From Arcobacter acticola (lineage in GTDB: Bacteria > Campylobacterota > Campylobacteria > Campylobacterales > Arcobacteraceae), in the NCBI RefSeq assembly GCF_013177675.1, contig NZ_CP042652.1:2170001-2234000 (forward strand): a stretch of DNA of 64,000 nucleotides, read 5' to 3'. Below, one piece after another: positions 1 to 64,000 of this stretch. Made by a program: the position numbers and the translations under genes. A model generated the notes under the pieces. The model did not search any database, had not been told where the DNA came from, and saw nothing but the letters and a program-made list of their open reading frames with translations. Each line of letters begins with the position of its first letter. The first letter of the stretch is position 1.

Positions 1-410
1 TCAAAAAAATGTGCATTTAAATCTTTTTTATCAGACATAGTAATTAAATTTATTTTTGTAAAACTATTTATATTTTCAATCTCTTTTATAAATAAAGGAA
101 GTTGTTCTATTTTTGCTTCTATTTTTAAATCTACAATATTCTTTTTATTATTTAAAGAAAGAATTTCTATATTATTTTCCTTTGCCCTATTTTCAAGATT
201 TGAGAAAAATTCTAAAAAAGAACTTTGAAATTTCTTATTTTCATACTCTTTAAAATTTATTTTGTTTTTTATGGCAATTGGTTCTTCTAAAACAAAAAAA
301 GAACTTGAGAAATAATACAAAAGATATAAAAGCAAAAGAGGCAAAAGATATAGTTCAATTTTAGTTTTTAATGAAGCATTGGCAAATTTATTATTTATAT
401 AAGTTAACAT
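1..410 (-). CDS. Partial inner-membrane protein, one N-terminal membrane segment
   Basis: The frame opens at an ATG at 410 and stays open to the window edge (136 codons visible), so the C-terminus is missing. The visible part has a short N-terminus, one strong membrane segment at about residues 18-40 (LYLLPLLLLYLLYYF), and then a charged, soluble, probably periplasmic part. Its start overlaps the end of the upstream gene by 20 nt, so the two are probably translated together. The shape (short tail, one membrane span, soluble domain) resembles PilO/GspM-type accessory proteins of type II secretion or DNA-uptake machines. In Campylobacter, genes of the Cts transformation system have similar shapes. 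That link is inference; no specific motif was recognised. Confidence 0.6.
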   Translation of the reverse strand, partial: MLTYINNKFANASLKTKIELYLLPLLLLYLLYYFSSSFFVLEEPIAIKNKINFKEYENKKFQSSFLEFFSNLENRAKENNIEILSLNNKKNIVDLKIEAKIEQLPLFIKEIENINSFTKINLITMSDKKDLNAHFF

Positions 411-1284
411 AAGCTGTCACCTCATAGAGTTCCTTTTTTTCATCAAAATATATTGATGAAGAAATCAAACTTTTTTTATACTCTTTTAAAAATAGATATA
501 AGTTATCTTTAATTTGGGAATTTAGAACAATTTTTATTTTTGGTTTTTTATATTCAAAAGATATTATTTGTAAACTATATTTATTTAGGTTTTCTAAAAT
601 TCCATTAAAATCATTTTCAAGGCTTACAAAAGTATGCTCTTTTTTGAATTCTTCGTAATTTAAACTTTGAGTATTTGTTGTTGGATTTTCAATTTTTTGT
701 GAACTATTTTGTTCTATATAATAAATGCAAATATATACTAATATAAAAAGGTAAATCAAATAAAAAATGAAACTATTATTTTTTCTCTTATTTATATTTT
801 TTAAATTGCTTTTTTTATTTCTTTGAAAATATTTATCTTTTAGTTCTTTTAGTTCATCTGCTTTTATTTTTTTATAGTTATTTACTTTTGTATTAAATTT
901 TTTATTTATAAAATCAAGAAATTCTTCAATAGTTAAAGAAAATTCAATAGCTTGATAGTAATAAAAAACACCATTTTTATATAAACAAAAAAACTTATCT
1001 GTAAGATATAAATCTAATCCTTCACTAATATCATCATAAAAAAGCTCAAAAACTTGAAATTCTGCATTTGTGAATTTATTATCTATAAGAATAATTTGAT
1101 ACTGTTTTAGTTCTTGAAGATATGTAGTATAAATCAAATCATTACTTGAGTATTCTTTATTATTTAAATTCAAAGATGTCGTAACAAAATTTTTTAAACT
1201 ATTATTATCTATTTCTTCTGAAACATCTAGTTCAAGTGAAAAGATTTGTTCTGTTGAAATATAATTTATCATAAAGCAATCCAT
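391..1284 (-). CDS. Single-span membrane protein of unknown function
   Basis: 297 residues. A soluble, acidic N-terminal part of about 150 residues is followed by a basic stretch, one membrane segment at about 171-190, and a C-terminal domain of about 100 residues. This is a bitopic layout like PilN/GspL-type proteins, whose cytoplasmic part lies before the span. The second ATG (at 1272) has GGA at a reasonable distance and could be the true start. The gene overlaps the next one (ending in this window at 1-410) by 20 nt and lies downstream of era on the same strand, with a hairpin between. A role in a secretion, pilus or DNA-uptake machine is possible from layout only. I do not recognise the family. 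Confidence 0.6.
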   Translation of the reverse strand: MDCFMINYISTEQIFSLELDVSEEIDNNSLKNFVTTSLNLNNKEYSSNDLIYTTYLQELKQYQIILIDNKFTNAEFQVFELFYDDISEGLDLYLTDKFFCLYKNGVFYYYQAIEFSLTIEEFLDFINKKFNTKVNNYKKIKADELKELKDKYFQRNKKSNLKNINKRKNNSFIFYLIYLFILVYICIYYIEQNSSQKIENPTTNTQSLNYEEFKKEHTFVSLENDFNGILENLNKYSLQIISFEYKKPKIKIVLNSQIKDNLYLFLKEYKKSLISSSIYFDEKKELYEVTAYVNLYK

Positions 1285-1388
1285 ATATAATTTTTTTAGT
1301 TATTAAAAATTATACAATAAAGAGCTTAAGGCAAGATATAAAATAATATTTTTATTTATTTAATAAGTGGATTGTTTAGTGTAATATA

Positions 1389-1411
1389 AAGAAGAGGTAG
1401 TTCCTCTTCTT
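1389..1411 (-). terminator. Stem-loop just after era
   Basis: A 9-bp stem (AAGAAGAGG pairing with CCTCTTCTT, loop of 5) lies directly after the era stop codon. Read on the minus strand it is followed by only a weak T tract (TTTATATT). It could end or attenuate era transcription before the downstream membrane-protein genes. Confidence 0.45.
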
Positions 1412-2296
1412 TTAGAAAGTTACGTCGTAACCTAAGTCTTTAAGTCCTTGTCTGTCTTTTGTCCAACCTTTTTTAATTGAAACAAATAGCTCTAAATAGC
1501 ACTTTTTACCTGTTAGTTTTTCTATTTTTTCTCTTGCATCTTTTCCAATTCTTTTAATTGCAACTGCATTTTTTCCAATAATCATACCTTTTTGAGTAGA
1601 TTTTTGAACAATAATAGTAGCTTTTACAACATCTACATTATCTTTTTCTTCAACTTTATTGATTAGAACATCTGTTTCATATGGAATTTCATCTGAAATA
1701 TTTTCAAAAATTGATTCTCTAATAAACTCTTTAAATAAATCTCTCATATTTTCAGTAGTCATAATTTCTGGATCAAATAAATATGGATGAACTGGTAAAT
1801 GTTTTACAACATCATTTAAAATATCAGCTTTTGTAGTTTGTTTTTTTATAGAAATTGGAATTACAGCTTCGTATCTATCACTGTATTTTTCATATTCTTT
1901 GATTTTTTCTAAAACTTCAGCATTTGATACAAAATCAATTTTTGTAAGAAGTAAGATGTGTTTTACATTTTTCTTATTTTTTACTAAAAAATCTTCATAA
2001 TGTGAAACTTTATCAGTAATAGGTGCTAAAAATAAAATTAAATCACAATCACCCATTGCTTTTAATGCCTCATCAAGCATAAATTGATTTAATAGTTTTT
2101 CAGTTTCATGAATACCTGGTGTATCCACAAATACAATTTGATCATCATTGTGCATTACAATAATATTTGATCTTTTTCTTGTAGCATTTGCTTTGTGTGA
2201 AACCATCGCAATCTTTTCACCAACAAGCCAATTTAATAGTGAACTTTTACCAGCATTCGGTCTTCCTACTACTGATACATATCCGCATTTTGTCAT
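1412..2296 (-). CDS. era: GTPase Era, ribosome small-subunit assembly
   Basis: 294 residues, the usual Era length. The GTPase motifs are present: G1 GRPNAGKS at 11-18, G3 DTPG near 58, and G4 TKID near 118. The C-terminal KH RNA-binding domain carries the GKNAVAIKRIGKDAR stretch near 240. Era binds the 3' end of 16S rRNA and helps mature the 30S subunit at the membrane. The start is well supported by AAAGGGAT a few bases upstream. comM lies upstream on the same strand, about 120 bp away. Nothing is unusual. Confidence 0.97.
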   Translation of the reverse strand: MTKCGYVSVVGRPNAGKSSLLNWLVGEKIAMVSHKANATRKRSNIIVMHNDDQIVFVDTPGIHETEKLLNQFMLDEALKAMGDCDLILFLAPITDKVSHYEDFLVKNKKNVKHILLLTKIDFVSNAEVLEKIKEYEKYSDRYEAVIPISIKKQTTKADILNDVVKHLPVHPYLFDPEIMTTENMRDLFKEFIRESIFENISDEIPYETDVLINKVEEKDNVDVVKATIIVQKSTQKGMIIGKNAVAIKRIGKDAREKIEKLTGKKCYLELFVSIKKGWTKDRQGLKDLGYDVTF

Positions 2297-2415
2297 TTTT
2301 ATCCCTTTGTAATCAATACGAAGTTTTCTTCGTAAAATCTAATTTTTTGCATTATACTATAAAATTATGATATTTAAAAATTTGAGAGATAAATAATGAT
2401 TTGAAAAAGAATAAT

Positions 2416-3927
2416 TTATCTTTTTCTAAAGCTTAAACTTTGTAATAAATCGTTTTTTGTAATTATTTCATTATTATTTAAATCAGCAATAGTTCTTGCT
2501 ACTTTTAAAACTTTATTTATACTTCTAAAGGAGAGCTGATAATTTATTTTAGCTTTTTCTAGAATATTTTCTGATTCATCATCTAAGATACAATATTTTT
2601 TTATATCCTCATCTCTTAATTTCCCATTTAATTCACTTTGCCCTCTTTTCTTTTGTTTTATAAAAGCACTTATTACTTTTTCATGCAATTCTTTAGAACT
2701 TACAAAGTTTTTATTATCACTAAAAGCATCATTCATAACAACATATAAATCAATTCGATCTAAAAAAGGTTCACTTAAGCGCCCTTTGTATCTTTGGATT
2801 TCCATTTCATTACATCTGCACTCTTTTACACTAGAAAGTAAATTACCACAAGGACATGGATTCATAGCTGCGATGAAAATAAATTTTGTTTCATACATAA
2901 TTTTTGTATTCACTCTTGAAATCAAAATCTTATTATCTTCTAATGGTTCTCTTAAAGCTTCTAAAATTGATTTAGAAAAATGTGGCAATTCATCAAAGAA
3001 CAAAATACCATTGTTACTAAGTGCGATTTCTCCCATCTTTGCATTTGAACTACCTCCTCCAAAAATGGAAGATTTGGTTGAACTATGATGTGGACTTCGA
3101 AATGCTCGAATTGGTAGAAAATCTACCTCTTTATAATCTAATGATTGAAGTTTTGCTTTTTCTAAAATTTCTTCTAAATTCATAGGTGGCATAATATATT
3201 TTAGTCTTTTTGAAATCATTGACTTACCACATCCAGGGCTTCCTTCAAAGATTATATTATGGCAACCAGCAGAGCTTATAACAGCTGCATTTTTAGCCAT
3301 ATCTTGACCTATTACATCTTGAAAATCATCTATATAATTTGTATCAAAATAGTACTCTATTTCATTTATTTTTAATACTTTATATTCTAATGGATTTTTT
3401 TTAAATAAAAACTCTTCTTTTTTATTTGATTTAATAAAATTAATAGCATCATCTAAATTTTTTACACAATAGATTTCTAAATTTGGAATATTTGAGAGTT
3501 TTTTTGCACTTTCTTCACAAACTAAAACTTTATTTATAAGATTCTTTTTTGTTAAAGATAAAATAATAGGAAAAATTGAACTTGTATCTTTTATATTCCC
3601 ATCAAGAGATAATTCACCAAAAAAATATATGTCATTAAAATCAATATTTTTTTGATCATAAAAAGCTATCTGTAAAGCTATTGCCAAGTCAAAATGAGTA
3701 CCTTTTTTATTTATTTCAGAAGGTGAGAGATTAACAGTTATTTTCAAAGGTGGAAATTTAAATCCATTTGTTAAAAGTGCAGATTTTACCCTATCCTTAG
3801 ATTCACTAATACTTGTACTAATCATTCCAACAATAGTAAAGGTAGGCAAGCCTTTTGTAAAAGTGGACTCAACATCAATGCTTATGGCATCTATTGTATC
3901 TAAAGAGGCTGACTTTATAATTTTCAT
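2416..3927 (-). CDS. comM: ComM/YifB-family Mg-chelatase-like AAA+ ATPase
   Basis: 503 residues, typical of the YifB/ComM family. The N-terminal part is a Lon-like (ChlI) domain. It is followed by an AAA+ core with Walker A GSPGCGKS near residue 230 and Walker B ILFFDELPHF near 310, a cysteine pair region (NPCPCGN) typical of this family, and a C-terminal Mg-chelatase lid domain. In naturally competent bacteria ComM is a helicase that drives branch migration during integration of incoming DNA. The start has AAAGGGTAAAAT before ATG. Its neighbour era is on the same strand. Confidence 0.92.
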   Translation of the reverse strand: MKIIKSASLDTIDAISIDVESTFTKGLPTFTIVGMISTSISESKDRVKSALLTNGFKFPPLKITVNLSPSEINKKGTHFDLAIALQIAFYDQKNIDFNDIYFFGELSLDGNIKDTSSIFPIILSLTKKNLINKVLVCEESAKKLSNIPNLEIYCVKNLDDAINFIKSNKKEEFLFKKNPLEYKVLKINEIEYYFDTNYIDDFQDVIGQDMAKNAAVISSAGCHNIIFEGSPGCGKSMISKRLKYIMPPMNLEEILEKAKLQSLDYKEVDFLPIRAFRSPHHSSTKSSIFGGGSSNAKMGEIALSNNGILFFDELPHFSKSILEALREPLEDNKILISRVNTKIMYETKFIFIAAMNPCPCGNLLSSVKECRCNEMEIQRYKGRLSEPFLDRIDLYVVMNDAFSDNKNFVSSKELHEKVISAFIKQKKRGQSELNGKLRDEDIKKYCILDDESENILEKAKINYQLSFRSINKVLKVARTIADLNNNEIITKNDLLQSLSFRKR

Positions 3928-4041
3928 ATTTTACCCTTTAAAAATAATATTTTTAATTATATAATAAAAGGCCTTAAATCAAATATCTTCTATTTTAACT
4001 TCACTTGCTATAATATGAAAAAAATATAGGAATTAATACAT

Positions 4042-4419
4042 ATGTCATCACTTACAAATTGCCCTGAATGCAATCATGAAATATTATCAAGACTTGGAAC
4101 TGTCTGCCCTGAATGTGGTCATACAATAGGATATTTTAATGGAGATAGAAAAAGAAAAGTTTATGGGAAATTTTTTGCATTAACTGTATTTGCACCATTT
4201 ATATCACTTATTACAATATTATTCGCTTCACAAAATAAATATACAATGATAGTAGGAACACTGATTTATCTATTTTTAGCTGTAAAATCTTGTCCATTAT
4301 TATTTAAAGAAATTTTTTTTACAAGTTTTGAGAAAGTGTTTTTTTGGTTAATTTGGATTATTGCAAATAGTATAATGTTTTCTTTGATATTTAATATCAC
4401 TCAAAAGGGTTTTGAGTAG
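4042..4419 (+). CDS. Small zinc-ribbon membrane protein
   Basis: 125 residues. The N-terminus has two CPEC knuckles (CPECNHEIL and CPECGHTIG) that form a zinc ribbon. It is followed by about three hydrophobic segments (near 46-64, 70-84 and 99-118), so the protein is anchored in the membrane with the zinc ribbon probably on the cytoplasmic side. A function is not known. The gene stands alone between comM (divergent) and def (convergent). An AGGA sits 10-13 bases before the ATG. Confidence 0.7.
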   Translation: MSSLTNCPECNHEILSRLGTVCPECGHTIGYFNGDRKRKVYGKFFALTVFAPFISLITILFASQNKYTMIVGTLIYLFLAVKSCPLLFKEIFFTSFEKVFFWLIWIIANSIMFSLIFNITQKGFE

Positions 4420-4447
4420 AATAAAAGGGAAAGGAATAAAAGATAAA

Positions 4448-4963
4448 TTATTTTTTATCTTTTAACTTCTTTTTCCACTCTTTTTCAAATTTTTTTCTTT
4501 TAATTATTGACAGATGTTCTATAAATAAATGACCTGCTAAATGCTCCATCTCATGTTGCCATGCAACTGCTAGAAAATCTTCGCATTCCATTATTTGTTT
4601 TTGACCATTTCTATCAAAATATTCAACTATTATATGCTTTGCTCTTGTAACATCTTCACTAAAACCAGGAACACTTAAACACCCTTCAGTGAATACTTGA
4701 GTACCATCTTTGTGAGTAATTATAGGATTGATAGCTTCAATTAAATCATTTTTATCTTGAATATCTTCTTCATTTGGTAAATTGATTATCAAAACATTTA
4801 ATGGGATTGCAACTTGAATTGCAGCTAGTCCAACGCCTGTTTCAGCCATCATAGTTTCATACATATCATCTAAAAGAGTGTGCAGTTTTGAATCAAACTG
4901 CTCCACATCTTTAGATTTTAATCGAAGTAATTTGTTTGGATAAGTTATAACTTCTCTAATCAT
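4448..4963 (-). CDS. def: Peptide deformylase
   Basis: 171 residues. All three deformylase motifs are visible: GVGLAAIQ at 43-50, EGCLS at 93-97 (metal ligand Cys95), and HEMEH at 137-141 (metal ligands His137 and His141, catalytic Glu138). The third motif reads HEMEH where most deformylases have HExDH, a conservative change. The enzyme removes the formyl group from new N-termini. It lies 8 bp after clpP, in an apparent tig-clpP-def operon of protein maturation and quality control. The ribosome-binding site is weak, so translation may be coupled to clpP. Confidence 0.96.
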   Translation of the reverse strand: MIREVITYPNKLLRLKSKDVEQFDSKLHTLLDDMYETMMAETGVGLAAIQVAIPLNVLIINLPNEEDIQDKNDLIEAINPIITHKDGTQVFTEGCLSVPGFSEDVTRAKHIIVEYFDRNGQKQIMECEDFLAVAWQHEMEHLAGHLFIEHLSIIKRKKFEKEWKKKLKDKK

Positions 4964-4971
4964 TGCAATTC

Positions 4972-5556
4972 TTATTTATGTTTAGTTATAACTTCGTCAA
5001 TTAAACCATAAGCACAAGCTTCTTCAGCACTCATAAAATTATCTCTTTCTGTATCTTTTTCAATAGTTTCAATAGTTTTTCCAGTTTGTTCTGCAATCAT
5101 TGCATTTAAACTATCTTTCATTCTTTGAATCTCTTTAGCTTGAATTTGGATATCAGTTGATTGACCTTGAGCACCACCTGATGGTTGGTGAATCATTATT
5201 CTAGAGTTAGGTAAAGAATATCTCTTACCTTTTACACCAGCTGATAATAAAAATGCACCCATAGATGCTGCTTGTCCTATACAAATAGTACAAACATCAG
5301 GTTTGATATAATTCATAGTATCATAAATTGACATACCACTTGTAATTACTCCACCTGGAGAGTTTATATATAAATAGATATCTTTATCTGGATCTTCAGC
5401 TTCAAGAAAAAGTAACTGAGCAACAATAGTTGACGCAACTTGGTCATTTACTTCTCCACTTAACATAATAATTCTATCTTTTAGAAGTCTTGAATAAATA
5501 TCGTAACTTCTTTCCCCTCTACCGCTTTTTTCAACTACATATGGTATATAACTCAT
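4972..5556 (-). CDS. clpP: ATP-dependent Clp protease proteolytic subunit
   Basis: About 194 residues from the start chosen here. Catalytic Ser lies in [12 protein letters not shown], His in MIHQPSGG, and Asp in the [11 protein letters not shown] region. An ATG two codons upstream (5562) exists, but AGGA lies 6 bases before the ATG at 5556 and overlaps the first one, so 5556 is preferred; it also matches the usual N-terminus ([11 protein letters not shown]). ClpP forms the tetradecameric protease that works with ClpX or ClpA. The gene sits between tig and def with gaps of 8-14 bp. Confidence 0.97.
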
Positions 5557-5570
5557 ATTCATTCCTATAA

Positions 5571-6872
5571 TTATTTTCCTAATTTTTCATCTAATAATTT
5601 AGAGATAACTTTCTCTTCAATCATAGACATTTTAATAGCTGGTAAGTATCCAGCTTCTTGGTATTGTTTTACAACTTCTTGTGGGTTTTGTCCCATTTGC
5701 ATTGCTTCATAATAAAGAACTTGCATAACTTCTTGATCACTTACTTGAATATTTTCAGCTTTTGCTAAAGAATCAATAATAAATGTAGCTTTTACAGAAT
5801 TAACTGCATCTTCTTTTAATTCATTTCTAATTTCTTCAACTTTTGCAGGATCTTCTTGTAAAGCTTTAATTTCATCTTCACCCATTGATCTTACTTTATT
5901 ATTTAAAGCATAGTTAATCTCTTGATCAACTACAGAATTTGGTAATGCAAATTCTATTCTCTCAACTAAAGTTTCTAAATATGCAGGTTTTAATTCTTCT
6001 CTATAGTATTTACCCATAGCTTCAGATTTCATTTGCTCTTTAATTTTTTCTCTTAAAGTATCAATTGTTACATTTTCTTCATTTGGTAACATTTTTTGTG
6101 CAAATTCATCATTTAATTCAGCTGCTGCTTTTTCTTGAATTTCATGTAAAGTTACTTTAAAAGTAGCTTCTTTACCTGCTAAGTTTTTAGCTTGGTAAGA
6201 TTCTGGGAAAGTTACAACGATATCTTTTTGCTCTTCATATTTCATACCGATAACTTGTTCTTCAAATCCTGGAATAAATGAACCTGAACCTACGTGTAAT
6301 GGATACTTTTCAGCTTTTCCACCTTCAAATGCAACACCATCAACAAAACCTTCAAAATCGATAACAGCATGATCATCTTGTTTTACAGCTCTTTTTCTAG
6401 CAATTTTTGCTAATGGAGCAGATGATTTAGAAATTTCTTCTAATCTTGCATCAATATCAGCAGCATCAATTTCTTTTTCAGCAACTTCTGGAAGTAATGA
6501 TTTATAATCACCTAAATCAATAGTTGGTTTACAAGCAACTGCGATTTCAACTTCGATTGAACCATCTTCTTTTTTATCAAATTTAGAAATATTTGGCTCA
6601 CCAATTAAATCTTCACTTGCAATTGCTAATTCTTTGATACCGTCATTTAAAACTTTTCTTAATGCGTCACCTTCAGCATCTTCTCTTAATTTTTCAGCAA
6701 ATCTTTGCTTAATAACAGTTACAGGAACTTTTCCTTTTCTAAAACCTTGAACATTCATAGTTTTTGCAGCTTGTTTAGCTACTTTGTCTAAATTTGCTTC
6801 AATTGTTTCTTTTGTAACTGTAGCAGTGATAACTGCGTTTGCTCCATCAACTCTATTTGCGTTAAATTCCAT
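5571..6872 (-). CDS. tig: Trigger factor, ribosome-bound chaperone
   Basis: 433 residues, the normal length. The N-terminal domain carries the ribosome-docking signature GFRKGKVP near residue 43. The middle FKBP-type prolyl isomerase domain begins near 165 ([12 protein letters not shown], then [15 protein letters not shown]), and the C-terminal half is the helical substrate cradle. CGGAG lies 8 bases before the ATG. It is first in the tig-clpP-def operon. Trigger factor receives nascent chains at the ribosome exit tunnel. Confidence 0.97.
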
Positions 6873-6963
6873 TAAATTTACTCCGATTGTTATAATTTTA
6901 ACAGTGATTTTAGCTAAAAATTACTAAGTGTTTACTAAAATAGCACTTTTAAAGGAGTTTTGA

Positions 6964-8652
6964 TTGTATTTTATCCATTTTCAGGTACTTTTTTTAATGT
7001 TAATACCAAGCTTTATTCTCATGTATTTAATAATCACAAAACAAAGTAAATTAACTTCTTATTTTTCAAAAAATGCCTTAAACAAGCTTAGTGTCTCAAA
7101 TCAATATTTTTCTAATAAGGCTAGAAATATAACTCTTTTTTTATCTTTAATTTTTATGATAATAGCCCTTGCAAGACCTGTAACAAATGAAAAGATAAAT
7201 GATATAGAAGCAGAGTTAAATGCTGTAGTAATAGCAATAGATGTTTCAAAATCTATGAATGCTATAGATATTTATCCAAATAGATTAGAATTTGCAAAAA
7301 AGAAAATACTAGATATTATTGATACTTCTAAAACAGAAGCAATAGGAGTTATACTATTTGCTAAATCATCTTTTTTGTTATCTGCTGTTACTCAAGATTT
7401 AACATCAATAAAACTTCTAATAAATAATCTTGATACTGGAATAAATTTTGACAACGGCACAAATATATTTTCAACTTTAGAAACTACACAAAAACTATTA
7501 AAAGATTTTTCAAGTAAAAATCTGATTTTATTAACAGATGGAGCAGATAATACAGATTTTGAAAAAGAAATTGGGTTTGCAAATAAAAATAAAATAAATG
7601 TTTATACACTAGCTCTTGGAACACCACAAGGTTCAGTTATAAAATTAAATGATGGAAATTTTTTAACAGATAAAAATGGCGATATAGTAAATGTAAAATT
7701 AAATGAATCAATAAAAGAATTAAGCCTTAAAACAAATGGTGGATATATAAATTACACACTTGATAACAGGGATATAAATCAAATACTAAATGATATAAAT
7801 TCAAAGTCACAAAAAGAAAAATTTGATAACACTAAATACAAATCATATACTGAACTATTTTATTATCCTTTGGCTTTTGGTATATTTTTACTTTTGATTG
7901 CTTTTTCATCTCTGCCTACTTTTACAAAAAACAAATCATCTCTTTCAATACTTTTATTATCATTGATTTTTATTTCAAACTCAAATTTAAATGCCTCTTC
8001 AATTTTTGATTTCAATACAATAAAAGAAGCAAATAATGCCTATGAAAAAGAAGAATATGAAAAAGCATCAAATGAATTTAAAAAATTAGATTCAAATGAA
8101 TCAAGAGATTATAATCTTGCAAATTCTTATTATAAAGATAATAAATTTAAAGAAGCTATAGAATTATATAAAAACATTCAAACTTCAAATAATGATCTAG
8201 AGTTTAAAAGATTACACAATTTAGCTAATTCTTATGCAAAAAATAAGGATTTTCAAAATGCAATTAAAAACTATGAAGAAGCATTAAAACTTAAAAATGA
8301 TCAAAATACTAGAGAAAATTTAGAATTAGTGAAAAAACTATTGGAAAATAAAAATAAAAAACAAGAGCAAAATGACAAAGAAGATAAGCAAGAAAAAGAA
8401 AACAAAGATACTAAAGAAAAAGAACAAAAAAAAGAAAAAAAACAAAAAAATGATTCTAAAAATCAAGAAAATAGAAATCAAGAAAAATCAGAAGAAACCC
8501 AAAAAGAGAAAAAAGAAGAAGATAGAAAACAAGAAATAATGTCTGATTATGAAGAACAAAAATGGTTAAAAGACTTAGAAAGCCAAAAAACAAATTCTTT
8601 ACTAAAAAAAATGGAATCTTCGAATGAAGATTCCATTTCAAATCCATGGTAA
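6964..8652 (+). CDS. VWA-domain and TPR membrane protein (BatB/BatC-like)
   Basis: 562 residues starting at TTG, supported by AAAGGAG seven bases upstream. Two N-terminal membrane segments (about 7-25 and 53-71) precede a von Willebrand A domain with the metal-site motif DVSKSM near 93 and LLTDGADNTD near 190. Another membrane span follows near 300, a hydrophobic stretch near 325-342, then TPR-like helices (about 350-430) and a long Lys/Glu-rich tail. The layout combines the BatA/BatB (VWA, membrane) and BatC (TPR) types in one chain. Such proteins are linked to envelope stress and MoxR ATPases, but no moxR is in this window. The last 15 codons overlap the terminator of the opposing ppk2 genes. 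Confidence 0.8.
   Translation: MYFIHFQVLFLMLIPSFILMYLIITKQSKLTSYFSKNALNKLSVSNQYFSNKARNITLFLSLIFMIIALARPVTNEKINDIEAELNAVVIAIDVSKSMNAIDIYPNRLEFAKKKILDIIDTSKTEAIGVILFAKSSFLLSAVTQDLTSIKLLINNLDTGINFDNGTNIFSTLETTQKLLKDFSSKNLILLTDGADNTDFEKEIGFANKNKINVYTLALGTPQGSVIKLNDGNFLTDKNGDIVNVKLNESIKELSLKTNGGYINYTLDNRDINQILNDINSKSQKEKFDNTKYKSYTELFYYPLAFGIFLLLIAFSSLPTFTKNKSSLSILLLSLIFISNSNLNASSIFDFNTIKEANNAYEKEEYEKASNEFKKLDSNESRDYNLANSYYKDNKFKEAIELYKNIQTSNNDLEFKRLHNLANSYAKNKDFQNAIKNYEEALKLKNDQNTRENLELVKKLLENKNKKQEQNDKEDKQEKENKDTKEKEQKKEKKQKNDSKNQENRNQEKSEETQKEKKEEDRKQEIMSDYEEQKWLKDLESQKTNSLLKKMESSNEDSISNPW
8603..8638 (-). terminator. Intrinsic terminator of the PPK2 genes, inside the opposing CDS
   Basis: A perfect 13-bp stem (AAATGGAATCTTC at 8609-8621 with its complement at 8626-8638, loop GAAT) is followed on the minus strand by eight or more T residues (the A run at 8604-8611). 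It lies just after the ppk2 stop at 8664. All of it is within the last codons of the convergent VWA gene, so those bases serve two roles. Confidence 0.8.
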
Positions 8653-8663
8653 AATCAAAAAGA

Positions 8664-9806
8664 TTAGTAGTCTTTTGATTTTCTCATTTGTAAAAGTTCT
8701 TTTTGAACAGAAATATTTATAGCCTCATTTGGATCAAAATCTAAAGAATAATTTCTTCCATCATAATCAACAGAATTTAAAATAATTTTCATAGCTTCAA
8801 GTCTAGCTTTATGCTTATCATCACTTCTTACAATATGCCAAGGAGCAGCTCTTGAAGTTGTTCGTCTTAGCATTTCATATTTTTTTTCAGAAAATTCATC
8901 CCATAAATCTTGTGCTTGCATATCAACTTCTGAGAATTTCCATTGTCTTAATGGATCTTCTATTCTTCTATCAAATCTTCTTTTTTGCTCTTCTTTAGAA
9001 ACAGAGAAATAAAGTTTAATCAAAACCATTCCTTGTCTTACTAAATCTTGCTCAAAATTAACAACATCTTCCATAAAAATCTCATGTTCTTCAGGAGTAC
9101 AAAATCCAAAAATTGGCTCAACCATAGCTCTGTTATACCAAGATCTATCAAACATTACTATTTCTCCACCTGTTGGAAAATGTTCAATGTATCTTTGTAA
9201 AAACCATTGGTTTCTTTGAGTATCATCAGGTTTACCAAGAGCTACTATTCTATAATGTTTATTATTCATATATCTAGTAATTCTTCTAATAGCTCCACCT
9301 TTTCCTGAAGCATCTCTTCCTTCAAAAAGAATAATCATTCTTTTATTCCCTTTTTCTAGGAAATTTTGAAGTTTTATTAATTCTATTTGATATTTTTTCA
9401 AAGCTTCTAAATCATGAATTTTTTGAATACCTTCTGCTAAAACTTCTGGCTTTAACTTTTGATAATCACCTAATATAGATTTAAAAAAATCATTTTCTTC
9501 TTTTAGTTTTACTAATTCTGCATTATCTTTTATTGACACCTTTTTTTCCTGTACTACTATTTTTTCTTCTGCTTTTTCAATTATAGTTTCATGAGGTTCT
9601 ACAATTATTGTGTCTTTAAATTTTTGCATTAAATCAAATGCATTTTTAACACTCATTTTATCTCTTATGCTATAGCCTAAAACTTTTACATATCTTTTTT
9701 TATCATGTTGAAATCTTGTAATATATTTTTTTCCATATTTTACATGTGCCTCTTTTGAAACGTATAAGCCGCTATACGTTGTCATTTCAAAATCACTTAA
9801 ATTCAT
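8664..9806 (-). CDS. ppk2: Polyphosphate kinase 2 family protein with extra N-terminal domain
   Basis: 380 residues. The catalytic PPK2 domain spans about 125-370: Walker A GRDASGKGG at 163-171, Walker B with Asp220 in MFDRSWYNRAMVEP, and the lid WFLQRYIEHFP. PPK2 enzymes move phosphate between polyphosphate and nucleotides. The first 65 residues are extra to a normal PPK2: GLYVSKEAHVKYGKKYITRF then KKRYVKVLGYS, which looks like the three-stranded arm-type DNA-binding domain of tyrosine recombinases. A charged linker follows. Its ATG overlaps the stop of the upstream PPK2 gene by one base (TAATG), so the two are translationally coupled. A strong terminator follows. Confidence 0.9.
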   Translation of the reverse strand: MNLSDFEMTTYSGLYVSKEAHVKYGKKYITRFQHDKKRYVKVLGYSIRDKMSVKNAFDLMQKFKDTIIVEPHETIIEKAEEKIVVQEKKVSIKDNAELVKLKEENDFFKSILGDYQKLKPEVLAEGIQKIHDLEALKKYQIELIKLQNFLEKGNKRMIILFEGRDASGKGGAIRRITRYMNNKHYRIVALGKPDDTQRNQWFLQRYIEHFPTGGEIVMFDRSWYNRAMVEPIFGFCTPEEHEIFMEDVVNFEQDLVRQGMVLIKLYFSVSKEEQKRRFDRRIEDPLRQWKFSEVDMQAQDLWDEFSEKKYEMLRRTTSRAAPWHIVRSDDKHKARLEAMKIILNSVDYDGRNYSLDFDPNEAINISVQKELLQMRKSKDY

Positions 9807-10744
9807 TAGGCTAACCTTGCTAATTTATGGTCTTGTTCCATATTTTCTATTTCTTCAATTCCAGTAATTAAAATTTCATTATCTATTTCAAATATTTTAT
9901 CATCTGTTTTACGTTCATAATTAACATTTAACAATATATGTTTTATACAATTTAATCTTGCAGCTTTTTTATTGTCACTTCTAATTACAGTCCATGGGGC
10001 GATGTCTGTATTTGAAGCCATCAACATTGAAAATTTAGCAATCGTATATTTATCCCATAAATTTTGAGATTCTTTATCAACAGGTGAAAGTTTGAACTGT
10101 TTTAAAGGATCTATTTCTCTTTTTTTGAATCTCTTTGCTTGTTCTTTTTTTGAAACAGAAAAGTAGAATTTAAATAAAATTATTCCTGATTTAACAAGCA
10201 TTTTTTCAAATTCTGGAACTTCTCTTAAAAACTCATGATGTTCTTCAGTTGTACAAAATCCCATTACAGGCTCAACACCTGCTCTGTTATACCAAGATCT
10301 ATCGAACATTACGATTTCCCCAGCACTTGGTAGATGTTGTGTATACCTTTGAAAATACCATTGTGTTTTTTCAATATCACTTGGTTTTTCTAAAGCCACA
10401 ACTCTTGCACCCCTTGGATTTAAATGTTCTGTGATTCTTTTAATAGTTCCACCCTTGCCAGCAGCATCTCTACCCTCAAAAATCATAAGAACTTTTAGTC
10501 CATTTTCTTTTACATGATTTTGTAATTTTAGAAGTTCAATTTGTAGTTTTGTTAACTCTTTTTCATAATCTAAAGTCTCTTTTCTAACCCAAATCTGAAC
10601 TTTTTTACGTCCCTCTTCTTCTTTTTCTTCTAACTTTTCTCTATCTCTATTTTTTTCTTTATAATCATGTTTTAAAGATTTTTCAGTATCAATTTCCTCC
10701 ATATCTGAAAATTCATTATCAATAATTTTCCGCTCCTGCCCCAT
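9806..10744 (-). CDS. ppk2: Polyphosphate kinase 2 family protein, second paralogue
   Basis: 312 residues. Walker A GRDAAGKGG at 91-99, Walker B with Asp148 in MFDRSWYNRAGVEP, and lid WYFQRYTQHLP. The first 60 residues are highly charged and probably disordered. The start has AGGAGAATAA before ATG. It is the first gene of a coupled pair of PPK2 paralogues that differ in their N-termini. The pair may use different nucleotides (NDP versus NMP), but substrate class cannot be read safely from the sequence alone. nspC ends its reading only 8 bp upstream, so polyamine and polyphosphate genes may share a transcript. Confidence 0.92.
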   Translation of the reverse strand: MGQERKIIDNEFSDMEEIDTEKSLKHDYKEKNRDREKLEEKEEEGRKKVQIWVRKETLDYEKELTKLQIELLKLQNHVKENGLKVLMIFEGRDAAGKGGTIKRITEHLNPRGARVVALEKPSDIEKTQWYFQRYTQHLPSAGEIVMFDRSWYNRAGVEPVMGFCTTEEHHEFLREVPEFEKMLVKSGIILFKFYFSVSKKEQAKRFKKREIDPLKQFKLSPVDKESQNLWDKYTIAKFSMLMASNTDIAPWTVIRSDNKKAARLNCIKHILLNVNYERKTDDKIFEIDNEILITGIEEIENMEQDHKLARLA

Positions 10745-10752
10745 TTATTCTC

Positions 10753-11910
10753 CTATGAAAGTCTTACTTTATAGTCATTATATCCAAAGTTTTTTATAAT
10801 TTGATAAGATTCTTCATTATGTTTTACAACAATTGATGGTAATTTAATCCCATTAAACGTTGTAGTTTTTACCATTGTATAATGAATCATATCTTCAAAA
10901 ATGATTTTATCTCCAACTTTTAATGGCTCATCAAAAGAATAATCTCCAATAACATCACCTGCTAAACAAGTATTACCACCAAGTCTATAAGTATGTTTTT
11001 TTTCACCAGCAAGTCCAGAGTTTCTAATCATTGCTCTATATGGCATAGCTAAAGTATCAGGCATATGCGCTTCTGCTGATGTGTCTAAAATAACTAAATC
11101 CATACCATTATTTATAATATCAAGAACAGTTCCTACTAAATATCCAGTTTGCCAACCAACTGCTTCACCTGGTTCTAAATAAACTTTTAGATGTGGATAT
11201 CTTGATTTAAAATCTTTTAAAAGAGTAATTAATCCTTCAACATCATAATCAGCTCTAGTGATATGATGTCCACCACCAAAGTTTACCCATTTTAACTTAT
11301 CAAAATATTGTGAGAAATTCTTTTCAAAAGCTGTTAATGCACCTTCAAGAGCATCCACATTTTGCTCACAAAGAGCATGAAAATGAAAACCATCTAAAAA
11401 TTCTAATTGAGACTCATCAAAATTTGCTTTTGTAGTCCCAAGTCTTGAAAATGGAGCACATGGGTTGTATAAATCAACATCAACAGATGAGTATTCAGGA
11501 TTTAATCTAATACCTAATGAAACTTTTCCATAAGCTTTATCTTTATATCTTTTTAGTTGATTAAAAGAGTTAAAAACTAAGTGATTTGATAATGAAATAA
11601 TTTCATCAATCTCATCATCTTTAAAAGCAGCAGAATAAGTATGAACTTCTCCTCCAAACTCTTCTTTGGCTAAAATCGCCTCATGAAGGCCTGATGCACA
11701 ACATCCTTTTAGATACTTTTTGCATAAATCAAAAGTTGACCATAATGCAAAACCCTTTAGGGCTAAAAGAATACTAACATTAGCTTCATCTTGAATTCTT
11801 TTTAGAAGTATCAAATTTTTTTCTAAAAGTTTCTCTTCACACACATAACTTGGACTTGGTAGTTTATCAAAACTATCTACTATTAAATTATTTGTCTTCA
11901 AGTGGCTCAA
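10753..11910 (-). CDS. nspC: Carboxynorspermidine/carboxyspermidine decarboxylase
   Basis: 385 residues, a fold-III PLP decarboxylase. The PLP lysine is Lys52 in [11 protein letters not shown], the phosphate-binding region is NFGGGHHIT, and the C-terminal catalytic Cys lies in GGNTCLAGD. It makes norspermidine or spermidine from the carboxy form, the last step of the pathway started by the dehydrogenase at 12164. The start is TTG at 11910 with AGAGGA directly upstream. This start lies inside the end of the rubredoxin gene (23-nt overlap), so coupling is likely. Confidence 0.93.
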
Positions 11911-12055
11911 AATCCTCTTTACTTACACCACAATCTGGACATTCCCAATCATCTGGTAAATCTTCAAATGCAGTTCCTGGTTTAATTCCAGAATCTGGAT
12001 CACCTATTGCTGGATCATAAATATAATCACACGCGGTACAAATATACTTTTTCAT
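11888..12055 (-). CDS. Rubredoxin
   Basis: 55 residues. Two CxxC knuckles (CTACDY near residue 6 and CPDCGV near 39) bind one iron; the middle has the usual [16 protein letters not shown] stretch. It is a small soluble electron carrier. AAGGAG lies 7 bases before the ATG at 12055. It sits between the carboxynorspermidine dehydrogenase and nspC on the same strand, overlapping nspC. No functional link with polyamines is known to me, so the placement may be accidental. A second rubredoxin lies at 31638. Confidence 0.95.
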
Positions 12056-12163
12056 CACAAACTCCTTTTAAAATGTTCTATATTTAAGAAAACTTTTTTA
12101 TCAATAAATTTATGAATTAAGAGATTTTTTCATAATCTTCAACGCAGAGTATGAAAAAAAGAA

Positions 12164-13360
12164 TTAATTCAACTCTAGGATTTTCCAAGGAAGACCTTGA
12201 GTCATCAACTCATCCATAAATGGTTTTGCATCAAACTCTTCAATGTTAAATACACCTTTATTTTTCCAAATACCTTTATAAACCATTTTCGAACCAATCA
12301 TCGCAGGAACTCCTGTTGTATAGCTTACAGCTTGAGCTCCTGTTTCTCTATAACACTCTTGGTGATCACAAACATTGTAAATGTAAATTTTTCTTGGTTT
12401 TCCATCTTTGATACCTTCTATGATACATCCAATATTTGTTTGTCCAACAGTTCTTGGTCCTAAACTTGAAGGATCTGGTAATAATGTAGTTAAAAACTCA
12501 ATAGGAGTAATCATCATTCCTTTATGTTCAACTGGCTCAATACCTAACATTCCAACATTTTGTAAACAATTCATATGAGCAATATATGAATCTCCAAATG
12601 TCATAAAGAATCTAATTCTTTTTAAACCTTTGATATTTTTAACTAATGACTCTAATTCTTCATGATATAAAAGATATGAAGCTTTTACTCCAATTTCTGG
12701 ATAATCATGATCAACTCTTATTTCAAGTGGAGTTGTTTCAATCCATTGTCCATTTTCCCAATATCTACCATTTGCAGATACTTCTCTTAGATTGATTTCA
12801 GGGTTGAAATTTGTTGCAAACTTATAACCATGATCTCCTGCATTACAATCCATGATATCAATAGTGTGAATTTCATCAAATAAGTTTTGTTGAGCATATG
12901 CACAAAATACTCCAGTAACTCCTGGGTCAAAACCTGAACCTAATAATCCCATGATTCCAGCTTCTTTAAATTGATCATTTCTAGCCCATTGTTCTTTATA
13001 TTCAAATTTAGCTTCATCTGGATGTTCATAGTTTGCAGTATCTACATAATCAACACCACATTTTGTACAAGCGTCCATGATAGTTAAATCTTGGTATGGT
13101 AATGCAACATTTAAAACCATTTTTGGATTAACTTTTTGAATTAATTTTACTAATTCATCTACATTATCAGCATCAACAGAAGCTACATCGATTTGCACAC
13201 CTTGATTTTTTAAAATATCAGCCGCTATTGATTCACATTTTGAAATCGTTCTTGACGCTAATGTAATCTTTTCAAAAGTGTCTATGTTCATTGCACTTTT
13301 TACAGTTGCAACACGACTAACTCCACCTGCTCCGATAATTAAAATACCTTTTTTACTCAT
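12164..13360 (-). CDS. Carboxynorspermidine/carboxyspermidine dehydrogenase (saccharopine dehydrogenase family)
   Basis: 398 residues with an N-terminal Rossmann fold (GAGGVSRVAT at 8-17) and the saccharopine dehydrogenase-like C-terminal domain (LLGSGFDPGVTGVF near 140). Paired with nspC 250 bp downstream, it is best read as the dehydrogenase that joins aspartate semialdehyde to a diamine, the route to (nor)spermidine used by Campylobacterota in place of the SpeE route. CGGAG lies upstream of the ATG. A lysine-metabolism role is possible for the family but the neighbour argues for polyamines. Confidence 0.9.
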   Translation of the reverse strand: MSKKGILIIGAGGVSRVATVKSAMNIDTFEKITLASRTISKCESIAADILKNQGVQIDVASVDADNVDELVKLIQKVNPKMVLNVALPYQDLTIMDACTKCGVDYVDTANYEHPDEAKFEYKEQWARNDQFKEAGIMGLLGSGFDPGVTGVFCAYAQQNLFDEIHTIDIMDCNAGDHGYKFATNFNPEINLREVSANGRYWENGQWIETTPLEIRVDHDYPEIGVKASYLLYHEELESLVKNIKGLKRIRFFMTFGDSYIAHMNCLQNVGMLGIEPVEHKGMMITPIEFLTTLLPDPSSLGPRTVGQTNIGCIIEGIKDGKPRKIYIYNVCDHQECYRETGAQAVSYTTGVPAMIGSKMVYKGIWKNKGVFNIEEFDAKPFMDELMTQGLPWKILELN

Positions 13361-13520
13361 TATTCACTCCGATATATTTTATATATTTTTTTATATATTA
13401 TTGTACTATTTTTAAATATAAGAATGGATAAAATAGTTTTAAATTGCTATTTTAGTGACAATCTGATTACAATTAACATCCTTTTAATAATTTGTTTTGT
13501 AAAATTCATTTTTAGGTTAT

Positions 13521-13919
13521 GGGGATGACTTGGCATCGATTAGAGCAGTGAGTATAAGTTGCATGTCGGCCTGAACATGCCGTTACGCGGTTCATTTTTT
13601 TTAGACGCAAATAATACAAATTACGCTCCAGCTTACGCAAAAGCTGCGTAAGTTTTAAAAACTTACTGACTCGCCTTCGGGCTTGAGTCTTTTGGAGACT
13701 GGCACTACGGATTCTATCTATGTAGATAAATGCTGGTTCACCCTAGATAGATTATCTTTGAGGAGTTGATTGAAACTCAAAGAGAAATTCCAAATCTTAG
13801 CTTTATAATTGCCTGGGGAGTTGAGCTGTTGTAAAGTGAAATTATTCAACTCTGCTAAGCATGTAGACGCTTATGTGAACTGTTTTAAGACTGCGGTTCG
13901 ATCCCGCACATCTCCACCA
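13521..13919 (+). ncRNA. ssrA: tmRNA (ssrA)
   Basis: The acceptor stem GGGGATG (13521-13527) pairs with CATCTCC (13909-13915), followed by A and CCA at 13917-13919; the T-arm is GGTTCGATCCC. The tag reading frame runs from GCA at 13607 to TAA at 13649-13651 and encodes ANNTNYAPAYAKAA, close to the Campylobacter tag. tmRNA rescues stalled ribosomes and marks the product for ClpP-type proteases. The 3' end of ssrA is a common integration site, and the accessory island starts directly after it. Confidence 0.98.
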
Positions 13920-13948
13920 ATACACAAACAAAACTTATAAAGTCTAAA

Positions 13949-13969
13949 AAGTACCTAAAAATGGTACTT
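13949..13969 (+). terminator. Weak stem-loop after ssrA
   Basis: AAGTACC (13949-13955) pairs with GGTACTT (13963-13969), loop of 7, about 30 bases after the tmRNA CCA. The tail (CTTATCTC) is poor in T. It may end ssrA transcription or be part of the island end. Confidence 0.35.
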
Positions 13970-14036
13970 CTTATCTCAATTACAAACAATACCGTCTAAT
14001 TAACTATTATCAAATCAAAACTTTTAGGGGTATATT

Positions 14037-14159
14037 ACTAAAAGCACTATTTGGCTATGGGTTAGTGAAGGTAAATTTCCAAAACCTATAAAATTAAGTC
14101 CTTGAATTACAATTTGGGAAGAAGAGAAAATTAATAACTGGATGAAAGAAAAGTTATAA
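14037..14159 (+). pseudogene. Remnant of an AlpA-family phage/island regulator
   Basis: An open stretch reads TKSTIWLWVSEGKFPKPIKL and then, after an in-frame TGA at 14103-14105, ITIWEEEKINNWMKEKL before TAA. This is the second half of the helix-turn-helix of AlpA-type excisionase/regulators, which normally accompany tyrosine-integrase islands. The N-terminal part is missing and the stop breaks the rest, so it is decayed. It marks the stretch just after ssrA as the end of an integrated element. Confidence 0.7.
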
Positions 14160-14183
14160 ATTTTTTTATGATATAATTTTATT

Positions 14184-14483
14184 ATGAATAAAAATGAAAT
14201 ATTAAATAAATTAAAAGAACTAAAACCAATATATCAAAATGAAGGCTTAGAAATACTTGGAGTATTTGGAAGTTATGCAAAAGAAACAAATACTAAGTAT
14301 AGTGATATTGATATAGCTTATAAATTAGATTATGATAAATTCTCTAAAAAATATATTGGTGGTTTTTCTAAAATATTAAGAATCGATGAAATAAAAGATG
14401 AATTAAAAACAATCTTCAAAACAGAAGTTGATTTTGTATCTGATTCAAATAAAAAAATCATGAAAGATTTAATATATGTCTAA
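14184..14483 (+). CDS. MNT-type nucleotidyltransferase (HEPN/MNT antitoxin)
   Basis: 99 residues. The minimal nucleotidyltransferase signature GSYAKETNTKYSDIDIAY lies at about residues 29-46, with the two metal-binding Asp residues in SDIDI; a third acidic site (EVDFV) is near 87. In HEPN/MNT modules this protein AMPylates and silences the HEPN RNase. TATAAT at 14172-14177 lies only 6 bases before the ATG and there is no Shine-Dalgarno, so the mRNA may be leaderless. The HEPN partner that overlaps its end (14476-14731) is broken, so this is an antitoxin without a working toxin. Confidence 0.85.
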   Translation: MNKNEILNKLKELKPIYQNEGLEILGVFGSYAKETNTKYSDIDIAYKLDYDKFSKKYIGGFSKILRIDEIKDELKTIFKTEVDFVSDSNKKIMKDLIYV

Positions 14484-14731
14484 AGCAATAAATAGATTAA
14501 ATAAAATATTGGAAGCTATTTAAGATATTGATTTCATTATAAAATGACAGTAATCTAAAAATTACACAAGCAATAAATGATAAAATTATAAAACCAGCAA
14601 TTAGAATGAATATAATAAGAATTGCAGAACAATTTTCTAAACTTAAGGATGATAATATTATTGAAGAAGTAATTAGATACAATTTACCTATTTTTAAACA
14701 GACTATTTTAGATATAAAAAAAGAATTTTAA
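14476..14731 (+). pseudogene. Broken HEPN-domain toxin (DUF86-like)
   Basis: The frame starts with ATG overlapping the end of the MNT gene (MSKAINRLNKILEAI), hits TAA at 14521, and then needs a frame change to continue as ITQAINDKIIKPAIRMNI and AEQFSKLKDDN. The part that should carry the RNase motif (Arg-x4-6-His, usually in an IRNxxAH context) is absent: the reading goes straight from KLKDDN to IIEEVIRYNLP and ends at 14731. It thus has a nonsense mutation, a frameshift and an internal loss of the active site. Confidence 0.75.
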
Positions 14732-14925
14732 AACTTTAGAAATTTATAATCTTAGGGTACTTTTTAGGGGTACTTTTATAATTTTGTCTTCAAAACTACC
14801 TATTTAAAGGCAAGTTTAATCCTGCATATCACATCAATTTATATCTCTTAATTCTTATTTTTAAAATATATCTTTCACTTATCACATACTTAATTAATTC
14901 ATTATTACATACCTTTAAATTTTAA
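14732..14925. other. Non-coding stretch before first repeat copy
   Basis: This AT-rich stretch carries two near-identical GGTACTTTT motifs (14756 and 14768 area) and no recognisable gene on either strand. It joins the decayed HEPN/MNT module to the first copy of the 119-bp repeat family. Confidence 0.5.
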
Positions 14926-15050
14926 TATACGAAAAACCCTTTATACTTAATTTCCGTACTATATTTTAATCCGATAGTATTTTTCGTATACTTATTTGAT
15001 GGAATTTTAGTTATTTTTGAAGTTTTTGATAGTGTCGAAAACAGATGATT
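14926..15050 (+). repeat. 119-bp repeat family, diverged copy E
   Basis: This copy starts TATACGAAAAA and ends GTGTCGAAAACAGATG, the same ends as the other copies, but the middle has diverged and is 125 bp long. The flank after it (AAAAAGCTATTGCCTATTT near 15078) matches the flank of copy C (AAAAAAGCTATTAACCTATTT). It lies before the zeta-toxin-like module. See copies A-D. Confidence 0.7.
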
Positions 15051-15240
15051 GTAAGCTGCTTTTAGAATTTGGATTCAAAAAGCTATTGCCTATTTATGTT
15101 ATCACCCAAATAGATGTATAGTTAGGAATATAATATATAATTTGAAACATTGAAGGAGTATGTTATAATCTAAGTTTAATGATGATAAAACAATTTTTGC
15201 ATTAAATCAAATTCAAAATTTATAAAAAGAATAACTTAAA

Positions 15241-15897
15241 ATGAACAAATTAGAAAAAATAGCTACGGACTATCTTAATCAGAACAAACAACAATTTTTA
15301 AATGAGTACACAAATGAGATACAAGATACAGATGAAAAAATAGCTATATTTACAGCTGGTATGAGTGGTGTTGGGAAAACTGAGTTAGGGATTTTTTTTA
15401 AGGAAAATAATCCAGATATTTTACATATAGATACTGATAATATTAGAGAATTTTTCAAGCCAGTTGGTTATGATGGTCAGAATTCAGATGTTTTCCAAAA
15501 AGTTGCCAGTAGAGGATTTAATGGACTTTTTAACTATACTTTAAAAAAAGGTTATTCTATTATTTTAGATTCTAATCTATCTAATGTTAATTTAGCTATT
15601 CAAAATATTGAAAGATTAGCAAAAAGAGGCTACAATATTCATATATATTATCTCTATAATTATCCAAAAGTTTGTTTTGAATATGCAACAAGAAGAGAAG
15701 TAGTAACACACAGGAAAGTCCCTAAAGAAATATTTGTTAAGAGTAATTTTAACTCTTATAACACAGTATTAGAGATAAAATCATTATTTAAAGAGAGTAT
15801 TAATTTACATTTCATTGATAAAAGAAATGATACTTTTTATCAAAATATTGATGATAATTTTATAAAAAATAAAATAGGAGTAGATTTTGAAATTTAA
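15241..15897 (+). CDS. Zeta-toxin-like P-loop kinase
   Basis: 218 residues. Walker A GMSGVGKT at 40-47 is followed by the zeta-type stretch HIDTDNIREFF near 62-72 and a LILDSNLSNVN-like region near 119. Zeta toxins phosphorylate UDP-N-acetylglucosamine and stop cell-wall synthesis; others in the family act on different small molecules, so the substrate is uncertain. A 70-residue partner overlaps its end by 11 nt; the classic epsilon antitoxin gene lies upstream instead. The module is bounded by repeat copies E and A. Confidence 0.78.
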   Translation: MNKLEKIATDYLNQNKQQFLNEYTNEIQDTDEKIAIFTAGMSGVGKTELGIFFKENNPDILHIDTDNIREFFKPVGYDGQNSDVFQKVASRGFNGLFNYTLKKGYSIILDSNLSNVNLAIQNIERLAKRGYNIHIYYLYNYPKVCFEYATRREVVTHRKVPKEIFVKSNFNSYNTVLEIKSLFKESINLHFIDKRNDTFYQNIDDNFIKNKIGVDFEI

Positions 15898-16099
15898 TGA
15901 TCAACTTATGAAAAATGCACTTATTAGAATAAATGAATTACAAGAAGAAATTATACAAAAATCAAAGAATATTAGTGGTGCAGAAGATTTTGTGAAACAA
16001 AAATTAGAGCTTTATGAAGAAGATGAAAGAATCAGAGCTATAGCTAAAGATATAAATCTTCAAGAAAAGCAAATTACAGATAATTTTTTTAATAAGTGA
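15887..16099 (+). CDS. Small partner of the zeta-like kinase, possible antitoxin
   Basis: 70 residues from a TTG start at 15887, with GGAG 7 bases upstream and an 11-nt overlap with the kinase gene, which implies coupled translation. It is helical and charged (LQEEIIQKSKNISGAED, then EDERIRAIAKD) with no recognised domain. Its position directly after the kinase suggests an antitoxin or accessory subunit; this is inference from context. The gene order is the reverse of the usual epsilon-zeta order. Confidence 0.6.
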   Translation: MKFNDQLMKNALIRINELQEEIIQKSKNISGAEDFVKQKLELYEEDERIRAIAKDINLQEKQITDNFFNK

Positions 16100-16190
16100 T
16101 TCTAAAACAATATTAATAATTCAACCAATTGGAATGGTAACTAAAATTCAGACACTTTTTTCCCTATCGAAGTTCAACATTTTATTATAT
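16100..16190. other. Spacer between zeta module and repeat A
   Basis: About 90 bases without a gene. No promoter or terminator could be assigned with confidence. Confidence 0.4.
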
Positions 16191-16309
16191 ATACGAAAAC
16201 TAACTTTATATTTTCCGACACTATATGGAAAACATATTTCTTGGTTTTCATATATTTTTAAAAATTCAAAAATATATGAAAATTACTGAGTGTCGGAAAA
16301 CAGATGTTT
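16191..16309 (+). repeat. 119-bp repeat family, copy A
   Basis: 119 bp. It begins TATACGAAAACTAAC, has TTTTCCGACAC near 16213, then a TTTTC-ATATATTTTT arm that pairs with AAAAATATATGAAAA, and ends GTGTCGGAAAACAGATGTTT. The arms TTTTCCGACAC and GTGTCGGAAAA are inverted, and so are the TATACGAAAAC-type ends, in an interleaved order. It separates the zeta-like module from the HipA-like module. Confidence 0.88.
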
Positions 16310-16495
16310 AAAAATAATTTTTAGATAGCACATTTATTATTCCACTTGTCTACAAAATATAAATTTCATATTTTTTTAAATTAACAGCAGTATGTTAAAT
16401 TAAAACAACTAAACTTACAGGAAAAATTAATGAAAATATTGGGTTAAAAATATTTGCTTAAGTTATTAAGTGAATTTAAAAAAATCATTCATCAT
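16310..16495. other. Spacer between repeat A and HipA-like gene
   Basis: AT-rich, with no gene recognised on either strand. The 3' end of the HipA-like gene points into this stretch. No clear terminator was seen. Confidence 0.4.
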
Positions 16496-18142
16496 TTATT
16501 TTATAATATGACTTTTATGTAACTTTTTTAACTCATTTTTATCATACTTTAAAAGCTTATCATCTTGTAATTTATTTTTATAATGCTCTATTTCAAAATC
16601 TTTCAACATATTTAATTTCATAAACTCAACAATTCTTTCATTATAAAAATTTGCCATTTTAATAATTAGATTTGTATATCCATTTCTTGTATTATTAATT
16701 TCAAGTGAAGAAAACTTCAATAAGTCTTTTGTTGCTTCTATATATGAAGGAAATTTATCAATAAAGGTAATTAGAATATCTTTTGCAGCTAGTTTAAATC
16801 TTTCATTACTAATCCCTAATATATGGGCAAGTCCATAAAAATCTTCCACTCTAAACTTAACTCTTTGATTAGGATATTTATTATTAACAGATAAACCAAG
16901 CGCATCACTATTTCCATAATAAATACCAATTGATATGACATCATATAATGGTGCTAGTATATTCTTTTCTCTTCCTATGTTTAAAGTAGCAATATTTTTT
17001 GCATGAAGATCACTATGCTTAATAATAGTAGAATAAAAATAAAATTTTAATGCATTAAACTTTTCTTCTTCATTATATAAAACTTCATTTAATTTACTAA
17101 ATAATTTCTCACTTGTTGTTTTATATTTTTTAGTACTATCAATATTAAGGTATTGAGCAAAGTCTTTTTGATGATATTTATAATTTTCATATCTATCATA
17201 TCTTTTTGTTATGTAGTGGAATTCTCTTTCCCCTTCTATTAATGCAGTATAAGGAACGTTAAATCCTAACTCATTTTTTGCAAAACTCATAAAAAGATGT
17301 TCATTAATTGCAATATGTGGATAATAACCTTTATCTTTTTTTTTAAACTGTTCAAAATAACTGGACAAATCTTCACTATATGGTTTAAGTAAATATTGAG
17401 CAATCTCATCGTTTGTTACTTCTGAAATATTTTTGTTTTCAAAATCAATATTAATATCCACTTTATTTTGATTACCACTTAAGTGTGAATGTTCTCCTTT
17501 AGTTTTAGCTTTTAATATTTCATTGTCTATTTTAAGATTGAAACCAGATAAAACATTTGGATAATCATTTTCTCCTAGTATTTTATTTTTTACACTGTAC
17601 CAAGAAGGTCTTTTTGAATAATCACTTATATATTTCCCTTCTTCATAGCTATTTATAAAATCATATGCTCCATGGGAATTTTTCAAGTGAATTAACAACT
17701 CAGATAAATATTCTGAATTATATTCTCTTATTAACTTATCTCTTCTTGCATATTCAGGAATAAGATTCTCAAACTCTGGAAATAAATCAGGTCGATTTTT
17801 TTGCTCCATAAGATTATCTGGTTTCTCTCCTTTATAATTTTTATCATATAAAAATCCAAAACCATCTGTTCCGAATTCAAGAACACCAAACCTAACACCT
17901 TCTTTAAAAACAGTAATTTCTTTCGCGATATATTCATTTATTATAACTCTAGAATAAAAAGTACTTTTTCCTACTCCTGATTTTTTTACAAAATCATTCT
18001 TAATTAAAAAATTAACATTGTCAAGAAACGTTCTTTTAGGAAGTCCAAGCTTCTGTGATAATTCACTTGATGAACCTTCTTTTATTATTTCAAGTAGTGC
18101 AATAATGTTTCTTTGATTTCTAGATAAGTCATCAACTTTCAT
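16496..18142 (-). CDS. HipA-like Ser/Thr kinase with fused N-terminal winged helix
   Basis: 548 residues from the start chosen here (ATG at 18142, preceded by AGGAAAGAT); an ATG eight codons upstream lies inside an operator-like repeat and is less likely. Residues 1-65 form a winged helix (SSELSQKLGLPKRTFLDNV). The rest is HipA-like: LSGNQNK near 221, ITKRYDR near 311, the catalytic loop HSDLHAKN at 376-383, and the metal-binding DVIS at 401-404. HipA kinases inhibit translation by phosphorylating tRNA synthetases. A separate HipB-type gene is absent, so the fused winged helix may do its DNA-binding job. It is bounded by repeats A and B. Confidence 0.75.
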   Translation of the reverse strand: MKVDDLSRNQRNIIALLEIIKEGSSSELSQKLGLPKRTFLDNVNFLIKNDFVKKSGVGKSTFYSRVIINEYIAKEITVFKEGVRFGVLEFGTDGFGFLYDKNYKGEKPDNLMEQKNRPDLFPEFENLIPEYARRDKLIREYNSEYLSELLIHLKNSHGAYDFINSYEEGKYISDYSKRPSWYSVKNKILGENDYPNVLSGFNLKIDNEILKAKTKGEHSHLSGNQNKVDINIDFENKNISEVTNDEIAQYLLKPYSEDLSSYFEQFKKKDKGYYPHIAINEHLFMSFAKNELGFNVPYTALIEGEREFHYITKRYDRYENYKYHQKDFAQYLNIDSTKKYKTTSEKLFSKLNEVLYNEEEKFNALKFYFYSTIIKHSDLHAKNIATLNIGREKNILAPLYDVISIGIYYGNSDALGLSVNNKYPNQRVKFRVEDFYGLAHILGISNERFKLAAKDILITFIDKFPSYIEATKDLLKFSSLEINNTRNGYTNLIIKMANFYNERIVEFMKLNMLKDFEIEHYKNKLQDDKLLKYDKNELKKLHKSHIIK

Positions 18143-18150
18143 ATCTTTCC

Positions 18151-18248
18151 TTTCGTGCAATTTCATGCGAAATATATAGTTTTTAAGTAATTATTAAATA
18201 ATAGCATAAAATGTATAAATTGATATTTTTTCGTGCAATTTCGTGCGA
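18151..18248. promoter_or_regulatory. Two tandem-decamer operator-like sites before the HipA-like gene
   Basis: TTTCGTGCAA TTTCATGCGA lies at 18151-18170 and TTTCGTGCAA TTTCGTGCGA at 18229-18248: the same pair of 10-bp direct repeats twice, 78 bp apart start to start. They flank the likely promoter of the HipA-like gene. Spacing of one helical turn fits binding of a winged-helix regulator, plausibly the N-terminus of the gene product itself. Confidence 0.65.
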
Positions 18249-18342
18249 ATTTTATAATACTTTAGGATTTATTAAGAATATTCTATATTTTAGAGAATAT
18301 TATAATTTTTATTTAACAATTGAGTTTTAGAAAAGAATTATG

Positions 18343-18453
18343 TATGCGGAAATGAATTTTATATTTTCCACATTAACTGAAAAACATATTTCTTAGTTTT
18401 CGTATACTTTTTAAAATATGGAAAAATTACTAAGTGTCGGAAAACAGATGTTT
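18343..18453 (+). repeat. 119-bp repeat family, copy B
   Basis: 111 bp. The left end has drifted (TATGCGGAAATGAA), the inner right arm CTTAGTTTTCGTATAC is intact, and it ends GTGTCGGAAAACAGATGTTT followed by AAAAATAATTTTT as in copy A. It separates the HipA-like module from the AbiE operon. Confidence 0.85.
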
Positions 18454-18651
18454 AAAAATAATTTTTCATCTACTTCTTTTTGCATATTTTTATCTTAGCT
18501 CTCTCGTGTATATTATTAATATTAAATTAAGTTTCAAGAATTATTCTAAATTTTATTTTCTTAATATAAAAAATTCATTATTATATAAATTAAATCTCAA
18601 TAAATTGGATTATCTATACAATATAATGAATATTATGTTAAAATCATTCCT
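18454..18651. other. Leader region of the AbiE operon
   Basis: AT-rich region of about 200 bases with no supported gene. GTTAAAAT ends seven bases before the abiEi ATG and no ribosome-binding site is seen, so the transcript may start at or near the start codon. Confidence 0.4.
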
Positions 18652-19290
18652 ATGAAAACAATAGAATTAAAAAATGCTTTACCATTAAGTATCTTTTCCC
18701 ATGAAATGATATATTCACTACTTGAGAAATCAATTAGTAATGTAAATGAGAAAATATCAAATCTTGTTAAAAATGGTGAATTAGTAAGATTAAAAAAAGG
18801 TTTTTATACTTTTTCTAAACTTTATCAAACAAAACCAATTAATCTACTCAGTGTTGCAAATACTTTATATTCACCATCTTATGTATCATTTGATTATGCT
18901 TTAAGTTATTATGGAATGATACCTGAAAGAGTAAGTGAAGTAACATCAGCTACAAGTAAAAATGAAAAATTATTTGATACTCCTATTGGAAGATTTAGTT
19001 ATAAAAAAGTAAGTCTACAAGCATATTCTTTGGGAATTGATTGGATTTATGATGATATTGAAGGTGGAAGATTTATTGCAACTGCTGAAAAAGCATTATG
19101 TGATAAAATAAAATATGATAGAGGCATTGGAACTTTAACTCAAAATTCAATGATTGAATATCTAAAATATGATTTAAGAATTGATATTACTACACCTTTA
19201 AATTATGAACTTATAGAAATAATTGCAACTGCATATAAATCAAGAAATCTAAAAACATTGGCAACTATAGTAAAAAAAGGAAAATTATGA
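18652..19290 (+). CDS. abiEi: AbiEi-like antitoxin/transcriptional regulator
   Basis: 212 residues. The N-terminal winged helix (about 15-55: SISNVNEKISNLVKNGELVRLKKG, shown in part) and the following YVSFDYALSYYGMIPE stretch are typical of AbiEi-type antitoxins, as is ATAEKALCDKI near 142. AbiEi represses its own operon and counters the AbiEii nucleotidyltransferase. The gene overlaps abiEii by 4 nt (ATGA). It opens a four-gene operon bounded by repeats B and C. Confidence 0.85.
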   Translation: MKTIELKNALPLSIFSHEMIYSLLEKSISNVNEKISNLVKNGELVRLKKGFYTFSKLYQTKPINLLSVANTLYSPSYVSFDYALSYYGMIPERVSEVTSATSKNEKLFDTPIGRFSYKKVSLQAYSLGIDWIYDDIEGGRFIATAEKALCDKIKYDRGIGTLTQNSMIEYLKYDLRIDITTPLNYELIEIIATAYKSRNLKTLATIVKKGKL

Positions 19291-20174
19291 CTCATCCAGC
19301 ACTTATGAAAATGTTAGAAAAATATGATTTATCAAATTCAAATAGTAGTTTTGATGCATTAAGAGAAATTCTTCAAGAAATAGTACTGCTTGGGCTGTAT
19401 GATGCTGGATTTTTTAAACATGCTGCTTTTTATGGTGGGACTGCTTTACGAATTTTACATAATCTTCCTAGATTTTCTGAAGATTTAGATTTTTCGCTAC
19501 TTGAATCAAATCCAAACTTTGATTTAAAGCCTTTTCAAGATGCTATTGTTGATACTTTAAAATCATTTGGATTTGATATAACAATAGAAATAAAAGAAAA
19601 GAATTCAAATAGTGCAATAGCATCAGCATTTGTAAAAGGAAATACTATAGAGCATTTACTAAATATAAATGCTCCAAAAGATATTACTAAAGCTATTAAC
19701 AAAGACAAAATTGTAAAAATAAAATTAGAAGTAGATACAAATCCTCCATTAGATTTTGAAACACAAAATGTAATTAGATTAACACCTAGACCATTTTCTA
19801 TAAATGCATTTACATTACCATCTTTATACGCAGGGAAAATGCATGCGATTTTATGTCGAGCATGGAGTACAAGACCAAAAGGAAGAGATTGGTATGATTT
19901 AATTTGGTATATAGCAAATAATGTGGAACTTGACTCTAAGCATTTAAAATCAAGATTAACTCAAAGTTGTAAATATTTAGAATCTAATGATATAAAAATA
20001 CCAGATACTCTTAACAAAGAAAGCATAAAAGAATTATTGTTACAAAGAATAGAAACTCTTGATGTAGAAAAAGCAAAAAATGATGTTCAACCTTTTATAA
20101 AAGATATTAGAGAAATTGAACTTTGGTCAAAAGAGTTTTTTATAGCTGTAATTGAAAATATGAAAGTTAGGTAA
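19287..20174 (+). CDS. abiEii: AbiEii-like nucleotidyltransferase toxin
   Basis: 295 residues. The nucleotidyltransferase motifs are GGTALR near 52 and RFSEDLDFSL near 63-72, with further conserved parts KIKLEVDTNPP near 147 and RPKGRDWYDLIWYI near 196. AbiEii toxins of type IV toxin-antitoxin/abortive infection systems act as NTP transferases on tRNA. It overlaps abiEi by 4 nt and is followed 7 bp later by a small gene and then a primase/helicase, an extended operon. Confidence 0.88.
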   Translation: MTHPALMKMLEKYDLSNSNSSFDALREILQEIVLLGLYDAGFFKHAAFYGGTALRILHNLPRFSEDLDFSLLESNPNFDLKPFQDAIVDTLKSFGFDITIEIKEKNSNSAIASAFVKGNTIEHLLNINAPKDITKAINKDKIVKIKLEVDTNPPLDFETQNVIRLTPRPFSINAFTLPSLYAGKMHAILCRAWSTRPKGRDWYDLIWYIANNVELDSKHLKSRLTQSCKYLESNDIKIPDTLNKESIKELLLQRIETLDVEKAKNDVQPFIKDIREIELWSKEFFIAVIENMKVR

Positions 20175-20181
20175 ACAAGTT

Positions 20182-20487
20182 ATGAAAATAGAAATTGAAA
20201 CAGCAACCAATGGTTATATTATAACAATTCCACCAGAATATGAAGATAGTGTTGAAAAGAAAATTGTAATTCAAGAACTTGAATATGACCATAATAATGG
20301 TAAAAAAGAAGAGTTTGAATGTTTTCGTAATCTTGTCTCAAATTTGCAAGAAATTTTTGGTGTAAATAACTCTAAGCATAATACTATTGGATATATCAAT
20401 GATATTTGTTCAGAAGATAAAAGATGGGAGTTTCAACAACAAATGAAACAGTCCTTAGAAAATCCAAAAAATGATTTAGGTGATTAA
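20182..20487 (+). CDS. Small acidic protein of unknown function
   Basis: 101 residues, acidic, beginning MKIEIETATNGYIITIPPEY, then a helical C-terminal half with EFECFRNLVSNLQEIFG. No known motif was recognised; similar small proteins occur beside phage and island genes. It sits 7 bp after abiEii and 8 bp before the primase/helicase gene, so it belongs to the operon. It may be an accessory or adaptor to the primase/helicase; that is inference. Confidence 0.6.
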   Translation: MKIEIETATNGYIITIPPEYEDSVEKKIVIQELEYDHNNGKKEEFECFRNLVSNLQEIFGVNNSKHNTIGYINDICSEDKRWEFQQQMKQSLENPKNDLGD

Positions 20488-20495
20488 GATTAAAA

Positions 20496-22694
20496 ATGAC
20501 TCTTCCAGAACTTCGCCAAAAACTACAACATTTAGAATCTCAAAAAATTAATTTAGATAATGAGATTCTACAAACAAAAAGAGAAATAGAAAAATTATCA
20601 CCTTTTTCAAAAGAGCAGAAAATTGAACTTTTTAAATCTCTTTTTATTGGTAGAAGTGATGTTTTTGCAAAATATTGGGTTAGTAAAGATGGATTAAAAA
20701 AAGGTTATTCTCCCTCAACTTATACTTTTAAAGGGAATGATTATATTCCTATTTCAAATGAGATTATTCAACAACATCTAGAAGGAAAAATTAGACTTGG
20801 CACTTATGTTGTCGTAAATCAAACTATGGCAAAATTTTTAGTAATTGATTTAGATAAAGCAAGTTTTATTGAAGATGCAAGAGCTATAAATAAAATCTCG
20901 TTAAGTCTTGGACTAAAACCATTGATAGAGCTTTCAAAATCAGGGAATGGTATCCATATTTGGTACTTTTTTGAATTAACAATTAAAGCAAAGGATGCCA
21001 GAAAACTAGGTGATATAATTATCACAAAAGCTATGGATACAACTAGTGGTATTGATATGACAAGCTATGATAGAATGTTTCCAAATCAAGATTTTGTATC
21101 ACCTGATGCATTAGGGAATTTAGTTGCACTTCCTCTTCACTATGGCTCAAGATGTGAAAATAAAACAATTTTTATTGATATAGATACTATGCAACCATTT
21201 GAGAATCAATGGGAGATATTACAAAATATTTCAAAAATATCATTCTATCAAGTATCAGCAATTTTACGAGAGCATTTACTAAGCTCAAATTATGATGAGA
21301 ACCTTATGCCTTGGGAAATTAAACGAGATAAACCACTTGTTTTCCCTAAAACAACCAAAGCAATTTTATATGATGCTTTATATATTGAAAAAGAAAATCT
21401 CTCAAAAGAAGTATTAAATAAACTACAAAGATTATCAAGCTTTTCAAATCCAGAGTTTTTTAAGTTACAGAATTTAAGATTTTCTACTTTTAATACACCA
21501 AGAATTATTACATCATTTGATATAAATGAAAAATATATTATTGTTCCAAGAGGACTTACAAATAAAGTTCTTAACCTTTTCAACTCTAATAAAGCAAAAC
21601 TTTTTATTGAAGATAAACGATTTGTAAAGTCTATCGAGAAACTAAATTTTAATCTTACTTTAAAAGATGAACAGCAAATAGCTTTAGAAAAAATACTCCT
21701 ACAAGATTATTCAATTTTGATTGCACCTCCAGGATTTGGTAAAACGGCAGTTGCAGCAGCAGTAATTGAAAAAAGAAAAGTTAATACCTTGATTTTAGTA
21801 AACAAAAGCAATTTACTTGATCAATGGGTAGAAAGATTATGTGAATATTTTCAGATTGATATAAAAGCCATTGGAAAGCTTGGTAATGGTAAGAAAAAAC
21901 TAAATTCAAATTTAGACATAGCTACTTTACAATCACTAAAAAATAGACCTGAACTAATTGAAGAATATTCACAAATTATAATTGATGAAGCACATCATAT
22001 TCCAGCAGTTTCCTTTGAAATACCTCTAAAAAGGTTTAAAGGTAAATTTGTTTTAGGTTTAAGTGCAACACCTGCAAGACAAGATGGGATGCATCCAATT
22101 ATGTTTATGCAGTGTGGAGATATTGCATATGAATCAAAAAAAGAGATTAAAAAAATACATACATTAAAAACAATTGTTTCTACATTTGAAGCACTAAGTG
22201 ATGATTTTTCATTAATTCTAAATGAAATGGTAGAAGATTTTGATAGGAATAATCTCATAATTTCTGAGATTGAAAAATTAAAAAATAGAAATATCTTAGT
22301 ACTTAGTGAAAGAATTGAACATTTAAATATTTTATATCACATATTAGATGCAAAAAAGATAAAATCAACTCTTATACATGGTGGCTTAAAATCAAAAATG
22401 AAAAAAGAGTTTTTAAAAGAAGCTAATAGTTCCTCAATTATTTTATCAACTAGCTCATTTATTGGAGAAGGAATAGATTTTTCACATCTTGATGCTATTA
22501 TTCTTACAATGCCCGTTTCATATTGGGGAAGAATAGTTCAATATCTTGGGAGAATAGGAAGAGATGGACAAGAGTGTATAGCTATAGATTTTTATGATGA
22601 AAATACTCCCATGTTACGATCAAGTTTTCAAAAAAGACAAAAAGGTTATAAAAAAATGGGTTATATTTCATTGAATGAAAAGGGATTATTTTAA
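20496..22694 (+). CDS. Archaeo-eukaryotic primase fused to a superfamily 2 helicase (TOTE-type)
   Basis: 732 residues. After a coiled-coil start (1-35), residues about 45-250 resemble the primase domain found in TOTE conflict systems: FIGRSDVFAKYWVSKDG, metal site VIDLDKASF (Asp118, Asp120), SGNGIHIW at 149-156 and YDRMFPNQD at 191-199. The usual zinc-binding cysteines of this domain are absent. The C-terminal half is a helicase: Walker A APPGFGKT near 410, IIDEAHHIP near 495, GLSATPARQDG near 520, and YLGRIGRDG near 680. Members of this family are seen in defence contexts. It ends the AbiE operon and lies before repeat C. Confidence 0.82.
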   Translation: MTLPELRQKLQHLESQKINLDNEILQTKREIEKLSPFSKEQKIELFKSLFIGRSDVFAKYWVSKDGLKKGYSPSTYTFKGNDYIPISNEIIQQHLEGKIRLGTYVVVNQTMAKFLVIDLDKASFIEDARAINKISLSLGLKPLIELSKSGNGIHIWYFFELTIKAKDARKLGDIIITKAMDTTSGIDMTSYDRMFPNQDFVSPDALGNLVALPLHYGSRCENKTIFIDIDTMQPFENQWEILQNISKISFYQVSAILREHLLSSNYDENLMPWEIKRDKPLVFPKTTKAILYDALYIEKENLSKEVLNKLQRLSSFSNPEFFKLQNLRFSTFNTPRIITSFDINEKYIIVPRGLTNKVLNLFNSNKAKLFIEDKRFVKSIEKLNFNLTLKDEQQIALEKILLQDYSILIAPPGFGKTAVAAAVIEKRKVNTLILVNKSNLLDQWVERLCEYFQIDIKAIGKLGNGKKKLNSNLDIATLQSLKNRPELIEEYSQIIIDEAHHIPAVSFEIPLKRFKGKFVLGLSATPARQDGMHPIMFMQCGDIAYESKKEIKKIHTLKTIVSTFEALSDDFSLILNEMVEDFDRNNLIISEIEKLKNRNILVLSERIEHLNILYHILDAKKIKSTLIHGGLKSKMKKEFLKEANSSSIILSTSSFIGEGIDFSHLDAIILTMPVSYWGRIVQYLGRIGRDGQECIAIDFYDENTPMLRSSFQKRQKGYKKMGYISLNEKGLF

Positions 22695-22751
22695 AGAATA
22701 ACTTTCTGCAGAATATGATTTTATATATAATTTAAGTAACAGCCCTTCCTA

Positions 22752-22870
22752 TATACGAAAACTAACTTTATATTTTCTGACATCTAGTGAAAAACATATC
22801 TTTTAGTTTTCGTATACTTTTTAAAATTTAAAATATGGAAAAATTAATAAGTGTCGGAAAATAGATGTTT
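22752..22870 (+). repeat. 119-bp repeat family, copy C
   Basis: 119 bp. The outer arms are perfect here: TATACGAAAACTAA at the start and TTAGTTTTCGTATA about 60 bases later are exact inverted repeats. It ends GTGTCGGAAAATAGATGTTT. It lies about 60 bp after the primase/helicase gene and marks the right end of the cluster of three modules. Confidence 0.9.
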
Positions 22871-23034
22871 GTGAGTTACTTATGAAATTTCAATTTAAAA
22901 AAGCTATTAACCTATTTTGAGTAGGAATTAATGTAACTGGACAGGTACTTAATAAAAGTTTCTAAGCTATTCTACTTTAAGTATAGATTTAAGTTTCTAA
23001 TTCAAAATTAGATAAGAAAAATAAATATAATAAC
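22871..23034. other. Spacer after repeat C
   Basis: AT-rich, with no gene seen. Its first 50 bases resemble the flank of copy E, so the repeat unit may extend about 40 bp beyond the conserved core. The MOSC gene ends at the right side. Confidence 0.4.
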
Positions 23035-23736
23035 TTATTGTCCATACGTATCTTCTTGCCATTCTTGAATGCCTTGTTCTTTATCTTTATATCTTTTTGA
23101 TAGAGATAATCTATAAGCATTTGCTAATTTATCACAAGCTAGTATTTTCTTTATATTTTTTTGATTTTCTTTTGCATTAAATGAACATTGATTTATATGC
23201 TCAATAGTTATATCAGGGTAATCTCTTGAAATCAATTCTAATTCATTACCTATTTGAATATACCCACCTTTTATCACTCTAAAATAAAATCCTGTTTTAT
23301 GTTCTTTTACAATTAATGCAGTTAAACTTTTTATTCCTAAAACAGAAGATATTTTCCAGCAAGGCTGTCTTGGTTGAGAAACTTCAAATATTACCTCTCC
23401 ACATTGGAACTTATCTCCTAAGCAAACTTCTGAATCATCCAAGTCTTCGATAGTAAAGTTTTCACCAAATGCACATTCAGAGAGACTTAAATCATATTTA
23501 TTTTTAAAATAAGGATAATACTTTTGACTATACACACATACAGCTTTATCAATTCCTCCATGATGTATTTTATCACTTTGTGTATCCATTTTAAATCCAA
23601 ATTCATTTACAATTAATATTTCATTTTTAGATACAAGTGTTTTTTTATATGATGTTTTATAAGAATTTCTTTTTCCATCATCAATTTCTTGTTCTTTTCC
23701 ACAAAAAATATTTCTAATTCTTGATTTAATCTTCAT
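23035..23736 (-). CDS. MOSC-domain protein (YiiM-like)
   Basis: 233 residues. The MOSC domain is shown by KIHHGGIDKAVCVYSQ near 56, FGENFTIEDL near 90, the conserved Cys in SQPRQPCWKIS near 127, and a GFYFRVIKGG turn near 150. MOSC proteins move sulfur or handle molybdenum cofactor; YiiM-type members reduce N-hydroxylated substrates. Its start overlaps the end of the aminotransferase gene by 11 nt, so the two form one operon. Confidence 0.88.
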   Translation of the reverse strand: MKIKSRIRNIFCGKEQEIDDGKRNSYKTSYKKTLVSKNEILIVNEFGFKMDTQSDKIHHGGIDKAVCVYSQKYYPYFKNKYDLSLSECAFGENFTIEDLDDSEVCLGDKFQCGEVIFEVSQPRQPCWKISSVLGIKSLTALIVKEHKTGFYFRVIKGGYIQIGNELELISRDYPDITIEHINQCSFNAKENQKNIKKILACDKLANAYRLSLSKRYKDKEQGIQEWQEDTYGQ

Positions 23737-24922
23737 TTTTAATCCTTTTTAGAGCAATTTCAATTCTTCTAAATCCCTCTTTTATCTCTTTATTTGTAAT
23801 TGTTAAAGGGGGTAAAAATCTTAAAACATTTTTTCCTGATTTTAAAACTATTACTCCTTCTTCAAATAAAGTTTTTATTACGCTTTCTAATATATTTTCA
23901 TTTTTTAAACGTAATCCTTTCATCAAGCCAAATCCAAGTATTTTATCAAAAACATCATCGTAATCATTTAGTATATTAAGTAATGATAAAGAAAAATAAT
24001 CAGATGTACTCTTCAATACACCAGTATTTTTATGTTTTTCTAAAATCTCACATACTTTTAAACTTACTTGACAACTAAGATAGTTACCTCCAAAAGTACT
24101 ACCATGATCTCCTGGTTCAAAAATCTCTTTATGTTTACTCATAACTATTCCAATAGGAACTCCACCACCTATGCCTTTTGCAATAGTTATGATATCTGGC
24201 TCAATATTATAAAAATTAGAAGCTAAGAACTCTCCCGTTCTATATACTCCAGTTTGTACTTCATCAATAATTAGCAAAATGTCTTTACTTTTTAGAAATC
24301 TAGCTAATTTTTGAACTTCTTCAATTTCAAATGTCATAAGACCACCTTCTCCTTGAATTAGTTCCATCATCACAGCAACTGTTTCATCATCAACACTTTT
24401 ATATATTTTTTCAATATTTTGATTAAAAGAAAATCCTTCAGGATAAGGTGCAAAATCTTTTTTATGAACTTTTACTTGCCCCGTGGCCTTTGAAGTTGTA
24501 ATGGTTCGTCCATGAAATGAATTTTCTAATGTTATAACTTTATATCTTTTACCATTATATTTTCTTTGCCCATACTTTCTTGCAATTTTGATTGCTGCTT
24601 CATTTGCTTCAGCCCCACTATTTCCAAAAAAACATGCCATGTCATAACCACTTAATTCAACCACTTTCTTTGCCAATAAACTTTGCGGTTCTATTGCAAA
24701 TAAGTTTGAAATATGTGTAATTCTTTCTGCTTGTTCATAAATAGTTTTAGCAATGATTTTATTTCCATGACCAACAGAAACAACACCAATTCCACTCCCA
24801 AAATCTATATAATTTTTCATATTTTCGTCAAAAAGTGTTGCACTCTCACCTTTTACAAAATTAACATAGTTTCTGTTATAAGTATTTAATACATATTTCT
24901 TATCTAATTCTTTTAAAGACAT
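23726..24922 (-). CDS. Class III PLP aminotransferase, ArgD-like
   Basis: 398 residues. Motifs are GNSGAEANEAAIKIAR near 104, FHGRTITT near 139, IIDEVQTGVYRTG near 223, and the PLP lysine in IAKGIGGGVPIG near 250. Acetylornithine aminotransferase is the best match by length and motifs; related ornithine or GABA transaminases are possible. It is the first gene of a two-gene operon with the MOSC protein and is divergent from an AraC regulator. In many Campylobacterota argD lies elsewhere, so this may be a paralogue. Confidence 0.8.
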   Translation of the reverse strand: MSLKELDKKYVLNTYNRNYVNFVKGESATLFDENMKNYIDFGSGIGVVSVGHGNKIIAKTIYEQAERITHISNLFAIEPQSLLAKKVVELSGYDMACFFGNSGAEANEAAIKIARKYGQRKYNGKRYKVITLENSFHGRTITTSKATGQVKVHKKDFAPYPEGFSFNQNIEKIYKSVDDETVAVMMELIQGEGGLMTFEIEEVQKLARFLKSKDILLIIDEVQTGVYRTGEFLASNFYNIEPDIITIAKGIGGGVPIGIVMSKHKEIFEPGDHGSTFGGNYLSCQVSLKVCEILEKHKNTGVLKSTSDYFSLSLLNILNDYDDVFDKILGFGLMKGLRLKNENILESVIKTLFEEGVIVLKSGKNVLRFLPPLTITNKEIKEGFRRIEIALKRIKNED

Positions 24923-25255
24923 TTTATTGTATTCCCCATTTTTAAATTACCACTTAGTAATTTCTTTTATTAACTTTATTTATTTGTTGATTTATTAATT
25001 TTGAATATTTATTCTCAAAATATTTTGTAGTATTTAAACTTAAATTGAAAAGACTTCTAATAATGTAAATATATATCTTTGTTACACTCATTTAATTTCC
25101 CTATGTTTTTTCAGCAGTATACATTTAGCAAAAAAAAATATAAATGGTTAATTAGTACAATTTATTGTATAATTTGTACATCAACCATAAAACAATAGAT
25201 TATAAAAAAGATTTAACTTTGACTTCATTGAAGTTTTAAAAGGTTAAAATATAAT
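24923..25255. other. Divergent intergenic region
   Basis: 333 bases between the aminotransferase (minus) and the AraC regulator (plus), AT-rich throughout. It must hold both promoters. The AAGGTTAAAATATA before the AraC ATG is a usable ribosome-binding site. No clear operator was recognised. Confidence 0.4.
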
Positions 25256-26068
25256 ATGGAAGATAAAGTAAATACATCAAGAAATAATAACTCATTTAGT
25301 ATTAAAAAAATTGAAAAAAATATAAATGGTTTTTCTTTTGATATACGTCAACATTCTCTATATGAACTTGTTTGCATATCAAAAGGTAATATAAAACTTA
25401 CTATAGATTTCCAAACATATGATTTAAAAGAAAACACAGTTTATTTAATAAAACCTGGACAAGTACATCAATGGATCAAAGATAAACAACCTAATACTTG
25501 CATAGGATATATTTTCCATTTTTCAAAAGATTTTTTACCCTCATATGATATGGTAAACAAATTATATGAAAAAAATTCTTTTCCTATTATAGAACTATCT
25601 TTAAGTGTTTTCAATAATATCAATCAGTTAATATCAATGTTATTAACTGAAAATCAACCTAATACTCTTTGTGCTTACTTATTTGGTTCAATATTAGAAT
25701 ATATATTAAAATCTAAAAAAAATACAAATAATTTATATTATAAAGATCAAAGAATCTATTTATTATTAGATCTAATTGAAAAAGAATTTATACACGAAAA
25801 ATCAGCATTGTTTTATGCAAAATCACTTAATTTAACAACAAAAAGATTAAATGAATTAACAAAAAAATATTTAAATAAAACAGTATCTTCTTTAATTTTT
25901 GAAAGAATTATTATTGAAATAAAAAGAGAATTAACTTATAGTAACTTAACCATTACAGAAATTTCTAATAATTTAGAATTTAATAGCCTTTCACATTTTT
26001 CTAAATTTTTTAAACACTATACTTCTTCCTCTCCTTTAGAGTTTAAAAATTTAAAGAAACATACATAA
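25256..26068 (+). CDS. AraC-family transcriptional regulator
   Basis: 270 residues. The N-terminal cupin-like domain (about 20-110; YLIKPGQVHQW near 63) senses an unknown ligand. The C-terminal double helix-turn-helix (about 170-265; FYAKSLNLTTKRLNELTKK and ITEISNNLEFNSLSHFSKF) is typical of AraC/XylS regulators. It is divergent from the aminotransferase-MOSC pair and could control it. The ligand cannot be read from the sequence. Confidence 0.85.
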   Translation: MEDKVNTSRNNNSFSIKKIEKNINGFSFDIRQHSLYELVCISKGNIKLTIDFQTYDLKENTVYLIKPGQVHQWIKDKQPNTCIGYIFHFSKDFLPSYDMVNKLYEKNSFPIIELSLSVFNNINQLISMLLTENQPNTLCAYLFGSILEYILKSKKNTNNLYYKDQRIYLLLDLIEKEFIHEKSALFYAKSLNLTTKRLNELTKKYLNKTVSSLIFERIIIEIKRELTYSNLTITEISNNLEFNSLSHFSKFFKHYTSSSPLEFKNLKKHT

Positions 26069-26462
26069 AGTAAAATAAAAAATATATTGAAAAATTAAAT
26101 ATTATAATAAAATCTTATAAAAATATCATTGATTTAATTATTGTATTTTTCAAAAGTTCAAATCAATACATTATGGAAAAATCTAATCATCAATCATAAT
26201 AAAAGATATTTATTCAAATTACAGAAAAATTGATATTAATCTTTTCTAATTCTTCAAAAGATCTGAAATAAGAGATTGAGAGTCTATAAATTCAAAAGTA
26301 TCATTAAAAAATAAAGCTTTAGTATAATAAAACCAATCAATACTTTTTAAAATAATTAAAATAGAAATAGTGCTTAGAAAAGTATTGCAAAATGATTAGT
26401 CTTATTTAAGTAATCATATACTATTATAATAAATTATAATATATATTACAAAGGATAATTAA
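26069..26462. other. Non-coding stretch between AraC regulator and NifU-like gene
   Basis: 394 bases, very AT-rich, with stops in all frames. No gene, strong hairpin or repeat was seen. The NifU-like promoter is probably in the last 80 bases (TATAATAAATTATAATATATT near 26430-26450, quoted in part by position). Confidence 0.4.
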
Positions 26463-26816
26463 ATGATGCCTTTTTCAGATGAGGAGATATATAGAGCGAC
26501 AAAGTATAATTTATCTAAAATAAGTACTTACATTAGCTCTCATGGTGGGGATATTAGATTGTTAGGTGTAAAAAGTGCTACTATTTATATAGAACTTACC
26601 GGTGCATGTCATGGTTGTGCAATGAGTCTGATGACAACAAAAATGGTCGTACAAGAAGAGTTTAGGAAATTGATTCATCCCGAGATAAAGGTTATTAATG
26701 TTGATGGTATGCCAGGGAATGAACTTCCTAAAAATTGTTATAAAGAAGAAGAACCCATAAAAGAAAAAAGGGAAAATGGATTGATTAATAAAATTAAAAA
26801 GTTTTTTAAATTATAA
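26463..26816 (+). CDS. NifU C-terminal-domain protein (Nfu-like)
   Basis: 117 residues. The Nfu domain includes SSHGGDIRLLGVKSATIYIE near 24 and the cluster-binding GACHGCAMS (CxxC) near 51, spanning about 1-85; the C-terminal tail is Lys/Glu-rich. Nfu proteins carry iron-sulfur clusters to target enzymes. Two adjacent ATG codons begin the frame; AAGGAT lies 7 bases before the first. It stands alone between long AT-rich gaps. Confidence 0.87.
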   Translation: MMPFSDEEIYRATKYNLSKISTYISSHGGDIRLLGVKSATIYIELTGACHGCAMSLMTTKMVVQEEFRKLIHPEIKVINVDGMPGNELPKNCYKEEEPIKEKRENGLINKIKKFFKL

Positions 26817-27061
26817 CTGAAAGATATAAAAAAGACTCGGTAGCCATCTATCTATATATTTAGTTTAATATCTAAACACAGATAAGACATTATATTATAC
26901 AAATTCAAATCAAAAAAAGAGTAGAAAACTTATTTGGATACTTTGAAATAATTGTGTAAATACAAATTTTATCAAAAATTTAATTTATTGTTTTTTATCA
27001 ATAAATATTCTAATTAATTGATATATAATTAATTCAATCTTATAAGATAAGAAGTAAAACC

Positions 27062-27739
27062 TTGATAAAAAAGACATCTAAAACAAAATCAAATACCATA
27101 CAAAAGCAAAAGTATCTTAAAACATATTTACATCAAAGAAACTATACATTAAAAGATTTAAAATGTGAAATAGTTTTAATGATATGTGATATGTTATTAG
27201 AAAACTATTTATATGTAGAAGATACTGCGAATGCTGAAGAATTAATTTCAGATTTTACATCTGATGAAAGAATTACAACCTATAATACTATGAAAGACTT
27301 AAAAAAAGATATTCAAGAAAATATATTAACTATTGAAAAAGTTCAAAATATAATGATTCTTCAAAATGAAAATAAAGATACTTTAACTAAAGCCAGATTA
27401 GCTGATAGTACGTACTACTTCTATAATACATGTATAAACTACTTAGAATTTCTAATTACATCCACCTCCATAGATAAAAATAAAAAGATGTGGATTCCTG
27501 ATCTAATATGTCTTTATTTGATTCAAGATATGAAGGAAAGTGGATATACATTTAATAAATTTACATTTCTTGATAAATATGATTTTGATAGTATATTCAG
27601 AATCTATGAAAAAATTAATATAACTTTTAAAAAAGTAGGAAATTTATCAATGTTTTCAAAAGAAAAAACTAGAATTGATATCATGTCAAATATTTCTTAT
27701 GAAATAGTTACTAAATTAATTAATACTAAATATAAATAA
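27062..27739 (+). CDS. Hypothetical protein, 225 residues
   Basis: Starts at TTG (27062) with AAGAAG 10 bases upstream. The N-terminus is very basic (MIKKTSKTKSNTIQKQKYLK) and the rest is mostly helical with several hydrophobic but not membrane-length stretches (KCEIVLMICDMLLENYL, IPDLICLYLIQDM). No known motif, signal peptide or membrane span was recognised. It stands alone between the NifU-like gene and a convergent SDR gene. Function unknown. Confidence 0.6.
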   Translation: MIKKTSKTKSNTIQKQKYLKTYLHQRNYTLKDLKCEIVLMICDMLLENYLYVEDTANAEELISDFTSDERITTYNTMKDLKKDIQENILTIEKVQNIMILQNENKDTLTKARLADSTYYFYNTCINYLEFLITSTSIDKNKKMWIPDLICLYLIQDMKESGYTFNKFTFLDKYDFDSIFRIYEKINITFKKVGNLSMFSKEKTRIDIMSNISYEIVTKLINTKYK

Positions 27740-27946
27740 GCATCACTTTTGCAATATTTATTTGTTTTAATTATTTAATCTATCGAGGTGATTAAAGAAT
27801 ATCATCTATTATCAATAATCACAAGTTTCTATTAGATTTAAAGAAATGAAGGAGAACTTAGAAATATTCTTTTATATGTTAACAGAAAATATGAGATTAC
27901 TTTACATACATCAAATATTTAACTAAAGAATATTTCTAATTATATA

Positions 27947-28759
27947 TTAAATACTAAAAGTATCTCTAACTTTTTGCTCAAATGCTTTATCGCTTAACTC
28001 TTTTCTTAGTGGTATAAAAGTTTTAGCCTCATCCCCCACAGGAATAAATATTTCTGAGTTTTCATCTTCTATAATATTTTTTACTGCATCAGCTATTGGT
28101 TGAGAAGAAGGACCTTCATTTATCGCTTTTGCCACTATTGGAACAAAATGTGCTACTAAATCTTTATAGGGTGAGTTTTCATCTGTTGTTTTTGAATTAA
28201 CAACTAAACCCTTTTTTACAAAATTTGTTCCAAAAAGTCCTGCTTGGATAGAATGAACTCTTACATTATACGGTAGAGTTTCAAATCTTAAAGAGTCTAC
28301 TATTCCTTCAACTGCATACTTAGATGCATTGTAATGAGCTAAAAGAGGAAGTCCCATCTTTCCTAAAAATGAGCTAATATTAATTATAACTCCTGCTTTT
28401 GCTTCTCTCATATATGGAAGAACTGCTCTTGTAACTTTGAGTAGTCCAAATACATTTACATCAAACTGATTAAACATTTCTTCATCTGTTCCATCTTCTA
28501 CAGTTGAAAGAAGACCATATCCAGCATTGTTAACAAGAACATCAATTTTGCCTTCATCTTTTATAATCTTTTCAACAGCATTATTTATACTTTCTGTCTT
28601 AGTTACATCTATATATATGCTTTTTAATAATCCATCATTACTTATTGTATTTTTATCTCTTGTACCTGCATAAACAATATATCCATTATCACTAAGTAAC
28701 TTTGATGTTAACTCACCCATTCCTGATGTTGCACCTGTAATTAGAACTACTTTTGACAT
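27947..28759 (-). CDS. Short-chain dehydrogenase/reductase
   Basis: 270 residues of the classical SDR family: cofactor motif TGATSGMG at 7-14, NNAG near 77, catalytic Ser in INISSFLG near 127 and YNASK (Tyr and Lys) near 143. The likely cofactor is NADP(H) or NAD(H) and the substrate is unknown. AAGGATTTATAT precedes the ATG. It stands alone. Confidence 0.9.
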   Translation of the reverse strand: MSKVVLITGATSGMGELTSKLLSDNGYIVYAGTRDKNTISNDGLLKSIYIDVTKTESINNAVEKIIKDEGKIDVLVNNAGYGLLSTVEDGTDEEMFNQFDVNVFGLLKVTRAVLPYMREAKAGVIINISSFLGKMGLPLLAHYNASKYAVEGIVDSLRFETLPYNVRVHSIQAGLFGTNFVKKGLVVNSKTTDENSPYKDLVAHFVPIVAKAINEGPSSQPIADAVKNIIEDENSEIFIPVGDEAKTFIPLRKELSDKAFEQKVRDTFSI

Positions 28760-28896
28760 ATATAAATCCTTTTATTTTAATCACTATATTATCCTATAGC
28801 GAGATAAATAAAATAGATTTATATCAATAATGGAGGCCTTATAATTTAAAATCTATTTATTAAAAGAGAAATAAACGAATTTTTTTATTTCATAGT

Positions 28897-29805
28897 TTAA
28901 TTATTATCTGAATTTCTTTTGTTAATACTTACTAGCCAATAAGAAATAGCTAAGGCAACTATTACTATGGCAATTATTAATAATTCTGTTGCTTTTTCTG
29001 TTGAAAGAGAATATATTAATACTTTTCTTATCAACGCTGCCATTGCAAGCATAATAAAAGCACCAATTGCAAAACCTTTTCCTTGTAAATGTTTTATCTC
29101 TTCATGTATTAACTCAATTGATGCCCATAGTACTAATAAACTTCCAAGTACTGTTAATATACCTTTTTCTATTTTTATATCAGTAAAAAATAATAAATAA
29201 ATATCATAAACAAACAAACCAATAGCAAAAAAAGCAATAATTCCTAAGGCAAATGCTAAAAAGTAATTAATAAAAGAATTGAATTTTTTTAGTGAAGATA
29301 AGATTCCTTTTTCTGTTCGAGATAATGATAAAAATTTCCCAAGTTCTTCTTCTCTATAAGAACTAGTTAAAACATCCAAATTCATATCAATTATTTTTTC
29401 AACTGCATTGATTTCTCTTACATGTTGTTCTTTATTTTCAAAATTCTCTTCTATACTCTTAAGTACAAATGTTCTAACAAAAGTGAAAGCAGAATTTACA
29501 TAGTGAGTAGGAAGACCAATTTGAACGTGAATTTCACCTATTTTATAAATAGATAAAAAATAAGATATATCATATTTACCAGAAAAAAGATTTATGAACC
29601 AAGCTTTAATTTTAATCTTATGTCTACTAATGATTTCATTGTTCTTTAAATATTTTGCAGTTCTTCCAAAACCCCAAATATAATCATAAAATTCATCAAT
29701 AAATGTATCGGCTAGTTTTTCCATTCTTGGTTGAAGTTTTTTTAAAATAAGAGCTTCTTCTTCAGTAAATTTATAGTGTTCTTTTAACTGGGTATATTCT
29801 TTCAT
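28897..29805 (-). CDS. Globin-sensor domain fused to PsiE-like membrane domain
   Basis: 302 residues. Residues about 1-155 resemble the globin domain of globin-coupled sensors (protoglobin): KLQPRMEKLADTFIDEFYD, then IGEIHVQIGLPTHYV, in which His93 is the candidate haem ligand. Residues about 175-295 hold four membrane segments with LLVLWASIELIHEEI and IRKVLIYSL-type motifs like the PsiE family. A haem/O2 or NO sensor wired to a membrane domain is therefore likely, but the output is unknown. AGGATAACAA precedes the ATG. It stands alone upstream of an IS. Confidence 0.72.
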   Translation of the reverse strand: MKEYTQLKEHYKFTEEEALILKKLQPRMEKLADTFIDEFYDYIWGFGRTAKYLKNNEIISRHKIKIKAWFINLFSGKYDISYFLSIYKIGEIHVQIGLPTHYVNSAFTFVRTFVLKSIEENFENKEQHVREINAVEKIIDMNLDVLTSSYREEELGKFLSLSRTEKGILSSLKKFNSFINYFLAFALGIIAFFAIGLFVYDIYLLFFTDIKIEKGILTVLGSLLVLWASIELIHEEIKHLQGKGFAIGAFIMLAMAALIRKVLIYSLSTEKATELLIIAIVIVALAISYWLVSINKRNSDNN

Positions 29806-30099
29806 TTGTTATCCTATCAAATAATTCTAATATAAAAATTTAAATTATCTCTAGTAATTATACTTATATATTAACCTAATAAACTTTTTTTCTTCAAGAA
29901 TTATAATATTATGTTAAAAACTCTTCAAAAGAATTATCAATAACAATATCTTCCTTATGTATTAATTTCTTAATAACCTACAATATCATTAATTTCATTT
30001 TCTTTTAATAGTAATAATAGTTTTCATTTAAATTCTTCTTTTAACAATTTTAAGAAAATAAGTTAAAAATTATCTTGATTTATATCAAAATATAATTAA
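29806..30099. other. AT-rich intergenic region left of the IS
   Basis: About 290 bases without a gene. The last seven bases (TAATTAA, 30093-30099) are one copy of the 7-bp target duplication of the IS that follows. Confidence 0.5.
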
Positions 30100-31579
30100 C
30101 TCAACTTTCGCACATAGAAAATCATAAATTCACTATATTCAAAAGCTTCATTAAACCCCATAAATAGACACTTTTAGCTATAATTGTTCACCACAAACAT
30201 TAATATATAAGGGCTTTTTATGGGTATTGACAATTTTATCGAAACTGCTATGAAGAGTGTGTTAAAGAATCCTATAGTTTTAGTTTTAAGAGATATAAAT
30301 TTTAGCAGTATTTTAAAACAAAGTAATTTTATCAAGCGTGATGTAGGTGTGCCGCCGTATATGGTGATCTTACAATTTTTATATATGTTCCTTATTAATA
30401 AAAAGATCTCATCCTTTATGAAATATAGTAATGACAGTTTTAAGAAAGATGTTTATTATAGATTACTAAAAAATAGTAAATACAACTGGAGAAAATTATT
30501 GTTGCTCACATCCGTGAACTTAATCAATAAACTTTCATCATTGCAAAAGCCAACTGATACAAAAGTATTTATCATTGATGACACAGTTGAAATTAAGCGT
30601 GGAAAATATATAGAAGGCAGTTGTAAGAATTTATGGAGCAATAAAGATAAAAGAGTAGTTAAGGGTTTAAATATTGTATCACTAAACTATAGTGATACTC
30701 ATACCGATATGATGCTAGATTTTTCCATGAACTATAATAAAAATCAAATTATAGATTCTATTGATAATAAATATCACCATAGAAGCAATGCCTATAAACG
30801 AAGAATTGAAGGGAGAAACGGTAAAAATATCCAAGCAATAAATATGCTAAAACGAGCTTTAAGTTCAGGAATATATGCAGACTATCTACTTGTCGATAGC
30901 TGGTATGCAAAACCAAATTTTATCAAAGAGGTTAGAGATAATGGTTTGGATACGATTGCAAGGGTTGCAAAAAGCAATAGAATCTGGCAGTTTAGTGGGA
31001 AATATAAAACACTTGAAGCTCTATATAATCATGAAAAACAAAATAAAACTTCAAAACTTGGTAACTATAATTCCATCAAATACTCCTATGTTTCAACTAT
31101 CACTACACATAAAACACTTGGAAGAGTAAAGATTGTATTTATAAGAACCAAAGAAAATCTAATACCAATATTTTCAACCAATATACATTTATCAGATTTA
31201 GAGATTATAAATACATACAAAAAACGGTGGAATATTGAGCAAGGATATAAAGACCTAAGGGAATACTTTCAATTCGGTAAAGAGGAAAACCGCATTTATG
31301 AATCCCTAATAGCTAGAATCACTCTATCATTCCTTGCATACAATTTAACAAGCTATATCAATCGTATCAATAATGAACCACAAACTTTAGGAAACTTATT
31401 CAAAGACTTAGAGTGTCAGCTTGAAACCCTTGCTATTTCAATGGAACTATTCCTAAAAATATTAGAAAACTTGCTCCAAACTACAGAAATTGTCAAGAGA
31501 AATAAAGATTTAGAGCTTATTATCAATGTTTTACGCATTCATACCAAAAAGCAACTTGGTTTTATGTGCGAAAGTTGAG
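30100..31579 (+). mobile_element. IS4-like insertion sequence, copy 1
   Basis: 1480 bp. The 17-bp terminal inverted repeats are CTCAACTTTCGCACATA (30100-30116) and its complement at 31563-31579, flanked by 7-bp direct repeats TAATTAA (30093-30099 and 31580-31586). The transposase stop codon lies inside the right repeat. It sits between the globin-PsiE gene and a rubredoxin gene and does not break any gene seen here. Confidence 0.93.
30220..31578 (+). CDS. IS4-like DDE transposase, copy 1
   Basis: 452 residues and apparently intact. The catalytic acidic residues are in IIDDTVEIKRG near 120, YLLVDSWYAKPNF near 224 and the C-terminal YKKRWNIEQGYKDLR near 340, which fits the IS4-group Y-R-E-K signature. 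It shares this layout and many conserved blocks with the transposase at 47470 but the two differ at a large share of positions, so they are related elements and not recent copies of each other. Confidence 0.93.
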   Translation: MGIDNFIETAMKSVLKNPIVLVLRDINFSSILKQSNFIKRDVGVPPYMVILQFLYMFLINKKISSFMKYSNDSFKKDVYYRLLKNSKYNWRKLLLLTSVNLINKLSSLQKPTDTKVFIIDDTVEIKRGKYIEGSCKNLWSNKDKRVVKGLNIVSLNYSDTHTDMMLDFSMNYNKNQIIDSIDNKYHHRSNAYKRRIEGRNGKNIQAINMLKRALSSGIYADYLLVDSWYAKPNFIKEVRDNGLDTIARVAKSNRIWQFSGKYKTLEALYNHEKQNKTSKLGNYNSIKYSYVSTITTHKTLGRVKIVFIRTKENLIPIFSTNIHLSDLEIINTYKKRWNIEQGYKDLREYFQFGKEENRIYESLIARITLSFLAYNLTSYINRINNEPQTLGNLFKDLECQLETLAISMELFLKILENLLQTTEIVKRNKDLELIINVLRIHTKKQLGFMCES

Positions 31580-31637
31580 TAATTAATTATTTTAGTTATT
31601 ATTAATTGATTAGAAACTCTTATTTAAAAGCCTTTTT

Positions 31638-31799
31638 ATGAATAAATATGTTTGTACTGTTTGTGGATATATATATAATCCAGAAATAGGTGATTTAGAT
31701 TCAGGTATTGAACCAGGAACTGCATTTGAAGATATTCCTAATGATTGGGAATGTCCTGATTGTGGTGTTAAAAAAGAAGATTTTGAAATAATTAATTGA
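31638..31799 (+). CDS. Rubredoxin, partner of the flavodiiron protein
   Basis: 53 residues. Two CxxC knuckles (CTVCGY near 6 and CPDCGV near 39) bind iron; the middle has [17 protein letters not shown]. It lies 8 bp before the flavodiiron gene on the same strand and is very likely its direct electron donor. An antisense frame covers it but is not a gene. It is similar to the rubredoxin at 11888. Confidence 0.95.
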
Positions 31800-31807
31800 G
31801 GTGAGAA

Positions 31808-33001
31808 ATGGGATTTAATATAAAAAATAACATTTACCTTGTAGGTAATGTAGATTGGGAAATTGAAAGTTATCAAGGATATAAATATTCAACACATAGA
31901 GGCTCATCATATAATGCATACCTTATTAAAGAGCAAAAAAATGTTTTAATTGATACTGTTGATTCAACATTTACTGATATATTTATTAAAAATCTTAAAA
32001 ATGAAATTAATTTAGATGATATAGATTATATAATTATAAATCATGGTGAAAAGGATCATACAGGTGCACTTCCTGAATTAATGAAACTTATACCAAATAC
32101 TCCAATTTACTGTACTAACAATTGTGCAAAATCATTAAAAGGTCAATTTCATCAAGATTGGAATTTTAATATTGTAAAAACAGGAGAAAAACTTAATTTA
32201 GGTGATAAAGAATTAATTTTTGTAGAAACTCCAATGTTACACTGGCCTGATAATATGATTTGCTATTTAACACAAGATAATATGCTCTTTAGTAATGATG
32301 CATTTGGACAACATTATGCTACATCAGCTATATACAATGACTTAGTTGATCAAAATGAGTTATTTGTAGAATGTTTAAAATACTATTCAAATATCTTAAC
32401 TCCGTATAATTCAAAAGTAATCAAAAAAATTGAAGAAATTTTATCTTTAAACCTCCCTCTTGATATGATTTGTCCTTCACACGGAGTAATATGGAGAGAT
32501 AACCCAACTCAAATTGTAGAACTGTATTTAAAATGGGCGCAAAACTATCAAGAAAATCAGATAACAATTCTATATGACACAATGTGGGAATCAACAAGAG
32601 ATATGGCAGAAGCAATAGCCAAAGGAATAAAAGAAGCAGATAGCCAAACAGTTATTAAATTAATACACTTATCGAAAAAAGATAAAAATGATGTTATTAC
32701 TGAAGTTTTTAAATCAAAAGCCATATTAGTAGGATCACCAACAGTAAACAAAGGAATTTTAACAACTATTGCTTCTTTATTTGAATTTGTAAAATCTTTA
32801 GAATTTAAAAATAAACAAGCAGCTGCTTTTGGTTCATTTGGATGGAGTGGAGAGTCTGTTAAACTAATTAATGCAAAATTAGTGGATAGTGGATTTGCGT
32901 TAGTAAATGAAGGACTAAGGGTTTCTTGGAAACCAGATGAAGAGACTATTAAAGAATGTGTTAAGTTTGGAAAGGATTTTGTTAAGGATTTAAATAAGTA
33001 A
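31808..33001 (+). CDS. Flavodiiron protein (NO/O2 reductase)
   Basis: 397 residues. The N-terminal metallo-beta-lactamase-like domain carries the di-iron ligands HGEKDH at 79-84, His in TPMLHWPDNM near 146, Asp in FSNDAFGQH and His in CPSHGVIW. The C-terminal flavodoxin domain starts near 255 (TILYDTMWESTRDMAEAI). Such enzymes reduce NO to N2O or O2 to water in the cytoplasm. GAGGTGAGAA precedes the ATG. It forms an operon with the rubredoxin; two regulators follow. Confidence 0.93.
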   Translation: MGFNIKNNIYLVGNVDWEIESYQGYKYSTHRGSSYNAYLIKEQKNVLIDTVDSTFTDIFIKNLKNEINLDDIDYIIINHGEKDHTGALPELMKLIPNTPIYCTNNCAKSLKGQFHQDWNFNIVKTGEKLNLGDKELIFVETPMLHWPDNMICYLTQDNMLFSNDAFGQHYATSAIYNDLVDQNELFVECLKYYSNILTPYNSKVIKKIEEILSLNLPLDMICPSHGVIWRDNPTQIVELYLKWAQNYQENQITILYDTMWESTRDMAEAIAKGIKEADSQTVIKLIHLSKKDKNDVITEVFKSKAILVGSPTVNKGILTTIASLFEFVKSLEFKNKQAAAFGSFGWSGESVKLINAKLVDSGFALVNEGLRVSWKPDEETIKECVKFGKDFVKDLNK

Positions 33002-33173
33002 ATTGATAAATATCATTTTATCTATTATTGTTTAGCAGTATAATCACAAAGTTATGAAGTAAAAGAACGGTATTTAGCATTCATATTTCAGAAATAGAAT
33101 AAATTCTATTGAAAAGAAAAAAGTTGTTATTCATAAAATATAACAATTATAAATATTATAAATGGAAAAATGA

Positions 33174-34073
33174 ATGAATATATTAGTAATAGAAAATGAA
33201 ATTTATTTAGCACAAAAAATTGTATCAAAACTTATTAATGATGGGTATAATTGTGATTACATCGATTCACCAAACACGGATACTTTTACAAAAGAATATG
33301 ATGTAATTTTATTATCTACTTCTTTCCCTTTTAATTTTTGTAATAATATAATAAAAAAATACAATGAGAATTGTATTATTATTCTTTTAGTATCTTATAT
33401 TTCAGATGAAACTGTTACTCTTCATATTAAAAGTGGTGCTAAAGATTATATAATGAAACCATTTATTATGAATGAATTAATAAGAAAAATCCACCATTAT
33501 AAAGAATGTAAAGATATCAATAAAGAACTTCAAAAATTAAGAAATTATTTTCAATTTACTATGTTAGATATCAAAACTACAGATGTTCTATCAGCAACTT
33601 CTTTTCCCATATTAATAGAAACTAATGTTCAGAAATATGCAGATAAATTAGTTTATGAACTATCCATTAAAATGGCCTTGCCAATTACTTTTATTTCATT
33701 AACGACATCCAATTGGCAAGAACAAATAAATAAAATTCAAAAAAAATCAATTATTTATTTAATTAATTATCAAACTTTAAAAAAACATCCAAAAGAAAAT
33801 CTTTTGAAAATAATTGAAAATAAAAATTGTGTAATTTCTACATTAGAAGAAGAACTTGATTTTCCCTATACAAAGGTTGAAGCTAGAAATGCAAAAGGAC
33901 TATTAGCTAATTCAAATATTATGACTATTCCTGATTATGTAAAAACTATGGTAACTTCTTATCAGCATAAATATACAGATACAGAATTATCCAAAAAACT
34001 TGGAATTTCTAGAAAATCTCTTTGGGAAAGAAGAAAAAAATTTGATATTGAAAAAAGAATATTAATAAGTTAA
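33174..34073 (+). CDS. Receiver-like regulator with Fis-type helix-turn-helix, phospho-site lost
   Basis: 299 residues. The first 115 residues have the receiver fold (MNILVIENE, then GAKDYIMKPF), but the phospho-acceptor position reads DVILLST: Ser48 stands where Asp is expected. The middle (about 130-235) resembles a shrunken sigma-54 AAA+ domain without Walker A, and the C-terminus has a Fis-type helix-turn-helix (TDTELSKKLGISRKSLWERRKK). It looks like a degenerate NtrC-type regulator that no longer needs phosphate or sigma-54. Its place after the flavodiiron gene suggests control of it. Confidence 0.7.
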   Translation: MNILVIENEIYLAQKIVSKLINDGYNCDYIDSPNTDTFTKEYDVILLSTSFPFNFCNNIIKKYNENCIIILLVSYISDETVTLHIKSGAKDYIMKPFIMNELIRKIHHYKECKDINKELQKLRNYFQFTMLDIKTTDVLSATSFPILIETNVQKYADKLVYELSIKMALPITFISLTTSNWQEQINKIQKKSIIYLINYQTLKKHPKENLLKIIENKNCVISTLEEELDFPYTKVEARNAKGLLANSNIMTIPDYVKTMVTSYQHKYTDTELSKKLGISRKSLWERRKKFDIEKRILIS

Positions 34074-34128
34074 GATAATATTTAATTATTCCTAATATAA
34101 TACAAATGTATTTAATTTAGGGGTTAAT

Positions 34129-34761
34129 ATGCTGCAAAAGTTACGAAATGTTTATCTTTTAAAAGATGTATGTGATGAAACCTTAAAAGAAATAGCTAAA
34201 TATACTTCATATTTAAAACTATCAAAAGATAATATTCTTTTTTATGAAGGAGAAGATTCTAATTGTTTATTTCTACTTACAAAAGGTATAGTAAAGTTCT
34301 ATAAAACTTCATCAAATAACAAAGAAATCATCATAAAATATCATTATAGTAATGAATTCATAGCAGAAGTTGCAAATTTTGAAAATATTCCATATCCTGC
34401 AACAGGAAAAGCTTTTACAGAAATAGAAGCACTAAAAATTGATTTTAAGAATTTAAAACACCTTCTTTATTCTGATGCTAACTTAGCTTTAGTCATTCAA
34501 ACTTCACTTATAAAGAAAATAAGAAATCTTGAAAATCTTATACTTTTTGATGTAGTCCTTACTGCTGATGAAAGAATAGCAAAGTATATATGTGATAATA
34601 CAAAAGAGTTTTTTAATACAAAAAGAATAATAATTGCTGAAATTTTAAATATCACACCTGAGACATTATCAAGAAGATTAAAATTATTCGAAAATGATGG
34701 CTTGATTAATTATCAAAAGAAATCAATAGATAAGGAAAAACTTAAAACTCTTTTCTCATAA
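34129..34761 (+). CDS. Crp/Fnr-family regulator
   Basis: 210 residues. The N-terminal cyclic-nucleotide-binding fold (about 15-125; ILFYEGEDSNCLFLLTKG) is followed by a long dimer helix and a C-terminal winged helix (IAEILNITPETLSRRLKLFENDG near 175). No four-cysteine set for an iron-sulfur cluster is present, so it is not a classic Fnr. Members of this type (such as NssR in Campylobacter) respond to NO; the nearby flavodiiron protein makes that a fair guess. AGGGGTTAAT precedes the ATG. Confidence 0.85.
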   Translation: MLQKLRNVYLLKDVCDETLKEIAKYTSYLKLSKDNILFYEGEDSNCLFLLTKGIVKFYKTSSNNKEIIIKYHYSNEFIAEVANFENIPYPATGKAFTEIEALKIDFKNLKHLLYSDANLALVIQTSLIKKIRNLENLILFDVVLTADERIAKYICDNTKEFFNTKRIIIAEILNITPETLSRRLKLFENDGLINYQKKSIDKEKLKTLFS

Positions 34762-34782
34762 TCTAGAGAATTATTCTCTAGA
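34762..34782. terminator. Stem-loop between convergent genes
   Basis: TCTAGAGA pairs with TCTCTAGA (loop ATTAT) directly after the Crp/Fnr stop and before the end of the convergent ABC operon. There is no real T tract on either side, so it may act with help or as an mRNA 3' end. Confidence 0.4.
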
Positions 34783-34806
34783 AATAATATAAATTAATAA
34801 AAAATA

Positions 34807-35517
34807 TTAAACGAATGTAGAATCTTTTGAAATAGATGAAACTACTTTTTTATTCTCAATCTTAAGTATCCTATCACATAATGGAAGCATGGCTTCATCG
34901 TGTGTTACCATAATAACTGCTACATTTTGTTCTATTGCTATTTTTTTAAGCATTTTAACTACGCTAATTGAGCGTTCATTATCAAGAGCAGCAGTTGGTT
35001 CATCTGCTAATATTATTTTAGGTTTATTTGCCAAGGCACGAGCTATTGCAACTCTTTGATTTTGACCACCTGATAGTTGTGATGGCATGGCAAGAGCTTT
35101 TTCACTAATATCAAAATATTTCAGAAGTTCCATTGCTACTTTTTCTGATTCTTCTTTTGACTGTCCACTTGTTTGAGGTAAAAGAGTTATATTATCTATA
35201 ATATTTAAAAAAGGAATAAGATAATGCGCTTGAAAAATAAATCCTATTTTCTCCCTACGAATCTTTCTTGTATCTTTATTTAACCATTTGTTATCATATA
35301 CTTTTTCATCGCCAAGCCATATTTGACCACTTGTGGGTTCTTCAACACATCCTATCATCATAAGTAATGTAGTTTTTCCAGCACCACTTGGTGCAATCAA
35401 TGCTATTAATTCCCCTGTTTCTACACTAAAAGATGCTTTATCTATAACATCAACAAGACTATCACCTTTTCCAAAACTTTTTACTAGATTTTCAACACGA
35501 ATACTTTGTTTATTCAT
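34807..35517 (-). CDS. ABC transporter ATP-binding protein (DevA/MacB-type exporter)
   Basis: 236 residues. Walker A APSGAGKTT near 40, signature LSGGQNQRVAIARAL near 143, Walker B IILADEPTAALD near 163, and switch His in VTHDE near 200. It powers the permease encoded just before it; the start (35517) follows GGAGGATGAT, which lies in the last codons of the permease gene. It is last in a four-gene export operon. Confidence 0.92.
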   Translation of the reverse strand: MNKQSIRVENLVKSFGKGDSLVDVIDKASFSVETGELIALIAPSGAGKTTLLMMIGCVEEPTSGQIWLGDEKVYDNKWLNKDTRKIRREKIGFIFQAHYLIPFLNIIDNITLLPQTSGQSKEESEKVAMELLKYFDISEKALAMPSQLSGGQNQRVAIARALANKPKIILADEPTAALDNERSISVVKMLKKIAIEQNVAVIMVTHDEAMLPLCDRILKIENKKVVSSISKDSTFV

Positions 35518-35518
35518 A

Positions 35519-36664
35519 TCATCCTCCTATTGCAGCTGCTGGATCAGCACTTATAACTTTTTTCACACCTATAAAAGATGATAAAATAGAAGCAATTATT
35601 ACAACTATAAAAAGTAGCCAAGCATCAGAAATTTCTAATACAACTCTTTTGGGAAACTTCTCATATATTAGATGAGAAAAAATATTCCCTGAAATAAAAG
35701 CAATAATACCAAGAAGAAGTGTTTCTTGTACAATCATCTTTATAATTACGCTATTTGGAATTCCTATAAGTTTCATTATTGATATTTCTTTCATCTTTTC
35801 AAGAGTCATCGTGTATATGATAAGAGCTATTATAATTGTTGAAACTAAAATAAGAATACCCGTAAATAAACCTATTTGTTTCGCTGCTCTTTCAATAAGA
35901 TTTTTTCCTAAAATATCTTCTTGTTCTTTTTTTGTATAAACACTTTTATGTTTCCACTCTTTTATATTTTTTGCAACTGCATCTGTGTTATATCCGTTTT
36001 TTAGTACAGCTATTATTGCATTTACCATTGTAGTGTCATTTCCACTTATACCACGTTCACGATCGTTTCTTACTCTATTATTAGAATATGAAAATTGATT
36101 TTTTTGTGCATCTTTTAAGCTGATGTAAACTAACAAATCACCTCCTGAAGATACGGTCTTTTCAGTTAGTCCTACCACTTCATACTTATCTCTTGCAAGT
36201 ATTATCTCATCATGGAGTTTGAATCCTGTTTCTTTAGAAACAACAATTTGATAATGGTCTTTTGTTAACTTACTTCCTTGGATTAGTCTATCTGGGTTTA
36301 TTGGATTTATATTACCAAAAGGATCATAACCAACAGCCATAACTCGAATAGGCATATTAGCTTTTGGAAGCTGTATATTTTGAAAGGTTATTGCTTCACT
36401 ATACTTTACTCCATCAATAATACTTATAGAATTTTTTAAATCTTCATGAACTCTTGATGATTCGGCAAAAGGGCCTAGGGTATCTTCTTGAACTATCCAC
36501 AAATCTGCATTTATATCATTAATTAATATCTCTGCATCAACAACCATACCTCGATATACTCCCATCATAATAAGTACAATTCCAAGAAGCATACCTACAC
36601 CCATTGCAGTTACTAAAAACTTTCCAAGGGAGTGAGATATATCTTTTTTGGCTAGATTAATCAT
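35519..36664 (-). CDS. FtsX/MacB-like ABC permease (DevC-type)
   Basis: 381 residues. One membrane segment at about 15-35, a large periplasmic domain (about 40-270), and three C-terminal membrane segments (about 275-370), the layout of MacB/DevC permeases, which push substrates from the periplasmic side. Its start overlaps the end of the HlyD-like gene by 4 nt (ATGA) and its end abuts the ATPase gene. The cargo is unknown. Confidence 0.88.
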   Translation of the reverse strand: MINLAKKDISHSLGKFLVTAMGVGMLLGIVLIMMGVYRGMVVDAEILINDINADLWIVQEDTLGPFAESSRVHEDLKNSISIIDGVKYSEAITFQNIQLPKANMPIRVMAVGYDPFGNINPINPDRLIQGSKLTKDHYQIVVSKETGFKLHDEIILARDKYEVVGLTEKTVSSGGDLLVYISLKDAQKNQFSYSNNRVRNDRERGISGNDTTMVNAIIAVLKNGYNTDAVAKNIKEWKHKSVYTKKEQEDILGKNLIERAAKQIGLFTGILILVSTIIIALIIYTMTLEKMKEISIMKLIGIPNSVIIKMIVQETLLLGIIAFISGNIFSHLIYEKFPKRVVLEISDAWLLFIVVIIASILSSFIGVKKVISADPAAAIGG

Positions 36665-37806
36665 TGATGAATCCTCATTCCTTCACTTAAAGCTTTTTTA
36701 CTATTGTCTGGTATGATTATAATATCTTCTGTTTTTATACCACTTATTATTGCAGCTTCATTATCACCTTTTGCTTGAATATTGAGCTCTTTGAAATAAG
36801 CTTTATTATCTATTAAAGTCCAAACCCCTTCTTTCCCATCTTCAACTTTTATTGTATTTAAAGGAATTGTAATTGCATTTGATATTGTTTTTGCATTTAT
36901 AGTAACTCTTGCTTGTTCATTAATATAAAAAGGAATTGGTAATTCATCGAAGGCTACATTTATTTCTCTTTCTTGAGTTACAGCATCACTTTGTGCAACA
37001 ATTCGTTTAACAGATCCAGTAAATTGTTTATTACTTTGAGAACGAAGAGTTATTTCTGCTTTTTGTCCAACTTTTATATCACCACTAATTTTTTCATCTA
37101 TATAAGCTTTTATCCAAAGAGTTTTAGGATCAACGATTTTTAAAATAGTTGTAGAAGAAGCAACATTTTGTGCTACTTCTGCACTTTTAGATATTACATA
37201 ACCATCAACTGGAGCATAAATTTGAAATCTAGATAATTTTGTTTTTAAAGAATCTGCATTTTTTTGCGTACGTTGAACTTCTATTTTACTTGACTCAATA
37301 CGAACTAAGGTTGCTTCTAATTGTGCTGTTAAAGAATTTAAATCTGTTTTTGCTTTATCAAATTCAGATTTAGAAACAAAAGATTGTTTAACTAAGTTTT
37401 CATATCTTTTATAAGTAATCAAAGATAATTCTTTTTGAGCATTTAAGCTCTCACTTTCTTTTATTAGTGCCTTAAGCTCAGATTTTGTTTTCTCAACACT
37501 TATAAGCATCTCTTCAACTAATTCAGGCATATCAACTGGATCTATAGTAATTAGTAAATCACCTTTTTTTACCCATTGTCCCTCATCTGTAAGAATTGAT
37601 ATAATTTTTCCTCCTGTTTGAGCAGTAATAGAATATATATCTTTAGCACTTACATTACCTATTCCAAATACTTTAATATCTAAATTAGCAACTTTGGGTG
37701 AAAGAGTTTTATAAGTAGTTTTAACAATATAAACATTCTTATAAAAAAGAACTATCCCCACAATAACAAGTATTGCGATTATTATATATTTAATTCTTTT
37801 ATTCAT
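36661..37806 (-). CDS. HlyD/MacA-like membrane fusion protein
   Basis: 381 residues. One N-terminal membrane anchor (about 6-23), lipoyl-like half-motifs near 60-90 (GGKIISILTDEGQWVKKGD) and 195-215 (APVDGYVISKSAEVAQNV), a coiled-coil hairpin between them (about 100-190), and a beta-barrel C-terminus. It bridges the permease and the TolC-like channel. It overlaps both flanking genes by 4 nt. Confidence 0.9.
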   Translation of the reverse strand: MNKRIKYIIIAILVIVGIVLFYKNVYIVKTTYKTLSPKVANLDIKVFGIGNVSAKDIYSITAQTGGKIISILTDEGQWVKKGDLLITIDPVDMPELVEEMLISVEKTKSELKALIKESESLNAQKELSLITYKRYENLVKQSFVSKSEFDKAKTDLNSLTAQLEATLVRIESSKIEVQRTQKNADSLKTKLSRFQIYAPVDGYVISKSAEVAQNVASSTTILKIVDPKTLWIKAYIDEKISGDIKVGQKAEITLRSQSNKQFTGSVKRIVAQSDAVTQEREINVAFDELPIPFYINEQARVTINAKTISNAITIPLNTIKVEDGKEGVWTLIDNKAYFKELNIQAKGDNEAAIISGIKTEDIIIIPDNSKKALSEGMRIHQ

Positions 37807-39056
37807 TGTATTTTTCCTTTTAAATAGTCAACTTGATCTATAGATGTACTTTTAGTGTAATAAGCCTCAAGTAGTTCTAATTGTGCAGTCAAGATTAATG
37901 ACTCAGCGTCAAGTACCTCTATGTACGTTGAAAGACCTTCTTTATATCGTCCTTCTAGAACATCTTTTGTATCATTAGCCCAATGAAGTTGAGCTTGTTT
38001 TGAGGCAATAGTTTTATCATACCTGGCAATATCAATAAGTAAATTTGATAAACTTTCTTTAATAGCTAATATTTTAGATGATTGCTCTTGTTTTGCTAAT
38101 TGAATATTAATTCTTGCTTTTTGTGTTTCTGCTTCAATTCTTCCTCCACTATAAAGTGGAACAACAACTGTAACACCAATAGTTGAAGTGTTATATTCAT
38201 TTAAAGTATCAAAATGATTATAAGAAGCAACCCCATCAATTGAACCATAATGAGAAGCTTTTGCAGATTTATATAAAAGTTTATTTTTATCTATATTTAA
38301 TGCATTTATTTTTAGTTGAGAATTATTACTTAAGATTTCCTCTTCTACTAAATCAGGTTCAAAAGAATAATTTTTCTTTATAATATCTGATTCAAAAGTA
38401 GTATCATCTTTTATTTTTTCTCCCATATATAAAGAAAGAGATTTCTTTGTTTTATCAAATGAAGCTTGTGCAATGGCTAGATTTTCTTCTGAAAAATAAA
38501 CTGCTGATAAAAAACGACTTGAATCTGCTTTTGTTTTAAACCCTTGAGAAACTAGTCCTTGAGCTTGTTCATAATAAGCTTTTTTTGAATCCAAATCTTT
38601 TTTATGAACTTCTATTGCTTCTTTTTGAACAACAATTAGTTTATACAAAGATTTTATTTTGTAAGCCATAAGTGCTTTCATATCTTCTAAAGATAAGCTA
38701 GCTATATCTTCATCTATTTTTAAAGAATCTAATTTAGAAGAAGTTTTTTGGAAATCCCATATTCTTTGCTTTAAACTTGCACCTGCATATCCGCCATTTT
38801 TTTCAGTAGTATAAAAAGTTCCATTTGAAGAACTAGTGTAAGTTTGCGCAAAATCATACTCAGCTTGCAAATTTATTTGTGGTAAATTATCAGCAAAAGT
38901 TACATCATAATTTTTCTGCGATAATTCAGTTTTTAAAATAAAAGATTGAATATCTGGATTGTTTAAAAGAGTTTTTTCTATGCTTTGTTCTAAACTCAAA
39001 GTTTGAGTATAAGCACATGAGAAGAATAAGCTTAATAGTAATAAGCTTTTTTTCAT
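37803..39056 (-). CDS. TolC-like outer-membrane efflux protein
   Basis: 417 residues. A signal peptide (about 1-18, MKKSLLLLSLFFSCAYT) precedes two repeated outer-membrane-efflux halves with long helices (LKINALNIDKNKLLYKSA, then VVPLYSGGRIEAETQKA). It is the outer-membrane channel of the export system and the first gene of the operon; AAGGATTCCAA precedes the ATG. It lies 70 bp downstream of the kinase gene at 39127, whose system likely controls the operon. Confidence 0.9.
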   Translation of the reverse strand: MKKSLLLLSLFFSCAYTQTLSLEQSIEKTLLNNPDIQSFILKTELSQKNYDVTFADNLPQINLQAEYDFAQTYTSSSNGTFYTTEKNGGYAGASLKQRIWDFQKTSSKLDSLKIDEDIASLSLEDMKALMAYKIKSLYKLIVVQKEAIEVHKKDLDSKKAYYEQAQGLVSQGFKTKADSSRFLSAVYFSEENLAIAQASFDKTKKSLSLYMGEKIKDDTTFESDIIKKNYSFEPDLVEEEILSNNSQLKINALNIDKNKLLYKSAKASHYGSIDGVASYNHFDTLNEYNTSTIGVTVVVPLYSGGRIEAETQKARINIQLAKQEQSSKILAIKESLSNLLIDIARYDKTIASKQAQLHWANDTKDVLEGRYKEGLSTYIEVLDAESLILTAQLELLEAYYTKSTSIDQVDYLKGKIQ

Positions 39057-39126
39057 TTGGAATCCTTTTTCAAAATAATATGCTTATTGTACTCTTCTCA
39101 TATTAGCTTAATGTTAGGATAAAGGA

Positions 39127-40191
39127 TTATTTATCAAAGATTAAACTAAAACAATTACTTTCTTCATTTGATGTAACCTCAATTTTTATATTCATAGCAT
39201 CACATAAACGCTTAACTATATCTAATCCTATTCCACTACTATTTTGTTCACTATAATTTCGATTAAAAATCTTATTAGTTTCATTAATTTCCGCACCACT
39301 ATTTCTAATATGTAATATTTTATTTTTTTCATAAATACGTACATATCCATTGTGACGATTATATTTACAAGCATTAGAAATGATATTGTGTAACACTTCT
39401 TTTAAAGCATTGGGATTTGTGTCAATAATCAAAGAATTCTTTGAAATATCAAATGTTATATTAGGATAACTAGGCTCATGAAGATGAACGACTTCTTGAA
39501 CAATATCAAATATATTTACAGATATGATTTGAAAAGTTCTTTTTTCAAGTAAAACAGTTAAGTTTTCATGTAATTCTGTAACAGTATTTATACTTTTATT
39601 TAATCTCTCAATAGCTTTGATATTCTTTATTTGCGGATCTTTTTCAAGTAATTTAATATTTAATTTCATAGCAGTGAAAGGTGTATTTAAATCATGAATT
39701 AAATCTTTTGCAAATTTATCTAAAGTTTCAATACTTTCTTTTAGAGGTTTTAAAGAACTTTTTGCCAAATAAAAACTAAGTGTTGCAAAGATAAATAGCA
39801 ATAAAAGTTGAACAGCTATAACTCTTAATAGTAATTCATAAACTTCATTATTAAAATTTTCATCTGATTTAAAAACTTGAAGATATGGTTCATTATTTGA
39901 CATGGGAATAAGCTTTGTAAATTCTTTTCCTATTTTCTCAAAGTTCCTAATATCTATATATTTGTTATTAGTATCAACAAATTTATGATGATATTCACTA
40001 GAATAAGTATTGCTGCTATCCCCTATTTTAATATAACGAGCGTAGGTAATTAAAGAAAAATCTTCTGCTTTTAAATACCCTTCTTTCATTTGTTGAAAAT
40101 AAAAAAATCCAGCAATTAAAATAAGTAAGGCAACACTAAAAAAATAAGTAATAAAAAACTTTAGAAAAGCATTTCTTTCATGACGATGCAA
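39127..40191 (-). CDS. Sensor histidine kinase
   Basis: 354 residues. Two membrane segments (about 9-30 and 122-142) frame a periplasmic sensor domain. The H-box reads LIHDLNTPFTAM (phosphorylated His), the N-box is NIISNACKYN and the G2 region SSGIGLDIV; the G1 glycine region is reduced to NSG, a departure from the usual DxGxG. It overlaps the response-regulator gene by 14 nt. It probably senses a signal for the neighbouring export system. Confidence 0.88.
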   Translation of the reverse strand: MHRHERNAFLKFFITYFFSVALLILIAGFFYFQQMKEGYLKAEDFSLITYARYIKIGDSSNTYSSEYHHKFVDTNNKYIDIRNFEKIGKEFTKLIPMSNNEPYLQVFKSDENFNNEVYELLLRVIAVQLLLLFIFATLSFYLAKSSLKPLKESIETLDKFAKDLIHDLNTPFTAMKLNIKLLEKDPQIKNIKAIERLNKSINTVTELHENLTVLLEKRTFQIISVNIFDIVQEVVHLHEPSYPNITFDISKNSLIIDTNPNALKEVLHNIISNACKYNRHNGYVRIYEKNKILHIRNSGAEINETNKIFNRNYSEQNSSGIGLDIVKRLCDAMNIKIEVTSNEESNCFSLIFDK

Positions 40192-40831
40192 AACGATATC
40201 CTATTCCTTTTATTGTTGCAATTGGTAAGCCAATTTTACGTAAATTAGTAATATGCACACGAAGAGCTCCTTCGCTTATATCTTTAAAATCATCTAAAGA
40301 GTCAATTAGAAAATCTTTTGTCAAAGTAGTATTTATATTTTTAAAAAACAATAAAACAAGCTTTAATTCATAAGGAGTTAGAGGAATAAAAATATCTGAT
40401 TTATAAAGTTCATTTTTTTCTATAAAAAAATGAAAATCATCAAGAGTAAGTTCATTACTATAAGTATGATACTGCTTTTTTAAAATAGCATTTATTCGAA
40501 TAAGTAACTCATCAAAATCAAAAGGTTTTTTTATATAGTCATCTGCTCCAACATCAAAGCCTTTTGATAAAGATGCAATATCAGTAAGTGCTGTAAGAAA
40601 TATTGCAGGAGTTTTATCACCACTATCTCTTAAACTTTTTAAAAGCTCAAAACCATTAAACAAAGGAACATTAACATCTAGTAGTAATAAATCGAATTTT
40701 TGTAAAAATGTTTCATCCAAAGCTTTTTGAGAATTAAGCACATGAACAATATCAAAGTTTTCACTTTCTAAAAGCTCAATAAGAGATTCTGCTAACATAT
40801 GATCATCTTCTAGTAATAGTAATTTTATCAT
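40178..40831 (-). CDS. OmpR-family response regulator
   Basis: 217 residues. The receiver domain has the acceptor Asp in LLLLDVNVPLFNG near 52, Thr in FLTAL and Lys in KKPF. The C-terminal winged helix (about 125-215; LTPYELKLVLLFF) binds DNA. It is the first gene of the regulator pair and is read before the kinase with a 14-nt overlap. Its likely target is the TolC-HlyD-permease-ATPase operon. Confidence 0.9.
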   Translation of the reverse strand: MIKLLLLEDDHMLAESLIELLESENFDIVHVLNSQKALDETFLQKFDLLLLDVNVPLFNGFELLKSLRDSGDKTPAIFLTALTDIASLSKGFDVGADDYIKKPFDFDELLIRINAILKKQYHTYSNELTLDDFHFFIEKNELYKSDIFIPLTPYELKLVLLFFKNINTTLTKDFLIDSLDDFKDISEGALRVHITNLRKIGLPIATIKGIGYRFASS

Positions 40832-41045
40832 AAAGAATAATATCTAAATTAGTTCTTATTGAGTTTAAAATTTATAGCTAGATACAAATATTTTCTGAAT
40901 AAATATGTTGTGATAAAGATTTTATTATTTCTTATAGAAAATAGTGCTTTAAGTTTGGCACATCAATTAAAAATTTAGGAATTTATAAATCATAAAAAAC
41001 ATTTATATTTTAACTATCAAATAAATTTTAAAAAATAAATACTTG
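40832..41045. other. AT-rich intergenic region before repeat D
   Basis: About 214 bases without a gene. It contains the start region of the response-regulator operon, which is transcribed leftward. Confidence 0.4.
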
Positions 41046-41164
41046 TATACGAAAACTAACTTTATATTTTCCGACATCTAACGAAAAACATATTTCTTGG
41101 TTTTCGTATATTTTTGGAAATTTAAAATATGAAAAAATTTCTGGGTATCGGAAAACAGATGTTT
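41046..41164 (+). repeat. 119-bp repeat family, copy D
   Basis: 119 bp, the same length as A and C. It begins TATACGAAAACTAAC, has TTTTCCGACATC and CTTGGTTTTCGTATA, and ends TATCGGAAAACAGATGTTT. Same orientation as the others but 18 kb away. It lies 60 bp from the end of a RelE/Phd-type toxin-antitoxin pair, again next to a conflict module. Confidence 0.9.
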
Positions 41165-41224
41165 TAAAATCTTAATTTAAAAAACTGCAAGCAATTAATT
41201 TAGATTAATACTACATAAAGATAT

Positions 41225-41518
41225 TTATAATCTCTCATTTGCTTTTTTATAAACTTCCATATCATTTCTTTTTCCAATGGCAATAGTGTAAATTAATAAT
41301 TCATCATCTTGAATTTCATAAACAATTCTAACTCTCTTTTTTGCTACATATACTTTTTTAAATCCACTTAGGTTCATATTATTTTTATTTCCAAGAGGAA
41401 GTCCAAGTTGAGGAGAAATTTGAATTTGCTTTAATTTTTTGAATACTTGAATTTGAAGTGCATTATCAAGTTCTTTTAAATCATCTTCAACTTTTGGATG
41501 TAATTGTAGTTCATACAT
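41225..41518 (-). CDS. RelE/ParE-superfamily toxin
   Basis: 97 residues. The fold signature is MYELQLHPKVEDDLKEL at the start, then PLGNKNNMNLSGFKKVYVA and VRIVYEIQDDELLIYTIAIG, typical of RelE/ParE-type toxins. RelE-like members cut mRNA on the ribosome, ParE-like ones block gyrase; which applies here is not clear. The gene starts 1 bp after the antitoxin stop. It sits beside repeat copy D. Confidence 0.87.
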   Translation of the reverse strand: MYELQLHPKVEDDLKELDNALQIQVFKKLKQIQISPQLGLPLGNKNNMNLSGFKKVYVAKKRVRIVYEIQDDELLIYTIAIGKRNDMEVYKKANERL

Positions 41519-41519
41519 T

Positions 41520-41828
41520 TTATAAAGAATTTGTATCTATGTTGAATTTTTTAGCCATATCATTTAAAGAAACATAATCAGACTTTGAAGTATTAATTCT
41601 GCTTTGAACTATTTCATATATTTCTTTATGTTCAATATTATTCATTAGCTCTTCAATCTCTTTTAATCTCTCATATTCCTGTGTTGAAATAACAACAGCT
41701 TCAAGCTTATTGTTTTTTAGAATACCGACTTTTTCTAAACTATGTTCTTTTAAATTTCCAAGAATTTTACTTATTGATTTTGTAAAGTCTGTAATTGATA
41801 ATAATTCATTTTGTGTATAACTTACCAT
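41520..41828 (-). CDS. Phd/YefM-family antitoxin
   Basis: 102 residues. The N-terminal part (about 1-60; SITDFTKSISKILGNLK then KLEAVVISTQEYERLKE) is the Phd/YefM DNA-binding fold; the C-terminal helix binds the toxin. It is first in the pair and probably represses the operon. Its length and order are typical of the family. Confidence 0.85.
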   Translation of the reverse strand: MVSYTQNELLSITDFTKSISKILGNLKEHSLEKVGILKNNKLEAVVISTQEYERLKEIEELMNNIEHKEIYEIVQSRINTSKSDYVSLNDMAKKFNIDTNSL

Positions 41829-42042
41829 TTTATTAACTCCTATATTCTATGGTTTATATTATAGCTAATTTAATAGTGAATTTACAAATAAATATTTTCA
41901 AGTTTAAAAAAAAGTTAACTAAGATTAATACAATTTATTCTGAAATATTAACATTTTTTTTATTGATATTGAACTCTAAAAGTATACTTAGCAAAACCTT
42001 TTTACGGTAATTATTACGGTATTTTAATTTTTAATTAAATAA

Positions 42043-42267
42043 CTAATTAATTTTTTCATTTAATATTTTAATTTCATTATTAATAGGATTTTGAATATTC
42101 TCAGCCTTTGCAATCTCTTCTTCTTCAACACCCTCTTTTAATGCATTTTTAAAATTTTTAATACCGCTTCCCAATCCCTTTGCAAGTTCAGGAATCTTTT
42201 TACCAAAAAGCAAAAGTATTACTATAAAAATCACTGCTAATTCCATACCACTTGGCGCACTAAACAT
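42043..42267 (-). CDS. tatA: Sec-independent translocase subunit TatA
   Basis: 74 residues. One membrane helix (about 9-24) followed by the [20 protein letters not shown] hinge and amphipathic helix, then an acidic tail. TatA forms the pore that carries folded proteins across the membrane. tatB and tatC are not in this window. A start with TAGGAG upstream is present. Confidence 0.92.
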
Positions 42268-42471
42268 ATTTACTCTCCTATTGACTTTTTTGAAAGTATA
42301 ACTTTTTTATTGAAGAATTAATCAATTATATTAATAAATCGTTTCTTTTATTTTTTTAAAGTATTTTTTTACAAAGTATAAAAGATCATATAACAGTTTT
42401 TGAAATATACAATCAAAAAATTTGTTAACTAATTCCTTTATTTTTAGTTCTTTTATTATATTATAGCGCAC
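42268..42471. other. Divergent promoter region, tatA and ABC ATPase
   Basis: About 200 bases with no gene. TTATATTATA ends about 8 bases before the ATG of the ATPase gene and no ribosome-binding site is seen, so that transcript is close to leaderless. Confidence 0.4.
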
Positions 42472-43215
42472 ATGAAGAACAATTTTATAGCTCAAATACA
42501 AAACTTAAGCCTTGATTTCAAAGGTAAAAAACTATTTAAGAACCTAAACTTTAATATATTGGAAAATAAAAGTACCGCCCTACTTGGAAGTTCAGGAGTT
42601 GGAAAATCAACCCTGCTTAGATGTATAGCTGATCTTGAGATTGAGAATATCACAGATGGAAAAATAATATTAAAAGAAGGTACAAACATCGCTTGGCTTA
42701 GTCAAGAAAACTCACTTTTCCCTTGGCTTAGTATTTTGGATAATGTTCAACTATATCATCATCTAAAAGGAACTAAGACAAATCAAACTTTACAAAAAGC
42801 AGAAGAGCTTTTAAGCCAAGTAAATATGTCTGACCACCTAAATAAAAAAACCTATGAGCTTTCAGGTGGACAAAAACAAAGAGTTGCACTAGCTAGAACT
42901 CTTATGCAAGATGCAAATCTTATTTTGATGGATGAACCTTTTTCAGCCTTAGATGCAATTACAAAAATGCAACTACAAGATTTGACTTGTCATTTATTAA
43001 AAGATAAAACGGTAGTACTTGTGACCCATGATCCACAAGAAGCTATAAAACTAGCAAATCATATTTATATTTTAAAAAACCAACCTGTTGTTTTTGAAGA
43101 AGTTGCCTCTTTACAAGGAGCTTTACCTCATCAACTATCAAATGAAAAATTATGGAATTTGCAAGAAGAGTTAATATCAAAACTTCAAGAACAAAACAAA
43201 GAAAGTCAAATATGA
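42472..43215 (+). CDS. ABC transporter ATP-binding protein, thiamine-precursor uptake (ThiZ-like)
   Basis: 247 residues. Walker A GSSGVGKST near 38, Q-loop WLSQENSLFPW near 75, signature ELSGGQKQRVALAR near 127, Walker B LILMDEPFSALD near 150, and VTHDPQEA near 184. It is of the nitrate/sulfonate/taurine type. Its permease, and the tenA and THI5/NMT1-like genes after the riboswitch, point to uptake of a hydroxymethylpyrimidine-type thiamine precursor. Its stop overlaps the permease start (ATGA). Confidence 0.85.
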   Translation: MKNNFIAQIQNLSLDFKGKKLFKNLNFNILENKSTALLGSSGVGKSTLLRCIADLEIENITDGKIILKEGTNIAWLSQENSLFPWLSILDNVQLYHHLKGTKTNQTLQKAEELLSQVNMSDHLNKKTYELSGGQKQRVALARTLMQDANLILMDEPFSALDAITKMQLQDLTCHLLKDKTVVLVTHDPQEAIKLANHIYILKNQPVVFEEVASLQGALPHQLSNEKLWNLQEELISKLQEQNKESQI

Positions 43216-43958
43216 AAAAAGTTTTAATAATATTACTTCCTATAGTATTTTTATTTATTTTGTGGCAAAGCATTATTGTGATTTTTGATTTACCTCACTA
43301 TATAATGCCAAAACCAAAAGATGTATTTTTCCAACTAATCAATCAACATAGCTTACTTTGGGAACATACACAAACTACACTTTTAGAGATAATAATAGGA
43401 ATAATTCTTGGTTGTATTTTTGGTTTGGGTTCTGCTTTTACTCTGCTTTATTTTAAAAAAATTGAGAAATATTTACTTCCATTACTTGTAATTTCACAAG
43501 CAATTCCTGTATTTGCAATAGCGCCTCTTTTGGTTTTATGGTTTGGTTATGGTATGGCTTCAAAAATAGTTATGACAGTGATTATTATATATTTTCCAAT
43601 TACCACTGCTTGTTATGATGGCCTTAAAAACACACCAAAACAGTGGCTTCAACTTGCACATACATATAAGCTATCTGCTTTACAGACTTTATTAAAAGTA
43701 CGCTTTAGAGCAAGTTTACCTTCTTTGGCTTCTGGACTTAAAATTGCAGTTTGTATAGCACCCATTGGAGCAGTTATTGGGGAATGGGTTGGATCTTCAA
43801 AAGGACTTGGTTATCTTATGTTACATGCAAATGCAAGAATGCAAATTGATTTGATGTTTTCTGCACTTTTTATACTAATTGTAATGACTTTAAGTATTTA
43901 TTTTTTAACTGATTATTTAACAAAAAAGTTTATTCCTTGGGCTTCACATTTACATTAA
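43212..43958 (+). CDS. ABC permease, thiamine-precursor uptake (ThiX-like)
   Basis: 248 residues from ATG at 43212, which overlaps the ATPase stop by 4 nt. A longer upstream frame (from 43152) lies inside the ATPase gene and is not used. About six membrane segments are visible, with the EAA-type loop near 170 (TLLKVRFRASLPSLASGLK) that contacts the ATPase. It is followed by a TPP riboswitch and then tenA and the binding-protein gene. Confidence 0.87.
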   Translation: MKKVLIILLPIVFLFILWQSIIVIFDLPHYIMPKPKDVFFQLINQHSLLWEHTQTTLLEIIIGIILGCIFGLGSAFTLLYFKKIEKYLLPLLVISQAIPVFAIAPLLVLWFGYGMASKIVMTVIIIYFPITTACYDGLKNTPKQWLQLAHTYKLSALQTLLKVRFRASLPSLASGLKIAVCIAPIGAVIGEWVGSSKGLGYLMLHANARMQIDLMFSALFILIVMTLSIYFLTDYLTKKFIPWASHLH

Positions 43959-44000
43959 ATTGACTTAAATTCTTTTTTCAGATAAGATTTATTTTTTAGT

Positions 44001-44090
44001 ACATAGGGAGCTTATATATAGGCTGAGAGGAAGTTTTGAACTTCGACCTTTGAACCTGATCTAGGTAATGCTAGCGTAGGGATTTGTTTT
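44001..44090 (+). promoter_or_regulatory. TPP riboswitch (THI-box)
   Basis: The conserved parts are present in order: GGGAGCTT, then GGCTGAGAGG, then ACCTTTGAACCTGATCTAGG and TAATGCTAGCGTAGGGA. This binds thiamine pyrophosphate and turns off the downstream genes. It lies 90 bp before tenA. CTCTC at 44143-44147 can pair with GAGAG of the tenA ribosome-binding site (44170-44174), so translation control is likely. Confidence 0.95.
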
Positions 44091-44176
44091 TGCAAATGTA
44101 TTTATATACTTCAAATTTTGTCTATCTTTATTTCAAGATAAACTCTCTTCTTATATTATAAGTTAAAAGGAGAGCA

Positions 44177-44830
44177 ATGACTATTACACAAGATCTTATC
44201 AAAAATTCAAAGCCTCATTGGGATAATTATATTAAACATGAATTTGTACAAAAATTAGCTAATGGAACACTGGAACTTAAAAACTTTCAACACTATTTAA
44301 TGCAAGATTATATTTATCTATTTCATTATTCAAGGGCATTTGCACTTGCTATGTACAAAAGTGATAATTTTGAGCAAATGGAGTTTTCAAGACAAGCTTT
44401 AAATTCTATCTTAGATGAAATTCAACTACATATAAATTATTGCAAAGAGTTTGGGATAGATGAAAAATCAATCCATGAACAAAAAGAATCACCTGCATGT
44501 GTTGCATACACTAGATATGTGCTTGATTGTGGGCTAAGTGGAGATTTAACCCAACTTTATGCAGCTGTAATCCCCTGCTTTCTTGGTTATGCAAAAGTAG
44601 CTGATTATATCACTCTTAACAACTTAAGCGTAGCAAATAATCCATATCAATCTTGGATAGATATGTACTCTTCAAAAGAGTATCAAGAAGCAGCAAATGA
44701 TGCAACTGAGTTTTTTGAAGGACTATGCAAAGACTTATCAAAAAAACAAATGGGAAAAATACAAGATATTTTCACAACAGCCACTCGTATGGAAATATCT
44801 TTTTGGCAAATGGGTTTAGACCTATCGTAA
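44177..44830 (+). CDS. tenA: Thiaminase II family protein TenA
   Basis: 217 residues. The TenA signature LYAAVIPCFLGYAKVA near 130 holds the catalytic Cys; the C-terminal ATRMEISFWQMGLD holds the conserved Glu. TenA hydrolyses amino-HMP (or similar breakdown products) to HMP for thiamine salvage. GGAGAG lies 3 bases before the ATG and is probably masked in the TPP-bound state. The binding-protein gene follows 24 bp later. Confidence 0.93.
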   Translation: MTITQDLIKNSKPHWDNYIKHEFVQKLANGTLELKNFQHYLMQDYIYLFHYSRAFALAMYKSDNFEQMEFSRQALNSILDEIQLHINYCKEFGIDEKSIHEQKESPACVAYTRYVLDCGLSGDLTQLYAAVIPCFLGYAKVADYITLNNLSVANNPYQSWIDMYSSKEYQEAANDATEFFEGLCKDLSKKQMGKIQDIFTTATRMEISFWQMGLDLS

Positions 44831-44854
44831 AAAATAAAATAAAAAAGGAAAATA

Positions 44855-45802
44855 ATGAAAAAAACAATATCAAAAATAACATTAAGTTTACTACTTTTAA
44901 GCTCAACTGCTTTTGCAGATAAAGAGAAAGTAAGCTTACTTTTAGACTGGTTCGTAAATCCAGATCATGCAGCTATCATAATAGCTCAACAAAAAGGTTT
45001 CTTTGAAAAGAACAATCTTGAAGTAGAGATTATGGAACCAGCGGATCCTACAATGCCTCCAAAACTAGTAGCTGCAAAAAAAGCAGATTTAGCTGTTGAT
45101 TATCAACCACAACTTCAAATGCAAGTGGCAGAAGGTTTACCATTAGTAAGAATTGCAACACTTGTAAACTCTCCACTTAATAGTTTAATCGTATTAAAAA
45201 ATTCTGGTATAAATAAAATAGAAGATTTAAAAGGTAAAAAAGTAGGATATTCTGTAAGTGGATTTGAAACAGTTTTATTAGATGCTATGCTAAAATCTGC
45301 AAATTTATCTGAAAAAGATGTTGAACTTGTAAATGTAAACTTTTCATTATCTCCATCTTTGATGAGCAAACAAGTTGATGCAGTAATTGGAGCTTTTAGA
45401 AACTTTGAATTAAATCAATTAAAATTAGAGAAAGAAGAAGGAAAAGTATTTTTACCTGAAGATTATGGAGTTCCTAAATATGATGAACTAATAGTTGTTG
45501 CAAATAAAGATAATGTATCTCAAGTTAAATTTAAAAACTTTGTAAAATCTTTACAAGAAGCAACAAACTACTTAAAAGAAAATCCTAAAGAATCTTGGGA
45601 AGCTTTTATAAACTATAAACCAAAAGAGTTAGATAATGAACTAAATCGTCTTGCATGGGCTGATACTTTGCCATATTTAGCAGCAAATCCTGCTACTTTT
45701 GATAAAAAAGTTTATGAACAAATGGCTTTATTTATGAAACAAAATAAACTTGTCGAAACATTACCAAGTTTAGATGAGTATGCTCAAGAGATATTAAAGT
45801 AA
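44855..45802 (+). CDS. NMT1/THI5-like periplasmic binding protein
   Basis: 315 residues. A signal peptide at 1-21 (LSLLLLSSTAFA) is followed by DWFVNPDHAAIIIAQQKGFF near 32, the usual start of the NMT1/THI5-like fold. It likely carries a thiamine precursor to the permease encoded at 43212. It is under the TPP riboswitch together with tenA, unlike the ATPase and permease. AAAGGAAAAT precedes the ATG. Confidence 0.9.
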   Translation: MKKTISKITLSLLLLSSTAFADKEKVSLLLDWFVNPDHAAIIIAQQKGFFEKNNLEVEIMEPADPTMPPKLVAAKKADLAVDYQPQLQMQVAEGLPLVRIATLVNSPLNSLIVLKNSGINKIEDLKGKKVGYSVSGFETVLLDAMLKSANLSEKDVELVNVNFSLSPSLMSKQVDAVIGAFRNFELNQLKLEKEEGKVFLPEDYGVPKYDELIVVANKDNVSQVKFKNFVKSLQEATNYLKENPKESWEAFINYKPKELDNELNRLAWADTLPYLAANPATFDKKVYEQMALFMKQNKLVETLPSLDEYAQEILK

Positions 45803-45806
45803 AGAA

Positions 45807-45840
45807 AGTAGAGAATTAACTTTCTCTACTATTTTTTATT
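45807..45840 (+). terminator. Intrinsic terminator after the thiamine operon
   Basis: AGTAGAGA (45807-45814) pairs with TCTCTACT (45823-45830) and is followed by ATTTTTTATTT. It lies right after the binding-protein stop, and its T run overlaps the end of the convergent hydrolase gene. The reverse direction has a weaker T tract. Confidence 0.7.
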
Positions 45841-46987
45841 TAGAATTTATAACATCACTCATAAGTTTTATTGTTTTGTCAAAATATGGATTCCATGTAA
45901 GTCTTGCAAAATATTTTCCTTCTTCTTTTAATCCCCAAGCTGAATACCAAAGTTCATCTTCTTTTTCATTATAGATCTTATCTTGACCATTTTTGAACAT
46001 TTTATATGAGCCATTTCTTCCATAAAAGAAATGATTTTTTTTAAATAATACTGATAGATGGGAAAAATTACCAATATGTTCTTCTGGAAGATAAGATGAT
46101 AAAGAAGTGATTCTGTTGTCATTTGAGCTATTTTTTTTACCAAACCAAAGAAGTTGACTATTTGGGTTTTTAAAATTATTTGAAAAAATTGATACTATTT
46201 CTTCTGCCTTTATTACACTATCATCTTCACTAATTGTTACAAATACAGGTTTTGAAAAGCTCTTATTTTCTAATTCTTCTTGTACTCTTTGTAGGGATTT
46301 ATAATATAGGTTTGAAGCATTCATTGATAATGATTCATATCGTAAAATATTTTGACTATTATCATTTTGAAACAACCAAGTTTTAAAATAAGTTCCAATT
46401 CCAGATAAAGGCAATAAAGTATCTTGATTTGATGCAAATCCAGGTGAAAAAAGCAATAATCCTGATATATCTTTTTCATTTTCTAAAGCATATGAAGTTA
46501 CAAGATTAGCTCCTGTTGAAAATCCTCCAAGCCATAGTTCATCTACTTCTTTTTCTAATAATTTTATATGATGAGAAACAAGGTTTTCCCACTCTTCAAA
46601 TTCTACATTTATTAAATCAGCAGGTTTACTGCCATGACCTGTTAATAATACTGTTCTAACTAAAAATCCATGAGAAACTAACTCTTGCGTTAAATCCTCA
46701 AAATAACCTGGAGAATCTCCAAGTCCATGAACAAGTAAAATTCCTTTTGATACATTTTGATTGATAGGTTTTCTTTCAAAAGGTGTATTTAAACTAAGTT
46801 CTAGATTTTGATTTTTGCTTAGAAAAACACGATTATCTTTTAGCCATTGTTTATTTTCATTTACATATTCTGAAAAATTTTGTTGATTATAATTTGGCAG
46901 AGATTTTGAAGATACATACAAAGGATTGTTTTCATTAGCAAAACAAAAGTTTATAAGTAATAATAGTAATAAAATATGTCTATTCAT
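45836..46987 (-). CDS. Secreted alpha/beta hydrolase
   Basis: 383 residues from the start chosen here (ATG at 46987, MNRHILLLLLLINFCFA, a signal peptide). Frames starting up to 54 bases earlier add residues before the signal and one would overlap the kinase fragment. The hydrolase fold is shown by GILLVHGLGDSPGYF near 92 and the nucleophile elbow GGFSTGAN near 158 (Ser), with Asp and His later. It resembles lysophospholipase or serine-hydrolase types. The substrate is not clear. It lies 17 bp after the disrupted kinase gene on the same strand. Confidence 0.78.
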   Translation of the reverse strand: MNRHILLLLLLINFCFANENNPLYVSSKSLPNYNQQNFSEYVNENKQWLKDNRVFLSKNQNLELSLNTPFERKPINQNVSKGILLVHGLGDSPGYFEDLTQELVSHGFLVRTVLLTGHGSKPADLINVEFEEWENLVSHHIKLLEKEVDELWLGGFSTGANLVTSYALENEKDISGLLLFSPGFASNQDTLLPLSGIGTYFKTWLFQNDNSQNILRYESLSMNASNLYYKSLQRVQEELENKSFSKPVFVTISEDDSVIKAEEIVSIFSNNFKNPNSQLLWFGKKNSSNDNRITSLSSYLPEEHIGNFSHLSVLFKKNHFFYGRNGSYKMFKNGQDKIYNEKEDELWYSAWGLKEEGKYFARLTWNPYFDKTIKLMSDVINSK

Positions 46988-47350
46988 TTTTATAGTTTTG
47001 ATACTCATAGAGTATCGCAATTTAACACAACCATAAAACAAGCACCCTTATATGTTTTACCTTCATATTCAAATTCTTCATTTGAAACGCTGATTGTTCC
47101 ATCATGTCTTTCTCTAATAATTTTATCTGCCATTGCTAAACCTAATCCTGTTCCTCTTGATTGATGTTTAGAAGTAAAATATGGTTCAAAAACTCTATTT
47201 ATAATATCATCAGGAATCCCACCACCTGAATCTTTAAAAGTTATGACTACTTGAGAAGTACTCTTTTTATAAGCATCAATAAAAATAAGTCTATCCTCTT
47301 CATTTGAAACGCTCTCTTTTAAAATATCTTTTGAATTATTAAGTATATTA

Positions 47351-48835
47351 CTCAACTTTCGCACATAGATTCCAGTAAATAAATGAACCAGAGTTGAATA
47401 ATAAAGCCCATAAATAGGCACTTTTTAGTATAATTTCATAACGACAATCAACTATACAAAGGTGTTTTTATGGGACTTGACAATTATATTCAAACTGCTA
47501 TGAGAAGCATATTAAAAAACCCAATTCTTGAAGTATTATCAGAAATAAAAATTACAAAAATACTTAAACAAAGTAACTTTGTAAAAAGAGAAGTTGGTTA
47601 TCCTCCTTTTCAAATTATCTTACATTTTGTTTATATGCTAATTATGAATAAAAGACAATCAGCTTTTATAAAAAACAGTGAGAATGCATTTGGTAAAGAC
47701 GCCTATTACAGATTCATTAAAGAGAGTCGTTATAACTGGCGAAAGTTTTTGATACTAAGTGCTGCTGCACTTTTGCAAAGAATAAAACTATTACATAAAA
47801 ATGGTGAACACCGCTTGCTTATTATTGACGATACAGTAGAACCCAAAAGAGGGAAATTCATTGAAGGAAGTTGTAAATATGTTTGGAGTAATAAAGAGCA
47901 TAAAAGTATCAATGCATTAAACATTGTATCTTTAAATTATGCAGACTCACACTCAACTTTTCAAGTTGATTTTTCTATAAAGATGAATGATAGTAAAAGA
48001 AAAGAGATATCAGAATTTACAAGTAAACTCCATCATAGAAGTAATTCATATCAAAGAAAAAGTGAGATAATAAAAAGTAAAAACACACTTGCTATAGAGA
48101 TGCTTGAAAGAGCCTTGAATAACGGAGTTGAAGCAGATTATCTATTGGTTGACAGTTGGTACGCTAAACCAAACTTTATAGAAAAAGCTAATGAGCTCGG
48201 TATGCCTGTAATTTCAAGACTTCCAAATAATAAACTCATTTGGAACTTTAAAGGCAAACATAAAACAATGAATGCAATCTATGAGAGTTTAAAAAACTCT
48301 CGTCATAAAAGCGGCGGACAGCATGGCAAAATATCTTACAAATACTTTGATGCAATTATAGAGCATGCAGTTTTAGGTAAGATTAAACTCGTATTTTTGC
48401 ACACAGGCAAAGACTTGTTAGTTTTTATCTCAACTGATATAACTATCGCAGGTAAAGAGATAATAGCTACTTACAAAAAGAGATGGAATATTGAACAAGG
48501 TTATAAAGATTTACGAAACCTTTTTGGTTTAGGAAAAGAAGAGAATCGAATCTATGAAGCACTTATTGCGAAAATAACTCTTTCAATGTTTACCTACAAT
48601 ATTGTAAGCTATATCAATCGCATAAAGCATGAGCCACAAACACTAGGAGAACTTTTTAGAGATTTAGAGTGTGAACTTGAAACACTGGCAATTTCAATGC
48701 AACTGTTTATTCAAATATTGACAAAAATTAGTGAAATTCAAAATGTTGTCAAGGATAATAAAGATTTACTCAACATTATCGCTGTGTTAAGTGCTTACAC
48801 TAAAAAAGAACTTGGTTTTATGTGCGAAAGTTGAG
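47351..48835 (+). mobile_element. IS4-like insertion sequence, copy 2
   Basis: 1485 bp. It has the same 17-bp terminal repeats as copy 1 (CTCAACTTTCGCACATA and its complement), flanked by 7-bp direct repeats TATATTA (47344-47350 and 48836-48842). It is inserted in a histidine kinase gene and points opposite to it. The ends are identical to copy 1 while the transposase is clearly diverged. Confidence 0.95.
47470..48834 (+). CDS. IS4-like DDE transposase, copy 2
   Basis: 454 residues and intact. Acidic catalytic residues in IIDDTVEPKRG near 119, YLLVDSWYAKPNF near 224 and YKKRWNIEQGYKDLR near 340. It is related to the transposase at 30220 but differs at many positions, especially in the N-terminal third. 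The stop codon again lies inside the right terminal repeat. Confidence 0.94.
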   Translation: MGLDNYIQTAMRSILKNPILEVLSEIKITKILKQSNFVKREVGYPPFQIILHFVYMLIMNKRQSAFIKNSENAFGKDAYYRFIKESRYNWRKFLILSAAALLQRIKLLHKNGEHRLLIIDDTVEPKRGKFIEGSCKYVWSNKEHKSINALNIVSLNYADSHSTFQVDFSIKMNDSKRKEISEFTSKLHHRSNSYQRKSEIIKSKNTLAIEMLERALNNGVEADYLLVDSWYAKPNFIEKANELGMPVISRLPNNKLIWNFKGKHKTMNAIYESLKNSRHKSGGQHGKISYKYFDAIIEHAVLGKIKLVFLHTGKDLLVFISTDITIAGKEIIATYKKRWNIEQGYKDLRNLFGLGKEENRIYEALIAKITLSMFTYNIVSYINRIKHEPQTLGELFRDLECELETLAISMQLFIQILTKISEIQNVVKDNKDLLNIIAVLSAYTKKELGFMCES

Positions 48836-50906
48836 TATATTAATAAAAGCTTCACTTAATTCATTTATACTACCATCTATTAAAAGATTATCTTCAATCT
48901 TTTTAATTAATCTTATATTGTTATTCTTAATTGTTGCATCCATTAAAGCTAAAGTATAATTAAACACTTTATCGATTTTGATAATTTTATGATCTTTATC
49001 ATCTTTAAAAAAATCTCTAAAGTTATCGATTGTGCTAGAGAGATAGTTAGCCTGTTGAATTACAAGATTAGAATACTCTTTTATTTGCTCCTTAGAAATT
49101 TCCATATCTAATTCAGCTTCCAAGTTTAAACCACTTGCGCTTGTTGTTATTACACTTAAAGGTTGTCTCCATTGATGGGCAATATTTCCTATCATCTCAC
49201 CCATTGAAGCTAATTTAGATTGTTTTTCTAAAAGTTTAATAGATGATGTGTCTTTGATTATAAAAAGTAATGTTTGCTTATTAGGAAGAAGTGAAATAGA
49301 AATATGCACTGTAATTGTTTTATTATTCTTTGTTATAAAATCTTTTTCAAAATTTTCAACATGTCCTACGACTATTGCATCTTGTATTATTTTTATAATT
49401 TTTTCTCGATTTTTAGATACTGTGAATTCATAAAAGTTTTTACTCAATAACTCTTTTCCCTTATAACCTAAAAGATTTTTAAAGGAATCATTAAATTTTA
49501 ATAAGTTTCCTTCTAAATCACTTATTACAATACCATCTTGTGCATATTTAAAAATAGCTTCAAATTCCTCTTTTTTATTTAAAATAAGCTTTTGAATATT
49601 CTCCTTTTGGGTTACATCAATTCCTATTGTTGCAAAATAATTCATACTTCCATCTTCTTTTAGAACTAAGGTATTTGACCACTCAAAAACTCTTTCTTCT
49701 TTATCTTTTGAAACCCAAATATTTTTAAAAGATTTTATAATATGACCTTTTTTTGCTTCTTCTACAAGATCCAATACTTTTTCTTTTTGACTTTCAGGCA
49801 AAAATCTTGACCAAAAATATGGCTCACTAGCTATCTGCTCTTGAGTATATCCTGTAAACTCTTGGGCATATTTATTAACCCTAATCATTCTGCCTTCATT
49901 ATCAATTACTGCAATAACAGAGTTTGCATTATCAATAATAGTTGAAATAAAATCTCTTTCAGATATGATTTTTTGTTCTAATTCTTTTTGCTTTGTGATA
50001 TCTCTAAAAGTTACATAAAGATAATTTTTATTTAAAATATTAATCGTAACAGCATTTACATGAACATCTATTATTGTGCCATCTTTTAGTCTATGCTTTG
50101 ATTCAAACTGATCCCAACCACGCTTTATAATATTTTCTTGAGTCTCTTTTATTTTCTCTTCATCGTGGGAAGCTTCAATATTTATTATTTTTAAATCCAA
50201 AAATTCATCTTTTGTATATCCATACAATTGAGTAGCTCTTTGATTTACATCTGAAAAATTTCCACTTTCTGTATCAAGAAGTACTATTGAATCTAAAGAA
50301 TAATTGTATATTGAATTAAATTTGATATTTGCTTTCTCAATTTCTTCTTGATATTTCTTTCTCTCATCAATATCTGTATGAGTTCCAATAAGTCTTAAAG
50401 GATTTCCCTCTTTATCTTTTTTAACAATAACACCCCTATCAAGTATCCACTTATATGAGCCATCTTTACATAATACCCTATGCTCATTTTGATAACTTTC
50501 TACTTTCCCTTCCATGTGAGCAGTAAGATCTTTATATACTTGTTTTAAGTCATCTGGATGTACCTTATTCTCCCATTCTTCAATGGAATCTTTTATTTCA
50601 TGTTCTTCAAAACCAAGCATATTTTTCCATCTTGGAGAAAAATAAACTTCATTTGTTTGAGCATTCCAGTCCCATAATCCATCACCACTTCCATCAACTG
50701 CAAACTTCCATCTAAATTCACTATCTTCCAAAAGAGTTTTTTGTTTTACAAGATCTGCTGTTTGAATTTTAAGTTCATTTTCTAATTCTTTATTATAGTT
50801 TTCTAATATCTCTTTATTTTTAGCAAAAAGTTTTTCATATCTATAAGCCATTAAAGCGATTAAAAAAGAGATTAGTGTAATTAGTGCATATATCATATTA
50901 TCTCAA

Positions 50907-51671
50907 TTAATTATTTATACTATTTTTTTCAAGAGTAAAAATCCATTTACCATTTGGCACATTTATATCAAACTCTAGGGTATCTTTACCTTTAAAGTTT
51001 TTACTTTTTGCAAATAAAGGCCTTTTTTCTTTATCAGGATCAAAACCTTCAAGTTGATATTCAAAGCCATTATCTTTAATTTTTTCTTCAAGAGATTTCA
51101 TAATAGAATCAACATAAATTATAACTGTAGAAAATCCCCAAAATTTCTCTTTATCATCTAAAGTTTCAAAAATAGGTTTTCTAGCTATCAAAGCATATTT
51201 ATCATTTTGAATTAATTTAATTGGACCTACGAAAGTTATTCCTTTTTTTTCAATAGCTAATAATGCACCATCATCACGTCTTTTATCTTTTAAAAGATCA
51301 TGTCCCATAGCACTTTTATTCTCTTCATAAGGGTAAATACTTGATACAACACCATCTTTTGCTAACTGTAAACAAGCTATAGAATCTTTTTCTTTCATAA
51401 GCTCTTTTGCCCATTTATCAAAATCTTTTGGATTATAATTATTTTGTTTTAATATAAGTATTTGAGAATCAACGGCTGTTATACCTTGTGAAATTTTTGT
51501 TTGAATTTCATTTACAATATTTTGTACCAATAAATTTGCTTTTTCAGAAGTTTTATTTTCTTCTTTTTCTTCATAAAACATATAAAAACTTATTAAAGTT
51601 ATAAATACAAAAACAAAAGTAAATACAGAAGCGATTATTGGTTTCTTATCTTTAAAAGTATTATTCATCAA
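50907..51671 (-). CDS. CHASE-domain membrane sensor protein
   Basis: 254 residues. One N-terminal membrane segment (about 11-30), then a periplasmic CHASE domain (IACLQLAKDGVVSSIYPYEE near 97, MGHDLLKDKRRDDGALLA near 122, FVGPIKLIQ near 147). CHASE domains sense small ligands outside the cell and normally continue into a kinase in the same chain. Here a stop precedes the multi-PAS kinase frame (ATG at 50896) by 10 bp, and that frame begins with the expected second membrane segment. The two could be a split sensor pair or the remains of one gene. Confidence 0.75.
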   Translation of the reverse strand: MMNNTFKDKKPIIASVFTFVFVFITLISFYMFYEEKEENKTSEKANLLVQNIVNEIQTKISQGITAVDSQILILKQNNYNPKDFDKWAKELMKEKDSIACLQLAKDGVVSSIYPYEENKSAMGHDLLKDKRRDDGALLAIEKKGITFVGPIKLIQNDKYALIARKPIFETLDDKEKFWGFSTVIIYVDSIMKSLEEKIKDNGFEYQLEGFDPDKEKRPLFAKSKNFKGKDTLEFDINVPNGKWIFTLEKNSINN

Positions 51672-51903
51672 TTATCCTTATAAAAAATTATAACTTTTTA
51701 TTTGTTAAAAAGCACTCTTTTTCATAGGTTTTTTATCAATTTATTCATTTATAATATTGCTAAATTAATAATCAAAAAATGTAAAACTAAGATATTTTTT
51801 CATTATCACCTTATTTATACAATATTAGCTCTAAATAATTATTTTTTTAGAATTAAATGATAAAATATGGAAATTTTAAAATATAAAAAATTAAGAGTAA
51901 TCT
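51672..51903. other. Divergent intergenic region
   Basis: About 230 bases between the CHASE protein (minus) and the PhnD-like gene (plus), AT-rich, with no gene seen. It must hold both promoters. Confidence 0.4.
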
Positions 51904-52731
51904 ATGTTCAAATTTATCTTTTTATTAAGTCTTTTCCATTTGTATCTTTTTAGTGAAACTAGAACTCTAACATTCGCTCCTTTAGTAACAAAGGATATAG
52001 AAGAAATAAATACTCAATTTTTACCAATGATTAAATATCTAGAAAAAAAATTAAATGTTAAAATCCAAATAGATTATAATAGTGATTATGATGCTTTACT
52101 AGAAAAGTTTATAAATGGAAAAATAGATATGGCATATTTAGGTCCATTGCCATATTTGACTTTAGAAGAAAAATACCCAAATACAATGCCTTTGGTTAAT
52201 TTTAAAAATGAAAAAGGTGAAGTCTCATATACTTGTTCTTTTGTAAGTTTTATTTCTACAGAAGGTTCTATTGAAAATATGACTAATACAAAGATTGCAT
52301 TAACTCAACCTCTTTCTACTTGTGGATATTTATTTGTTAATGATGTACTAAATAATTCAAATACAAATATTGAAAAAAATAAATATAAATATTTAGATAG
52401 ACATGATGAAGTAGCATTAAGTGTGATTAGAGATGAGTTTAAATATGGTGGCTTAAAAACTGATATTGCTCAAGGATTTACTCATTTAGGATTAAAAGAA
52501 ATAGTTCGTTCCAAAGAGATACCAAGTTTTGTATTAGTAGGTAATTCAAAAACTTTAGAGAATAATATGCTTACAAATATCAAAAACAGTATGTTATTTG
52601 TAGAAGAAAAAGAATTATCATCTTGGCATAAAAGTATGAAATTTGGAACAAAAGAAATAAACAATGCAGATTATGATTATCTTCGCAATCTCATAAAATC
52701 AACAAAAATATCATATGAAAGTAATTTTTGA
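51904..52731 (+). CDS. PhnD-like periplasmic substrate-binding protein
   Basis: 275 residues. A signal peptide (about 1-16) is followed by the phosphate/phosphonate-binding-protein fold: LTFAPLVTKDIEEINTQFLP, then GKIDMAYLGPLPYLTLEE near 73. There are no transporter genes beside it; instead its last 4 nt overlap the start of a histidine kinase gene. So it likely presents a ligand to the kinase rather than to a transporter. The ligand is unknown. Confidence 0.83.
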   Translation: MFKFIFLLSLFHLYLFSETRTLTFAPLVTKDIEEINTQFLPMIKYLEKKLNVKIQIDYNSDYDALLEKFINGKIDMAYLGPLPYLTLEEKYPNTMPLVNFKNEKGEVSYTCSFVSFISTEGSIENMTNTKIALTQPLSTCGYLFVNDVLNNSNTNIEKNKYKYLDRHDEVALSVIRDEFKYGGLKTDIAQGFTHLGLKEIVRSKEIPSFVLVGNSKTLENNMLTNIKNSMLFVEEKELSSWHKSMKFGTKEINNADYDYLRNLIKSTKISYESNF

Positions 52732-55267
52732 TGAAATATATAATAAATAATATTTATCAGTTTTTTATAGTTCTTATTCTTTTTACAGGAATTCTTGCCT
52801 TAGTTTTTATAAATCATTATAAAAAAAGCAATGAAAAAGAATATCTTAATGAAAATATATCAACCCTTGGTATCTCTTATCAATCAAGTATTGATAAGTA
52901 TCGTTTATTATCAAAATACATTTTTAATGAATCAATTAATAATGAATTAGTACTTTCTCTTTTTGAAAAAGGAATTAATTCAACAGATGATGAAAAAAAG
53001 TTATATAAAGGTTTATTATTTAGAGAACTACATCCTTTATACTTAAAATTAAAGGAAGAAGGAATAAGGCAACTACATTTTCATACAAAAGATAATAAAA
53101 GTTATATAAGATTTCATCAACCTGATAAATATGAAGATGATTTATCACTAGTAAGAAAAACTGTTAAATTTGTAAATGATGAAAATAAAGCAATAACGAG
53201 TTTTGAATCAGGGAAAGTTATATCAGGATTTAGAAATGTTTTTCCTATAAATTTTAGAAATGAACATATAGGAAGTGTTGAAATTAGTATTTCAACAAGA
53301 ATGATGGTTGAATCTATTTCAGATTTAGATTCAAGAAAAGAATATTCTATTATTCTAAATAAGGATATTGTATTTGATAAATTATTTAAAAGTCAAAGCT
53401 TCTTATATGAAGAGTCAGTACTTAATTCTGATTTTGTAATTGAAGATATAAATTCTTCTTTGCCCGATTCACCAAAAACACTTAGCGATATCGCAAAAAG
53501 AATTAATGATAAATTGCATAATAATAAACAATTAAAAGAAGCAATGAGACAAGGTGAAAAATATGCAGTATTTGTAAAACTTGATGATATTTATTATGAT
53601 GTAACACTTATTCCTATGCCTGGTATTAGCAAAAAGATTGAAGGTTATTTAATTGGATATCAAAAAAGTATAAATATACCAATCATGATGTCTTTTGAAT
53701 TATATGCTTATTCTCTAATAATATTAGTAATGATAATTTTCATATCAATGCTACTAATAATACAAAGAAAAACAATGATATTAGAGAACGAAAGAAAGTG
53801 GTTTAAATCTATAACTGATAATTTGGTCGAAGGATTATATGTTATGGATTCTAATGCTAAAATCAACTATATCAATCCTAATGCTTGTAAAATTTTAGGA
53901 TATAAAGAAGAAGAAATTTTAGGAAAAAATGCCCATACTCTTTTTCATTCCCATTATCTCAATGATAATATGAAACAAGAAGATTGCACTATATTCAAAG
54001 GAGTAATGAAAAATAAATATTTTACTTCAAAGAAAGAATATTTTAAAAATGCTAAAGGTGAAAATATTCCTGTTGCAGTAAATAGTAAATTGGCTTTATC
54101 TTCAAATAGAGGAATGGAGATAGTTACTTCTTTTTCTGATATAAGTATTCAAAAAGAGCTTGAAGATAAAAGTAATCTATTAATTAAAGCTCTTGAATCA
54201 AGTATAAATTGCATTGTTATAACAGATAAAGATGCTTATGTACAATGGGCTAATCCAGCTTTTGAAGAATTAACAGGATTTAAAATAAGTGAAATTATAG
54301 GTAAAAACCCTAAAGAATTTATCTCTTCAAAAAAACAAACAAAAGAGTTCTATGAACAAATGTGGGGAACTATTTTAAATAAAAAACCTTGGAAAGGTGA
54401 AATTATTAATAAAAAGAAAGATGGAACATTATATGATGAAGAATTAATAATAACTCCAGTTCTTGATGAAAATGAAGAAATAACAAATTTTATTGCTATA
54501 AAACAAGATATAACTCATCGTAAACTTCTTGCTTTAGAAAAAGAAGAGAAAGATAAAATATTTTTCCAACAATCAAAACTTGCAGCAATGGGAGAAATGT
54601 TAGGAAATATAGCTCACCAATGGAGACAACCATTATCTGCAATTTCAACAGCTTCTACGGGTATAAAGTTACAAAAAGAGATGAATTGTTTAAGTGATGA
54701 AGATTTTAATTATGCAATGAATACTATTAACAATTCTGCACAACATCTTTCTTCTACAATTGATGATTTTAGAGGTTTTTTTGACCCGAACAATGATAAA
54801 AAGAAATATTTTTACTTTCTGGGATGATTGATAAGGTTTTTAATATCATAGGTCAACAATTTATAACTCAAGATATTGAAATTATAAAAAACATAGAAGA
54901 TATAACTATTTTATCTTTAGAAAATGAATTAATACAAGTTCTTTTAAATATATTAAATAATGTGAAAGATGCATTACTTAAGTTAAAAGATGAAAAAAGA
55001 TTAATTTTTATAAATGCATATACTAAAGATAAATTCATAGTAATAGAAATAAAAGATAATGCAAAAGGAATAAAAGAAGAGATTATAGATAGAATTTTTG
55101 AACCTTACTTCACTACAAAACATCAATCCCAAGGTACAGGAATAGGATTATATATGAGTCAAAATATTGTTAAAAACTATTTAAATGGAACGTTAGATGT
55201 TTACAATGAAGATTATAAATATGAAGGTGTTGCATATACAGGAGCTAAGTTTATTATCATAATTTAA
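52728..55267 (+). pseudogene. Histidine kinase with dCache_3-like sensor, frameshifted
   Basis: The frame from 52728 gives 699 residues: membrane segment (about 8-27), a double sensory domain resembling dCache_3 (HPLYLKLKEEGIRQLHFHT near 100), a second span near 325, two PAS domains (about 360-600) and H-box GNIAHQWRQPLS. It stops at 54827 after DPNNDKK. A second frame (54824-55267) continues with N-box LLNILNNVKDAL and G2 GTGIGLYM. Adding one A to the A5 run at 54798-54802 restores one reading frame of about 846 codons. It is either a real frameshift mutation, phase variation, or a sequencing error. Confidence 0.8.
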
Positions 55268-55277
55268 AATTTATAAA

Positions 55278-55307
55278 AACACTAAAGACTTAAAAGTCTT
55301 TAGTGTT
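55278..55307. terminator. Bidirectional terminator between kinase and HAD gene
   Basis: A perfect 13-bp stem (AACACTAAAGACT with AGTCTTTAGTGTT, loop TAAA) lies between the convergent kinase fragment and the HAD gene. T-rich tails are present on both sides (TTTAGTTTTTC and GTTTTTATAAATT). Confidence 0.8.
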
Positions 55308-55977
55308 AATTTAGTTTTTCACAAAGTTCTAATAAAGAGTTAACCCTAATAGTAGGCTCTATTTCCCAAGGATCAAAAATAGCTTCACTACTTCTTTGAA
55401 TCCAAGCTGATTTCATTCCTGCTGAAATTGAACCTGTTACATCAAAAGAATTACTTGAAATCAACCAAGCTTCACCACCATTTACTTCTGCTGTTCTTAA
55501 AAAGTGTGCATAAGCTCCAGGTGAAGGTTTAAAAGTTTTAATATCATCAACACTTACAACACCTAAAAACAACTCTCTAACTCCTGCATGAATCAAAAGT
55601 TTTTCAACAGCTTCTTTTTTTCCATTTGAAAATGCAAATAATCTAAAGCCTTTTTCTTTTAACTTTGTTAATGCTTCTTTAACATCTGTAAATGCTGGTA
55701 ATACTGCATAGATATTCATAAGCTCATTTTTTTGTTCACTTGAAAGTTCAAGCTTGTAAAATAAACAAGTATAATCTAAAGCCTGGGAAGTACAAACAGC
55801 AAAACTCACATAGTTTTGCATATGCCCTCTTCTAAATGAGTATTCAAGTTGTTTATCACGCCAAGTAGCTGAAAATGCTTTTGCTTTATCACCTATGAAT
55901 ATTTCTAATAAATCAACAACTCCATTAGTATCAATTAGTGTTCCATAAACATCAAAGGCAAGTGTTATGTTTTTCAT
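55306..55977 (-). CDS. HAD-family haloacid dehalogenase-type hydrolase
   Basis: 223 residues. The HAD nucleophile motif is FDVYGTLIDTNG near 9 (Asp), Ser/Thr motif in FAFSNGKKEAV near 115, Lys and the GMKSAWIQR region near 190. It is of the type II L-2-haloacid dehalogenase type, though many relatives are phosphatases. It lies 30 bp after the peroxiredoxin-like gene and shares its TetR operator. AAGGAGATATC precedes the ATG. Confidence 0.85.
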   Translation of the reverse strand: MKNITLAFDVYGTLIDTNGVVDLLEIFIGDKAKAFSATWRDKQLEYSFRRGHMQNYVSFAVCTSQALDYTCLFYKLELSSEQKNELMNIYAVLPAFTDVKEALTKLKEKGFRLFAFSNGKKEAVEKLLIHAGVRELFLGVVSVDDIKTFKPSPGAYAHFLRTAEVNGGEAWLISSNSFDVTGSISAGMKSAWIQRSSEAIFDPWEIEPTIRVNSLLELCEKLN

Positions 55978-56007
55978 GATATCTCCTTCGTTTTTTTCTA
56001 TATAATT

Positions 56008-56667
56008 TTATTTATTTTTAGCCTTTTTAATCACCTCTATTATATCTTGTGGCTCACATCTTTTTGTATAATCTTCATCTATAAATGAAAATATAATCTC
56101 TTTATTTTTATTTATTACATAAGTTGCTGGCATTGGAATTTCATAAGAATCTTCTTTGTTATTTGCTGGAAGATTAATTCCAAAACTTAAATAAATTGGT
56201 CTTAGTTCTTCTGCTAGTGAAAATACAAGTCCATACTGTTTTGCTATTACATTTGAATTATCACTTAATACTTCAAATTCCAATTCATTTTTTTCTTTTG
56301 TAGCTAAACTTGCATCTGGACTTTGTGGTGAAACAGCAATTAATTTTGCACCTAAGGCTTTTAACTCTTCATTTCTTTCTTGTAATGCTTTTAATTCTAG
56401 ATTACAATAAGCACACCATGTACCTCTATAAAAACTCACAACTGCAAAATCATTTTCTTCTAAAGTTTTAAATAATGAAACTTCATTTCCTAGGGCATTT
56501 GGTAATTTAATTTCTTTTGCAGTTGAGCCAACAGTTAGTGCGTTTTTGCTAAGACTTGAATTCTCTAGTTTTTTTGTAGCTTCTAACATCATTTCTTGAA
56601 TTTCTTTTGGAGCTTTTTGTTTAAATGCTTCTTTATATTTATTTATCTCATCTATTAATCTTGACAT
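56008..56667 (-). CDS. Peroxiredoxin-like (AhpC/TSA-family) protein
   Basis: 219 residues. A helical N-terminal part (1-50) precedes the thioredoxin-fold peroxiredoxin domain with FYRGTWCAYCNLEL near 80: a CxxC motif where the first Cys is the likely active residue. Such proteins reduce peroxides. It is the first gene of an operon with the HAD gene and starts 40 bp after a TetR operator (56707-56728). Confidence 0.88.
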   Translation of the reverse strand: MSRLIDEINKYKEAFKQKAPKEIQEMMLEATKKLENSSLSKNALTVGSTAKEIKLPNALGNEVSLFKTLEENDFAVVSFYRGTWCAYCNLELKALQERNEELKALGAKLIAVSPQSPDASLATKEKNELEFEVLSDNSNVIAKQYGLVFSLAEELRPIYLSFGINLPANNKEDSYEIPMPATYVINKNKEIIFSFIDEDYTKRCEPQDIIEVIKKAKNK

Positions 56668-56706
56668 TTTATTTCCTTTTATATTTTGTTTAATTTCTCT
56701 AATATG

Positions 56707-56728
56707 TTATAGAACAATTATTCTATAA
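56707..56728. promoter_or_regulatory. TetR-type palindromic operator, peroxiredoxin promoter
   Basis: TTATAGAA, six bases, then TTCTATAA form a palindrome 40 bp before the peroxiredoxin start. The same palindrome lies before tetR (57327-57348) with only one base of difference in the spacer. It covers the likely -10 region (TATAAC on the minus strand), so binding would block transcription. Confidence 0.85.
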
Positions 56729-56742
56729 TATATAAAAAAAAT

Positions 56743-57303
56743 TTATCTAATCATACTTAGTAAATTTTTAATTATAAGCCGACTATCTTCTTTTGAAGAA
56801 TTATATTTTCCATGAACATGAAAACCATGAATAAAAGTCTCAATAGTAAGAGCCATTGCTTTTACATCTCCACTAAAATCACCATCTTTTTTCGCTTGTG
56901 TAAGATTTTCTTCCATTCCTAAACGAACATTATTAAAATACTCTTTTGTGATATTGTATGTTTCTTCAGTTACAAAATCTTTTTCTCTCATAGTATTTGA
57001 AAACAAACAACCTTTAAAATCTTTTTTAAAAGTAAAACTTTCAAAGAAAAGTTCAATTCCTTTTTTACCAGGATTATTTTTTAAAATAGTAAGTTTTTGA
57101 GCTGATAATTTTGAATAATAATTCTCAAGGGCATCTTTAAACAAACCTTCTTTATCTGTAAATAAAGAGTACATGGTTCTGCGATTTAATCCTGTATATG
57201 AAACTAATTCAGCCATAGATACACCTTCGTATCCTTTTTGCCAAAATATTTCCATAGCACTATCTAGTACTTTGTTTAAATCATATTCCACAGGTCTTGC
57301 CAT
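56743..57303 (-). CDS. TetR-family repressor
   Basis: 186 residues. The helix-turn-helix (about 10-55; VSMAELVSYTGLNRRTMYSLF) is typical, followed by a ligand-binding helical domain. Its own promoter and that of the peroxiredoxin-HAD operon carry the same palindrome, so it controls itself and those genes. A good guess for the inducer is an oxidised or reactive compound. It lies 36 bp before the operator at 56707 and on the same strand. Confidence 0.9.
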   Translation of the reverse strand: MARPVEYDLNKVLDSAMEIFWQKGYEGVSMAELVSYTGLNRRTMYSLFTDKEGLFKDALENYYSKLSAQKLTILKNNPGKKGIELFFESFTFKKDFKGCLFSNTMREKDFVTEETYNITKEYFNNVRLGMEENLTQAKKDGDFSGDVKAMALTIETFIHGFHVHGKYNSSKEDSRLIIKNLLSMIR

Positions 57304-57326
57304 TTTTTTCCCTTTTGTTTGTAAGA

Positions 57327-57348
57327 TTATAGAACAATAATTCTATAA
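57327..57348. promoter_or_regulatory. TetR-type palindromic operator, tetR promoter
   Basis: TTATAGAA, CAATAA, TTCTATAA: the second copy of the palindrome, 24 bases before the tetR ATG. TATAAT on the minus strand lies within its left edge, so the operator overlaps the -10 box. Confidence 0.85.
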
Positions 57349-57438
57349 TGTCAAGTTTAATGATTTTTGCTTCAAATTTCTATAAGTATGAAAACCTTTG
57401 AACAGCTTAAAAAAGAGAATCCAAAGGCTTATTTATTC

Positions 57439-58131
57439 TTATGAAAATCGTTTAATATTTGATAATGAAATTAAATGTGCAGTGATTAAAGGAATTGCAT
57501 TTTTATTAAAAAGTTCTTCTTTTCTTTTTTTACTTAAATGTTTTAATTTTTCTTCATTTACTACATAAAAACCATTTATATTGTATTGTTCATCTTTTGA
57601 AACTATCACTTTTGCATTTTTTTCTTCTAGAAGTTCCCATTCATCTAATTGTTTTATAAAAGAAGATGTTTCTATTGAATCTTTTTGATATTGGTTTAAA
57701 AATCCTAAGATTCCATTTAAAAATTTACTATTATTTCCATCTTTATCAAATAGTTTTCTATTTTCATCTTTTTGTGTTTTGATTTTATAATCTTTTTCCA
57801 CACCTAAAGTTAATTGTGATGATTTATTGTCTGTTACAAATATAAAAGGATATCTTCTAATATGAGCCGGAATATATTTATGTTTAGCCCAAATACCCTT
57901 TTCATCAACAAAAGTATTTTCTTTTTCTTTATAACCTAACATAACTGTAGCCATCCATGAGTTATTAGCATCTTTTACAAAAAAGATTGGATAATCTTTA
58001 CATGATTCATAAAATTCTGAAATTGTTATTGGTGAATTCATCTGAGTTTTTGCAAAAGAGTAATCTTTAATTTCTTTAATTGATACATCTTTATCTGTAA
58101 TTTTATTGATTGCTTCTAAATTGTTATACAT
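57439..58131 (-). CDS. SapC-family protein
   Basis: 230 residues. Matches the SapC family by its layout: PITISEFYESCKDYPIFF near 34, then WMATVMLGYKEKENTFV and AHIRRYPFIFV near 89, and a C-terminal helical half. SapC-type proteins are linked to S-layer or surface functions in Campylobacter, but the biochemical role is not known. AAGGAAGTCATAATC precedes the ATG. It stands alone and is divergent from yaeQ. Confidence 0.8.
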   Translation of the reverse strand: MYNNLEAINKITDKDVSIKEIKDYSFAKTQMNSPITISEFYESCKDYPIFFVKDANNSWMATVMLGYKEKENTFVDEKGIWAKHKYIPAHIRRYPFIFVTDNKSSQLTLGVEKDYKIKTQKDENRKLFDKDGNNSKFLNGILGFLNQYQKDSIETSSFIKQLDEWELLEEKNAKVIVSKDEQYNINGFYVVNEEKLKHLSKKRKEELFNKNAIPLITAHLISLSNIKRFS

Positions 58132-58419
58132 GATTATGACTTCCTTATTACTATAAATTATTTTCTACTATATTTTAACTAATAGCTATTTAAAAGAAGG
58201 ATTATCTTCGTAGAAAATATTTAAATCATCATGTGCATTAAAAAATTCGCTTAATATTCAATCAAATAATAAAAATTTCCTAAATTCATCTACTATTTTC
58301 TAATAAGCGCTATAATGCAGCCAAACAATAAACCAAGGAATCAAATGGCTACGAAAGCAACAATCTATAAAGCACTTTTAAACATTGCAAATATGGATAC
58401 AAACTACTACAATGAGCAC

Positions 58420-58605
58420 AATTTAACACTTGCCTTACATCCAAGTGAAACGGAACTAAGATTAATGGCTCGTTTAGTTGCATTTATTTTAAATGCAAAT
58501 GAAGATTTAGTATTTTGTAAAGGTATTGATCAAGATGATGAGCCTGATTTATGGGAAAAAGCTTTAGATGGAGATATTGAACTTTGGATTGATTTAGGTC
58601 AGCCT
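58420..58605 (+). repeat. 186-bp target duplication, left copy
   Basis: These 186 bases of yaeQ appear again at 60364-60549 right after the IS, with no difference seen. The duplication is much longer than the usual few bases of most IS families and is a known trait of IS1634-family elements. Confidence 0.95.
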
Positions 58606-60363
58606 CCTGACTTTCTCATTTTTATCAAAAATCAATTTTTCTAAAAGTGATATCCCTTATTAAAGGGCTTTATAGACTATAAAATTCATAAAAGTGTGTG
58701 TCCTATAGTCTAAAACCTGCTACAATTTTAGTATGAGTTTACATATTAGACAGAAGAAAAATAGTAGTGGAACAATCAGTATTCAGATTATCGATAGAGT
58801 TCATAGGAAATATAAGGTTATAGAAACTATTGCTTGTGTAAAAAATGATTTAGATTTACAAATTTATTTAGATGTTGCAAATAAACGTTTAGAAGAACTG
58901 CGTCAACAAATGTATCCTACTTTATTTGATGAAAATAAAAATGAAGAGTTAATATTCATAGAACTTGGAAATAATGATTTAATACCAATAGGTGATGAAT
59001 TAATCTATGGAAAATTATTTGAACGATTGGGATGTTCTAGTGTAGATTTGGATTGTAAAAGACTTCAGATGTTTAAAAATCTTGTTGTATCAAGATTACT
59101 GTATCCTGGTAGTAAATTATATTTGATTGATTATCTTGAATATTTTAAAAAAGAGAGTGTAGATAAAAATGCTATCTATAGATTTTTAGATACACTTTAT
59201 GAAGAGAATTTAAAACTACAAATTGAAAAATGTGTATTTGATCATACTTATGCAAAAATGAACCAAACTATTGCATTTACATTTTATGATGTTACAACCC
59301 TGTACTTTGAATCTGAGAGTGAAGACGATCTTAGACGTATTGGATTTAGTAAAGAGGGTAAATTAGCACGTCCTCAGATACAACTGGGATTGTTTACAAC
59401 ACTACAAGGATATCCATTAAGCTTTGAGGTTTATGAGGGTAATAAATATGAGGGACATACTTTAGTTGATGTACTTAAAAAGTTTCAAAATAAATTTCAA
59501 TTAAAAAATAAACCTGTAGTTGTAGCTGATAGAGGAATGCTAAACAATAATAATCTAGTATATCTTGAAAATAATGGATATAAATATATCCTTGCAGCCA
59601 AAATAAAAAATATATCAAATGATTTAAAAGAGCAAATATCAAACTTGATATTTTTAAATGATGGAGTAACTCATACACTTAAATTTAATAAAGATATACC
59701 ATATACTGATGAGAATGACAATAAACAATCCATAAATATCAATCAAAGGTTAGTTCTTTCATATTCAACGGCAAGAGCTAAGAAAGATAAACATAATAGA
59801 GATAAAGCACTTGAAAGATTAAAGAAAAAAATTGAATTCTCAAAATCTATCACAAAAAAAGATTTAAAACTATCATACTATGCTAAATATCTTAACATCG
59901 ATGATCATAAATGTGATATCACTTTTAATATCAATAATCAAAAAGTTGATAATGATTCAAAATTAGATGGTATAAAAGGTTTTATTACAAATGATTTTAC
60001 ACTAACACCAAGTGAAATTATAGAACACTATAATAATCAATATGCAGTAGAACAAGCATTTAGAATATCAAAAACTGATCTTAAAATCAGACCCATATAC
60101 CATAGGCTAGAAACCAGAATAAAGGCTCATATTCTTATTTCATTTGTATCATACTCAATTTATAAAGAGTTTGATTCAAAACTTAAAGAAAATAATATTA
60201 AATTTAAATTCTCACAAAAACTTTTAAGAGATATAATTAAACATATGTTTGCACTTAGAACAAATGGAAAATTAGTCTACTTGAAATTTGATGAAATTCA
60301 ACAACAAGTTTATAATGCAATTAAAAATAGTTAAAAAGTGTGTGTCCATATGAGAAAGTCAGG
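58606..60363 (+). mobile_element. IS1634-family insertion sequence
   Basis: 1758 bp. The ends are perfect 14-bp inverted repeats: CCTGACTTTCTCAT (58606-58619) and ATGAGAAAGTCAGG (60350-60363). A GTGTGTCC motif is present near both ends inside the element. It carries one transposase gene and is flanked by the 186-bp duplication of yaeQ. Confidence 0.95.
58733..60334 (+). CDS. IS1634-family transposase
   Basis: 533 residues and intact. DDE residues are likely Asp in FYDVTTLYFESE near 190, Asp in VVADRGMLNNNN near 264 and Glu in YNNQYAVEQAFRISKTDLK near 445 (the last being the Y-x-R/E-type helix). Length and layout fit IS1634. It starts at ATG 58733, 114 bp inside the left end. Confidence 0.92.
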   Translation: MSLHIRQKKNSSGTISIQIIDRVHRKYKVIETIACVKNDLDLQIYLDVANKRLEELRQQMYPTLFDENKNEELIFIELGNNDLIPIGDELIYGKLFERLGCSSVDLDCKRLQMFKNLVVSRLLYPGSKLYLIDYLEYFKKESVDKNAIYRFLDTLYEENLKLQIEKCVFDHTYAKMNQTIAFTFYDVTTLYFESESEDDLRRIGFSKEGKLARPQIQLGLFTTLQGYPLSFEVYEGNKYEGHTLVDVLKKFQNKFQLKNKPVVVADRGMLNNNNLVYLENNGYKYILAAKIKNISNDLKEQISNLIFLNDGVTHTLKFNKDIPYTDENDNKQSININQRLVLSYSTARAKKDKHNRDKALERLKKKIEFSKSITKKDLKLSYYAKYLNIDDHKCDITFNINNQKVDNDSKLDGIKGFITNDFTLTPSEIIEHYNNQYAVEQAFRISKTDLKIRPIYHRLETRIKAHILISFVSYSIYKEFDSKLKENNIKFKFSQKLLRDIIKHMFALRTNGKLVYLKFDEIQQQVYNAIKNS

Positions 60364-60549
60364 AATTTAACACTTGCCTTACATCCAAGTGAAACGGAAC
60401 TAAGATTAATGGCTCGTTTAGTTGCATTTATTTTAAATGCAAATGAAGATTTAGTATTTTGTAAAGGTATTGATCAAGATGATGAGCCTGATTTATGGGA
60501 AAAAGCTTTAGATGGAGATATTGAACTTTGGATTGATTTAGGTCAGCCT
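60364..60549 (+). repeat. 186-bp target duplication, right copy
   Basis: Identical by eye to 58420-58605. It continues directly into the 3' part of yaeQ at 60550. A frame beginning at GTG 60340 inside the IS end runs through it, so a shortened YaeQ might be made. Confidence 0.95.
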
Positions 60550-60814
60550 GATGAAAAACGTATCAAAAAAGCTTGTGGACGTTCTAAAAAAGTTATAATT
60601 TATACATATCAAGAAAATATGGCAACACCATGGTTTGCTCAGATTGAAGGTATTCTTTCACGATTTAAAAACCTATCTATTGTACATCTTAATCTTGATG
60701 AAGAAATAATAGAACTAGCAAAAAGAGGTATGAATTTACAATGTAATATCAGCGATAGTGAACTTACGTTAATAGAAAAAGATACAAGTACAACTATTAC
60801 TCAAAGAGTATGTA

Positions 60815-60836
60815 AGTAAGGTTATTTAACCTTACT
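60815..60836. terminator. Stem-loop between yaeQ and rhodanese gene
   Basis: AGTAAGGTTA pairs with TAACCTTACT (loop TT), overlapping the stop codons of the two convergent genes. The T tracts are weak, so its strength is uncertain. Confidence 0.5.
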
Positions 60837-61242
60837 ATTTATACTCTACTGTTTTTTTACCTTTATCAATCCATCCATAATTTATTCCACCTTCTAATTC
60901 ATAAACATTTGTATAACCTACTTGTTTATTTAGAAAATTTCCTAGCATTTTAGTTCTATTAGCATGGGCGCAATATATTACAAATGCTTGATTTTTGTCT
61001 TTTACATATTTTGAAAATTCACTAAGCCATTTTGTAATATCATAATTTCCTTTTTCATCAAAAAAAGTTATTGGCTTAGCATTTTCAATAATTCCATATT
61101 CTTTCCATTCACCCAATGTTCTTATATCAATAACAACTACATTTTTATTTTGCATTTGAGTTAATTCATTCTCATTAACTACTTTTAAGTCTGCAAATAA
61201 TGCAGCAAAAAATAGTGATAAAAGTACAAAAATTCTTAGCAT
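60835..61242 (-). CDS. Secreted rhodanese-like protein
   Basis: 135 residues with a signal peptide (about 1-17, LSLFFAALFA). The rhodanese domain includes VVIDIRTLGEWKEYG near 34 and the active loop YCAHANRTK near 90 (Cys and Arg in place). It may transfer sulfur or bind thiol groups in the periplasm. It lies at the end of a run of minus-strand envelope genes. Confidence 0.88.
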   Translation of the reverse strand: MLRIFVLLSLFFAALFADLKVVNENELTQMQNKNVVVIDIRTLGEWKEYGIIENAKPITFFDEKGNYDITKWLSEFSKYVKDKNQAFVIYCAHANRTKMLGNFLNKQVGYTNVYELEGGINYGWIDKGKKTVEYK

Positions 61243-61280
61243 TTATTTTTCCTTTGATTTTATTTTATTCTATAATATTT

Positions 61281-61919
61281 TTATTTCAAAATTACTTTTA
61301 TATCATTTATACTTTTAAAGTCTATAAATTCATTTAAGATTTCTACTAGTTGCACAACTTCTTCATTTTTCATTCTTATACAACCAGCTGATTCATAAGA
61401 ACCTATTGTTTTTTCACTAAGAGTTCCATGTATTCTAAAGGTATCTTTTCCATCAACCCTATGAGTTAGGTTTATTTTTGCTGAACCCATATAGTTCAAC
61501 TTATCTCCACCTGGAACTACTGTTGGTAAATCTATTCCTCTTTTTTTAAAACTTTCTATAGTATCAGAAGTTGGATACCAAACAGGATTTAAGGCAATAG
61601 AAGTTATATTTCCCTCACCTAAAGGTTTTTTTATATCTTTTTTTGCTGTTGATACTTTATAGCTTTTTAGAAGTTTAAGACCTCTTTTACTTTTTCCACT
61701 TACGGTCATTATATTATTTTTAGAGTTTACAACAATTAGTAGTGTATCAAAATAGCTAAAAGGAGATAGAAGGTTATCAACTTTTCTTACAGGAGCTATT
61801 TCAGGGGTAAATTTATCTATTAGCTGACTACCAATAGTTTTTATTTCTTCTAAATATTTTACTTCAGATGCAATTATTAGTGATTTAAGTAATATTAAAA
61901 TGAAAAAAAATCTATACAT
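61281..61919 (-). CDS. L,D-transpeptidase (YkuD family)
   Basis: 212 residues. A signal peptide or anchor at about 1-17 is followed by the YkuD domain with FRIHGTLSEKTIGS near 155 and the catalytic SAGCIRMKNEE (Cys). The enzyme links peptidoglycan stems or attaches proteins to them in the periplasm. It lies 38 bp upstream of the rhodanese gene and 26 bp downstream of the small secreted protein gene, likely one operon. Confidence 0.92.
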   Translation of the reverse strand: MYRFFFILILLKSLIIASEVKYLEEIKTIGSQLIDKFTPEIAPVRKVDNLLSPFSYFDTLLIVVNSKNNIMTVSGKSKRGLKLLKSYKVSTAKKDIKKPLGEGNITSIALNPVWYPTSDTIESFKKRGIDLPTVVPGGDKLNYMGSAKINLTHRVDGKDTFRIHGTLSEKTIGSYESAGCIRMKNEEVVQLVEILNEFIDFKSINDIKVILK

Positions 61920-61945
61920 AAAAATCTTACTTAATCACTATATTA

Positions 61946-62296
61946 TTAATTTAAAACAGCAAGTATTTCGTTGTCTTTTCTTGATATTCTATATACTTTA
62001 TTTTCAATTCTATAAAGATCTGTATATTTGATATTTTCATATTTATTTGTATTAATCATTGTTCCTTTTTTTAGAAAAGCCATAGTTGCGAATTTTTTCG
62101 CTGGTTTCTTTTCTACTTTTTTAGTAGCTGTAACAACTTTTTTATCATTATTTACTTTTTTTGTTGAGCTTGAAGTTACTTTCTTTTCTTTATAATCCTT
62201 ATAACTTATCATGTCAGGATCTTGTTGTTTAGCATATAATGAAGTTCCTATAAAAGCTATAATTGAAAATGTTATAATCATTTTTTTAATAAACAT
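61946..62296 (-). CDS. Small secreted Lys-rich protein
   Basis: 116 residues. A signal peptide (about 1-22, TFSIIAFIGTSLYA) is followed by a long Lys/Ser/Thr-rich linker (about 35-70) and a C-terminal part (FATMAFLKKGTMINTNKYEN and then NKVYRISRKDNEILAVL). No known motif. It is first in the possible operon with the transpeptidase and rhodanese genes, so an envelope role is likely. Function unknown. Confidence 0.65.
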   Translation of the reverse strand: MFIKKMIITFSIIAFIGTSLYAKQQDPDMISYKDYKEKKVTSSSTKKVNNDKKVVTATKKVEKKPAKKFATMAFLKKGTMINTNKYENIKYTDLYRIENKVYRISRKDNEILAVLN

Positions 62297-62350
62297 AATA
62301 ATTCCTTTTTATTTTTTACAATTTTATCAGATAAAAACTAGAAAGTAAAT

Positions 62351-64000
62351 TTAAATTTTTATATTTTTAGATATGGGTATTTTTATAGAAAACTTTGCTC
62401 CTTTATAAGGCAGGTCTTCATAAATATAATTTTCATTTATTGCACTAATTTCACCATTCATATGTTTAGTTAAAATTTCTTCAACCATATATAAGCCGAT
62501 TCCAGTACCAATACTTTTATGTTTTGTAGTGAAATATGGTTCAAATATTTTATCTATAATATTTTCATCAATACCTCCTGCATTATCAACAACATCTATA
62601 TTTATATAACTACCTTCTATATAAACATCTATAAATATATATTTCTTTTCATCTAAAACTTTTTCAAGTAATACATATTTTGCATTATTAAAAATATTCA
62701 TCATTACTTGCTTAAATTCATTTTCGCTTGCAAAAATATTATCAGATTCAATTCTTTTAAAAATAATATTTATTTCTTTATATTTAAAATCTGATGACAA
62801 TAATTTCAAAGTCTTATTGATAGCATTTACACAATCAAAATCATTATTTTCAATATCTTGTGTAAAGAAATTTCTAAAATCATCTATAGTTTCAGATAAA
62901 TATTGAGTAGAATTATTAATAGAATCAAGAAAATCTATGATTTCTTTTTCCCCATACGTTCCCTCATATTCGTGCCCCAGTTTAACAGCTCCAGCTGCCA
63001 CACTAATCACACTTAAAGGCTGTCTCCATTGATGGGCGATATTTCCTAACATCTCTCCCATTGATGCCATTTTTGATTGTTGGAAAAGCATTCTTTCTTT
63101 TTCTTTTATAATCTCTTCTTGTTGTTTTTGTTTTGAAATATCTGAAAAAATACCAATATAGTTTGTCAATTTATTTTTTTTATTATAAACAGCACTGATT
63201 GTAAGTTTTTCTACATATGACGTTCCATCTTTTTTCTTATTGACTATTTCACCATCCCAATAATTATTTTCTACTAACTCTTTCCACATATCTTCATAGA
63301 AATTTGGGTTATTTTTTTCAGATCTTAAAATACTAGGATTTTGATTTAGTACTTCTTCTAATTTATATCCTGTACAACGCATAAAAGCATCATTTACATT
63401 TATTATTTTATTTTTATCATCTGTAATCATAATTCCATCATGGGTGTTTTTAAATACTTGATAGGCTTGTATTAATTCTCGTTCATGTTCTTTCTTTTCA
63501 CTTATATCTCTTCCAAAAAGTACTAATTCTTTTTTATCATCAATAATAATTGAGTTAATAGTAATATCAATATATTTTCTTTTAGAATCTAAATTAGTTA
63601 TTACTAACTCTTTTTCAATATCGTTTTCACGATTTTTTATTGCATTTTCTAGCCAAATTTTACATTCATTATTAAAACAATATAAATCCCAAATATAAAC
63701 CCCTATGTAATTATCTTTAGTATTTCCTAAAAAAGACAATACTGTATTATTTATCTTATTGATTTTTCCATCTTCATTTAAAATAAAAGAAAAAAAATGA
63801 GTTTGTTCAAAAAGTATCTTAAATCTTTTTTGACTTTGTATTTTTAGCTTATGAGTTTCTATCTCTTCTTGCTTAGTTTTATCATTTCTTATTATAAAAA
63901 TTAATATCAATATAATAATAAACACCAAAAGAAGAGAGATAATAAATAAAAAATTTAATCTTTTTTCTTCCCAGTTTTCAAGGCTTTTTTCATAATCAAA
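62351..64000 (-). CDS. PAS histidine kinase, N-terminus outside the window
   Basis: The frame is open to the window edge: the region 63929-64000 reads YEKSLENWEEKRLNFLF before the membrane segment, so the TTG at 63928 is not the real start. Visible are one membrane segment, two PAS domains, the H-box GNIAHQWRQPLS, N-box VMMNIFNNAKYVL, G1 DNAGGIDEN and G2 GTGIGLYM. The part before the membrane segment looks like the end of a periplasmic sensor, possibly a substrate-binding-protein fold. The kinase is intact as far as seen. Confidence 0.88.
   Translation of the reverse strand, partial: FDYEKSLENWEEKRLNFLFIISLLLVFIIILILIFIIRNDKTKQEEIETHKLKIQSQKRFKILFEQTHFFSFILNEDGKINKINNTVLSFLGNTKDNYIGVYIWDLYCFNNECKIWLENAIKNRENDIEKELVITNLDSKRKYIDITINSIIIDDKKELVLFGRDISEKKEHERELIQAYQVFKNTHDGIMITDDKNKIINVNDAFMRCTGYKLEEVLNQNPSILRSEKNNPNFYEDMWKELVENNYWDGEIVNKKKDGTSYVEKLTISAVYNKKNKLTNYIGIFSDISKQKQQEEIIKEKERMLFQQSKMASMGEMLGNIAHQWRQPLSVISVAAGAVKLGHEYEGTYGEKEIIDFLDSINNSTQYLSETIDDFRNFFTQDIENNDFDCVNAINKTLKLLSSDFKYKEINIIFKRIESDNIFASENEFKQVMMNIFNNAKYVLLEKVLDEKKYIFIDVYIEGSYINIDVVDNAGGIDENIIDKIFEPYFTTKHKSIGTGIGLYMVEEILTKHMNGEISAINENYIYEDLPYKGAKFSIKIPISKNIKI

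Follow-up and report, generated by a model that had tools for sequence, protein, structure and literature searches.

In Arcobacter acticola, a sensor-globin (Protoglobin) domain and a PsiE membrane domain are joined in one real gene, and this fusion is a conserved protein family rather than an accidental joining. As judged from sequence comparison and gene surroundings, we lean towards regarding the fusion as a membrane-tethered globin-coupled gas sensor, which would most likely respond to NO and/or O2 in a respiratory or nitrosative-stress setting. The globin fold is the surest element of this reading, and the ligand is less sure, with NO placed somewhat ahead of O2. The gene was found in a window of 64,000 nucleotides, which is the whole stretch of DNA analysed here (contig NZ_CP042652.1, positions 2,170,001 to 2,234,000), and its features are collected in Table 1.

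Table 1. Features of the Protoglobin–PsiE fusion gene and its surroundings in the A. acticola window (positions count from the first letter of the window)
Feature	Position	Strand	Basis or remark
Protoglobin–PsiE fusion gene, 302 aa, ATG start	28897..29805	(-)	ORF and translation, Pfam
Sensor-globin (Protoglobin) domain, residues 2–154	29344..29802	(-)	Pfam PF11563 1.6e-27; 2w31 1.6e-40; model Z 19.0
Tyr40 (B10 position)	29686..29688	(-)	Invariant 55/55; gapless alignment to HemAT
His62 (E7 position)	29620..29622	(-)	Invariant 55/55; Leu in GsGCS
His93, candidate proximal haem ligand	29527..29529	(-)	Invariant 55/55
Linker, residues 155–178	29272..29343	(-)	Model
PsiE domain, residues 179–294, four membrane helices	28924..29271	(-)	Pfam PF06146 2.7e-21; model; hydropathy
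Glu231 (TM2)	29113..29115	(-)	Invariant 55/55 fusions; 32/32 with stand-alone PsiE and E. coli PsiE
Arg260 (TM3)	29026..29028	(-)	Invariant 55/55 fusions; 32/32 with stand-alone PsiE and E. coli PsiE
IS element between fusion and rubredoxin genes	30093..31586	(+)	DDE transposase ORF 30220–31578
Rubredoxin gene, divergent from fusion	31638..31799	(+)	Pfam PF00301 6.2e-24
Flavodiiron protein, anaerobic NO reductase flavorubredoxin type	31808..33001	(+)	NCBIfam, Pfam
Response-regulator-like protein, downstream of flavodiiron gene	33174..34073	(+)	PF00072 26.7 bits, under cut-off 30.2
Crp/Fnr-type regulator	34129..34761	(+)	PF00027, PF13545

Both halves of the protein score well above the Pfam cut-offs (PF11563, 96.8 bits against 25; PF06146, 76.4 bits against 23.9), and four hydrophobic segments (residues ~181–199, 215–233, 246–264 and 276–294) agree with the four helices in the predicted models, which bears out the two domains, including the four-span PsiE-like one, that the original prediction had named. 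No NCBIfam match at E <= 1 was obtained for the fusion protein. The AlphaFold2 model of the full fusion, built from 42 relatives, is of moderate confidence (mean pLDDT 73.8) and is weakest at residues 46–53, 151–161 and 296–302; in the linker region it places a helix at 125–160 followed by one at 163–207, with pLDDT below 50 at 151–161. The fusion gene is single-copy in the 3.02-Mb A. acticola genome, in which a second, weak match of PsiE type falls in a 153-residue open frame (G000:C1:229891-230124). Promoter-like sites were not in excess (21, against 25.4 in shuffles), and no terminator was found.

Relatives of the fusion amount to 55 distinct full-length proteins, merged from 66 full-length ORFs, many of which were the same record in two collections, and both Pfam domains were present at E <= 0.001 in all 42 relatives scanned (with 42 rows in A2 and 34 in A3). 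A collection scan returned 46 loci, which, where a group was named, belonged to Campylobacterota, mostly Sulfurimonas and Sulfurovum, with two named only as 'bacterium'; as the scan patterns had been built from proteins of Campylobacterota, the scan could overlook relatives in other groups. Four of these loci stand outside the 55, namely L054 and L055 (an in-frame stop each), L066 (cut by the contig end) and L067, where tblastn finds only 49 residues (L067:6001-6147; the end of the globin and the linker, 82% identical) that are likely a decayed fusion copy. The fusion is widespread yet patchy in Campylobacterota: it occurs in 21 of the 397 genomes of an even sample of this group and in 47 of 200 genomes from the family of G226, where G531, G603 and G620 have partial or broken copies and G617 has a copy with one internal stop. 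Among 104 Arcobacteraceae genomes, including that of A. acticola, 19 were matched and five of these carry the full fusion. On a tree of the fusions, the six rows labelled Arcobacteraceae (two by record titles only) need four label changes, which is compatible with horizontal transfer as well as with repeated loss. Stops or frameshifts in the copies of L160, L054, L055, G603 and G617 indicate that the gene is sometimes lost. Searches of mobile elements gave no fusion relative among the 29 stretches of viral contigs that matched a pattern, no match in phages, and in plasmids one weak globin match (29% cover) and none for PsiE alone.

The fusion gene is under purifying selection. The A. acticola gene differs from that of locus L022 by 35 nucleotides, all of them synonymous, and from that of L002 by 92 differences that fall in synonymous codons and 52 that fall in non-synonymous ones, over approximately 184 synonymous and 722 non-synonymous sites.

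The best solved relative of the globin half is 2w31, the globin domain of GsGCS from G. sulfurreducens (E 1.6e-40, collinear over residues 5–159), and the next are AfGcHK and HemAT in a sequence search that was repeated with a 42-row profile. In structural alignments the globin model reaches Z 19.0 with 2w31 (rmsd 2.5, 150 residues), Z 18.1 with HemAT and Z 17.8 with AfGcHK; the N-terminal fold, named beforehand as a point on which the sensor proposal could be refuted, is thereby globin-like. His93, which had been put forward as the candidate haem residue, occupies the one His column common to 2w31, AfGcHK and HemAT in that region, and this candidacy stands. The label F8 for this residue follows the numbering of solved globins, and Tyr40 is labelled B10 after HemAT, in which Tyr70 is B10. 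His62 was placed at E7 by counting back, in the gapless alignment to 2w31, from GsGCS His66 (E11), which an excerpt of PMC4476040 describes as the sixth haem ligand. Position 66 (E11) of the fusions holds Ile in 51, Leu in three and Val in one of the 55 proteins, the GsGCS-type His at E11 being absent, and His101 is invariant in all 55.

The histidine at E7 was considered as a mark special to the fusion and rejected, as it is also present in all 14 other globin proteins aligned from Arcobacteraceae loci (L006–L018, L020 and L021, with L009 and the fragment L019 left out and the residue at F8 unreadable in L018); it is therefore no sign of a ligand peculiar to the fusion. That the globin half probably binds gas is supported by the invariant His93, together with the NO- and O2-related genes that lie near the fusion at some of the loci. 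It is highly improbable that this half is instead a haem-free globin fold that receives another signal, as in the N-terminal domain of RsbR. That domain has the same fold (2bnl, Z 11.3), but it carries Ala at F8 and binds no haem according to an excerpt of PMC4476040, whereas His93 is invariant in the fusions.

The PsiE half, modelled alone, forms four helices (pLDDT 76.8). No solved structure matches it by sequence at E <= 1, and its model gave no PDB match by Foldseek at E <= 0.001. The top row of a VIA-align comparison, the CRAC channel Orai (Z 10.7, rmsd 3.7, 126 aligned), was left unused because its Z lies under approximately 13, the tool's level for meaningless helical-bundle matches. 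The PsiE family takes its name from E. coli, and its profile was matched in six of 14 well-known control genomes. Eight polar or aromatic PsiE residues (D201, W227, E231, E235, H239, R260, K261 and Y265) are each invariant in all 55 fusions. When seven fusions were aligned with 24 stand-alone relatives and E. coli PsiE, only Glu231 and Arg260, of the eight positions tabulated, were common to all 32 sequences, and this pair is likely a hallmark of PsiE; D201, W227, E235 and H239 were confined to the fusions among those sequences. An ExxH-like motif (E236, H239) was dropped as a metal site, since E236 is replaced by Gln in three of the 55 fusions.

The distribution of conservation bears on whether PsiE is a membrane anchor for the globin and nothing more. 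No activity of a PsiE protein is known to us, which would suit such a passive part. However, mean pairwise identity rises from the globin (0.742) through the linker (0.799) to PsiE (0.858), and this higher conservation of PsiE, along with its eight invariant residues, makes a mere anchor improbable. The individual membrane helices, TM1 to TM4, reach 0.836, 0.941, 0.962 and 0.730, so that the TM2–TM3 core, 94–96% identical on average, is the most conserved piece of the protein, which argues for a working output.

In A. acticola itself, the fusion lies beside a divergent rubredoxin–flavorubredoxin pair (Table 1). The flavodiiron protein exceeds the cut-off of one model for anaerobic NO reductase flavorubredoxin (NF008887, 698.9 bits against 635) and falls under that of a second model of the same name (NF003954, 600.8 bits against 711). 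The intervening IS element, which has inverted ends and a 7-base target repeat (TAATTAA), begins approximately 290 bases upstream of the fusion start codon and may disturb control of the gene. The fusion of L022 is likewise divergent from rubredoxin and flavorubredoxin genes, without an IS element there. The L022 contig is filed under a Sulfurovum MAG, and because it is mostly 97–99% identical in DNA to the A. acticola region, it is probably misbinned.

In some other loci, the surroundings of the fusion include nor or nap genes. In L039 and L049 the fusion is the last gene behind norC-norB-norD-norQ-norE-norF and shares their strand; it follows norQ-norE in L046, whose contig starts just upstream and cuts off earlier genes, and a broken copy follows norCBDQEF in L160. 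In L159 the fusion is found beside norCBDQ and genes for an Rrf2 regulator, a single-domain globin and a TM_HPP protein. Family searches were made on the proteins of L049, in which the Rrf2 protein passes only the superfamily cut-off of NCBIfam and not the NsrR one. The NorB used had no NCBIfam match above cut-off, and its identity was assigned from the match of the L049 NorB to 3o0r (E 4.1e-194), the P. aeruginosa enzyme. Directly downstream of the fusion lies napA in L062 and L064, with which L061 shares the upstream genes. In these clusters of nap type, the second gene upstream of the fusion encodes a conserved 414-residue protein, hydrophobic by eye (L061:4360-5604, L062:681-1925 and L064:4307-5551), which gave no Pfam match in L061 and no NCBIfam match in L064. 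Elsewhere, cydAB (L026), globins (L027 and L053), hemerythrins (L043 and L048) and, in further loci, genes for Fe/Mn SOD, TM_HPP or Crp/Fnr proteins are found near the fusion.

The enrichment of such neighbours was assessed with 23 reference proteins, all taken from the fusion loci themselves, against a control of 39 stretches, each 20 kb long, from ten fusion-bearing genomes. Of the 55 loci, 22 had a listed neighbour within two genes, compared with 14 of 649 control gene centres, and 14 had one within one gene on either side, compared with 11 of 727 control centres; the list was chosen post hoc and many loci are syntenic, so that the contrast is inflated and only its direction can be trusted. 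After removal of the ten loci that supplied references, 12 of 45 loci (counted by hand) retained a listed neighbour within two genes, and 33 of the 55 loci have none within three genes. NorB was present in 35 of the 47 genomes with the fusion and in 83 of the 153 without it (p 0.017, lists compared by hand), and its close type (at least 68% identity) in 14 of 47 and 32 of 153, respectively (p 0.24). The presence of NorB is thus tied weakly to the fusion, and a close coupling of the fusion to denitrification, which had been considered, is not borne out by this co-occurrence.

Besides NO, the neighbours suggest O2, superoxide and nitrate, which counts against our preferred reading. It is conceivable, though we consider it somewhat doubtful, that the fusion senses O2 only, in the manner of HemAT, AfGcHK and DosC, and that NO-related genes lie near it merely through respiration. 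The solved relatives of its globin, which are O2 sensors, would agree with this, as would the cydAB, SOD and hemerythrin neighbours and the weak co-occurrence with NorB, but the same-strand position after norCBDQEF in several loci and the place beside flavorubredoxin in A. acticola speak against it. Since our preferred reading leaves NO or O2 open, the two overlap, and their odds are not additive.

The same neighbourhood could also suit a membrane-bound scavenger of NO or O2 (an NO dioxygenase or a peroxidase-like globin) rather than a sensor, in which PsiE would supply electrons, for example from quinol, or position the globin beside NO-producing enzymes. Enzymes that consume NO, O2 or superoxide are encoded by several of the neighbouring genes (for flavorubredoxin, cNOR, SOD, globin and bd oxidase), Tyr40 and His62 are invariant, and the conserved polar residues of TM2–TM3 could form a cofactor or quinol site. 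Nevertheless, we regard scavenging as unlikely: Pfam gives no reductase domain in the fusion protein, several solved chains among the best matches bear the names of sensors or signalling enzymes, and the globin is the less conserved half.

If the fusion is a membrane-tethered gas sensor, as we favour, the globin would face the cytoplasm and bind haem as a dimer. Ligand binding would shift the last globin helices, and the linker helix would relay this movement into TM1, whereupon the invariant charged network of TM2–TM3 (Glu231, Glu235, His239, Arg260 and Lys261) would change state and so affect either a site for ions, protons or quinol or the way in which a partner protein docks, with PsiE TM2–TM3 acting as the putative transmitter. 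That no known output enzyme is attached to the fusion counts against a sensor. In a bolder form of the proposal, which we hold to be quite unlikely, PsiE would itself be a gas-gated membrane device, in which a site for ions, protons or quinol, built from these same residues (E231, E235, H239, R260 and K261), would be opened, closed or driven when the globin carries NO or O2.

Known outputs of globin-coupled sensors include methyl-accepting, kinase and GGDEF domains. HemAT, AfGcHK, DosC, BpeGReg and the globin-EAL proteins share the sensor-globin fold and the proximal His with the fusion, but their outputs are soluble, whereas the putative output of the fusion is a membrane bundle. The globin-EAL proteins are among the Arcobacteraceae globin proteins of approximately 400 aa encoded in L006–L018, L020 and L021; because an EAL domain was present in all six of those scanned, they are possible gas-controlled c-di-GMP phosphodiesterases. 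E. coli PsiE (136 aa) stands alone, unlike the globin-attached PsiE of the fusion, although both have the Glu in TM2 and the Arg in TM3.

The closest comparison is with GsGCS, which presumably has a C-terminal membrane part. Its globin is 41% identical to that of the fusion in structural alignment, and the sequences remain collinear through the SYREEE motif past the globin, but the E7 and E11 residues are Leu and His in GsGCS and His and Ile, Leu or Val in the fusions. An excerpt of PMC3500211 describes GsGCS as signalling to a transmembrane protein, so a membrane output of a globin sensor is not unheard of. The membrane-attached animal globins GLB-26 and globin X likewise hold a globin at the membrane; the excerpts on them name N-myristoylation and mention no membrane helices, in contrast to the four of the fusion. 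A search for PsiE together with globin or globin-coupled sensor found no account of the fusion in the literature covered, which left most subscription journals outside its scope. The suggestion of a gas-sensing membrane protein of a new type is therefore retained in part: architecture, fold and the NO- and O2-related neighbours of some loci favour the gas sensor, and the PsiE output was not found in the literature searched, but the GsGCS precedent removes the claim of a wholly new type. The features that appear distinctive relative to GsGCS are the putative PsiE output, HisE7 in place of HisE11 and the genomic context, the overall kind being already known.

PsiE is a widespread family with, to our knowledge, no known job, and that nature has joined it to a domain whose input can be predicted (NO, O2 or CO) provides a handle on it. 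The fusion also suggests a means by which Campylobacterota that oxidise sulfur and respire nitrate may detect NO or O2. Were the gas-gated device to prove true, it would represent a globin class that acts directly on the membrane and not through a soluble enzyme, the first such class as far as we know, and the orphan PsiE family would gain its function.
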